A stretch of DNA of 46,961 nucleotides from a bacterium (GCA_020631605.1 JAHDGZ010000004.1:1-46961); one strand, 5' to 3'; shown: positions 1 through 46,961, numbered from the stretch's first letter. The notes: generated from the letters alone by a model not told the origin. Translations and numbers: made by a program.

Positions 1-776
1 ATAAAAACATATTGCTGTTTTGCTGGATCATCACAACCAAAAAAGTTCATATGTTGAACAAAGTGGGTATAATTATATGTTTTTTCATCAGTAAAATTAT
101 TCCAGAAAATTCATCAAATATAATATTCTGCGACATCTACATATCTATCTGAAACAACTAATGATTCTAAATCTATCATATATGCTTTCTCATCAACCAA
201 TAAGTTATCACTCCTAAAGTCATTATGACAAAGACAAAACTCTTGTTCAAAGTTCCAATTCCTATCATAGAGGTAACTCGTAAGTGAGCTAAGTATTTCT
301 TGTAGTGAGACACTGGTAACATGAGCTATTCTTTCCTCCAAGAGATTTTTGAAATCGACAAAAAGATCAAACTTATGCAAAAAAGATAACTCTTTATAGT
401 CTATTGATTGAAAAGAAATCAGTAAATCTTTGATAAGCTGTTGATGCTGAAAAAATTGTTGTGGAGGTATTCACGAAAGCTTTTCCAAAAGTAAAAACTG
501 TAAGTCACCCTCATCATAAAAATGAACAAATTCTGAAGTAATTCCCTTCCCCTGTAACTGCTGATATATTTTACTTTCTTTCTCCAATTTTCCTCAGAAT
601 TCTGAGTCTACAACCTTGGTAATATTTGATCTCAAAAAATAAGTATCACGTCATGCCTCTACAAAGAAATTTGTATTTGTTCTTCATGCCGTCACTTCAC
701 GAAAAACAACATCTATTTCACCAAAATAACGTTTCACTTCATATAATAGTTTGTTTCTCCTATGTGATTTCAACAT
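1..776 (-). CDS. Choline/aminoglycoside kinase-like phosphotransferase (3' end outside window)
   Basis: Reads from ATG at 776 through the left edge, with several TGA=Gly codons. The catalytic loop HNDFRSDNLL (nt ~180-230) fits the HxDxxxxN Brenner motif of the APH/choline kinase fold. The metal-binding motif follows as IDLES, resembling the IDFE form of choline kinases rather than the DFG of protein kinases. The N-terminal lobe reads plausibly (FVEAGRDTYFLRSNITKVV, then KESKIYQQL). The likely role is ATP-dependent phosphorylation of a small alcohol such as choline, or of a nucleotide-sugar precursor; substrate is unknown. It starts 33 nt after the upstream gene's stop, suggesting co-transcription. 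The C-terminus is missing from the window. Confidence 0.8.
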
Positions 777-809
777 GGTCTATATGTGAGCATAAAATTA
801 CTTATATCT

Positions 810-1820
810 CTACAATCTCTCCTCTAAAGCAAGTGGAATACGAAATGCCACAGACATAAAGAGTTGGTTTCTTTCGCCTTTTTGAAAAAATTCAAAAACG
901 ACTCTCTTGGTCCTTTTGTTATATGTATTGACAGAAAACGCTCTTTCATGTTCTTGATGTTCACTAAAATTCTTATTCTCACGAACTCAATCTTGTATCT
1001 CCTTAAGCATATTAATAAAAGTAAAACATGCCTTTTGGTAGTAATATGACATATCACCAAGTTGATCACGAAATTTATCTTCAAGCATTCACGATGGACC
1101 ACAATCATCATATCAAGAGTTCTCCCACTGATCAAATGCTGTATGGAACAAGCTCCCCTTAATTCTTTTGTCATTCCTATTTTTCTGTAGAAGTTCAGAA
1201 TTGACAATAAGAAAAGTGGGGATCTCTGGCTGCAAATATTCAGGCAGCCTCTCTAAGATAAAGTCATTATGCTTCATTCAGGCTACAACTGCTTTTTCTT
1301 TATGACGAATAGATCATGCTGCCAAGACTGGAAGTCAGTACTTTGTCTTTTTATAATAGAATTGAACACCAAACGAACAAGAATTCAACTTTTCATTATC
1401 TTCCTCATGAAAAACCATATGGGTAAGAAAGTCAGCCTTCACCTTATGATCTAACAACCATGGTCACTTCCTATGGGAAAATGTAGCTGCATCTGATTGA
1501 GAAGGATGTCTCATCAAATAGTCCAGAAAAAAATATTCAGCTGATACTCACAAACTCTTTAAAATTCATTTTCTTATCCTAGATTGCCAAGAATATCAGC
1601 CCTTTCATTTTTCAGCAAAAGGATCTTCTGTATCCATCAAAAAATCTAACAATAATGCATTGATTTCCTCTAGTCCATAAAGAGGATGCAATACTCATCG
1701 CAACTGGGTGGTCAAATAGTCATTGGCTGTTGGCGGATTTGAAGAATTAATTCTTGGTACCTTAGCTGAAGTTCTATCTATATCACGTTGATTGAAATTA
1801 ACTGGAAGTTTATACTCCAT
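810..1820 (-). CDS. Unrecognised conserved-looking protein, 336 aa
   Basis: Continuous frame from ATG 1820 to TAG 810 when TGA is glycine; under the standard code it is cut into short pieces. I do not recognise the family. It looks soluble: no signal peptide or membrane segment, many aromatic and charged residues, a middle section around SGYDDCGPSGM and an acidic, His/Glu-rich stretch near residues 280-300 (NFSEHQEHERAF). It lies 18 nt downstream of the metallo-hydrolase and 33 nt upstream of the kinase-like gene on the same strand, so the three probably form one transcript. No function is proposed. Confidence 0.7.
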
Positions 1821-1838
1821 AGCTGCTAGCAAGATAAA

Positions 1839-2540
1839 TTACAGTTTAATCTCATCTCATCACTCCATAACAATCACCTTTGTATTACTTGATTCTTTTC
1901 CTACAAGTTTTTCAAACTTATCTGTATCTGCTGAAATCTTTTCCCAGGTATTGTAGTGTATTGGCACAACTCTCTTAGGTTTTATCCAACCAGTAGCTAT
2001 AGATGCATCTTTGATTCACATCGTATACCTATCACCTATAGGCAAAAAAGCCAGATCTATATCATAAAGTTTCTTAAGCATCTTCATGTCCAAAAAAAGA
2101 CCAGTATCTCACGCGTGATAGATTGTCTTTCATCATATTGAAAGGATCACCCCAGCTGCTACTGTCGTATAACCATGAGTATATGAGGTAATTCATCAAC
2201 CATGCCACGCTTGAAAAAATTTTATATGATAATCTCCATAATCAACTCATCATCAAATACCGTGTGTACTCACATTCTCTAATCACTTCTCGTTCATCAA
2301 ATATTTTCCTAGTTCATAGGTAGTAATAACTACTGCATTACTCACTTGAGCCAACTCTACTGTCTCACCAATATGATCATCATGTCCATGCGTAACTACT
2401 ATGGCTACGATATTTTTAGCAATCATATCATCAAAGGTAACATCACATGATGGGTTCCCATTTATGTATGGATCGATCAGAATTGATCACTGACTATAGC
2501 TTAGTTCAACAAACGAATGTCCATGAAATAGTATCTTCAT
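1839..2540 (-). CDS. UPF0173-type metal-dependent hydrolase (metallo-beta-lactamase fold), 233 aa
   Basis: Begins [13 protein letters not shown] and carries THGHDDHIG, the HxHxDH zinc-binding motif of the metallo-beta-lactamase fold. The third histidine site sits in AWHGGG, the aspartate site in YHAGDTG, and the last histidine in VVPIHYNTW near the C-terminus. Order and length (233 aa) match the UPF0173/YtkL group of small hydrolases. The physiological substrate of that group is unsettled. Expected cytosolic, binding two divalent metals. It heads a probable three-gene minus-strand unit with the next two genes 18 and 33 nt apart. Several motif glycines (GHGHDDHIG region, AGDTG) depend on TGA=Gly decoding. 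Confidence 0.88.
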
Positions 2541-2632
2541 ATCGGGGTACAACAAAAGAAAATAAACATAGTTTGAAAATAGTGATATTGTCAGTAGTAT
2601 CAACAGTAACACTTTAATTTCCTGGGCAAAAC

Positions 2633-3202
2633 ATGAACCAAGACAAGTTATGAATGACTATCTCATCCACCGTCAAAAGGGTAACATCAATTTTCGTTGT
2701 GGGTATTGTATTGAATCTATGATGGATACTGTTTCTCGTTTTCTTTTGATCAAACTTTATATCTCGATCATGGATCACACTCTGAATCATACTCTCTCTA
2801 GTGTTCCCATTCGTCTATATATTTTCGCTCAAAACAAAAATAATGCCACTAGTAGTAGATAGCATATTTCGTTCGTATCAGGATGATTTGGATGAGGTAT
2901 CTACAGGAATAGCAAACCAACTAGTACATATTCGCAATCAAGTAAGCAACACTAATGAAAATCTCAGTGGGATGGTTGCTTGGGTGATCAAACGTCTCAG
3001 TAATTATTTACTCTGAGTAAACACAGAGACACTTTTTAATTCACTGACTTCATGAGATCCTCACAGTCAGATGGAAGAGCTGCAAACTAAGCTACGTGAT
3101 GTCATCGAAGAAAAAATTCAAAAATGATCATCAGAACGATCAATCGTAGTTCGAAATGTAATACTGATAGGGTGATTATTTGTTCTTGGAATTATTATCT
3201 AA
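2633..3202 (+). CDS. Membrane protein with two N-terminal and one C-terminal hydrophobic segments, ~189 aa
   Basis: Visible only when TGA is glycine. The frame runs from ATG 2633 (alternative ATG 2654) to TAA 3200-3202. After a short polar N-terminus there are two hydrophobic segments (IFVVGIVLNLGWILFLVFFG and, after a short loop, WITLGIILSLVFPFVYIFSL). A soluble helical section of about 100 residues follows (DDLDEVSTGIANQLVHIRNQ, later MEELQTKLRDVIEEKIQK), then a final segment ending LIGGLFVLGIII at the C-terminus. Family not recognised. The topology suggests an inner-membrane protein with a coiled cytoplasmic or external domain. A spurious standard-code frame of 70 codons (2650-2862) overlaps it in another phase and should not be annotated. 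Confidence 0.7.
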
Positions 3203-3223
3203 TAGTTAGTGTTTGAGTACAAA

Positions 3224-3769
3224 TTAGACATCCATTATCACTTCATCTACAAGCTTACATAGGTAATAAGTTGACTCAGAGGTATATTTACTTTTCGAGT
3301 TAACATCCTTATTGATGATTTTTAATCCATGAAGAGTAAGAACACTATTTGTTTGCTGTAAATGCCCACTATCATATTTAGGTTTTTTTAAAAAACCATC
3401 TTTCGTCAGCTCATCCAAGACTCAGGAAACCTTAGGTGTAAGCGTCAGAGATCTTATATTCTTGAGTGTCTCTTCAATTACTGAGGTTTCAGTGAGCATC
3501 TCAAAGAACTTGTTTGATGTACCACGTTTCAAGCAAAGATAACCTTCATTTCTTCATTTAAAAAGAGGGACAACACTCAATACCTGATTAAGCTCATCCT
3601 CTGCTTCGAGGGTAAAAGAGAAACCTTTTACAAATGGTAGGGTGGAAAGTTCTTCAATTTTGGGAAAAATATCACTTAGGCTATTATTATATGTCGTTTT
3701 CAATAGGCTCAAGATTCAGATATCCGCCTTATCGAGTTTCACTCATTTCAATCCTTCAGATGATATCAT
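3224..3769 (-). CDS. Small protein with a putative winged-helix C-terminal half, 181 aa
   Basis: ATG at 3769, TAA at 3224-3226. The N-terminal half (ADIGILSLLKTTYNNSLSDI) is helical and leucine-rich. The C-terminal half contains LTLTPKVSGVLDELTKDGF followed by LKKP and LTLHGLKI, a helix-turn-helix plus wing-like pattern. This is only pattern-level evidence for DNA binding. It is transcribed divergently from the UPF0489 gene (start 3802), with 32 nt between the start codons, so it could regulate that gene; that is inference. It converges on the membrane protein gene ending at 3202. Confidence 0.6.
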
Positions 3770-3801
3770 ATACTTTATTCAAAAGAACTAAACACAACTA
3801 A

Positions 3802-4518
3802 ATGTACATAAGTCAATACGAATTACAAGAAGACAGAGGAAACAATGCACACGCGTTCAATGAAAGAAAAATCATCCAAGGAAAGAATCCATCCCTCATT
3901 ATCCCTTCACTCAAAAAAATTGACTCTCACAAAGAAATAATATTAGGAAAACATATAGTATTTGAAGACTTAGATCAGAATCATACATTGCAATCATGCA
4001 CAGGGCTAGCACACCTCTATCAACTAGAAAAACAGAACATCTACATCATGGACAATCATAATCATGCACTGTATTTCTGGTTAGAGCATATCAATACTCA
4101 ATGAAATCAAAATCGAAACAAGAGAGAGGTAATACATATAGATGCACATGCTGATTTGGGAACAAACAAAAACCACTTAGATACAAGTAAGATTGGGGAT
4201 AAAAGCTATACATGGGATTTCACAAATTTACAGTGTCAGATTGGTAACTTTATACCACCATTCGTTGAAGCTACTTGAATTCAATGCCAACAAGTTAGAA
4301 GTTCGTCTAAGCTTCTCAGCACGACATTGGTAGATAGTAAGCAAACTATTCTAGATATTGATCTAGATTTTCGAGCATTAGAAAAACAGATACCTAGAGA
4401 GGAACTAAGCAAGGTGAGAGAGCTCATCACATCAGCAAGTCTTGTCACTATTGCTACCTCACCTTTCTTTCTCGATCAAGACAGAGCTCTACATTTCTTA
4501 GAACAAATACTGTCCTAA
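3802..4518 (+). CDS. UPF0489 family protein (arginase/deacetylase-like fold), 238 aa
   Basis: The N-terminal part holds NIYIMDNHNHALYFWL, the middle holds VIHIDAHADLGT, and the distal part holds TILDIDLDFRAL. These three blocks, in this order, are the hallmarks of UPF0489. The aspartates and histidines resemble the metal ligands of the arginase/histone-deacetylase fold, but no activity is established for the family. The start ATG 3802 follows directly after an A-rich leader with no obvious Shine-Dalgarno; it is 32 nt from the divergent gene. The glycine at the Gln-Gly junction near nt 4102 is TGA. Confidence 0.82.
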
Positions 4519-4587
4519 GCTTGCCTTCACACAGCCAATCCCTACATTTTCTGATACCTACAAACTATTTACGTCATTACTTTTTCT

Positions 4588-6042
4588 ATGAACAACTCAT
4601 TCTATATAACTACTACTCTACCTTATGTTAACGCCAAGCCGCACATTGGTCATGCACTTGAGTTCATCCAAGCAGACAGCATTGCTCGTTGGCAAAAACA
4701 ACAAGGGAAAGAAGTAATATTCAATGTATGAACAGATGAACATGGATTGAAAATTTTCCAAAAAGCAGAAGAAAATAAGATGAGTGTACAAGATTTCGTC
4801 GACATGAATGTGGAGACATTCAAGACATTTTGTAAGCACTTTGAAATATCATATTCGTCATTCTATAGAACATCAGATACGGAACACTATGCCGTTGCAC
4901 AAAGTCTATGGAATGAGTGTGATGCCAATAATGATATTTATGAAAAACAATATACAGGACTCTACTGTGTCGGTTGTGAAAGTTTTAAAACATCCAAAGA
5001 ATTAGTTGAAGGAAAATGCCCAGATCATAACAAAGAACCCGTTGCATACGATGAAACAAATTACTTTTTTCGTCTCTCTAAGCACAGGGAAACTTTACTC
5101 AAGCACATCAATGAAACTACCTTTGTACTACCACAGCACAAAGGAAATGAGTTAAGAAATTTTGTTGAAGATCTACAAGATATTTCCATCTCAAGAAAGA
5201 AGGAGAACCTTCCTTGGTGAGTACCAGTACCTAACGACGATAGTCAAGTCATGTATGTTCGATTTGATGCACTGAGTAACTATGCTGGCGCAGTGGGATA
5301 TCCATCTGATCAAGAAAAATTTCAACAATATCGAGGGACCAAAGAGTCACCAAACTGTGTGCAAATATGTTGACCTGATAATCTCAGATTTCAATGAGCT
5401 ATTCGACAATGAATGTTAGCATCTGCGTGATTACCACAGAGCAAAACACTTCTCGTACACTGAATGATACTTGGTCCAGATGGCAACAAAATGTCTAAAA
5501 CATTAGGAAATACTATCGATCCCATGGAGCAATTAGAAAAATTCTGACTAGATGCAGTGAGATATTACCTCATCGCATGAATTCCTACATTTTGAGATGC
5601 AGCATACAAAGAGGAGGATCTTATCAATCTCTACAACTCTCACTTGGCCAATAGCTTTGGGAATCTGCTCAATAGAGCAATACATTTAGCCAACAAAAAA
5701 GAGATTACATTAGATACCAGTTCTCTCTCTCCTAGCATATCTCAAAAAATCACAGAAAGCACAAAAGAGATAGAACAAGCATTTGAGTCATATGATCTAC
5801 ATGCTGCTCTTTCTCATGTGCACCAAGTCGCAATTTTTGCAAACGAATACATATCTCGTCCTGGTCAAGAACCATGGAACAAAGAAATCACAGCCGCACA
5901 AGCAGAACAAGTGCTCAATGACATAGCTGGTTTACTAGATGTGATCATTGAGTGATACACACCCGTCATCCCATGAAAATGCAAAGTAGCAAGAGAGATG
6001 CTAAGCTCGCAAGAAAAGTGAATTCTTTTCGAAAGAATCTAA
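4588..6042 (+). CDS. metG: Methionyl-tRNA synthetase
   Basis: Class I synthetase charging tRNA-Met. [20 protein letters not shown] leads into the HIGH signature (HIGHALEF). FNVGTDEHG follows, with the first glycine encoded by TGA. A zinc-knuckle-like YCVGCESF and GKCPDH lie at residues ~128-145, then the KMSKT form of KMSKS in [10 protein letters not shown]. The anticodon-binding helical domain ends FERI at TAA 6040-6042. At 484 aa it is the short bacterial form, lacking the C-terminal Trbp111-like domain. The ATG at 4588 is chosen because the conserved N-terminus begins there; no Shine-Dalgarno is visible. Stands alone between UPF0489 and the giant exported protein. Confidence 0.96.
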
Positions 6043-6179
6043 TTCTTCTAAAAAAATAGATCACAAGAAGTTGATTCTCAGAGAACAAGAAAGCAACACA
6101 AGGTTATTTCAACTTGTCAACTACTGACCTCAAAAAAGAAGCAGTAAATTGCTCATTAATGCCACATTAGGTATACTTA

Positions 6180-6201
6180 GATTGTCTATTTAGAGACGAT
6201 C
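6180..6201. repeat. Short inverted repeat just upstream of the exported-protein gene
   Basis: GATTGTCT and AGACGATC form 8-nt arms (one G-T pair) around a 6-nt loop, ending 5 nt before ATG 6207. It would fold at the very 5' end of the exported-protein mRNA or serve as an operator. The rest of the 6043-6206 gap shows no gene. Confidence 0.35.
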
Positions 6202-6206
6202 AAAAC

Positions 6207-9200
6207 ATGAGAAAAGTAATTCTACAGTTTTTGTCATTATCGCTACTAACAGCTTCAATGTTCGGTTCTGCAATAGCAAACGAGCAAGCTTTTCTCGAAA
6301 ACTTAAAAACGACTGGTCGGGATATTGAGGAGTTAACGAGTAAATCAACTATATCTCGTTATGAGATAACAAGATTACTCAATGCAGTCAACTGTAATGA
6401 TTGTACCAATCCCTCACAAAGCACCAGAGAATCATTTGACTCAAATCGATGGAACACCTTCCAGGGAGAACCAGGTAATAACTTCTGAGACATACAAGAA
6501 CCATACACCACCTACGAAAACGACAACTACTACTACTGTGTGGCACATGTAGGAGATGAATGATATATGAATTGATATCCTATGCAAACCAGTCCTATTT
6601 GTTGATGAAACTTTTGTTGAATTAACAACACTACCAACGCAGAGTTTATCCAAATACTTATCAATATTGCTGCTCCATTGGTAGCATCAGATATTTCTAC
6701 AAATCGAGCAACCATTCAAGAATGGACTAAAAGTTTATCCGCTACTGAGTTACAAGAAAAATGATGGAATCAGGGAGATCAGACAGTAATAAACCTTGGA
6801 GAATTAAAATGTGGTAATCAGTCATGTAAATTATCTCAGAGAGATGAAGTAAGCACCTATCTCAAATATTGTCGTTTCAATCTAGATGCCTGTGCCATGC
6901 GTCCATATCCATGATTACAACAGTGAGCATGGCCCGTATCAGAATTGAACTTATTAGAAAAAACAAACATACTGACACAAGAACAAGAATACTTACAGTG
7001 AAACTTATCTATCCACAATCTTGTTGCTCCGTTCACAGCAATACAAGCTTTTGCTAACATATTTGATATTGTCCAATGTACACCAGATCATGACTATGAT
7101 TGTGATACAGTAGACAACGCAAGAGACAACTGTCCCTATACATACAATCCTTCACAGGATAATTATGACAACGATACATATGGAGATGTATGTGACAACG
7201 ACACTGACAACGACGGTATTCAAAATCCAATATGAATTATAGATGAATCTGGAAACATAGTGATTGAAGTGATCACAGGTGATCGAGATCAATGTCTCTT
7301 TGACAGAACCAATACCACTTGTAGCAACATAGCAGAACTTGGTCTGTCTATTGATGTCACAGACTTGAACATCACAGATGGGACACAAAGATATAGCATC
7401 AATGTATCGAGCCAAAGCAACAGCGACACATCACAGGTAGAATGGATCACTTCTGATGGATACAGTTACAAAGGGAGCACCATAGAGCATACATTTACCA
7501 AAGCATGAATGCATTATATTCAAGCTCAAATCATTAAATGAGATAGGAGTGCTCAAGCTGCAGCTAGTGTCTACATACCTACAGCAAACGCATTAGATAA
7601 CTTCTTCGCATCTGTTGATTCATATGATGACAAACAAGTATCACTCGACATACCAACAGTTCCATCATCAGACTCAGTTGAAATTCTTCTCAATGGAAAA
7701 AAAAATCAAGAAAAAAAGATCATAGTAGATTCACAATCAACAAATATTATTAGTGTACTTCACAAAGATACAGAATGACAAACAATAAGCATCAATGAAA
7801 TCTCACACTACAAAAATCAATGAAATGCATTTCTCTTTCTACTAAAAAACAACTCCTCAAGCATTGATGTAAACTCTACCTTACTAGTTGAATCAAATCT
7901 CAATATATCAGCTGACCAGATTCTTTCTCACCAGTGGTATGTGAACCAAAATAAAGTACAATCAGATCGTACAAGCTTATCATACACAATTCCTGAAGCC
8001 GGAGTTTTTGTGATTCAACAACGTATTATTCTCCTAGACGGAAATACTCTACAAGCTACTCTTACGGTCCGTGCTCGTGACTTACAGCACTCACAGGCAT
8101 TTTCATACTCATTAGTACCTGATGAAATAATTTTCAATAATACTGGTGCAAGTAACATTAATATATCAAATACAGCAACATTGGTACCAAGTACTCATAT
8201 AAGAAAAAATGAAGCAGTAACTGAGGTTGAGTTCGATTTGATACCACCAGCAACCATATGAGTCATGCGACCATTGAGACAAGGAGGACAAAACACACTC
8301 TCATATGATATATTTGACCAACACTGCCTCTCATTACATAGTAAAGCAACTGTGATTAAAAATAGGTCGAAAACATGCTTACAGCATTTCAATAATCCCC
8401 TCTCTTCAAACCTCATATGTGATCAAGACCAAGACACTATTCCTGACATCTGTGACAATGATATAGATGGAGATTGAGTACCCAATCTTATCTGACTTAT
8501 TACTCATGAGAAGAGTGACTGCTCGATAGACAAATCAAATATTAATCGAAATTGGGTTCAACAAAAAAGTCAAAATCCTGATCGAATATGATTTGATAAT
8601 CTTTCTTGTCAGTTAGACAACTGCCCATTCAATCAAAACAGTGAGCAAAAAGATCAAAATAATGATGGACAAGGAGATATCTGTCAATGACTCGCTCAAC
8701 TACTCAACACATGAAAATCCTATAGATATTCTCAATGAGTGTATACAGGTTGATCACAGACATGATTCATACGAAACAAAACAGACAAAGATAATGATGG
8801 CATCAGCGATCAAGATGATGCGTGTCCATCATTAGGTGAAAATTATAATGGTCACTTCGACAAAGACGGTTGTCCAGAAATCAACCCAGATCTATGATGT
8901 ACATCAACACCAATCCCTATTGCTCTACCTGCCCCTACTCCTAGAGAAGATGACTATTGCAAAGAACCGTATCCAATAGAATGCGTTTGTGAAGGACTAA
9001 CTCAGAAGCAATGTTGTCAACAACACAATCAAGACTGTCCTGATACAGGCGATGATGATGGTGAAGATGACAATGAGTGTAAAGAAGATCCTTATGGATT
9101 AGAGTGCAAATGCTTTGGCCTCACACAGCAACAGTGTTGTGAACAACAATGATTAGATTGTAAAGACTACTGTAAAGAACCATACCCAGAAGAATGTAAA

Positions 9201-10535
9201 TGTGAATGACTTACTACTGAACAATGTTGTATACAATATTGATTAGACTGTCCGGATACTGGCGATGATGACGGTGAAGATGACAATGAGTGTAAAGATG
9301 ACCCATATGGACTAGAGTGTAAATGTTTTGGTCTTACCGAGCAACAGTGTTGTCAAGAACAATGACTAGATTGTAGTGATTATTGTAAAGAGCCATATCC
9401 AGATGACTGTATCTGTGAAGATCTCACACAAGAACAATGTTGTGAACAGCATGGGCTAGATTGCCCTGATACGGGTGATGATGATGGAGAAGACGAAAAT
9501 GAATGTAAAGATGAGCCATACGGACTTGAATGTATGTGTTTTGGTCTCACGCAAGAACAATGCTGTGATCAATACGGATTAGACTGTGACGAAGATCATT
9601 GTAAAGAACCTTATCCAGACGAATGTAAATGCAAATGATTGACAGCTCAACAATGTTGTGAGCAGCACGGATTAGACTGTCCAGATGATGAAGATGACCC
9701 AGAAGAAGATGATGATAAATGTACTGAAGAACCATACGGAATAGAATGTATGTGTTTTGGTCTTACGCAAGAACAATGCTGTCAGCAGCACGGATTAGAC
9801 TGTGATGACGATCATTGCAAAGAACCTTATCCAGACGAGTGTAAGTGCAAATGATTGACAGCTCAACAATGTTGTGAGCAGCACGGATTAGACTGTCCAG
9901 ATGATGAAGATGACCCAGAAGAAGATGATGATAAATGTACTGAAGAACCATACGGAATAGAATGTATGTGTTTTGGTCTTACGCAAGAACAATGCTGTCA
10001 GCAGCACGGATTAGACTGTGATGACGATCATTGCAAAGAACCCTATCCTGATGAATGTCTCTGCAAAGATCTCACACAAGAGCAATGTTGTGAACAGTAC
10101 GGACTAGACTGTCCTGACGATGAGGATGATCCAGATGAAGATGACGATGAATGCACTGAACAACCATATGGAGCGGAGTGTATGTGTTATGGACTCACAC
10201 AAGAGCAATGTTGTGAGATTCACAACTTAGATTGTCCTGATGACAATGAATGTAACAATCCTCCTTACTGACCAGAGTGCATATGTCATGAACTCACACA
10301 AGAACAATGCTGTTTTCAACATCAACTAGATTGTGAAGACTGACCACCCATTATATTACCACCAGACGATGAAGATGGACCAGTCATTGATGTCATTGAT
10401 TGCAATATTTGTCCATGTCAATTTGTTGATTTTGAATCAGACCTAAATAAAGAGACACTTATTAAGACGAGACTTTATGACATAACAAAAAAGCGAGTCT
10501 TTGATGACTCACTTCCTCATGTTATTCAACGATAA
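6207..10535 (+). CDS. Giant exported protein with calcium-binding-type repeats and cysteine-rich modules, 1442 aa
   Basis: Starts MRKVILQFLSLSLLTASMFG with a signal peptidase-type site after SAIA (residue 24). Residues ~290-345, ~738-760 and ~800-895 carry thrombospondin-type-3-like Asp/Asn/Gly/Cys repeats (for example DNDTDNDGIQNP and CDNDIDGDGVPN), expected to bind calcium. Residues ~375-470 and ~570-640 look like beta-sandwich (PKD/Ig-like) segments. Residues ~918-1380 are 13 cysteine modules, described separately. The C-terminus ends LPHVIQR with no LPXTG or membrane anchor. Dozens of TGA glycines are needed to keep the frame. Secretion and many disulphides suggest a surface or secreted adhesin or cell-contact protein; that is inference. 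The DsbA-like protein at 18950 could oxidise it. Confidence 0.88.
8958..10343 (+). repeat. Thirteen tandem six-cysteine modules inside the exported protein
   Basis: The module pattern is (K/T)xxPYxxECxCxGLTxxQCCxxxxLDC, followed by either a long acidic linker ending in cysteine (PDTGDDDGEDDNEC or PDDEDDPEEDDDKC) or a short one (DDDHC, KDYC). Long and short modules alternate, giving a ~216-nt two-module period for most of the array. Each module has six cysteines, including an adjacent CC pair. The consensus is very regular (EQCC in nearly all copies). The last modules (ending NLDCPDDNEC and QLDCEDG) are more divergent. I do not recognise the module as a named domain; the acidic linkers could bind calcium. 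Confidence 0.9.
9630..10042 (+). repeat. Near-perfect 216-nt tandem duplication
   Basis: By eye, 9630-9826 and 9846-10042 are identical over 197 nt with a 216-nt period. Third-position differences begin immediately outside (for example GTAAA versus GTAAG before, CCTTAT versus CCCTAT after). The other module pairs differ at many synonymous sites, so this pair is a recent duplication or the product of gene conversion. Confidence 0.85.
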
Positions 10536-10558
10536 TAGTATCTTACAGTGACTTCATT

Positions 10559-11134
10559 TTAATCATCATCTTCAAAGAGAGATTGGACACTTTGTTTTTC
10601 CTCTGAGTCTGAATCATCACGTTTAATAATATTCATGAATCTTGTTTTGTTCAATAAGCGAGCTTCTTGTAGCATGAGATACAAAGAATAGAACAAGAAA
10701 ACAAACAAAAGAATTAATGCAATATTGTACCACACTGTAGTACTAATTGATGAAGTAACGACACTCGTAACCCCTATGGCATTACCTACTCACAACAATG
10801 AAGAAACAATAGTAAGAGCCAATCAAAAATTTAGAAGGTGGTCGTTATCTTTGAAACCAAACACAACGTGGATGAACTGTCTTATCCCATGATGAAAGTT
10901 TCGTCATCGTAGGACCAACAATAGCAAAAGCGTCAATATTGCTAATCCAAAAAATGATCCACTAATCAATCGAACACTCATCCCATCATCTCATGAGGTT
11001 GTTATGCGCAGTATAGGAAAGAAAATCAACAACAAAGAAACAATTGTTAACAAAAGAAACAAGATTCTTTTACTCCAATCAAAATTCTTGATTGATCAAA
11101 AAAGTCCTAGAATATTAATGTTTGGTTTTTTCAT
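10559..11134 (-). CDS. Integral membrane protein, four or more membrane segments, 191 aa
   Basis: Starts MKKPNINILGLF. Hydrophobic segments follow: ILFLLLTIVSLLLIFFPIL, LISGSFFGLAILTLLLLVL, LLNFGLALTIVSSLLGVG and IALILLFVFLFYSLYLML. The C-terminal tail is cytosolic-looking and very acidic (RDDSDSEEKQ, ending LFEDDD). Family not recognised. It is the last gene of the minus-strand run rpmG-rpsP-pilin-like-peroxiredoxin, 27 nt after the peroxiredoxin stop. Its stop (10559) converges on the giant exported gene (stop 10535) with 23 nt between them. Confidence 0.75.
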
Positions 11135-11161
11135 TGTGTGTTACGTAGCTGAAAGTAAAAT

Positions 11162-11602
11162 CTAGAGAGTGGCGCAATAATCCAAGACAGCTTGTGCATG
11201 TCATTTTGCTTTAACATTACGTCGTTCTTTGAGAATCTGTCTATTATTGTCTAGAACAAAAGTACTTCTTATCGTTCATGTATAACTTTTTCAGAACATC
11301 TTCTTCTCTCATATAGTAGAAAACTCTTCATGCAATACAAGATCAGTATCCGAGACGAGAGGGAACAACAAACCATGATCAGTCGTAAACTTACAATGAC
11401 TTTTCACTCAATCTTTACTTACACCAACAATTCCAACAGAAAATTTTGAGAATTCATCCACAAGAGCACTAAATTCATTAGCCTCTACTGTACAACCTGG
11501 GGTATTATCTTTAGGATAAAAATACAAAATAGTATAGTTATTCTTTTGTAGAATTCAGTCAAAATCTTCTTCTATTTGATGTCAATCACAAACAATATGC
11601 AT
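11162..11602 (-). CDS. bcp: Thioredoxin-dependent peroxiredoxin (Bcp/PrxQ type), 146 aa
   Basis: Reduces hydroperoxides using a thiol donor. The peroxidatic site is in YFYPKDNTPGCTVEANEF, where PGCT carries the catalytic cysteine; the downstream SKDGVKSHCKF supplies a possible resolving cysteine. The end EKKMFGKSYTGTIRSTFVLD contains the conserved arginine-threonine-phenylalanine stretch. Length matches Bcp. Starts MHIVCDGHQI at 11602, 24 nt after the pilin-like gene. Antioxidant function fits beside a carotenoid pathway in the same window, but there is no direct link. Confidence 0.9.
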
Positions 11603-11626
11603 TACTTTTTTCAAAAAATTAAACTC

Positions 11627-12025
11627 TTATAAACTATAATTTGATCATCTTGATGATCATGTATCTAGTGGTTCAAACAAACCACTATTCTCTCTCGCTA
11701 AACCTCAAATTTGGAAAACATATTGAATAATTTCTCACACTCTAGCAAAGATATTTCTTGCTGTGAAAAACTCATAATCAGGTATCTGAATAAGTTTGAA
11801 CAATAAAGGAAAAATGAACAGCAGAAATGCTGTAAACAGAAGTCCTATGATCATATATCTGATACTATTATACGCTGATTTAACCTTGTCAGCATCTCAT
11901 CATGCAAAGACAAATCTAAAGATTGCTACTAGCAATGCATAGATACATCCTCACAAAATAATCAAAACCAAAACCGCAAATGCTGTTAGCAAGATATCAT
12001 GAACTCATGATGTCGTCAACAACAT
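11627..12025 (-). CDS. Pilin-like (TrbC/VirB2-like) membrane protein, 132 aa
   Basis: ATG 12025, TAA 11627. Hydrophobic segment LLTAFAVLVLIILGGCIYAL is followed by FRFVFAGGDADKVKSAYNSI and a second segment YMIIGLLFTAFLLFIFPLLF. The 'GGDxxKVxxAxxxIxYxIIGL' arrangement is common in small CPR membrane proteins that resemble TrbC/VirB2 pilins. A polar C-terminal tail follows. An upstream TAA fixes ATG 12025 as the first available ATG. It may be a component of a secretion or surface-fibre apparatus; no other such genes are visible nearby. Confidence 0.65.
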
Positions 12026-12074
12026 AGAAGTATGAGATGAGAAGGTAAAGAAAACAGAAAATTATGCAAAAAAG

Positions 12075-12377
12075 TTAGGCATCATCTACCTCTTTCTTTT
12101 TTGTTCTTGTTCTTTCTGTATAGACAATAAATTCTTTGAAAAAATCATCATTTGTATGTTTGTGCAAAAGTTTAGCCATTCTGTTCGATGGTCTAGCTCA
12201 TTTAGCAAACCAAGACTTCACTTCTTCCACCTCAACTTTCATAGTGTGACTTAGTGGATCATACCATCACAACACCTCTTTATAACCAGCGTGTACTGGT
12301 TTTGTGTGCTCTGTCAAAACAATTCTGAAAAATGGTCTTTTCTTTCTTCCTGCTCTTGCAAGTCTGATCTTCAACAT
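12075..12377 (-). CDS. rpsP: 30S ribosomal protein S16
   Basis: Starts MLKIRLARAGRKKRPFFRIV, the canonical S16 N-terminus, with the YDPL motif in LGWYDPLSHT and the KGARPSN block (its glycine is TGA). Length 100 aa. The C-terminus is lysine-rich (RTRTKKKEVDDA) and ends at TAA 12075-12077. It binds 16S rRNA during early small-subunit assembly. It lies between rpmG and the pilin-like gene on the same strand. Confidence 0.95.
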
Positions 12378-12423
12378 CTGAAGTACATTCGTAAATTAGG
12401 TAAAATCCTGTATGTATTAGCAA

Positions 12424-12597
12424 TTATTTAAGCTTATCCTTTGACTTATGTTCTTGGTGAGAACGACAACTTGGACAATACTTTCTGAAAATACTAGGCA
12501 AGTTGTCTCTATGAGATTTCTTTACATAGTTCTTCTTGTTACATGCTTTACATAGTCGAGCAAACAACATTCTTGCTCATTTCTTTTTACTAGCCAT
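12424..12597 (-). CDS. rpmG: 50S ribosomal protein L33 (zinc-ribbon form)
   Basis: 57 aa: starts MASKKKGARMLFARLCKAC. It has the paired cysteines CKAC and CPSC of zinc-binding (C+) L33, with the family stretch KKNYVKK between them and KYCPSCRSHQEHK at the end. The glycine of KKKGARM is TGA. A TATAAT box ends 7 nt upstream of the ATG (see 12605-12610), so the mRNA is probably leaderless. Confidence 0.92.
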
Positions 12598-12604
12598 CGT
12601 AATT

Positions 12605-12610
12605 ATTATA
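12605..12610 (-). promoter_or_regulatory. -10 box (TATAAT) of rpmG
   Basis: Perfect TATAAT on the minus strand separated by 7 nt (AATTACG) from ATG 12597. With normal -10 geometry transcription starts within 1-2 nt of the ATG, giving a leaderless mRNA. Confidence 0.65.
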
Positions 12611-12652
12611 CGAGATATAAATAGTTTATGTTCATTCTAGATTGTATTAGTT

Positions 12653-12739
12653 CGGTGAGGGGGGGATTCGAACCCCCGGAACGATTTCTCGTTCGACTCG
12701 TTAGCAGTGAGCTCCCTTCAGCCACTCAGGCACCTCACC
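12653..12739 (-). tRNA. tRNA-Ser(GCU)
   Basis: The acceptor arm GGTGAGG pairs with CCTCACC, with a G discriminator typical of serine. The anticodon loop is CTGCTAA (anticodon GCT, reading AGC/AGU). A long variable arm (CGAACGAGAAATCGTTC) is present, as expected for a class II tRNA. The T arm is GGGGG-TTCGAAT-CCCCC. CCA is not encoded. The anticodon stem has one A-C mismatch next to the loop. Confidence 0.95.
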
Positions 12740-12794
12740 CTAAATTTTAGGGGTAAGCAGTGGGTTATGTCTAGTACACAGCTTCTAAGTTACT

Positions 12795-12868
12795 TAGCAC
12801 GGGGGAGACTTGAACTCCCGACCTCGCCCTTATGAGAGGCGCGCTCTAACCAACTGAGCTACCGTGCC
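12795..12868 (-). tRNA. tRNA with CAU anticodon (elongator Met, or Ile2)
   Basis: The acceptor GGCACGG pairs with CCGTGCT (terminal G-U), with an A discriminator. The anticodon loop is CTCATAA (CAT) in stem CGCCT/GGGCG, and the T arm is GGGAG-TTCAAGT-CTCCC. It lacks the 1-72 mismatch and the three G-C anticodon-stem pairs of initiator tRNA. It is therefore elongator methionine or lysidine-modified isoleucine. CCA is not encoded. About 55 nt separate it from tRNA-Ser on the same strand. Confidence 0.93.
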
Positions 12869-12978
12869 ATATCATTACAAACCGAAAAATAGTCTGTGCA
12901 GAACACAGTAGGGTCTTATATACCAATTTAGCGTTGCATTGCAAGCATAAACAGCTACATTTTTCTATCTTTTTTACT

Positions 12979-12984
12979 TATAAT
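12979..12984 (+). promoter_or_regulatory. -10 box (TATAAT) of the 12992 gene
   Basis: Perfect TATAAT with a 7-nt spacer (GTGCTAG) to ATG 12992. The predicted transcription start is at 12991, again a leaderless arrangement with the same spacer as rpmG. Confidence 0.65.
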
Positions 12985-12991
12985 GTGCTAG

Positions 12992-13618
12992 ATGAGCTTA
13001 GAAGAATTTTGATCATCTTTGGGGGAATCAGCAGGAGAAGTAAATCAATCCTCTGAAGGGCAAGAATCTTCTGAATCAAAAGAACAAGCCATTGCCCGCA
13101 TAGAAAAAGAGCAAAAAAAAGCGGCTCAAACGAGAGGGCAGATCAGAACAAGCAAACAAGAAGGAGCAGCTCTCGCACAATTTCTTATTTTTTTATTACA
13201 AGCAGTTGAAAGCGAAAAAATCATCTCATACTTTCACAAAGTTTTTTTTCATAAGACAAAAACGTGATCCACATATGTAAATCACAAAGTCTTTGTTGGA
13301 ATGTTAGCTCCCTTTTTTCGACAAGAAGCAAGAGAGGCCCAAGTAGATATTTTTTTCAAAGATATTCATCAAATAGAGACAGCCGATTCACTCAGTTCGT
13401 ATGTGTCTTATCTCAAAAAGCTTTCATACACCTATCACGACAATATAGCCCTAGATCAGCAACAATTGCTACAATTAATTATAGAAATACTACAGTATTT
13501 CTGAATCATAGACACCAAAGAATACACAGATGAACAGAAAAAAGATTTTATCATAGAAATTGTTCATGACCTGTTCTGAATTCAACACAAGATAGATGTT
13601 AAAAGAGTAATTTTATAA
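12992..13618 (+). CDS. Unrecognised helical protein, 208 aa
   Basis: MSLEEFGSSLGESAGEVNQS opens a serine/glutamate-rich low-complexity N-terminus. A charged coiled-coil-like segment follows (KEQAIARIEKEQKKAAQTR), then a helical domain rich in Phe, Leu and Gln (AQFLIFLLQAVESEKIISYF; LDQQQLLQLIIEILQYF). Likely cytosolic; family not recognised. A leaderless-type promoter precedes it and a terminator-like hairpin follows within 15 nt. The next gene starts on the terminator's T-tract. Convergent or divergent partners do not suggest a function. Confidence 0.72.
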
Positions 13619-13631
13619 TTGTCAATAGACA

Positions 13632-13658
13632 AGGAGGGGCTTACTCCTCTTTTTTTTT
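13632..13658 (+). terminator. Rho-independent terminator after the 12992 gene
   Basis: AGGAG-GGGCTTA-CTCCT hairpin followed, after one C, by nine T. The T-run abuts ATG 13659 of the next gene. Confidence 0.7.
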
Positions 13659-15962
13659 ATGGAGGAAAAAAATCACTATACTCTACATATTCATCAAAAA
13701 TATGTATCTGTCATGTGACAAAGAAAAATCAACAGACTCAAAAGACAAGCAGGTGATGCGCTCGACAAAGGGAACATGCAATCTTTTTGAAATAAAGTAG
13801 ATAAATTACAGCAAGAGTTTCAGAAAGCAGGAGTTGAATATGACACACAGACAGAACTTTTCATGGCACAAAGAGACCAGCTTAGAGAAGATATTGTAAG
13901 CGATCAGGTGAACAAACTAACTGCAAAATCAAAAGGATATGTAGAAGTAAAAAGAAGAAAAGCAAAACGAGAAACATACAGCGAATTTGATAAATGATAT
14001 AGCACCAACAGATCTAAAAACAGATCTCCACAAAGCTACTCTACCAGAAGACGCCAAAAAGCAAAAGATGAACGAACGGGAAAAGATCATTTGAGAAACT
14101 GAATAAGCAAAGCTGATCGAATGAGTAGTAGAGGTAAAGGTATAGCATCAGGAGCAATGGGAATAGGCTGACTACTCCTCTGAGGTTTAGCAATTTGGAA
14201 ATGAATTTCTTTGGCCTCAAATCTTATAAGTGGAGATACAGAAAAAGCAAAAAAGAATGCCTGAGCACTAGCATTGTTCTGATGAGGTTGGTTCCTTATG
14301 AATGGAGTCAAACTAGGTAAAGCATGGCAATCACTAGGAGGGAAATCATTCGATGAAGTAGTTGCTGAAGACAACAATAGAATTGGCAATACGAGCAAAG
14401 CAAAGGAAAGAGAAGAACAATACACACAGCCAAAATTTCTAGCAGCAAAACTATGATGAGTACCACTTAGCGTCATGCAAAAACACATGACATTCAAACC
14501 CAATGGTGAAGTAAAAAACATTGACCATAAAGCACTAGAAAAAGAGCTATGGGAAAGAGGAGAAACTGGACAAGCTCTTGCTGTGCAAGCTGCATTTGAA
14601 ACCAGTTCATGTAAGAGAAAAATGATCAAGGCAATGGCTACTTTATGAATTACTCAAGCAGCCATAGAAAGTGCTATACAAAGTGGTGATACAAAAAAAG
14701 ACACAGTAGCATGGTATTACGCCAAGAATAAAGACAAAATAGAAAAAGCAGGCAAAATCGGAGAAGAAACAGAAAAGTTTGAAGATCCTCACAACTACTC
14801 TGCTAAGCTGAGTAGCCTAAAAGCAAGCAAAGAAACAAAAGAATGACTAATCTCTGAAGTAAACAAAATATGGATAAAAACTGCTAGCAAAGTAGATCTA
14901 TCAGTAGTCGATGGAAAAGTATTAATGCAACAATGATGAAATAGTGTTCTACTGGACATAGATGGATACGCTAAATCCTATACAACAATTATTAATGGTG
15001 AAAAATACCCTTCTCACAAAGAAATCAATGATGTGAGAGATCTCGTCAGACGAGCACAACATGAGATGTGGGTAATCAATGAATTCAAAAACAAAAAAAC
15101 TCACTCAGCAAAACCTTTCTACACCTCTGGTGATGGCATCATGTTTGATCAAGCTCCATTCGAGCGACTATCATGAAGTAGTTACTTTAATCGTGATGCA
15201 CTTACTGTCTATGGGGATGGGATTCTATCATGATACTTTGCTTCTCATACCAAAATAAACGCACTTGATAACGACAACAATCTGAATTACTACCGTGATC
15301 GTCTCAATAGCCTACCATGGAACAACAAAGTAGAAGCAAATCCTGAACAGTTAGATACACAGAACGTTGCATTTGTTTCTGCGATCCTCACCTGAATAGA
15401 AAATATCAAGGAAAAAATAGATGGAATTTCTGTAAACAAAGAGTGAGTATCAGTTTTCACTATCAACGGAGTACAACAAAGTATTGAGCAAACTCGAGAA
15501 CTAATAAAACAAGGTAATCCAGGCGCATGGACAGGCGCACTAGCAGGCAAGACATTTAAATTTATAGAAAACACAGCAGTTGATGTTGTAAGTTGATCTG
15601 CTATAGCGTTAGGGAACAACCTAAAATCAATGTATGAAGCCGCATCAGAAGAGTTATCTGACTCATACACGCTCAATCTAGCAAAGAAATTATTAGTAAA
15701 ATCAGGAGAAAAAGCTGAAAACATAAAAAGTGCTACCATTAAAGGAGGAAAGCTCGTTTACACTACTGTAGTAGATGGGACAACCCAGACAGTTGAAAAA
15801 GTTCGAGATGGGAAAATATGATATGCACTTGGTTATGGAGCTATTGAATGAGCACAATTTGTCGGAAATGGACTCTGGACCATAGTGAGTGAAGGAAGTT
15901 GATTTGTTGTAAGATCTACCAAAGAGTTTTTTGGTGGAATTGTAGATGCACGAAACAATTAA
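13659..15962 (+). CDS. Large unrecognised protein with two central-N-terminal hydrophobic segments, 767 aa
   Basis: The N-terminal ~150 residues are basic and helical (QRKINRLKRQAGDALDKGN; KAKRETYSEFDKGYSTNR). Two glycine-rich hydrophobic segments follow at residues ~160-215 (SGAMGIGGLLLGGLAIWKG and ALALFGGGWFLMNGVKL). A long soluble region (~550 aa) of mixed alpha/beta character extends to the C-terminus (ending FFGGIVDARNN). Family not recognised. It may be a membrane-attached protein with a large domain on one face. Many TGA glycines occur, notably in the hydrophobic segments. Its TAA at 15960-15962 overlaps the stop codon of the convergent O-antigen-ligase-like gene. Confidence 0.8.
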
Positions 15963-17296
15963 ATTCTAGTATAATTTCATACAAACACTCAAAGTACAAT
16001 CATCAAACTATAGATCACTTGCACATCAACTAAACTATGATGGAGCATTCCTGCAGCAAACAATAACAAAAGACCAAAGGACAAGAGAAATGGAATAAGC
16101 ATAACTTTTTCTCCCCACAGCGAACGAACTCCAAGAAAAAAAACCAACAACCAAGAAACGAGATACAACAAAAGTCATGGCACTCACCACTCTACTCATA
16201 ATTGGAGATATTGATTTTCAGTATTAAAAAAATCTTCATTATCAGATCACACTCTATAACTAGCAGGTCATGATGCACCTGCGCCTCGTCACGATAGTGG
16301 TTTCTCTCAAAGAAAAACAATACCCTCTAACAATAGTTCCATATGTCACTTATCTGATAACTCTCTTTCCCAAACTCACTGATTACGCTCTTCTGCAACT
16401 GGAACATCAGCTGGTCAAAGGAGAGAAACAATTCAGTAACTAGACACAACTCACAAACAAATACAACTTAGCACTACTAGAATATGTCTTTTGTATCAGA
16501 GAAGAATCACTAGCCCAATAGCCAAAAAAGATCAGACTAATAAGAGAAACCACACTACTCTAGAAAAGGTCACAACAGCAACCACTATCGTTGTGATCAA
16601 GAAAAGCATATCTTGCCATCTGATAGGAGATTGGTGCTTCATGAGTATATTTCCCAGAATCAGTGGCCAAAAAGCTATAAGATAAAAACCTCGACTTACT
16701 GGTCAACCAAACAATCACTGTCCTCTAATATATCATCGCCACACATTAGTAAGATATCTAGCTGGTGGGGATTCATTGATCACCCATTGTCGTGCATCCA
16801 AACTATATCAAAAGAGAGAAAAAAGATCAGGAACAAAATGTAATCACAAATACCAGATCAAACCACATCAAACAGCGACTTTTAGAAGATTTTGAAGTCG
16901 AAAAAGCAATCTATTCTTTTCTATCCAGTGATATCATGATAGTCCATACAGTATCAAGAAAACAATAAAAGGAAAATAATCATATCTAATAGCAACAAGC
17001 CATTCTGTGATAGTTTGATCATAAAAGCCAAAGCTAACTATTACTGTTCGGATCAAAGAAAAAAACAATAACATAGTTCACAGAAATCGATAGGCTGGAA
17101 GTAGTTTCCATCATTTTGTTAGTATATCAAAACACAAGAGTCCTCCCAAGAATAGTATAACTATTTCTTTCCACACCCATACTCGTTGGACATTAAAATC
17201 CCAACCAAAACTTACAACTGTGTGAACAAAAAAATGTATTAGTAGACCGACCAACAACACTTTTATACTTCCTAGAAGCAGGCTATCTAGTTTCAT
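15959..17296 (-). CDS. O-antigen ligase/polymerase-like membrane protein (second of a pair), 445 aa
   Basis: Starts MKLDSLLLGSIKVLLVGLLI (alternative GTG 17302). Multiple hydrophobic segments fill the protein. AIRYDYFPFIVFLILYGLSG resembles the 'R-Y-D' region before the long periplasmic loop in Wzy/WaaL-type proteins. A later loop is polar, and the C-terminus carries LLVFFLGVRSLWGEKVMLIP and ends VGNYTRI. The likely role is joining or polymerising lipid-linked glycans at the outer face of the membrane. It starts directly after the upstream paralogue (its GTG abuts that gene's TAA), so both are co-transcribed. TAA 15959-15961 overlaps the convergent gene's stop. Confidence 0.75.
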
Positions 17297-17302
17297 AGTC
17301 AC

Positions 17303-18694
17303 TTACTCTTTTCAATAAAATGATTGATTCATAGCATATCCAGAAACCAAACCAACAAAAATCAAGAAGAGAAAATTAAACTGACTATCTCTCCACACAT
17401 GCAGCACCAATCACTCTATATTCAAGCAAACTAATGCTATGATAAGGCCAAGCAACACATGGTAAGTTAGAGTATTTCTATGCCCTTTATGGTAACGTAC
17501 TTGCTCCAACAAAAAGAGTAAAAACAAAAGCCAAAAAAGACAATACAGAACAATCCCTGGTAGTCCCATGTTCACAGTAAGTTGAAGGTAGACATTTTCT
17601 ACAAGAGATAAGGAGTTTTTCTCATTATCACTATAATCTGCCCAATAGTGCCTAGCTGGACCAGCTGTTCATGGACCGTATCACCAGAGATTTGACTGTA
17701 ACATCTCTAATGCAACAACATTTCAGCTACCACGTTCAGCGTTTGATCACTGTTTAAGAAAATTGACTCATCGAACCAACAGCGTCGAAAAACTAATCAA
17801 AATAATACTTAGCAGTGTTTTGCGAAGCATACTCTTACTCTCATCAGCAAGTAATCGAATACTCAGAATCAATGCTAGTGATCAAGCAACATATGCTCAT
17901 CTAGAAAACGTTAACAATAGACATCATCACCATAACACTCGAACAAATCATGAAATAAGACGCTCAAAACGCATAAAGTAACTAACTGTAGCAAATTTTT
18001 GCTTTACTGCCAAAAAAAGAAGTGGAACTACGGAAACAAGGAAAAATCAGAACACATTGGGTCAGACGAATAAGCCAGACAGCCTCATAAGGCCACCTGA
18101 TCATGTCTTATAAAACAATGGCGGTGCCTCTCATGGAAAGAAATCACCAAATGGTCAATACCCCAAATAAGTGACAAAAAAATCAGGAAGAGCAACCTTT
18201 CATAACTGCCAAATAATTCAAGCACCAACTACAGCAACAAACATAAGCAAAAACCAACGAAGATTGTTTTTTGTAATAAGTCATTGAACTAAGCCTACAC
18301 TCCCAACAAATAATCAACTCACAATAAGCAATAAATAATACCAATCGTACTTGAATCATACGAATCGTTCATACCATCAAAATCCTGATGAAAGAGACAC
18401 CCATCCTGATCGTATCCCCATCAATAATAAAGTAACAAGAATCGCAAAAGGAAATCTAGAAGTCCTAACCACATTCTTAAAGTACAGTGACAGTTTGTTT
18501 CATTGAAATCAAAGAATTATAACATACAGAACAATAAGCCATCGTAGTCAATCTCTCAACAACCAAAAAAGCCATTGTCACTCTCATGATCAAATTCCAT
18601 AAAGAAAAAATGTTTCTAAAACAAAAAACAAGAGTAATCGAACAAAATAACCAAGTAATAAATGCGGCAAAATTATTTGTTTCAGTTTCTTCAT
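17303..18694 (-). CDS. O-antigen ligase-like (Wzy_C family) membrane protein, 463 aa
   Basis: ATG 18694 (MKKLKQIILPHLLLGYFVRL) to TAA 17303. Roughly 10-12 hydrophobic segments. FVGFKYDWYYLLLIVSG precedes a stretch corresponding to the Wzy_C core: LLLTFSRSAYVAGSLALILS matches the 'TxSRgaw' motif of O-antigen ligases. A large polar loop follows (GYGPGTAGPARHYWADYSDN, then SLVENVYLQLTVNMGLPGI, the conserved 'N-x-YL-x-x-x-x-x-G-x-x-G' block). Role: transfer or polymerisation of surface glycan. CPR bacteria generally lack LPS, so the acceptor may be an S-layer or surface protein; this is inference. Heads a two-gene unit. Confidence 0.82.
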
Positions 18695-18902
18695 GTTTAT
18701 CTGAAAATATGAAAATCAACGATAGCTACTTTCTACTTAGTCTAAGATAATTAGCAATGCTAATAAGACCAGCAAAAACTAGATAACAGATAAGTCAACA
18801 CGATATACAAACACTAAACATGGGAGTCAAACGAAAAGATGTTCTACAAGACTAAGCATATTGCATTCAACAAGGGTATTTACTAGACTAGTATTTGTCA
18901 GA

Positions 18903-18924
18903 AAATACTATTTCTGCAGTATTT
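18903..18924. repeat. Inverted repeat upstream of the DsbA-like gene
   Basis: Perfect 7-nt arms AAATACT/AGTATTT around an 8-nt loop, 25 nt before ATG 18950. It lies where an operator or the -35 region would be. The rest of 18737-18930 shows no gene. Confidence 0.4.
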
Positions 18925-18949
18925 ATCTTTGTTTACTATGTATATTCGT

Positions 18950-19828
18950 ATGCCTGCAAAAAAAACTACAACAAACAATGTACACACTCCTGTGATTGTA
19001 CTACTCGTTATTGTTCTACTTCTTCAACTATGGACATTGTTCGGAGGAGCTATCAAGAATCAAGTAATGGAAGTGGAAGCACTTAAAGTTGGTGGTCAAG
19101 CTAACTGGGAAAAACTTACTGAATTGTACCAAACTGAGAAGTTTGCTGAATTCCAAGAAACTTCTATTGAAGGTCTAGAAAACACAATTGAAAACCCAAC
19201 AGCTGCTGCACCAACACCTGCTGCTGCTCCTACTCCTGCACCAACACCAGAACCAGCTGCTAAGAAACTTGCTGCTACTGATTTGGAAGCTCTTAAAGCT
19301 GACATCCCATTGAATGGATCAGATGATGCTAAAGTTGCTATTATTGAATACTCTGATGTAGAATGTCCATTCTGTAAGAGACATGTAGATGCTGGAACTC
19401 TAAAGACAGTATCAGAAAAATTCGGAGATGATGTAGCACTTTCATTCAGACACTACCCTCTTTCTTTCCACCCAAATGCTAAGCCAGCGGCTGAAGCTAT
19501 GGAATGTGCTAAGGTAGTAGGTGGAGATGAAGCATTCTTCGCATACGAAGCAGAAATCTTCGCAAACAACACTCTAACACCAGACAACTATAAAGCTATA
19601 GCAGAAAAGGTTGGAGTAGATATGGCTGAATGGCAATCATGTGTAGACAACGGTGACACTAGCGCTGAAATCGACGCACAAATGGCTGAAGGTCAATCTA
19701 AGTTCGGAGTAAGAGGTACTCCAGGTAACGTAGTTATCAATCTAGAAACAGGTGACTGGGAACTAGTAAGTGGAGCTCAACAAGCACCTGCTTTCGAAGC
19801 AGCTGTAAATAGAATCCTAGGAAACTAA
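18950..19828 (+). CDS. Membrane-anchored DsbA-like thiol oxidoreductase, 292 aa
   Basis: A short basic start (MPAKKTTTNN) precedes a single N-terminal membrane anchor (VIVLLVIVLLLQLWTLFGG). A spacer and an Ala/Pro/Thr linker follow (residues ~85-105), then a thioredoxin-fold domain: VAIIEYSDVECPFCKRH has the CPFC active site and RGTPGNVVI has the cis-proline loop. The DsbA-type helical insertion lies between them. Predicted to form or isomerise disulphides outside the cell, a plausible partner for the cysteine-rich exported protein. ATG 18938 is an in-frame alternative start. Unusually, the gene has no TGA codons: all ~20 glycines are GGN, and its codon choice (GCT, ACT, GAA) is more regular and GC-richer than that of its neighbours. 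Confidence 0.9.
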   Translation: MPAKKTTTNNVHTPVIVLLVIVLLLQLWTLFGGAIKNQVMEVEALKVGGQANWEKLTELYQTEKFAEFQETSIEGLENTIENPTAAAPTPAAAPTPAPTPEPAAKKLAATDLEALKADIPLNGSDDAKVAIIEYSDVECPFCKRHVDAGTLKTVSEKFGDDVALSFRHYPLSFHPNAKPAAEAMECAKVVGGDEAFFAYEAEIFANNTLTPDNYKAIAEKVGVDMAEWQSCVDNGDTSAEIDAQMAEGQSKFGVRGTPGNVVINLETGDWELVSGAQQAPAFEAAVNRILGN

Positions 19829-19856
19829 TTCCACACAACAATATCATTAAATAGAA

Positions 19857-19888
19857 AAAGACTCTACAAGCAGTAGAGTCTTTTTTTT
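19857..19888 (+). terminator. Strong rho-independent terminator of the DsbA-like gene
   Basis: Perfect 11-bp stem AAAGACTCTAC/GTAGAGTCTTT with a 5-nt loop and eight T. Consistent with a strongly expressed single-gene transcript. Confidence 0.93.
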
Positions 19889-19917
19889 ATTCACAAAAAA
19901 GAATAAAACTACTCAAC

Positions 19918-20826
19918 CTATCTATGTAAAAAATCCAACAATCATGGTGCATTAGCTGTCTCATCATATCATTGAGCTACGCTACGTTTGATCACATCTT
20001 GCTGAGCATTAAGAATTCACTTTTTTCCAAAATAAGGAAGTGAATCAGAGGGAGCAAGACGAAAAACCTTTCACTCTCATTCCAATCTATCCAATGAATC
20101 AATCGTTTGTTTTCTTAAAAGATTTTGTGCATAGTATTGAGCAGAAAAAGGAGTGTCCATTATTCACCATTTTCTTTTGCTAACAAGCAACAAAAAGGTC
20201 ATCACATCAACATTTCATGTAGAGACGTTATCAAGCACTATGATTTTCTCATATCAATCGCGCAAACACTTTTCTATATGAAGCCAAGGCTGAGAAGAAT
20301 TATAACTATCAGCATAATGATGTCATCAAACCATCACCTTTTTGTTATAGAGTCAAGGAATAGCTTTTGTTGCCTTCAATGCTTTATATACATCTTCATC
20401 ACTCAATGATTGAATATCTAGATAATCTACATTTCATGTCACTTGATTCAATGCAGGAAACAACAACTCTGTTTGAGAAGCCTTAATTTTATTCGTATTT
20501 AGTGGTACCTGTGCACCAAAAACATCATCAACCAAATAGTCTAAATCTAATATTTGACGAAATCTTTTGAAATTAATAAATTTCTGTCACGTGATATAGT
20601 TTTCTCGAATATCTTGAATAAATTCGAACTGCTGAGAAACGTAATAGGACATCGTCCCTGCTGATCAAGAACCTGCTATAACTCTTCATGGCTCATCCAG
20701 CCCATAAACATCATGAAGTGCAAGTGCTGAACCTACTGAGTAACTACTCATCATTCATCATCAACCAGCAATAATAGCTATTTTACTCTCATCAAATCAC
20801 CTAGCATTAGTAGTAACAGTAGCCAT
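19918..20826 (-). CDS. Patatin-like phospholipase, 302 aa
   Basis: The N-terminal IAIIAGGGGMMSSYSVGSAL is the glycine-rich oxyanion-hole segment. VIAGSGSAGTMSYYV contains the GxSxG nucleophile elbow (GSGSAG), and VDGHHYADS supplies the Asp-Gly of the catalytic dyad. This order matches patatin/RssA-type lipases acting on membrane or neutral lipids. The arginine usually found after the first glycine run is absent (GGGGMM). No signal peptide is seen. The C-terminus ends LLDFLHR. For a CPR organism this could help use host-derived lipids, but that is only inference. Upstream gene of the minus-strand group is the CHC2 protein, 65 nt away. Confidence 0.82.
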
Positions 20827-20891
20827 TATCAAATCAATTAATCATAAACTTTATAATTATCCGCATGTATCACACTATCGGAGAGATGACA

Positions 20892-21302
20892 TTAGAATGG
20901 CAAGAAATCATCAGGTAGTTGAGAAAATGAAGACTTATATACTCACTGGTTAGTTAGTTGCTTCCTACGTTCAAACATGGCATTCTGTAGTTTGCTTATC
21001 TCTCATTGAGTTAATCAATATTCCTCTTTCAATATCAGCAGATGGGTAACAGAAACTGCTTCTATCTGATGCAAATCCATCAAAATTGAGTACAACGTCT
21101 TGGTTATTCAACATCCATAACACTTACTTACAGATTTTTCCATATTGACTCTATATGAAGGTCTCGTCTCAGAGTGAAATGGACAAAAACCTAAATATTC
21201 AGCAGCATTAATCTGTTCAAGTTCAGCACCATAGACATCAAACAACAATCTTGAGATATCTATCGTAGAAAAACTCAAAGAACTCCATAAGTCACTTTCC
21301 AT
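20892..21302 (-). CDS. Stand-alone CHC2 (DnaG-type) zinc-finger protein, 136 aa
   Basis: After ~40 residues comes YLGFCPFHSETRPSYRV, then EKSVSKCYGCG. These are the C-x-x-H...C-x-x-C zinc ligands of primase CHC2 fingers, with the usual spacing. The Toprim (RNAP) domain of DnaG is absent; a charged helical tail follows (LKEEYGLTQGEISKLQNAMF). ATG 21302 is chosen because GAGAGGTGA lies ~8 nt upstream; the frame also continues in phase to ATG 21353, adding a basic stretch (VRRSSKGRKHRERG). It may bind DNA or support a primase elsewhere. It is not a full primase. Confidence 0.78.
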
Positions 21303-21551
21303 CCTTATTCACCTCTCTCTATGCTTGCGTCCTTTAGAACTTCTTCTTACCATTGAACAATGCTGATGAAAAACAGGAGCTCAAATAATACTACGCGTTC
21401 ACACACACTATATCTAGCAACGTAGGAGCTCCCGAATACTAATCATTTATCACTATTTCAGAAAATGATTAAAAAAGAGAATAAAAAAAAGTCAACTACT
21501 TGCAATCAGTAAAATTACGTTTCTGAAAACATAGAGAGTACAAAAGAAACA
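21303..21551. other. Gap between the CHC2 gene and uvrA, with inverted repeats
   Basis: No convincing gene besides a possible in-frame N-terminal extension of the CHC2 protein (21303-21353). AATCATTT (21441-21448) and AAATGATT (21463-21470) are perfect 8-nt inverted arms. Two GGAGCTC copies lie at about 21376 and 21425. A T8 tract (on the minus strand) at ~21482-21489 may end the uvrA transcript, but no strong stem precedes it. Confidence 0.4.
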
Positions 21552-24500
21552 TTATGTTAGTTTACCATTCTCTAAGGTAATTACCTTATCCGCAAACTTC
21601 AGCAAGTGCTGATCATGTTCTATCATCACTATAGTATCTCACTCATCTAGAAATTGTTTCAATACCTTAAGTAACTTCTCTACATCATGTGCATGTAGTC
21701 CAACAGTAGGCTCATCCAAGAAATACATTGTATGTCCTTTATAGTTGGTCAAGAGGTGTTTTACGAGTTTTAAACGTTGAGATTCTCATCCTGAAAGCAT
21801 ATGCGCTGGCTGTCACAACTTCAAATATCACAAACCAATATCTACCATGAGTTGCAGTTGTTTGTGTATATGACTCATTTCCTCAAAGAAATACAGCGCA
21901 TCATCAACATACATATCCAAGACTTGAGAGATATTTTTATCTCTTCGTTTGATATCCAATATTTCTGGCTTATAACGTTTTCCGCGACATAGTTCACATT
22001 CGACATAGGTATCTGGCAAGAACTGCAACTCTACCTTTTTGTAACCATATCACTTACATTCTGCACAATTACCTTTCGAAGAATTAAATGAAAAATGACC
22101 AGTAGTGAAAGCTAGATACTTAGCGTCTTGTACTCAAGCATAGAGCTTTCTAATATCATCAAACAAGCCAACAAAAGTAGCAGGACAGCTACGTGGTGTT
22201 TTTCCAATACTACTTTGATTGACATACATGATATTCTTCACCTCTTCATACCCCAAAATGCTTTCTACTGCAATATCCTTATAGAATGCTTGAGTAGCCA
22301 AATTAGCCATATCATCGTACCTCTCTCTCTTCATCACAGGAAGTGAAATAATTTCCTGCCAAGACAGTCCTTGTTTGAGCAATTGCAATCTGATGTATGA
22401 CTGAATATATTTCTGTTTTTCATTCAAAAAACGATACAGGGTTGTATACATTAATGTTGTTTTTCCTGCTCCAGATGGTCACGTGATGATAGTAAAAGAT
22501 CATAACGGGATCTCCACATCGACATCCTGAAGATTATACTTTGAAGCTTTTTTTATACGAAGTGAGTGATTCTGAACATTATGATCAAAAGTCACATCAA
22601 TAACTCTTTCTCCTCTCATATACTCAGCAGTTAGGGTATCTCCTTTGATGAAGTCTTTGTATGGTCAGTTGAACTGAACATGTCATCAAAAATCTCCTGC
22701 TCAAGGACCAATTTCTACAACCCAGTCTGACGCAGCTATGAATCTATCATGATGCTCTACCACAACTATTGTATTCCCCATTTCTTTGAGTTGTTGAATT
22801 GCAGTAATTGTATTATCAATTTCTTTATCATCCAATCATATAGTTGGTTCATCTAGCACATAGATGATTCCCGTAAGCTTATTTCCTAATTGTTTAGCAA
22901 GACGGAGACGTTGAACCTCTCATCATGAAAGTGTCTTCACTCCTCTGCTCAAATTAAGATAACCAAGACCAAGTCCATTAATAGTTTCCAACCTATCTAA
23001 CAATGGTGTAACAATCCTATCTATGAGGACATCTGCTTTTGATGATTGTTTCTGATACGCAGCAAAAAAGTCCACTAACTCACCTATCGTCAAAGCATGT
23101 ACACGCGCAATATTATACAGGCCCTGCCTAAACAGAGTTCTCAAAACTTCTGTGGTCCCTCGATTTCTTATAGTTTCATCTGCTACTGATTCAGGACTCT
23201 TCTTTCAGTTCTTTTTCTTTTTTCATGATCAATGCGACACATCGATCATCACATGAAGACTCTCCTTTCTAAGTCTGGCTCCATGACATTCTGGACATTG
23301 ATCCATATCTAGCATGGCTTGAAAATCCACAGTCAATAATCACTTATTATACTGGTCTTTAAGAACATCTTCTATCCCTTTGTAGTACATACTGATATAT
23401 TTTCATCCGCCCATAGGAATACGAAGCAATTCATCATCTCCATTGATAACTGTAAAAAGAAATCGTTCAGGCAAATCAGATCGACGTGTTTCAATAGCAA
23501 TATCATTTTTGTGAGCAAGTTTTTTTAATAACGCCTGTCACAATTTACTATCACGCCAAGGCAATATAGCATTAAGATACAATTGCGTACCATCTATCAC
23601 CTTGTCTAAATCAACTTGTAACACTTCTCCAATTCCATGACATTCTGGGCAAGCTCACTCCTGTCTATTGGGACTGAAATGCTGTGAACTAAATTCTGGA
23701 TATTCTATATCATTGTCTGCATCATAATTCTTATCTGTAAACCGAGTAATGTGTGTTGTTTTCGTCGACTTCTTTCACTTTTTCTGAGATTCATCACCCT
23801 CGACATAGACACCAAACTTTGGTGCTTCTGCTAAAATTTTGATGACATCCTCACGTAATCTATCCATCTTTTTCTCCTCTACAGTAACACGGTCATAAAT
23901 ACCATATACTTTCAGTGGGTAGAATGTCTCAGGGACATTAGGTGTTTCCAAATAAAAGAATTCGATAGGATCAATTTCCGTTTTTTCTTCACTCACCAAA
24001 AGGTACCTAGTAAATCATTTTCCTCTTTCTACCCTATTTCTATTCTTCTTCACAAAACGTTCAAAATCTGATTGCTCATCAAAAGCTATTACCTGTTGAA
24101 GCAAAAAAATCTTCTGAGCCTGGTAATCTGTTACAATACTCTTCATCATATGATCAATCGTTTGAGCCTGGATTCTTTTCCCACTCTCATAACTATACAT
24201 GTCTCCAAGTTTAGCGAAGAGCAATCTAATATAATCATCGATCTCCGTAATAGTTCATACAGTACTTCTGCTAGAACCAATAGACTTATTCTGTTCTATT
24301 GCGATCGCAGGACTCAGACCGATACTCATATCCAAATCTGGTCTCGTTCATAAATTGAAAAACTGACGTAGATAAGAACTCAAACTCTCGATATAACGGA
24401 ATTGTCACTCTTTATAAATAGTATGAAAAGCTAAAGATGATTTTCATGATCATGAAACACCAGTAACTGTTATGAGCTGATTTTTAGGCAAGACAATATC

Positions 24501-24587
24501 TATATCTTTGAGGTTATGTGTTTTCACTCATTTCAACTCAATAGTGTCTCAATCTCGTTTTTTTACTATGGATTTTTTCTTTGGCAT
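21552..24587 (-). CDS. uvrA: Excinuclease ABC subunit A
   Basis: 1011 aa with tandem ABC ATPase modules. The first Walker A is TVTGVSGSGKSSLAFHTIYK. The first zinc-binding cysteines are in GACPECHGIGE and MDQCPECHGARLR. The C-terminal half has NCAECKG-type and VECELCRGKRYKPEIL cysteines, the ABC signature in HMLSGGESQRLKL, Walker B in MYFLDEPTVGLH and the final MIEHDQHLL. It recognises DNA damage and loads UvrB. It is slightly longer than the usual ~940 aa, with an extra charged segment around KKGKKSTKTTHITRFTDKNY. Start ATG 24587 (MPKKKSIVKKRDGD). The only uvrB sequence in the window is the truncated gene at 28390. Confidence 0.97.
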
Positions 24588-24768
24588 CTTGGTACTTTCT
24601 AGCTCATAAATGAAAAAATAACCAATTCATAGATTGGCACATAGACTAATCCAAACACTGTATACAGAGGCATGAAAAAAGCAAGAAGTAGATCAAATTT
24701 TGGTTTTCATTCTTCAATAAAAAAAGTACAGTATTAATCTATTTAATCTCCTCTAGGGAATATCCTAC
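24588..24768. other. Divergent uvrA/murB intergenic region with a possible small membrane ORF
   Basis: Divergent promoter region. On the minus strand a frame ending at TAG 24599-24601 reads KPKFDLLLAFFMPLYTVFG followed by LVYVPIYELVIFSFMS, a plausible membrane hairpin. It lacks an upstream ATG (the first ATG would give only 24 residues). It could be a tiny membrane peptide or a remnant. AGGGA at 24755-24759 may serve murB as a ribosome-binding site. Confidence 0.3.
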
Positions 24769-25782
24769 ATGATAGAAGAAAACAAACAACTACTAGAATT
24801 TAATACATTTCGTGTATGAGCAAAAGCTCGTTATTTTGCTGAAATCAACAGACCAGACGAATTTATGAAACTGGTGGAATCAAATATCTATCAGGAAAAC
24901 AAAGACAACATCCTCTTTCTATGATGAGGAAGCAATATGCTTCTCACAGGTGACTTCGATGGATTAGTTATCAAAAACAACATAAAAACAATGCGTCTCA
25001 CTTCTTTTGATGACACATCAGCTACGCTCACTGTTTGATGATGATATAATCGACATGAATTAGTTGAGTTTTGTGCAAGAAAAGGGCGACGAGGAATTGA
25101 AAATCTAGCACTCATCCCTGGATCTGTATGAGCTGCTCCTATTCAAAACATAGGAGCATATGGTGTCGAGGTAGAAAGCGTTATTAAAACAGTAAAATGA
25201 TTCGATCTAACAAGTGGCAACATAAGAGCACTCAATCACAGAGAATGTCACTTTGCCTACCGTGATAGTGTCTTCAAACATGAATTGAAAGATAAATTTT
25301 TTATCACTCACGTAACATTTGTTTTCTCAAAAGAACCTCAACCTCATCTAGAATATGGAGCACTTGGAGAACTTTCATCTGACGCATCACTCATGGATAT
25401 TGTGGAGAAAATATGTAATATTCGTGCTAGCAAATTGCCATCTATTAGTGAAATGTGAACTGCATGATCTTTCTTCAAAAACCCCATCATCTCCGAAGAA
25501 CAATTCATGGAAATTCAACAATCTTTTCCTGATATTAAACATCGAATAGTCGACGGTGAAGAGCCAAGATATAAACTTGCTGCGGGCCAACTACTCGAGC
25601 TCGCATGAGTCAAAAAAGGAGAGAAAGAATGAATGGTCGGGACATACGAGAATCATTGCCTAGTATTAGTTAATCATGGTGAAAAATCTGGAGCAAAAAT
25701 TCGAGATTTTGCACAATCACTACAACAAAGAGTCAAAGGAATGACGGGGATTAGCTTAGAAGTAGAAGTAAATATAATCTAA
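24769..25782 (+). CDS. murB: UDP-N-acetylenolpyruvoylglucosamine reductase
   Basis: FAD enzyme reducing UDP-GlcNAc-enolpyruvate to UDP-MurNAc in peptidoglycan precursor synthesis. FNTFRVGAKARYFAEI opens the FAD domain; ILFLGGGSNMLLT is the pyrophosphate loop; IENLALIPGSVGAAPIQNIG and IGAYGVEV follow. CHFAYRDSVFK has the YRxS motif, and SEMGTAGSFFKNP carries the catalytic serine region. The closing LEVEVNII supplies the late glutamate. 337 aa is typical. Many of these glycines are TGA (for example VRVGAK, LGGGS). Followed after 27 nt by an FMN reductase-like gene. Confidence 0.96.
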
Positions 25783-25809
25783 TTTTTATTAGTAGCAAAA
25801 AATATACTC

Positions 25810-26421
25810 ATGCACTTTACCATAATATCAGGATCACATCGCTCATGATCACAATCTAGCAAGGTAGCTAACTATTTAGCAAACAACCTACCGCTTGGAG
25901 TAGAACATAACATCATAGACCTTGCAAACAATCCGCTTCCACTATGGAATGATCACATGTGGGACTCATCTTCAACAGAATATCAAGAAACATCACATAT
26001 TCGACATCCAATGAAAGAGATACTCACCAAAACAGACGCACTGATTATCATTGCCCCTGAACGAGCTGGCATGGTACCAGCATGACTAAAAAACTTCTTT
26101 TTGTACTGTTCAAGTCAACAACTAGCAAACAAACCTGCACTTGCAATAGGAGTGTCTGCTGGCATCAACGGCGCCTACCCTATAGCTGAGCTAAAAGTAA
26201 GTAGTAACAAAAATGCTCAATTTTTCTACATTCCGCAGCATGTTATTCTGAGAAATATAAAAGATATTCTAAACAATAGTGATAATATACAAGAACGTGA
26301 GCAGAAAACTATTGAGAGAGTCCACTACTCTCTTGCTATGCTCAAAGAATACGCACTAGCCATGATAGAAGTGAGAAAATCATGAGTATCTGACATAGAA
26401 AATTTTCCATATGGAATGTAA
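25810..26421 (+). CDS. NADPH-dependent FMN reductase-like flavoprotein, 203 aa
   Basis: Flavodoxin-like fold: HFTIISGSHRSGSQSSKV is the FMN-phosphate binding loop of the NADPH-dependent FMN reductase family, followed by NPLPLWNDH and LIIIAPERAGMVPAGLKNFF (second flavin-contact loop, family form PEYN/S-x-x-P-x-x-L-K-N). The end is helical. Probably reduces FMN or quinones. It is co-directional with murB (27 nt gap). A terminator follows at 26483. Confidence 0.85.
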
Positions 26422-26482
26422 TCGAAGCTCTATCCCTTGTATCTGTCATGAGATTATATACTACTAGTAACTAGTTATCTAT

Positions 26483-26511
26483 CCCGCTTCTTTGCGGGTT
26501 TCTTTTTTTTT
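26483..26511 (+). terminator. Rho-independent terminator after the FMN reductase gene
   Basis: CCCGC-TTCTTT-GCGGG stem followed by TTTC and a run of nine T. Confidence 0.9.
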
Positions 26512-26513
26512 CA

Positions 26514-26519
26514 TAAACT
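26514..26519 (+). promoter_or_regulatory. Probable -10 box of typA
   Basis: TAAACT (TAnAnT match) with a 7-nt spacer (TATTAGT) to ATG 26527, the same spacing as the TATAAT boxes of rpmG and of the 12992 gene. Implies a leaderless typA mRNA. Confidence 0.45.
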
Positions 26520-26526
26520 TATTAGT

Positions 26527-28335
26527 ATGGCTATCAAAAACATTGCAATTATTGCCCATGTTGATCATGGAAAGACTACTCTTGTTGATCAAATTTTGAC
26601 ACAATCAGGGACAATGAAACAAGCAGAAGATCAAACCCTTATTATGGATTCAAATGACCAAGAAAAAGAAAGAGGGATTACCATCTATGCGAAAAATACG
26701 GCGATCAAATACAAAGATACAACCATCAATATCATGGATACACCATGACATGCTGATTTTGGTTCTGAAGTAGAACGTGTGTTGAAAATGGTAGATTCAG
26801 TATTGCTTCTTGTTGATGCATATGAAGGTCCAATGCCACAGACTAAGTTCGTTCTCAAGAAGTCACTTGAGCACTGACTTCGTCCTATCGTTGTAATTAA
26901 CAAAATTGATAAACCATCAGCAAGACCAGATCGAGTAGTTGATCAGGTTTTTGATTTGTTTATACAACTAGGTGCCACAGATGAGCAAGCAGATTTCCCT
27001 ATTATCTACGCTAGTGCTCGTGATTGATACGCATTTCTAGATTTAGCAGATCAAGAAAAAGCTGCTGCTGCACAAGACATTACTCCTCTTATAGAAAAAG
27101 TAATGGAAGTAGTTCCAGACGCTCCAAACAACAATGATGCACCATTGCGTCTCCAAATTGTAAATCTTTCATATGATAGATTTGTTGGTAGGTTGGGTAT
27201 TGGAAGAATAACCGATGGAACTATTAGCCAGTGACAGCAAGTAGTGGTCTACGCGAACGATGGATCAACTAGAAAAGGGAAAGTAGCTAAAGTATATACC
27301 ACGCTTGGGGTATCAAGACAAGAAACTCAAACTGGAGAGTGTGGAGACATCGTAACCATTGCCGGTATTCCTGATATATTTGTAGGAGAAACAATTGGAG
27401 TAGAAGGAATAGAACCACTTACACCAATCAAAGTAGATGAGCCAACACTAACAATGGATTTCCTAGTGAACAACTCACCATTTGCTGGTAGAGAGGGAAA
27501 GTTTGTCACATCAAGAAATATCGTAGATAGACTTATGAAAGAAATAGAGACTAATGTTTGATTGGCAGTAGAAGTCCATGATGGTTGAAATAGATGTACT
27601 GTTTCTGGAAGAGGTGAGCTGCATATTTCTGTGCTTATTGAGACAATGAGAAGAGAAGGATTTGAAATACAAGTATCGGCTCCCCAGGTACTACTAAAAA
27701 TGGATGGAGACAAGAAACTAGAACCTATTGAGAACGTAGTAATCAATGTTGCAGATGAGCTCTCTGGATCAATTATTCAAATGCTCAATGAAAGAAAATG
27801 AATGATGCAAAACATGATATCAGAAAATGGCGTAACAACACTTGAGTTTCATGTGCCAACTAGATGACTACTTTGAATTAGAGCACAATTCATCTTGATG
27901 ACAAAAGGAGAATGAATTATGTACTCCTCTTTCGATCACTATGCTCCATATTTAGGAGAAATAGCGAAGAGAGTGAATGGATCAATGATCTCTATGGCCA
28001 ATGGTGGAGCAATGAAATTTAGCATTTGGAAGTTACAAGACAGAGGAAGAATATTTGTACCACCACAAACTGAGCTTTACGAATGAATGATTGTTTGAGA
28101 AAGTGCAAAACCAGGAGATCTTACAATCAATCTTACAAAAAATAAGCACTTAAGTAATGTAAGAACTGGTAAAGCTGATGACAACATGCTACTCACTCCT
28201 ATCACAGAGTTAACTCTCGAAGACGCTCTTAGTTACATCTGACCTGACGAATATGTTGAAGTAACTCCTCAATCAATTAGATTAAGAAAAATTCATCTAA
28301 GAGAAAGTGACAGAAAAATTTCTAACAAAAAATAA
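26527..28335 (+). CDS. typA: Ribosome-associated translational GTPase TypA/BipA
   Basis: G1 is [18 protein letters not shown]2 is ERGITI, G3 is MDTPGHADFG (its glycine is TGA at 26746-26748), G4 is NKIDK. Domain II follows, then the elongation-factor C domains and the BipA-specific C-terminal end ([16 protein letters not shown], then KKNKHLSNV-type residues). 602 aa matches the family. The protein binds ribosomes in the EF-G site and supports subunit assembly under stress. The conserved [20 protein letters not shown] is typical of BipA and excludes EF-G and LepA. First gene of a plus-strand run with the uvrB fragment, a small protein and lgt. Confidence 0.97.
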
Positions 28336-28389
28336 GCACTATGTGCTAGGATATACAAGTAAATAATTCTTTTGCTCGACAACACACAC

Positions 28390-29166
28390 ATGTATCCACA
28401 ATTAGAAAACTACTTACAAACTAAGAAACCACCAACAAAAAAACAAGAACCTTTTATGGATCACTTGTTTAAAAAAATAGACGAACACATCAAAAATGGA
28501 GGAAAGATATTACTCTTAACGCTAACAAAAAGAAATTCTGAAGAAATAACAAATTACCTTTTGGCAAAAGGATACAAAGCTTTCTACTTACACAGTGAGA
28601 TTGCAACTATTGACCGTTGGGAAATTATTAAGAAATTAAGAACAGGTCAAATAGATATTTTGGTAGGTATTAACCTACTAAGAGAAGGAATTGATCTTCC
28701 TGAGGTTTCTCTCATCGCTATTTTAGATGCAGACAAACAATGATTTCTTAGAGGAAAGACTGCGCTTATACAAAACATTGGTCGTGCTGCTCGTAACCCC
28801 AATGGTGAGGTAATTCTATATGGTGATGTTTTTACTGAAGCTATGACTGGTGCCCTGAGTGAGACTTATCGTCGCCGCCAAATCCAACAGGAATACAATC
28901 TCAAAAACAATATCACCCCTTCCATAGCAATCTCCAATGTAAAAGATATTGAATCGACCAAGACTGATGAAGAACTAAGTGCTGCACAGCTGAACCAACT
29001 AACAAGAGGGAAAGTAAAACGTCTCAAACGCATGACCAAAAAAGAAAAAGAAATGATCATGACTGATTTGCGTAAACAGCTAGAGACAGCCATTCAATCT
29101 TGGGAATTTGAACAAGCTGCAACAATTAGAGATCAAATCAAAGAATTAGAAGAAGGAACAATCTAA
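28390..29166 (+). CDS. uvrB: UvrB C-terminal half (helicase C domain plus UVR domain), N-terminal ATPase half missing
   Basis: 258 aa from ATG 28390 (in-frame TTG at 28372 possible). It matches the second half of UvrB: LLTLTKRNSEEITNYL (motif IV), FYLHSEIATIDRWEI, DILVGINLLREGIDLPEVSL (motif V), QNIGRAARN (motif VI). These are followed by the YRRRQIQQEYN block and a C-terminal UVR-type helix (ETAIQSWEFEQAATIRDQIK) used to contact UvrC. Walker A, the beta-hairpin and the DEAD box are absent; the preceding DNA is typA, so they are not nearby. Either a truncated remnant or half of a split uvrB whose partner is elsewhere. The frame is intact and contains TGA glycines, arguing against rapid decay. 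Confidence 0.88.
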
Positions 29167-29186
29167 GATTTATGTCCTATGAATAG

Positions 29187-29552
29187 ATGAAACAGAATGC
29201 TTCTCCATCAGAAAAAAATGAAAATGAGGAGGTTCACTCACTTCAAGTTGAGTTGCTAAACAGCTTTTTGAAGTATGCTAAAAGACTTACAGAAATTGGT
29301 GCACTTATAGACATGGAGATCCCAACAACTACAGCAACCAGCAGGCAACAACTTGTTGCATATTATGATATGTATAACAAACGTATTTGGGAAGAAGCAA
29401 AAAGAATACTAAAGGAGAAAGAAATAAAAACAGGTCTCAATCAGCTCAATCATCAACAATGGCAAGCTGTTCAGGTTATTAAGACACTCTGAAGATTCTC
29501 AAAAACACTAAAAAGTAAAATAAAAAAAATACAAAAGCTTCAAGCAATTTAA
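29187..29552 (+). CDS. Small unrecognised helical protein, 121 aa
   Basis: ATG 29187 to TAA 29550. Acidic N-terminus (SPSEKNENEEVHSL), then a helical body (VELLNSFLKYAKRLTEIGAL) and a basic, lysine-rich C-terminal helix (KTLKSKIKKIQKLQAI). Only one TGA glycine. Family not recognised. It is 20 nt downstream of the uvrB fragment and 16 nt upstream of lgt, so it is probably co-transcribed with them. Confidence 0.65.
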
Positions 29553-29568
29553 TTTCTCTTAAACTCAT

Positions 29569-30462
29569 ATGGAAGCATTCTCACTATGACCCATCACGGT
29601 CTATCGATATGGCATTATGTATCTCATCTGATTTATAGTATGATATCTCTTTCTTTACTATATAGGAAAAAAATGATACGCAAAGCAACGATCTAGTGTC
29701 CACACAGTACTCACAAGGCACCTTGATGACCTTATCATTGCTATAGTCATTGGAGTCCTTATTGGAGGAAGATTAGGAGAAATATTCATCTACAACCTGC
29801 CTTACTATATCAGCAACCCAACAAAAATTTTCTATGTTCGAGAATGATGAATGTCATTTATTGGATGAATTATTTGAGTGATTATTGCAGTCAATATTTT
29901 CTTCAAGATTAAGAAAATAGCAAAAAATAGCTACTTTCGCCTTTTAGATCACATTGTTACTATTGTTCCTTTTGGCATTATGGTGTGACGTATTGGAAAT
30001 TTTCTCAATCGTGAGCTATATGGGATTGTAACATACAACAAGGCACTTCTATCCAGCATACAAAACAATTCTTGGTTTGATTATACGCGCGAAGCACTAC
30101 TTGTTAGATGAGATATCTACCTACGAATGGAGAAAATATGACTGATTTTCGACTACAATACTAGCGTGCAATTTACTAACGAAATGAGACTTAATACAAA
30201 CTTTCTCGCAAGTTTTGGTGAAGGTTTTCTACTTTTGATCATAATGCAATTATGCTATTGGTTTGTTTACAAAAAAGGAACAAAAAAAGCATGACGACTC
30301 TCAGCGATATTCATATTATGGTATAGCACCATACGTTTTCTTTTAGAGTTTTTTCGTCAGGATAGCCAATTTGAACTGATTCTCTGACTGAGCTATTCAC
30401 AATGGTGGTTTGTCTGATTTTCCATTCTGGGATTAATACTACTCTTAAGAAAACAAAAGTAA
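29569..30462 (+). CDS. lgt: Prolipoprotein diacylglyceryl transferase
   Basis: Transfers diacylglycerol from phosphatidylglycerol to the lipobox cysteine of prolipoproteins. 297 aa with seven hydrophobic segments. YRYGIMYLIGFIVGYLFLYY opens; VIGVLIGGRLGEIFIYN contains the family's GGRLG loop; the Lgt signature is MVGRIGNFLNRELYG (first glycine TGA). The end has IRFLLEFFRQD and QWWFVGFSILGL. Indicates that the organism makes lipoproteins. A divergent Lgt-like gene lies at 34465. Confidence 0.93.
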
Positions 30463-30526
30463 TAGACTTTGTCTTGCATACACGAAACCAAAAGATAAAT
30501 ATGTCAAGTTTATGTGATTCAAGTAA

Positions 30527-31810
30527 ATGATGCGTACTTGGCAAGATTTTCAAACAGACAGTCGTCGTGTAAAACATGTGCGAGATGACATTCAAAGCTT
30601 AGTGGAAGAGCGTCAAGCTTTGTCTCTCAAGAAAGATAAGAAAAAAATAGATACTATAGTGATACCAAAAACTAAAGAAATTAACACAATTTTCCAAGCC
30701 TATGGCATTAAAAACATGACCCAATTCAGTGCCATTCAAACAAGAATTGGAGAAATCTTGTCTGTGATCCATTCATTGAGTGAATCAAGCGAGTGAACAA
30801 CAACGACAACATCTTCACGTAAAAAAAATCACTCTCGCAATGTAAGTAAACTAAGAAAATTACTTACTAGTATAGAAGTAGAAGCAGAACGACTTAAAAG
30901 TTATAATCGAGAAGAATGCTATAGGTTACTACAGTTTGATCCTCAGACGGAAGACAAAAGTGAACAATTACTTAAAAATAGCATCTCATCATTCAATCAG
31001 AAGCTGATAAGAGAAAGAGAGAAAGGAACATTGGCAGAACAACATGAACGAGTATGAATCAAATTCATGGAAACAGAAAGAGGAAGATATCAATATGGAG
31101 ATGATATTGTTCATATCAGAGATCGAAAAAGATGTAACGCATGATACGTACAATATTCGACCATACTAAATGAAGAAAGAAAAGTGTGACTTGCACACAA
31201 AGAACAAGGAAAAAACTACATTACTATAAAGTCACCTCCACTCTACAATAGAATAAGCTATATCATGCCTGGCGTCATTAGTGTTAAGGGTGAAAACAAA
31301 TTATGGGGATTACTTGATTATAATGGAAAGCCAATAACTCCATTCATATACAAAGCAGTTATACCATGAAAAAGAGGCACCCAGCAAACCATTGCATCCA
31401 TAAATACAGAATATGGAAAATATCTCAGACTCAAGGAGAGAAATTATACATTGAACAATCACTGGTCACGAAACTTTGTTATTGATCCATTTGATAAAGA
31501 AAATCCATGAAAAATAGTAGGAAAAAATCCTCTAAACAACGAGCCTAAGGCAGTCATAGAAAAAATTAGAGAATTTGATCTCAAGCTATTTAGAGGAGAA
31601 ATAACTAGTGAAACTCCACTTCAAGATGTCTATCTGTCAAAAAACACTCTTCGCAAATTACAGTTGCTAAACATTGAAACGATTGGTCAGATACAAGACT
31701 GCTGAGAATCCTGACTACTCATGGCAAAAGAAGCACTTTGAGAAAGAGAAATTGAAGAACTAAAAAGACTCTTCTATGATGCAAAAATAGCATGGAAAAA
31801 AGAAGCATAA
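30527..31810 (+). CDS. Unrecognised protein with an RNA-polymerase alpha-CTD-like C-terminal domain, 427 aa
   Basis: MMRTWQDFQTDSRRVKHVRD begins a helical, charged N-terminal region (to ~residue 180) including GTTTTTSSRKKNHSRN, a low-complexity linker. A beta-rich middle follows (residues ~190-340; NKLWGLLDYNGKPITPFIY). The last ~55 residues read LSKNTLRKLQLLNIETIGQI and then GLLMAKEALGEREIEELKRL. This resembles the two helix-hairpin-helix elements of the RNA polymerase alpha C-terminal domain (LSVRALNCLKxxxIxTVGEL). Could bind DNA or polymerase; the resemblance is by pattern only. Its TAA is 4 nt from the convergent dprA stop. Confidence 0.7.
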
Positions 31811-31814
31811 CTCA

Positions 31815-32798
31815 CTAATAAAGGAGAATAACACCATTTTCTTCATAAGCAATTCATAAGATTTCTAAAAAAGTTAACTCAGACAGCAATGTTTGGACTC
31901 CAATTCACAATTTTTCACTGACTAATGAAAGAGAGCTTTTCCCAGGTCATTTCTGAGCACAAGCAAGTATTTTTTGTTGTAGATCAGAGAGATCTGGAAC
32001 AGCATGATGCTCTTCAAAAGAAGTAACAGGTTTACCAAACTCTTTCAGTAAGAAATTTTCCATATCCACTACAGGGATAACTTTACCTGCTTGCATATAT
32101 CTATGAAGACCACGACTACTCTTTTGAAACAATCAGTTACAAGCTCAATAAACAGACTTATTTCACTGCAAAGCATACTTGACAGTAATCAGACTTCCAC
32201 TACCTTCAGCGGCTTCTGGAACAAATAAACATTGTGACAAACCAGCAATAATTCTATTTCTTTGTGGATAGGTTCGTTTTGTTGGTTTTTGTCAGAGTTT
32301 GTATTCAGATAAGACAAGTCATCAGTGGTCAACTATTTGGTGAATAAGAGATTTCTTTCTAGATTGAAGAAGGACTCACAACCCTCATCATAAAACCGCA
32401 ACAGTTGGGATCCCATGTTGTATTGATAATGTATGGCAAGCAGTGTCTACACCACTCGCTAAACCAGAAACAGTGGCAAGATCATAAGAAGATAAATAAT
32501 CAAAAAGTTTTTCTAATACTTTCTGGGCATACCTAGTCATTTTTCTTGGTCCCACAATTCCTAACAAAGGCTTATTAAGAATGCGCTGATCACCTATAGC
32601 ATAATAGAGATATGGTTGCTGAGACATATGATGTAATTTATAATGATAATGAGCGTCATCCTGCACATAACCAAAAACACCATTTTTTTCTATCCAATCA
32701 AGAAGAGGAAGGGGATCTATTTCCGACTTTCATCACTTACGAAGTCTAGAAAGTGTCAGATCCTCAGAAAGAGAATAATCCAAGAGCAGTTTATTCAT
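31815..32798 (-). CDS. dprA: DNA processing protein DprA
   Basis: Loads RecA on incoming single-stranded DNA during transformation. Rossmann-like DprA fold: LGIVGPRKMTRYAQKVLEKL, LATVSGLASGVDTACHTLSI (hallmark SGLAxGxDxxaH), PTVAVLGGGL, YPQRNRIIAGLS (hallmark FPxRNRIIaGLs), and EAAEGSGSLITVKYALQ. The C-terminal end (SLVSEKLGIGVQTLLSEL) is a winged-helix-like domain. 327 aa. Implies DNA uptake or recombination competence; no com genes are in view except this one. Divergent from rny. Confidence 0.95.
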
Positions 32799-32916
32799 CA
32801 ATATGGAGAAGAATAAAGGCAACTATAGGCTAGAAATGTAGCTAATGTTTGCAATCTAATAACAAACTCCTATAAGGAATAAACAAGGATTTTTTTATGT
32901 AATAAAAAACTCACAT

Positions 32917-34422
32917 ATGCCTCTCATACTAACCATCCTCGTGGGTGTCTGAGCTCTAATTCTCGGTGGTGCAGTAGGTTTTCTTGGTTATAAGAAAACT
33001 TTGACAGACAAAGCTATCAAGTTTAAGGAGCGCATGTCTCGTGCAGCAGAAATGGAAGAAGAAATAGTTTCCAAAGCTAAAAAAAATGCAGAAAAGATTA
33101 TTGAAAACGCTGAATTTAAAGCTGAAAAACTACAAGAAAAGAAACAGTCTCAACTTGATGCTATTGAAGAAAGAATGCTCAAGAGAGAAGAAAAAATGGA
33201 TGAAAGACTAGTGAAGATTGATGAGCAAAAAGAAGAACTCAAGCAACAAAAAGAAGAAGTAAAGAATATTGTAGAAAAACAAAAAACCAAATTAGAAGAA
33301 ATAGCCTGATTCAAGGCAAAAGATGCGAAAGATGAGTTGTTTAAGGTGGTAGAAGAACAACACCAAAAAGAAATAAACGAATTCATTGAAAAATTTAAAA
33401 TGATTAAAAAAGAGGAAGCTGACAAAGAAGCTGCCCTCATTATAACCAAAGTACTACCAAGAATGTCAGGTGATGTCATTAGTGACTTTACCTCAAATCT
33501 TGTAGATATTCCAAATGAAGATTTCAAAGGAAAGTTGATATGACGTGAATGAAGAAATATAAACTTCCTAGAAAAGGTAACTGGTGCTGAAATTGTTGTA
33601 GACGACACTCCTCTTGTAGTAAAAGTGTCGTGTTACGAAGCTGAAAGAAGATTTATAGCAGTTGAAACACTCAAGAGACTTATCAAAGATGGAAGAATAA
33701 ATCCTCACTATATAGAAAAAATACACCAAGAAGTAACAGATAAGTTAGATGATATATTAGCTGAGAAAGGAAAAGAGGCATTACAAATGCTAAACATTCC
33801 GATGATGAAACCTGAGATTGTACAGCTGGTTGGGAAATTTTTCCTAAGATTCAGTTATGGTCAAAACCTATGGACTCATAGCATAGAGGTTGCAAAAATG
33901 TGTGAGGCAATCGCAAATGAGATGTGAATAGATCCTATGCTAGCAAAAAAAGCTGGACTATTGCATGATATTGGTAAAGTAATTGCCAATACGGGAGAAT
34001 CACATACCGCTCTAGGGGCAGATGCATTGAGAAAACATGGCCTTCACGAAGTCATTGTAAATGCAGCTGAATCACATCACTATGATGTACCTATGACTGA
34101 TCCAATCTCATGGATCGTTGCAGCAGCAGATGCCATGTCTGCTTCAAGACCATGAGCAAGATTCAATACATCTGACATGTTCATTGAAAAAATGGGAGAA
34201 CTTGAAAAACTCATATCAGAAATTGAAGGTGTCAGCAAAGTACATATTATGCAAGCTGGAAGAGATATCATGGTGTATGTTGATCCAAATAGAATCAAGG
34301 ATACTGAATTACAACAATTATTAAAAACTATAGGCCAAAAAATTGAAGATCAACTTGATTACCCATGAATCATTAGAGTGTCAGCAATTAGAGAAAATAA
34401 GCTCATTGAATTCCTCAGATAA
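32917..34422 (+). CDS. rny: Ribonuclease Y
   Basis: Membrane-anchored endoribonuclease starting mRNA decay. A single N-terminal membrane segment (LILTILVGVGALILGGAVGF) precedes a long coiled coil to ~residue 150 (EEEIVSKAKKNAEKIIENAE). A KH domain with the loop GREGRNINFLEKVTGAEI follows (the first and second glycines are TGA), then an HD domain with WTHSIEVA, LLHDIGKV and ESHHYDVP. The C-terminus is RVSAIRENKLIEFLR. 501 aa, typical length ~520. Divergent from dprA with 118 nt between starts. Confidence 0.96.
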
Positions 34423-34464
34423 GATAACCAATAGTTTTCCTGTTTACCTACTTACTTAACTAGT

Positions 34465-35247
34465 ATGTATCCAATCATAACGATAGGATCACAGCAGATC
34501 TCAATGACTTGATTAGGACGAATTGTAGGCCTAGCAGTCTTTCTCATTGCTGTATATCATATTTGCCCGAAAAAGAATCTTCAGTTTAGAAAAATATTCT
34601 ATTGGCTACCGATTCCAATAATCTCATCATATCTTTTAGGTTCATACGTATCGTTTTTTCTAACAAGAGGACAATTTTTCCCATTTACACGACAAGAATT
34701 TGGTATAATTCTCTCACCATTCAACTTTGAATTTCATTACGTAGGCATACTCTTAGGAATCATATTAGCAATCTATATATTTTTTCGTGACATTCATAGC
34801 AAAAAAGAGCAATACAAACGAATAGAAACGCTATCACAGGCAGTAGCGTGGTCACTAATTCCCTTATGAGTATTTCTTGTTTTGGGAGATCACTTTATTG
34901 GAGTACCTAGTATGAGATGATGGGAGACATTTCGTGGAGATATAAGTAGACGAAGTACTCTTGGTAAGGTAGCTCCTATTGGCATTATGATATCTATTAC
35001 AGGACTAGTAAGTTGACTAATTTATGCGCTACTCAAACAAAGAAACAAGGACATCAACCGAGGATATATTCTCTTTTGTATGCTCTTAGTAGGTATTGCA
35101 ATCACACTCATATTCCAACATAGTCCCAAGTATTGAGTATTGAAAATTGGTCCAATTGTTTTCGATATAAAAACATATGTTTCTTTTCTCACAATCATGG
35201 TTTGTCTACAGCAGTTCTTTCTGCAGTTTAAGTACAAAAGGTCATAA
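34465..35247 (+). CDS. Polytopic membrane protein, distantly Lgt-like, 260 aa
   Basis: MYPIITIGSQQISMTGLGRI resembles the N-terminus of Lgt ('YPxxxxIGpxxIxxYG'). Six to seven hydrophobic segments follow. However, the Lgt signature GRxGNFxNxE is not present; the corresponding loop reads LGDHFIGVPSMRGWETFRGD. Probably a divergent, possibly non-Lgt, member of the superfamily. It follows rny by 42 nt and precedes the base-plate-like gene by 82 nt. Function unknown. Confidence 0.65.
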
Positions 35248-35329
35248 AAAACATCTCATCCAGAATTTCCATTATTACACCATAGCATCTCATCACACAC
35301 ATTGAGTTTAACACTAAATAGAGGCATTT

Positions 35330-36853
35330 ATGAAACTTTTTTTTCTCGAGACTGATACACTCTTCAAGATATTTAAAACTATCGAGAAAGTTCCTCAAGG
35401 CAAAAAAATAAGCGTCTTTATAGAAAAAGGGAATGATTTCTTTCAAAATGATCGACGAGCAAAGCAGGTACAAGAACTCTTAGAAAAGAAAAAACTGCAG
35501 GCAACATTTATAGCAAAGCATCAGAAAACTAGAGACTACTATGAAAAAGTATGACTTCCTTATTTCTACGAAGGAAAAAAGCAATGGATGGAAGTGCTCA
35601 ACACGAGCTACCTCTTTCTCTTTAATATAAAAAAATTTCACCAGTCAATCTACCAAAAGAGGCACTATATCAGCTACATCATTTTTGGTTGTGAGATTCT
35701 TGTGATTGGAGTCATACTATATCTCCTTTACGCACTTATCATACCTAGTAGTAGCCTCTATATAACGCCTGAATACGAGGTAGAAGATATTATTTATAAC
35801 TTTCGTTACTATCCAGAGAATCAAGTAGAAACAAGATTAGAAAATGACAAACTCAGTATCCCCTATCATCGTGGGAAAATCAAATACTCGCATTCATTAA
35901 CAACAAACGTAGCAAACATATCAAGTCAGCAAAAACCTGCACAATGATCTATTACTGTCTACAACCAAACAACACAAGAGCTAGAAATATTAAGCAATAC
36001 GCAGTTCATTACTGATGATGGAATGATCTTCAAGAGTCTCAAGGCATTTACCATTCCAGCTAGTACAGATGATAACCCATGAACAGTGGTGATCGATGTC
36101 AGAGCCAATGATCTAGATGTCTATGAAGACATCATAGGAGAAAGAGGGAATATTCCATCCGACACGACCATGTATATCAAAAATCTCACAGAAAGTTACT
36201 TCCTAAAAAAAATATATGCCATCAATGAAAAAAAATTCACTGAAGGAGAGACCATAAGCAAAGGATCTATTACTAGCAAAGATGTAGAGCACCTAGAACA
36301 AGAGCTAGCCAAGTACGTTGAAGAGAACAAAGAGGCCATTGTGAGGCAGTCATTTGAGTTACCTGATGCAATAGTACTACCCTTCAATGAGTTAATTAGC
36401 TTTGACGTAGACAAGATCAGCACTGAAAACAAAATTGGAGATATTAAATCAAATGTCAGTGGAACAATCTCATCTACAATATTAGTACCTTACATCAAAG
36501 AGAAAGACCTTATTGATGCCATCATGAACTACCTCAAGCAAAGGAAAACCAACACGCAAAAGCTGATAGATATAGACACAAAATCAATCATTTACTACGA
36601 CATAAAAGAGCAAGATCACACTATACTCACTATTCCTACATCAGTAAGTGCTATATTTGGATATGATTTCGAAAATGATACAAACGGAATCAAAGAAAAG
36701 ATCAAAGCTGAAATTACAGGGAAAAGCACAAAAGATGCACGTAACATACTACTCTCTTATCCAGAAGTCGCATCAGCTGAAATAAGCATCAAACCACCAT
36801 GGTATAATCAAATACCTACAACAAAATCTAGGATTATTTTTAAAGTAAAATAG
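35330..36853 (+). CDS. Baseplate J-like / membrane-anchored protein of CPR type, 507 aa
   Basis: Cytosolic N-terminus of ~110 aa (MKLFFLETDTLFKIFKTIEK; FIEKGNDFFQNDRRAKQVQE), then one membrane segment (IIFGCEILVIGVILYLLYAL). A ~370-aa external beta-rich region follows, containing VTVYNQ-type Ig-like stretches (SITVYNQTTQELEIL) and ending GKSTKDARNILLSYPEVASA followed by EISIKPPW and SRIIFKVK. This 'DAxxxLxxxPgVxxxxixxxPxW...' end is seen in proteins annotated as baseplate J-like in CPR genomes. Its stop is 2 nt before crtB, so both are very likely co-transcribed, though no functional link is evident. Confidence 0.7.
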
Positions 36854-36855
36854 TC

Positions 36856-37764
36856 ATGCAAAAATATATAAATAATCATGGTACTAGTTATAGATTAGCG
36901 AACTATTTCTTTCCACAAGACATCAAAGAAGAAGTTATTGGTCTCTATGCTTTTGTTCGCATTCCTGATGATATAGTAGACTCAAACAAGACTCCAAACA
37001 AAGAAAAAAGAGAACAATTAGATGTATTAGTCTCACAAGCAAACCACATACTTCAGGGAAACAGAAAGCATAAAGAATGAAAAGAAAAAAAATGAAGAGA
37101 AAGAGAAGAAACAGAAAACGAACGAAACAACATTTGTTTCTTCGTAAGAGAAATCGTTAATAAATACGAAATACCACAAGAATGGATCACAGCATTCTTT
37201 GATGCAATGTACAAAGATTTAGAGGTAAATCGCTACACAACGTACCAAGAACTCCAAGGATATATGTATGGTTCTGCTGAAGTTGTATGACTCATGATGA
37301 GTAACATCATTGGTTACAATCAATGAGATAAAAAAGAGGTCATACGTACTGCATCACTACTAGGAGAAGCCATGCAATATACAAACTTCCTGAGAGATGT
37401 CTATGAAGACTATATAGAATACAATCGTATCTATATGCCTATAGATAGGTTAGAAAAGTACTGATTGGATCACCAAGATATCATTAACTTATGTAATGGA
37501 CAAAAGGAATCATTTGCTAACCGAACACTATTTATCAAAGCACAAATAGCACTCACTCGTAAGCTCTACGCTGAAGCTAATACAGGGATTAAGCACCTGA
37601 ACTCTGAAGGACAAAAAGCAGTATGGTATGCTTCACAACTGTATGAAGCAATCCTTGATAAGATAGAGAGTAAATCGTATGATGTTTTTACTACTGATAT
37701 GCACACAACACGCTGGGAAAAAGCAAAAGCACTATACACAGCACGAAGAAAACAACCATTTTAG
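36856..37764 (+). CDS. crtB: Phytoene (squalene/phytoene) synthase
   Basis: Condenses two geranylgeranyl diphosphates to phytoene. First Asp-rich motif is YAFVRIPDDIVDSNKT (DxxxD); second is YTNFLRDVYEDYIEYNRIYM (DxxxD), with YMPIDRLEKYGL after it as in CrtB. GYMYGSAEVVGLMM matches the YCYxVAGxVG block. 302 aa. A charged insert (KEGKEKKGREREETENERNN) replaces a usually short loop near residue 75. Starts 2 nt after the baseplate-J-like stop; ubiA follows 9 nt later. Confidence 0.93.
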
Positions 37765-37773
37765 CAATCAATC

Positions 37774-38703
37774 ATGATGCAAAAAAATCATAGAGTCCTC
37801 TCTTTACGTAAGCTTATTCAATTATCACGTCCTCGTTTTCGATTATATGTATTAGGTCCTTTTGTTATTGCATGGATAGCATGATTTACGCAATGAGGAA
37901 AGGGTATAGATCATGCTCGTGAGCTTATCTCTATCGCATACCAAAATCCTTGGATCAGCATATATACCCTTGTGGCTGTGCTCTATTTTAGTTTTTCTGC
38001 TAATCTGCTCATTTATTGAGTCAATGACTATGCTGACCGAGACACTGATCAGCATAATCAAAAAAAATCATCATATGAAACTGCTACTTCTCCTGAATAT
38101 AGACCAAAGTTAAAGAGATCTCTGCTGTATCGAATGATACCAAGCACCATAGCACTTATGGCTACTATTCTTTGGTGAGGTTTTATGAATGTGTGATCTC
38201 TTCTCATAGCGTTGGGATGATTTTTCTTCTTCGCAATTTTCTATAGCTTGCCTCCAATTCGCGCAAAAGCAAGACCATTTATTGACAGTATATTTAATAT
38301 TTTATACCAGTTTTCTGCACTTTTTGGATGGGTAATCGCTGGTCATGCTCTCACTGATTATAGCATATGGGCATGGATTGGGTGATGGTTATGAATGATG
38401 GCTCGACATACATTCAGTGCTATTCCCGATATCGAACCTGACTCCATTGCAGGGATAGAAACAACCGCTATTTACTTGTGAGAAAAAAAATCACTACTCT
38501 ATTGTGCTACACTATGGTTACTAGCCTTTCTTTGTTTCTTTCCACTCATCTCTCGACGAATACTACTTGGGATCATTGTATTCTGTGGGTTTTGTGCTAG
38601 TGCATATCTTATCAATGATACCTACCGCATATACAAAATCATACCATGGATTATCCCATTTCTGTGAACAGCATATTTCCGAATACTTCTACTCTTCGTT
38701 TAG
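37774..38703 (+). CDS. UbiA-family prenyltransferase, lycopene elongase-type
   Basis: Integral membrane prenyltransferase, 309 aa, ~8 hydrophobic segments. First Asp-rich motif is LLIYGVNDYADRDTDQHNQK (NDxxDxxxD); second is AIPDIEPDSIAGIETTAI (DxxxD). With crtB, crtI and cruF around it, the likely reaction is addition of C5 units to lycopene (LyeJ/CrtEb type), the step that makes C50 carotenoids. A quinone or other UbiA substrate cannot be excluded from sequence alone. Its TAG (38701-38703) overlaps the TAA of the convergent cruF gene. Confidence 0.85.
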
Positions 38704-39338
38704 AGTACAATCAGTAAAAATCAGGTAACATACATGCTTACAAAAAGGTATCACAACATCTTGAGGATATTGTCTCCTCTCAACGCTGTACACCAATGCA
38801 AGAATACAACAGAACTAATTCATCCGGTAAACAATCGGCCTAAATAATTAGTTCGTGGTATACCAAATCGTGAGAAAGAGCTTGCTCAGGTATAGATCCA
38901 TAGTCATTGATGCACCGCAACTGGATCTAGAAAAAGATCCAACATCATAAGCAGTAGTCATCATAAGAAAAAAGAGAGACGAAAGTTCTTAGTAGGCAAA
39001 AATTGTAAGATACTAACAACCAACAATGGTCGGATAACTAATAAGCTAAAGGGGAAAGTTCAGAAAAATCTTGGACCTATCAGCGGTGTGTATTCAAAAC
39101 ATCAGTATGGAACACAGGTAGTGATTCAAACATACTCTATCACTACTCCAAACAATGCCAGCACAAGAAGTCATTTCCCTACCTGCCAGCCATATCTGTG
39201 AAGCAAATAGATACTCAGCAGTAATCATCACAGAATCATTACTACAAATGATATCCACGCATTCTGTTCAGTAATAGGAGTATGAATCATCCCTCGACCT
39301 ATAATTGCACCACAGATGAGAAGCAGAATCTTATGCAT
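38700..39338 (-). CDS. cruF: CruF-type carotenoid hydratase (DUF422 family)
   Basis: 212 aa with ~6 hydrophobic segments. Family blocks visible: VVIEYVGITTCVPYGCFEYT (Glu68, the E-x-x-G...G-x-x-x-Y pattern), PLIGPRFFGTFPFS, LMMLDLFLDPVAVHQGLWIY (D-x-x-x-D-P-x-A...W-x-Y/W) and RFGIPRTNYLGRLFTG (Y-x-G-I-P-x-x-N-x-x-G). These match the carotenoid biosynthesis family containing bisanhydrobacterioruberin hydratase CruF. The reaction would be hydration of terminal C50 carotenoid double bonds. Its ATG lies inside the end of crtI (8-nt overlap), so the two are translationally coupled. Confidence 0.8.
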
Positions 39339-40806
39339 TTACATATTTTTTTACTCTTTCAAAAGCTAGCTGTCAACTAATTAGGCACATCGGCATACCT
39401 ATTCATGGATTAGTATATCCACCAGCGTAGAATAGATTTCTCACTTTTTTGCTTTTAGTGTTTGGTCTAAAAATAGCAGTTTGTTTCAAAGTATGAGCAA
39501 GACCCAAAGCACTTCCTTGAAAAGCGTTGTACCTTTCTTGAAAGTGTTCAACTCCAAAATATTCTTCCTCTACTATACGATCGACAAAAGAATCACCTAT
39601 TTCATTCTCTACTATAGACAGGATACATTCTCTATATTCCTTCCTCTCAGTATCATCAAGTATCACTCATGGTGGGAAAGGCACAAGGATGAACATATTT
39701 TCATGTCACTCTGGTGCAACAGATGGATCAGTCTGAGATGGACAACAAATATAGAAAGAAGGGTCTGTTGGTGCTTTCTTTTCATCAAAAATATCTTTGA
39801 AATTTTCATCTCGATCTTCTGAAAAAATAAGGGTATGGTGACACAAACCTTGTACTTTTCATTTGATCCCTAGATAAAGAATAAAACCGCTAGGTGCCAT
39901 CATCTTCTTGTCTCGATAGGTCTGTGGATAGGTCTGTCGCTGTGTGTCCAATAGTTTTGTCTCTGTAAAATGATAATCTGCATTAGAAATAATTATATCA
40001 TACTCAATGAAATCTCATTCCACCTCTACTCACGTCGCAACTCATCATTCTACTAAGATCTTATCTACGGGAGAGTTCACATGAAAACGAACACCCTTAT
40101 TAGTAGCTATAGAAACCAATGATTGAATAACCGCATTGATTCATCCTTGTGGATATCGGACTCCTCCATTGAAATCTACATGTGTCATGATGTTGTACAT
40201 CGCTGGAGCCTTTTTTGGTGGTGTTCACAAGAACACAAGCGTATATTCCATAATTTTTTGCATCATATCTGAGGAAAAAAACTTTTTCACATAACTATGG
40301 AGATTACTTAGTACCTTCATCTTCGTTCACTTGGTCATCATATCCCAAGTAAAAAAATCAAAGACACTGTCATAGTTCTTTGGAACCATATCCTGCATTG
40401 CGATATCGTATTGATACTCAGATATCTTCAAATACTCATAGAGTTTGTCTGTAGATCCAGGCTCTATATCTTCAAAAGTCTCTCTATTCCTTTCTATATC
40501 TTTGTAGACATCAATAGTTTTCTCTGTTCCTCAAAAATATATTTTATAAGAAGGATCCAACGGAGAAAGCTTGAGAAAATCATGTACATTTAAGTCAAAA
40601 TGAGCGAAATATTGTTCAAACAAATCAGGCATGAGATACCAACTAGGTCACATATCCCAACGAAAACCATTTCTCTCAAGGACACTGGCTCTTCATCACA
40701 GTTGCTCATTCTTTTCATAGACTGTGACATCATGTCATGCATGTGCACAATAAATAGCAGACGATAATCATCCGAAACCACTACCAATAATTGCTATTTT
40801 CGCCAT
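39331..40806 (-). CDS. crtI: Phytoene desaturase-type flavin amine oxidase (CrtI/CrtD family)
   Basis: 491 aa. The N-terminal dinucleotide fold is MAKIAIIGSGFGGLSSAIYC, with YEKNEQLGGRASVLERNGFR and MGPSWYLMPD, all classic CrtI. VRYPQGGINAVIQSLVSIA and the C-terminal FYAGGYTNPGIGMPMCLISG (GxxTxPGxGxP family signature) complete it. The likely activity is desaturation of phytoene to lycopene. In a C50 pathway a second, CrtD-type desaturase is also needed, and none is seen here; this enzyme may do both or the other lies elsewhere. It starts 64 nt from the divergent GGPP synthase and overlaps cruF by 8 nt. Confidence 0.92.
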
Positions 40807-40870
40807 ATCCTATTTGTAATTGTAAAGAGATTACCTAAAAAGATATGCACTTTAACACAGAAAGCAATCC
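40807..40870. promoter_or_regulatory. Divergent promoter region between crtI and GGPP synthase
   Basis: 64 nt separate the two start codons. On the crtI side a TACAAT box lies 12 nt before the ATG, and AGGA lies 2 nt before it. On the other side no clear -10 is obvious (TTAACA, ~16 nt from ATG 40871). Both directions must be served from this short region, so shared control of the carotenoid genes is likely. Confidence 0.45.
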
Positions 40871-41881
40871 ATGAATCTCAAAGAATTTCAACAAAAATGT
40901 GATATATACCTAGAATCCTATATAGAAGAAAAAATACAATCAGTAACATGATATTTTCCTGACTCTACAACACTTGAGCTAGTAACTTATTTGCGCAAGT
41001 TTATGCAAAAAGGAAAACGCTTTAGGCCCTATATGGTATACATAGGTGGACATCTATACGGAGACAAAACATTAGAGGAAGTGCTTTCACTATGAGTTAT
41101 CCATGAGTTAGTGCATATATTTGCTTTGATTCACGATGATATATGTGATTTGTGAGATATGAGACATCACATCCCTACCTACCACAAGCACATAGAAAAG
41201 AAGCATCAAAATCAGCATCTAGGAATAAGCCAAGCTATGTTGGTATGAGATCTGGTATATACACGAGCTTTACATCAAGCAAGCGTAATCTGAGTTGATC
41301 ATCCACTTGTACAGCAAACAGTCTATGAGATGCTCAATGAGGTCATTTGTGGCCAGATGCTTGATGTGCAATTCTCTCATGAAAAAGAAAAACGCAGTGA
41401 TAAAGAAATAGCCCACAAAGATAACCTCAAGTCTGGACAATACTCTATCGCAAAACCATTACTGGTTGGAGCAATTTTTTGATGAGCAAACCATGAACAA
41501 CAAGAAATAATCAAAGAAATAGGCGTGAATATGGGTATAGCTTTTCAAATGAGAGACGACCTACTTGATCGGCTGCCAAACAATGAATGAAAAGACATGA
41601 TGAGTGATATCCAAGAAGGAAATCAAACAAGCATTCTCTCAGAGTTAGTTACTTTGGTAGATAATCCAAAAAAATTGTGGGAACTAAGAGGAAAAACACT
41701 ATCTGAGAGTGATAAACAGTACCTGGTAGATTTGTTCAAAACGCACAATACTCAAGAACACACACTGACAAAGATACAAGAAAAATTGAGTAAGGCACAA
41801 TGATTGGTACCATGACTGCATGCAACAGAGAAAGGAGAATTACTTCTTGAAAGTATGATAGTAACACTCAGTTCAGTATAA
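40871..41881 (+). CDS. crtE: Geranylgeranyl diphosphate synthase (polyprenyl synthetase)
   Basis: 336 aa. RKFMQKGKRFRPYMVYI contains the GKRxRP motif; VHIFALIHDDICDLGDMRHH is the first Asp-rich motif (DDxxD); HLGISQAMLVGDLVYTRA follows; KPLLVGAIFGGAN and FQMRDDLLDRLPN give the second DDxxD. The bulky residues just before the first motif (F/A at -5/-4) fit a C20-type product, but chain length is only inferred. Supplies GGPP to crtB. It is the last gene of the carotenoid cluster and is followed by a strong terminator. Confidence 0.93.
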
Positions 41882-41910
41882 GTGTAATAGCAAAAGATAA
41901 TGAGAAGCAA

Positions 41911-41940
41911 AAAAGAGAAACTAACGTTTCTCTTTTTTTA
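41911..41940 (+). terminator. Strong terminator between GGPP synthase and the YHYH gene
   Basis: AAAAGAGAAAC/GTTTCTCTTTT stem with a 4-nt loop, followed by T-rich sequence. An A-tract on the other side makes it usable for both convergent genes. Confidence 0.92.
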
Positions 41941-41954
41941 TAAAGATAAATCTA

Positions 41955-43061
41955 TTATCTTGGAGGTGGAGGTCATCCAGCTCATCTTGGTCAACCGCCT
42001 CATGGACCTCACTGCCCTCATCATGGTCATCACTGAGAGGCAACCTCACCCTGCAAACACCTAGGTATATAAGGAAAATCATCAGTAAGAAGATATGAGT
42101 ACTCACCATCTATGATTACTCCATTACACTCATCAAGATCTCAAAGAGATTCGTCAAAAATCCAATCAGAAACATAGGTACCATCTGGCACAGATCAATC
42201 TATCTCTACATCCAAGCCTCTATATTCACATGATGTTCAACTTCTTAGCTCACTGCTCAGAGTATAACTTGGCTCATACGCTCATGACTTTGAATAATAC
42301 ATAGAAAATCCATCCTTAGCAAATCACACATGCACTAAGTCTTCTCCATGTCCATGATCAGCGTATTCTACAAGATCCTCTGATATACCATGATAATGAT
42401 AAGTTCCTGTAGGTTGGACATGAGCATTTTGATCATCAAGTCCTATCACATCAAAGGTGTTTTGCTTGGCTTCTATCCTATAGGTTTCTCATGTATCACA
42501 TTCGACACGTTCTGCAGTTTCTGGTTCAAATTTAATTCAGTTGATGGCTACTCAAGGCTCTCTTGCCCATCACTGTCAATCTGTATATACTCACTCAATT
42601 GGTAGTTCATAGGAATTATCTTGTGCTGATATAGTATTCGGATTTGCGTTACTCGGAAACTGTCCTGTATCATGATTCGGTAGCGCATTGGTTGTGATAT
42701 AACGAGTTTCACCATCTACAGTAACTACCGTTTTTGTGCCATACACTTCATCATCTATCTCATATGAATCGGTCATATAGTTTATTCATAGAGAAGGAAT
42801 ACTTTCACCTACGATACTGCCTAGAATATAATCAAGCGCATAAGTCACTCATTCATTGTTCTGATACATAGTTTTATATCATTGTATCTGAGTCACAAAT
42901 GTTCCACGAAGAGATTCTCACTGGATGTCTATGATAGTTTCTATTCTTTCTACGAATCAATCCAACTTTTCTAGTAGTGATACACTTGGTGTAAAAGCAA
43001 AAGTTGTTGAAAAGAATATTAATCAAGCAACTAAACCAGTAAAAAAAATATTTCTACTCAT
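41955..43061 (-). CDS. Exported YHYH-domain protein with a glycine/proline-rich tail, 368 aa
   Basis: Signal peptide MSRNIFFTGLVAGLIFFSTT FAF (hydrophobic core, residues ~5-23). Middle section: CDTGETYRIEAKQNTFDVIG and then the hallmark PTGTYHYHGI, followed by ADHGHGEDLVHVGFAKDGFS. These histidine-rich stretches match the YHYH domain family, of unknown function and found in marine bacteria. The C-terminal tail is GGPGGGQGGPGGGGPRGAGG followed by PPPPR, with about ten of its glycines encoded by TGA. Expected to be secreted or surface-exposed. Confidence 0.85.
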
Positions 43062-43134
43062 ACAATCACATAAAGAATAAAAAAATAATATACTACTCTA
43101 TTCTCTTATCTTAAAGCAATCTTAAATCGGGTAA

Positions 43135-43485
43135 CTACTCTCTCAAGATCTTCTCCATTTTCCTTCATCTAGCCAGTTCATCTATAAGTTTATCCATATA
43201 GCGAACTTCTTTCATCAATGGATCCTCTATCTCTTCTATTCTTACTCAACAAATCACACCCTTTATCAAATGTCTCCTCTGATTGAGTTGCGGTGCATCT
43301 GAGAAAAACACTTCCATAGTAACACCTTTATCAATTTGTTGATACAAATCTTCAAGTGTATAGCCTGTGAGCCGGACGAGAATCTGATCTACTTCTTGCT
43401 TAGTATATCATTTTTTCTCAGCCTTTATGATATAACATTAGTATACTTTCGCAAAAATCATGACATGTATAGAACGATTCTTCAT
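43135..43485 (-). pseudogene. DUF2200 family protein, interrupted by an in-frame TAA
   Basis: From ATG 43485: MKNRSIHVMIFAKVY, then TAA (43438-43440), then CYIIKAEKKGYTKQEVDQIL continuing to IEEIEDPLMKEVRYMDKLID and ELARGRKMEKILRE, ending at TAG 43135. Both sides match DUF2200 colinearly: the stop falls exactly where the family has proline of VYPxYVxKAEKKG. The remaining ~100 residues show no other damage. TAA is a genuine stop in this genome, unlike TGA. No ATG lies close downstream of the stop. Either a recent nonsense mutation, a sequencing error, or readthrough. Confidence 0.85.
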
Positions 43486-43645
43486 AACATATCTTCAAGA
43501 TAAAAGGATATGATCTACTACTAGCAATGCATTAAAGAATAACAAACTGATAACCAATGTATAGAAAGAAAAGAAAAAATATATGTAATTCTATACCCAA
43601 AATCTCTATAACTTCTTAGTTACCAAATTATCTTAGAACCACACC

Positions 43646-44068
43646 ATGTTACAATCTGTGAAAAGAACTATATCTAGATTTATGGACTTTATGCCTATCA
43701 TAGGTCCACTATTGATGATTACATGATTCATCTTAGGTTTTGATATTATCAGTAAAACTCCATTTGATAGGCTGTCATTCAGATGACTATGATTTTTGGG
43801 ATCTGCAATTTCAACCTTCATTGTAAATGTTTTTTTCTTTGGAGAGCTTTTAGATGTTGCAGGATATATTACTTTTCCTTTTAGTTTTGCCAAAAGTATT
43901 ATTGTAATACCTATGCTGGCAATTGTATGATACCTCTGCCATGCCATGTTCCTTTGAATTGACCTCTTTCAGGCTACAGAATGATGGTTGTTGAAACACT
44001 TCGCCTTTGTTAGATGGTTAAAAAGGAAAGAAGATGGGCTGAAAAAAACAACTAAGACAAAAAGCTAA
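43646..44068 (+). CDS. Small membrane protein, 140 aa
   Basis: MLQSVKRTISRFMDFMPIIG, then hydrophobic segments PLLMITGFILGFDII, LGFLGSAISTFIVNVFFFGE, and FAKSIIVIPMLAIVGYLCHA. The C-terminus is basic (LKRKEDGLKKTTKTKS). TGA glycines are needed (for example TGFILG, RGLGFLG). Family not recognised. It lies in the AT-rich accessory region between the broken DUF2200 gene and the HEPN-motif gene. Confidence 0.65.
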
Positions 44069-44136
44069 TGACAAGAATTTACATACGAATGAAAGACTAT
44101 TCTCTTTTAGAATTTTTATTTACTTGACCTTAAATT

Positions 44137-44760
44137 GTGGTATTAGAAATCTACTTGGAAGCGATAAGAAAGAGTCAGAAATGTAATAATTTTTTAGGAG
44201 CTCTTTGCGTAAGTTTCCCATGCCTAGAATATATCATGGAGCATTTAATTCATGTTAAGGTGGAAAACAATAATACACAGCGAAACTGAAAAATAATTAA
44301 TGAGAAAGTTTATATTAAATCATTAACTAACTTATCAATACTAAAGAAAATTAATACTTCAGTACTCAATGCTAAAGAAAAGAAAAAAATCATATCAAAC
44401 TGTCCTGAATATATTCATGCATCAATTCAGGATCAGACTAGAATATTAGTAGAAGAAAATATAATAAATCCAGAGTTGAAAGATCATACTGATGATATGT
44501 TCTGACTAAGAAATGATTTGCTTCATTGAAATGTTTGAGCAATTAATAAAGAAGTCTCTTTAAAAGGTGTTCAAGCTCTTATTGGTTTTGGCTCAAACAA
44601 TAAAACTGAGATTGATCAAGACGAGTTGGGAAAAGTCATAAAAGCTGCTGTATGAGCACATACTTGAGCTACTGATGCCATCTATAAAAAACATGCTCAA
44701 AGAATGACATCTTTGATTGAAAATTGGAGTGAAATTTATTTCAACAGCAATAAAAAGTAG
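44137..44760 (+). CDS. HEPN-motif protein (possible ribonuclease or defence protein), 207 aa
   Basis: GTG start (44137) follows an upstream in-frame TAA at 44131. VVLEIYLEAIRKSQKCNNFL leads to a conserved-looking segment LGALCVSFPCLEYIMEHLI. Later DMFGLRNDLLHGNVGAI carries R125-N-D-L-L-H130, the Rx4-6H motif of HEPN domains, in which an RN-x3-H is the active site of many RNases. The rest is helical (GKVIKAAVGAHTGATDAIYK). It may be a stress, defence or toxin-type RNase; that is inference. A single-span protein follows 41 nt downstream on the same strand. Seven or more TGA glycines occur. Confidence 0.65.
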
Positions 44761-44801
44761 TATAGTAATTTTTTTAGGTATATTTATTAATCGAATAACT
44801 T

Positions 44802-45404
44802 ATGAATAGTATAAAATGGTGGAAAGAGAATATAACCTTAATATTAATTGAGGCTCTTGTAGTCTGATTTGTATGATATATAATTTGAATAAATCAAAAC
44901 ATATCTTTTGTTAATAATTGAGTAAACAATTGAACACAAGCATGAATAATAGAAGAATATAATGATGTACAGCCAACACCACTAGAAGTAGAAAATCAAA
45001 AATTCAAACAGGAGAATGAAGATAAAATTAGATGATTTTTTAGATATCTTAATGCTTGAGAAATCGCAGATGCTCAGAACAATATTTTTCATGAATTATC
45101 ATATCTATTTACTTCAGAAAAACTTCAGTATATTAATGATAACTTAACTTCTCTAATTGTTATAAACAATATTAATGATCTTGAAGGATGAAAAATCGGT
45201 AATTCTGCCGAGCTAATATATTCTAAGCATGATGTTACAATAACATATGGACTGAAGAATCAACAACATAAAGAAAGCATATTTATCGTAGTAAGAAGAG
45301 AGAAAGAAAACTTAATAGAACACCATATCGAACAATTCTGGTGTAACGACAAAGATCCTTGACCACTATGTTTAATTATAGCTGATGAAAAATTTGAAAA
45401 ATAA
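44802..45404 (+). CDS. Membrane-anchored protein downstream of the HEPN gene, 200 aa
   Basis: MNSIKWWKENITLILIEALV opens an N-terminal anchor (LILIEALVVGFVGYIIGI). An extracytoplasmic-looking domain of ~170 aa follows, with a polar linker (QPTPLEVENQKFKQEN) and a beta-rich end (AELIYSKHDVTITYGL; IVVRREKENLIEHHIEQFW). Two cysteines near the C-terminus (WCNDKDPGPLC) could pair. Family not recognised. Position 41 nt after the HEPN gene suggests a two-gene unit. Confidence 0.65.
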
Positions 45405-45701
45405 GGTTTAACTCTAAGAAGTTTTCTGTGTGAATGAGGCTTCGTAGCATAGTCTACCTTACTTTCATGAATAATCATAACCATCTTCAAAGCTTACATT
45501 TTCATCATATGTTATTCTTTTCCACTATGATAATGCTTCTTTTCTTATTTGTCAGAAGTTCATTTTAAATCACAAATTAAAAAACTTTAAAAGAAATATA
45601 AATAAAGCAATTCAAATTTCATAAACACTAGAGATAATGGACTAAAAACACTCAAAGGATTAGACTTAGTAGAAAGGAATTATATCCAACATATCTGTTT
45701 A
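45405..45701. other. Non-coding stretch with a possible gene remnant
   Basis: No intact gene. On the minus strand a frame reads MNFGQIRKEALS, a TAG, then WKRITYDENVSFEDGYDYSG and K-stop. The coding-like second part suggests a decayed reading frame, but it is short and weak. AT-rich otherwise. Confidence 0.3.
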
Positions 45702-46757
45702 TTAAGTCGAATCCAACTCGGGAGGAAACATAAGAACATATTCGTGAGTATTAAAAAAATCTACAACTTTTCAACAATCAAGCACAAGTACTTGACTATA
45801 AAAAATAAATGGCAACTGCAAATTATCCAAAGAACTTTCACAGCAACAGTCCTCTTCTAAACAAGTTATTCTTATATCATCAAAGGGAATTTCTACTTCT
45901 TGATAGTTCTTTTCTGTCTTGTTTGAAAGCATAAATCATATAGTCATAGGGATCAAGTCATCATAAAAGTTTAAATCACTCTCACTTGGGTTAGGTTCAC
46001 AATAAGTTTTCCAAATATGCCTAATTAACAAAACATAATGAAATAACAATAAGGGTAATAGTCAGTAAATATGATTTAAGTGAGACTCAACATCATCTTT
46101 GGTACTAAAAACAAAATTCAGAGCTCATTTACCTGTTTTATAAGCATCAAAGCTAGTGATTAAATGATGAGCTCTTGATCGCCATTGTTCAAGTCAATAA
46201 TCTAATTTCTTATCAAAAAGTAAATCATGAATAAACGCTGGATCTAAGTGGCCTCAAGATTTCTCCATTGCTTCAGAAGAAATAGTCAACTTTTGTTCTT
46301 TTCATAATTTACTAGTAAGATCTAACATACAATGACCATCTTCGGACATGAAATTCTCTATACACTCATAAGGTCTAGCTACGAGATACTCGATAATATA
46401 TAGAATATCCTTCATCGGTTTTCTTAACAATGAGTACGTCACAGATGTCTTTGCTTTTTCTGCAGCAACAAGTGCAGTATGAATATAATTAGAAAACTCT
46501 CAAATTAATGAAGGTATCATCATACGAATGAGTGCACAGTACCATTCCTTCTCTCTTCAATGATTCTTTAAATACACTTCAAGATCTTCTTCTCCTATTC
46601 AATCTAAATCTACAAATTTAGTATCAAATTTCTTATCTTTAGTTCACTCTTTAAGTAACTTAACTCAAATATCATGTAAGTAGAAACAGAATTGATGAAC
46701 AAAATCAAATTTTATTGATGGTTTATACTTAGGTAGTTTCTTTGATTTTGCTGTCAT
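45702..46757 (-). CDS. Unrecognised protein, 351 aa
   Basis: MTAKSKKLPKYKPSIKFDFV from ATG 46757 to TAA 45702. Predominantly helical and rich in aromatic residues; a central stretch reads YGLEQWRSRAHHLITSFDAY, and a hydrophobic segment HIYGLLPLLLFHYVLLIRHI could be a membrane or buried helix. Near the C-terminus is an unusual cysteine cluster, ITCLEEDCCCESSLDN. No family recognised; the helical character and location beside a HEPN-motif gene would fit an accessory or defence role, but this is a guess. Eight or more TGA glycines occur (for example DIGVKL, DGIGEED). Confidence 0.72.
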
Positions 46758-46890
46758 TTCCAAACAATAAGGAGTAAAGAACTCAGAAACACTACATCCG
46801 ATGATTAAAACTAAAGAACAAATTACTACTATTTACTCTATGATTTTATTTGAATAAAGGAATAAAAAAAGACAAGAAAATATAAAAACA

Positions 46891-46923
46891 AAAAATCAGG
46901 TATATTAGCCACCTGATTTTTTT
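46891..46923. terminator. Hairpin with flanking A/T tracts at the right end
   Basis: AAAATCAGGT/ACCTGATTTT stem with a 9-nt loop, A-tract on the left and T-tract on the right; works in either direction. Remaining sequence 46758-46890 and 46924-46961 shows no gene. Confidence 0.8.
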
Positions 46924-46961
46924 CTATTATTATTGAACGTCTCAAAAGTGTTAATGGGGCG

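Follow-up and report, generated by a model that had tools for sequence, protein, structure and literature searches.

Organisation and recoding of the locus

The window, i.e., the whole stretch of 46,961 nucleotides that was analysed, carries five carotenoid genes which, when read with NCBI table 25, are open, complete, and tightly packed in about 5 kb (36856-41881). The plus strand encodes a phytoene synthase (CrtB/PSY; 36856..37764, 302 aa, 5 TGA codons) and a UbiA prenyltransferase of the LyeJ type, a predicted lycopene elongase (37774..38703, 309 aa, 10 TGA codons); these are followed on the minus strand by a CruF-type carotenoid hydratase (38700..39338, 212 aa, 13 TGA codons) and a CrtI-type phytoene desaturase (39331..40806, 491 aa, 18 TGA codons), and again on the plus strand by a GGPP synthase (40871..41881, 336 aa, 10 TGA codons). 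The cluster is not one operon and is divided into three strand blocks (+ +, - -, +): lyeJ and cruF are convergent with their 3' ends overlapping by 4 bases, on the minus strand cruF shares 8 bases with crtI, and a 64-base gap separates crtI from the divergently oriented GGPP synthase gene. Chance matches are excluded for all five proteins, whose Pfam E-values range from 3e-23 to 2e-56 and all pass the curated cut-offs.

The five genes and every motif quoted for them in the initial annotation were recovered under table 25, while the interval proposed there began too early, at 35330, and took in an unrelated gene; the set proper spans 36856-41881. The additional gene (35330-36853), whose 507-aa product matched neither a Pfam nor an NCBIfam family and had no relative among the clusters examined in other genomes, was therefore dropped as a part of the cluster. 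It ends 2 bases before the phytoene synthase gene, so the two may be co-transcribed.

In total, 56 in-frame TGA codons are distributed across the five genes. In the columns aligned with them, standard-code homologues have Gly in 521 of 1077 cells, followed by Ala with 103; in the GGN columns used for comparison Gly occupies 660 of 1188 cells and Ala is likewise a distant second. In particular, in CrtI, 15 of the 18 TGA columns have Gly as the majority (plurality) residue of the homologues, and several are Gly in 25 of 25, one of them within the FAD-binding GxGxxG motif. Because homologues carry Gly at the TGA columns, the alignments support the assignment of UGA to Gly (table 25) in the carotenoid genes, in agreement with the TGA glycines first reported for all five. 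The only tRNAs within the window are tRNA-Ser and tRNA-Met.

A putative route to a C50 carotenoid

The gene families point with good probability to the synthesis of an acyclic, bacterioruberin-type C50 carotenoid, a red membrane pigment in which the single CrtI would probably serve also as 3,4-desaturase and whose C5 precursors would come from outside. The initial annotation had proposed a bacterioruberin-type set, and this holds as far as the genes, through which the pathway is known here, can tell: LyeJ fits the model NF009516 and CruF sits with LyeJ-linked CruFs. In this route the GGPP synthase would produce C20 GGPP, two molecules of which would be condensed by phytoene synthase to C40 phytoene; CrtI would convert phytoene to lycopene and probably introduce the 3,4 double bonds as well; LyeJ would add one C5 unit onto each end of the C40 chain, and CruF would add water at these C5 ends. 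The resulting pigment could span the membrane, acting as stiffener and antioxidant. We infer the reaction order, the exact end product, and the physiological role from the gene set, which covers GGPP, phytoene, lycopene, C5 addition, and hydration, with a dedicated 3,4-desaturase as the missing element. Three scores lie below the curated cut-offs of their models (NF009516, 186 against 205 bits; TIGR03460, 70 against 155; NF058655, 633 against 640). No rhodopsin partner (PF01036 or Blh) was found in the window's genome.

Phytoene synthase matches PF00494 over profile positions 2-263 of 263 (E 2.4e-56) and contains the motifs DDIVD at residue 38 and NFLRDVYED (DVYED at 181). CrtI carries GSGFGGL at residue 8 and PGIGMP at 467 (Pfam E 1.5e-35) and scores 456.6 bits with TIGR02734, whose cut-off is 238.1. 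With NF058655 (CrtID) it reaches 632.8 bits against 640; this model is not specific and was rejected as proof of 3,4-desaturation, since it also accepts, with 734 bits, a Chitinophagaceae CrtI used as control, at whose locus a second CrtI-family gene is found. The window's genome and the other CrtI-bearing genomes of its family each have one CrtI, with no second CrtI-family gene found that could be a dedicated CrtD; 3,4-desaturation, if any, therefore falls to that enzyme. Since NF058655 does not discriminate, we infer this second activity of CrtI as a possible one.

The absence of a dedicated CrtD leaves room for a C50 product that lacks the 3,4 double bonds or is incompletely hydrated (e.g., tetrahydro-bisanhydrobacterioruberin or a flavuxanthin-like compound). 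Such an outcome would be in line with the single CrtI per genome, the non-specific CrtID model, and the fact that roughly half the relatives with CrtI lack a CruF match, and C50 compounds of this kind accumulate in the c0507 mutant of Haloarcula japonica (PMC11946383). Nevertheless, CruF is encoded here and groups with the hydratases of C50 loci, and one CrtI-family enzyme can cover both desaturations: H. japonica has two CrtI-family proteins, each with both CrtI and CrtD activity by knockout and complementation, and for Rubrobacter, which has a single CrtI, one enzyme has been proposed by the authors for both steps (PMC11946383). A less unsaturated or less hydrated end product is thus possible but rather unlikely.

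By family, the UbiA protein is predicted to be a lycopene elongase of the LyeJ type. It contains NDYADRDTD at residue 84 and DIEPD at 219, Asp motifs that are invariant among relatives, and matches PF01040 with an E-value of 7e-24. Its best family is NF009516 (E 7e-55), where it remains 19 bits short of the cut-off but about 70 bits ahead of the next-best families (117 and 88 bits), in contrast to the 22-34 bits obtained with the UbiA, ChlG, and MqnP models of quinone and chlorophyll enzymes. The meaning of NF009516 was checked with UbiA proteins encoded beside CrtI, which scored 467 (Natrinema), 433 (Halosimplex), 256 (UBA3360), and 225 bits (Subsaximicrobium), and the LyeJ of a recoded relative (G078) lies above the cut-off with 210. 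In trees the window protein joins the LyeJs of its own family (100/99), near UBA3360 and Subsaximicrobium, and groups with the LyeJs encoded beside CrtI in C50 loci. E. coli UbiA, MenA, and CyoE were rejected as outgroups because their branches, at 5 to 10 changes per column, are saturated and leave the rooting unusable; family scores were therefore used instead. A search of solved structures with LyeJ as query found nothing.

A UbiA protein that prenylates another substrate (a quinone precursor, heme, or an aromatic compound), with the carotenoid remaining C40 and CruF acting on its psi end, would be compatible with the breadth of the UbiA superfamily and with a score under the NF009516 cut-off; in other bacteria CruF does act on C40 carotenoid ends. 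This is improbable, as the LyeJ-family score far exceeds those of the quinone, heme, and chlorophyll models, the gene is clustered with CrtI in eight genomes (G000, the genome of the window, G078, G140, G162, G169, G173, G197, and G233), LyeJ is present as a single copy in 13 CrtI genomes, and CruF groups apart from the C40-type CruFs of Bacteroidota. The best score belongs to the lycopene-elongase family, in keeping with the first assignment of this protein, and not to the quinone, heme, or chlorophyll prenyltransferases (UbiA, MenA/MqnP, CyoE, or ChlG).

CruF, with PYGCFEY at residue 77 and LDPVAVHQG at 137, is a clear member of PF04240 (E 3.3e-23; 83 bits, cut-off 25), again as first assigned, and appears to be of the LyeJ-linked type. 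Its best NCBIfam model is that of bisanhydrobacterioruberin hydratase (TIGR03460; 69.6 bits, cut-off 154.7). In a tree that is weakly supported in places, the LyeJ-linked CruFs, including that of the window (SH-aLRT 90), are apart from the Bacteroidota CruFs of loci without LyeJ. The solved-structure search gave one weak match for CruF, taken as chance.

Conservation, origin, and precursor supply

In the window's family (49 genomes, 22 genera), CrtI occurs in 16 genomes from 11 genera, and LyeJ accompanies it in 13 of the 16, including 9 of 9 of high quality; the three CrtI genomes without a LyeJ match are 65-75% complete. LyeJ is therefore the constant partner of CrtI in the family, which indicates C50 rather than C40 products. 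A survey of the class (288 genomes) for PF04240 yielded 9 genomes, 8 of which belong to this family; in the CPR at large, 18 of 380 genomes exceed the cut-off of this model, and standard-code sets with LyeJ occur there too (L125-L128). The order and strands PSY+ LyeJ+ CruF- CrtI- GGPPS+ are the same in G197 and G078, and the part CruF- CrtI- GGPPS+ is kept on a short contig of G193; in G042, a single contig 98% complete, the carotenoid genes are present but rearranged. G217 has PSY, CrtI, GGPPS, and a divergent CruF with no LyeJ found, so its carotenoid product may differ. The cluster is a lineage trait of the recoded family and not a stray transfer.

In the CrtI tree, built with a quick method, the CrtIs of the family form one clade (SH-aLRT 84) inside a wider group (98) that comprises Rubrobacter, UBA3360, Subsaximicrobium, other CPR, and Microbacteriaceae; haloarchaeal CrtIs have their own clade (100), neighbouring the group of C50 loci (96), and haloarchaea are also separate from the family in the LyeJ and CruF trees. 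The family searches and phylogenies proposed at the outset thus put UbiA, CruF, and CrtI each in the expected family, and the trees place CrtI, LyeJ, and CruF with C50-type loci; the suggestion of transfer from a halophile, on the other hand, needs changing, in that a haloarchaeon was rejected as near donor. Recent acquisition from haloarchaea or the current host could be suspected, given that haloarchaea are the best-known carriers of LyeJ and CruF and that CPR lineages are host-associated, but it is very improbable in view of the single family clade with haloarchaea apart in all three trees, the use of TGA at conserved Gly sites, and the occurrence of CrtI in 11 genera. The trees fit, instead, a bacterial C50 lineage that would have been exchanged among, or inherited within, CPR groups. 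That the contig contaminates the draft genome (51 contigs, 86.8% complete) or was mis-binned is hardly credible and was rejected, as UGA=Gly usage extends along the entire 47-kb contig and homologous recoded clusters lie in other genomes, among which G042, one 1-Mb contig, ties the trait to the lineage.

The GGPP synthase (PF00348, E 2.1e-40) has the Asp motifs DDICD (FARM) at residue 89 and DDLLD at 229; the first is preceded by Phe in position -5 and Ala in position -4, residues that in type I enzymes fit a C20 product. Its closest solved chains are GGPP synthases (3lk5 and 1wy0). The window's genome yielded no other PF00348 protein, and each of eight cluster-bearing genomes checked has exactly one. 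PF00348 occurs in 16 of 16 CrtI genomes and in 16 of 33 other genomes of the family (hypergeometric p 1.8e-4, a value that assumes independent genomes, which they are not).

The initial annotation saw no isoprenoid precursor genes in view, and searches of the whole genome for IspH and HMG-CoA reductase bear this out. By family profile searches, IspH (PF02401) was not found in the window's genome (G000, the 51-contig draft, 86.8% complete) and was present in 3 of 24 family genomes; HMG-CoA reductase (PF00368) was found in 0 of the 24, the window's genome included. Neither was found in G000, G042, G078, G173, or G065, nor in the CrtI-bearing genomes of the 24-genome sample that are more than 93% complete (G042, G065, G078, G140, and G148). 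For other Gracilibacteria, a freshwater CPR survey described genes of the mevalonate or MEP pathway (PMC9166423); the window's family therefore appears to differ from them. Most likely, and as the simplest reading, C5 or short prenyl diphosphates would be supplied by the host, the prey, or the surroundings of this reduced, probably host-dependent bacterium. That the pathway runs wholly on scavenged C5 or prenyl diphosphates, with no IPP route of its own, one polyprenyl synthase placed in the cluster, and a C50 pigment made from host or prey precursors in a reduced, UGA-recoded genome, is advanced tentatively, with somewhat less than even confidence.

Comparison with known C50 systems

A C50 route would thus be conserved in a recoded CPR family whose cells apparently lack the means to produce isoprenoid building blocks. 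If this is true, a membrane pigment would be built from imported C5 or prenyl diphosphates, and direct tests become possible both of precursor transfer between host and episymbiont and of how very small cells use such pigments. In the open-licence literature, no paper was found that reports C50 carotenoid genes belonging to Gracilibacteria or Absconditabacteria themselves. The bacterioruberin genes lyeJ, crtD, and cruF were described in 2023 in Lake Baikal Patescibacteria, with a proposed role in cold adaptation (PMC9948471); this precedent weakens the initial view that such a pathway is surprising for CPR. Bacterioruberin genes in Patescibacteria being already known, the interest here lies in the recoding, the conservation, and the missing precursor pathway. 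The Baikal genes (Baikalibacteria bins and Saccharibacteria) likewise indicate C50 carotenoids in CPR, but they are on different reads or far apart, whereas five genes with one desaturase lie within 5 kb in the window, and the Baikal paper makes no mention of recoding or stop codons, in contrast to the recoded lineage of the window (PMC9948471).

The haloarchaeal pathway (H. japonica c0507-c0505) shares with the window the clustered CrtI/CrtD, LyeJ, and CruF families, and there too one CrtI-family enzyme can perform both desaturations (PMC11946383); the genes of the window, however, are bacterial, UGA-recoded, and in separate clades in all trees; PSY and GGPPS belong to the same cluster, LyeJ faces CruF tail to tail, and no C5 pathway of the bacterium's own was detected. 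The nearest named CrtI relatives, with 52% identity, are those of Rubrobacter LC5_2 and Chloracidobacterium UBA3360, in which PSY and LyeJ are adjacent; both use the standard code, unlike the window. UBA3360 also has CruF, as the window does, although in one frame with IPP isomerase and in a different gene order. Finally, three CPR loci (L126 and L127 of family f81, and L128 of f148) contain GGPPS, PSY, CrtI, LyeJ, and CruF within about 6 kb, as in the window, but in the standard code and in another order, with GGPPS, PSY, and CrtI together and LyeJ reversed.

Other genes of the window and a second synthase homologue

The GGPP synthase gene is convergent with the gene of a YHYH-domain protein (41955-43061; PF14240, E 1e-41), which contains 26 TGA glycines and is characterized by a Gly/Pro-rich tail. 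Two O-antigen ligase-like proteins (PF04932) are encoded by adjacent genes arranged in tandem at 15959-18694. Elsewhere in the window's own genome (G000), at 8836-9825 of locus L003 on contig C22, lies the gene of a second homologue of squalene/phytoene synthases, a divergent one that matches PF00494 with E 4e-42; it stands apart from carotenoid genes, with Mur-ligase-like genes close by.

Carotenoid loci of other lineages

In the C50-type locus L026 of Chloracidobacterium UBA3360, CruF and a type 1 IPP isomerase are located in a single open frame (8321-9661), possibly a fusion tying C5 supply to the C50 pathway. The locus L057 of a Patescibacteria MAG carries consecutive genes for GGPP synthase, phytoene synthase and CrtI (440-3033), for whose reading the standard code suffices; in the CrtI tree, its desaturase clusters with that of Subsaximicrobium.

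A retinal gene set in a recoded relative

The relative G078, whose cluster is the most similar to that of the window, also harbours a retinal gene set (locus L132, contig C23, 1027-4071) encoding a Blh beta-carotene dioxygenase (PF15461; TIGR03753 above cut-off) and a lycopene cyclase (PF05834). The third member of the set is a divergent rhodopsin in which helix C bears N-D-Q, the sodium-pump motif. All three genes use UGA as glycine, and the family search detected Blh in one of the 49 Absconditicoccaceae genomes. NDQ rhodopsins have been on record in Absconditabacteria since 2021 (PMC8406219), and rhodopsin-bearing Saccharibacteria are described as devoid of blh (PMC9296517).
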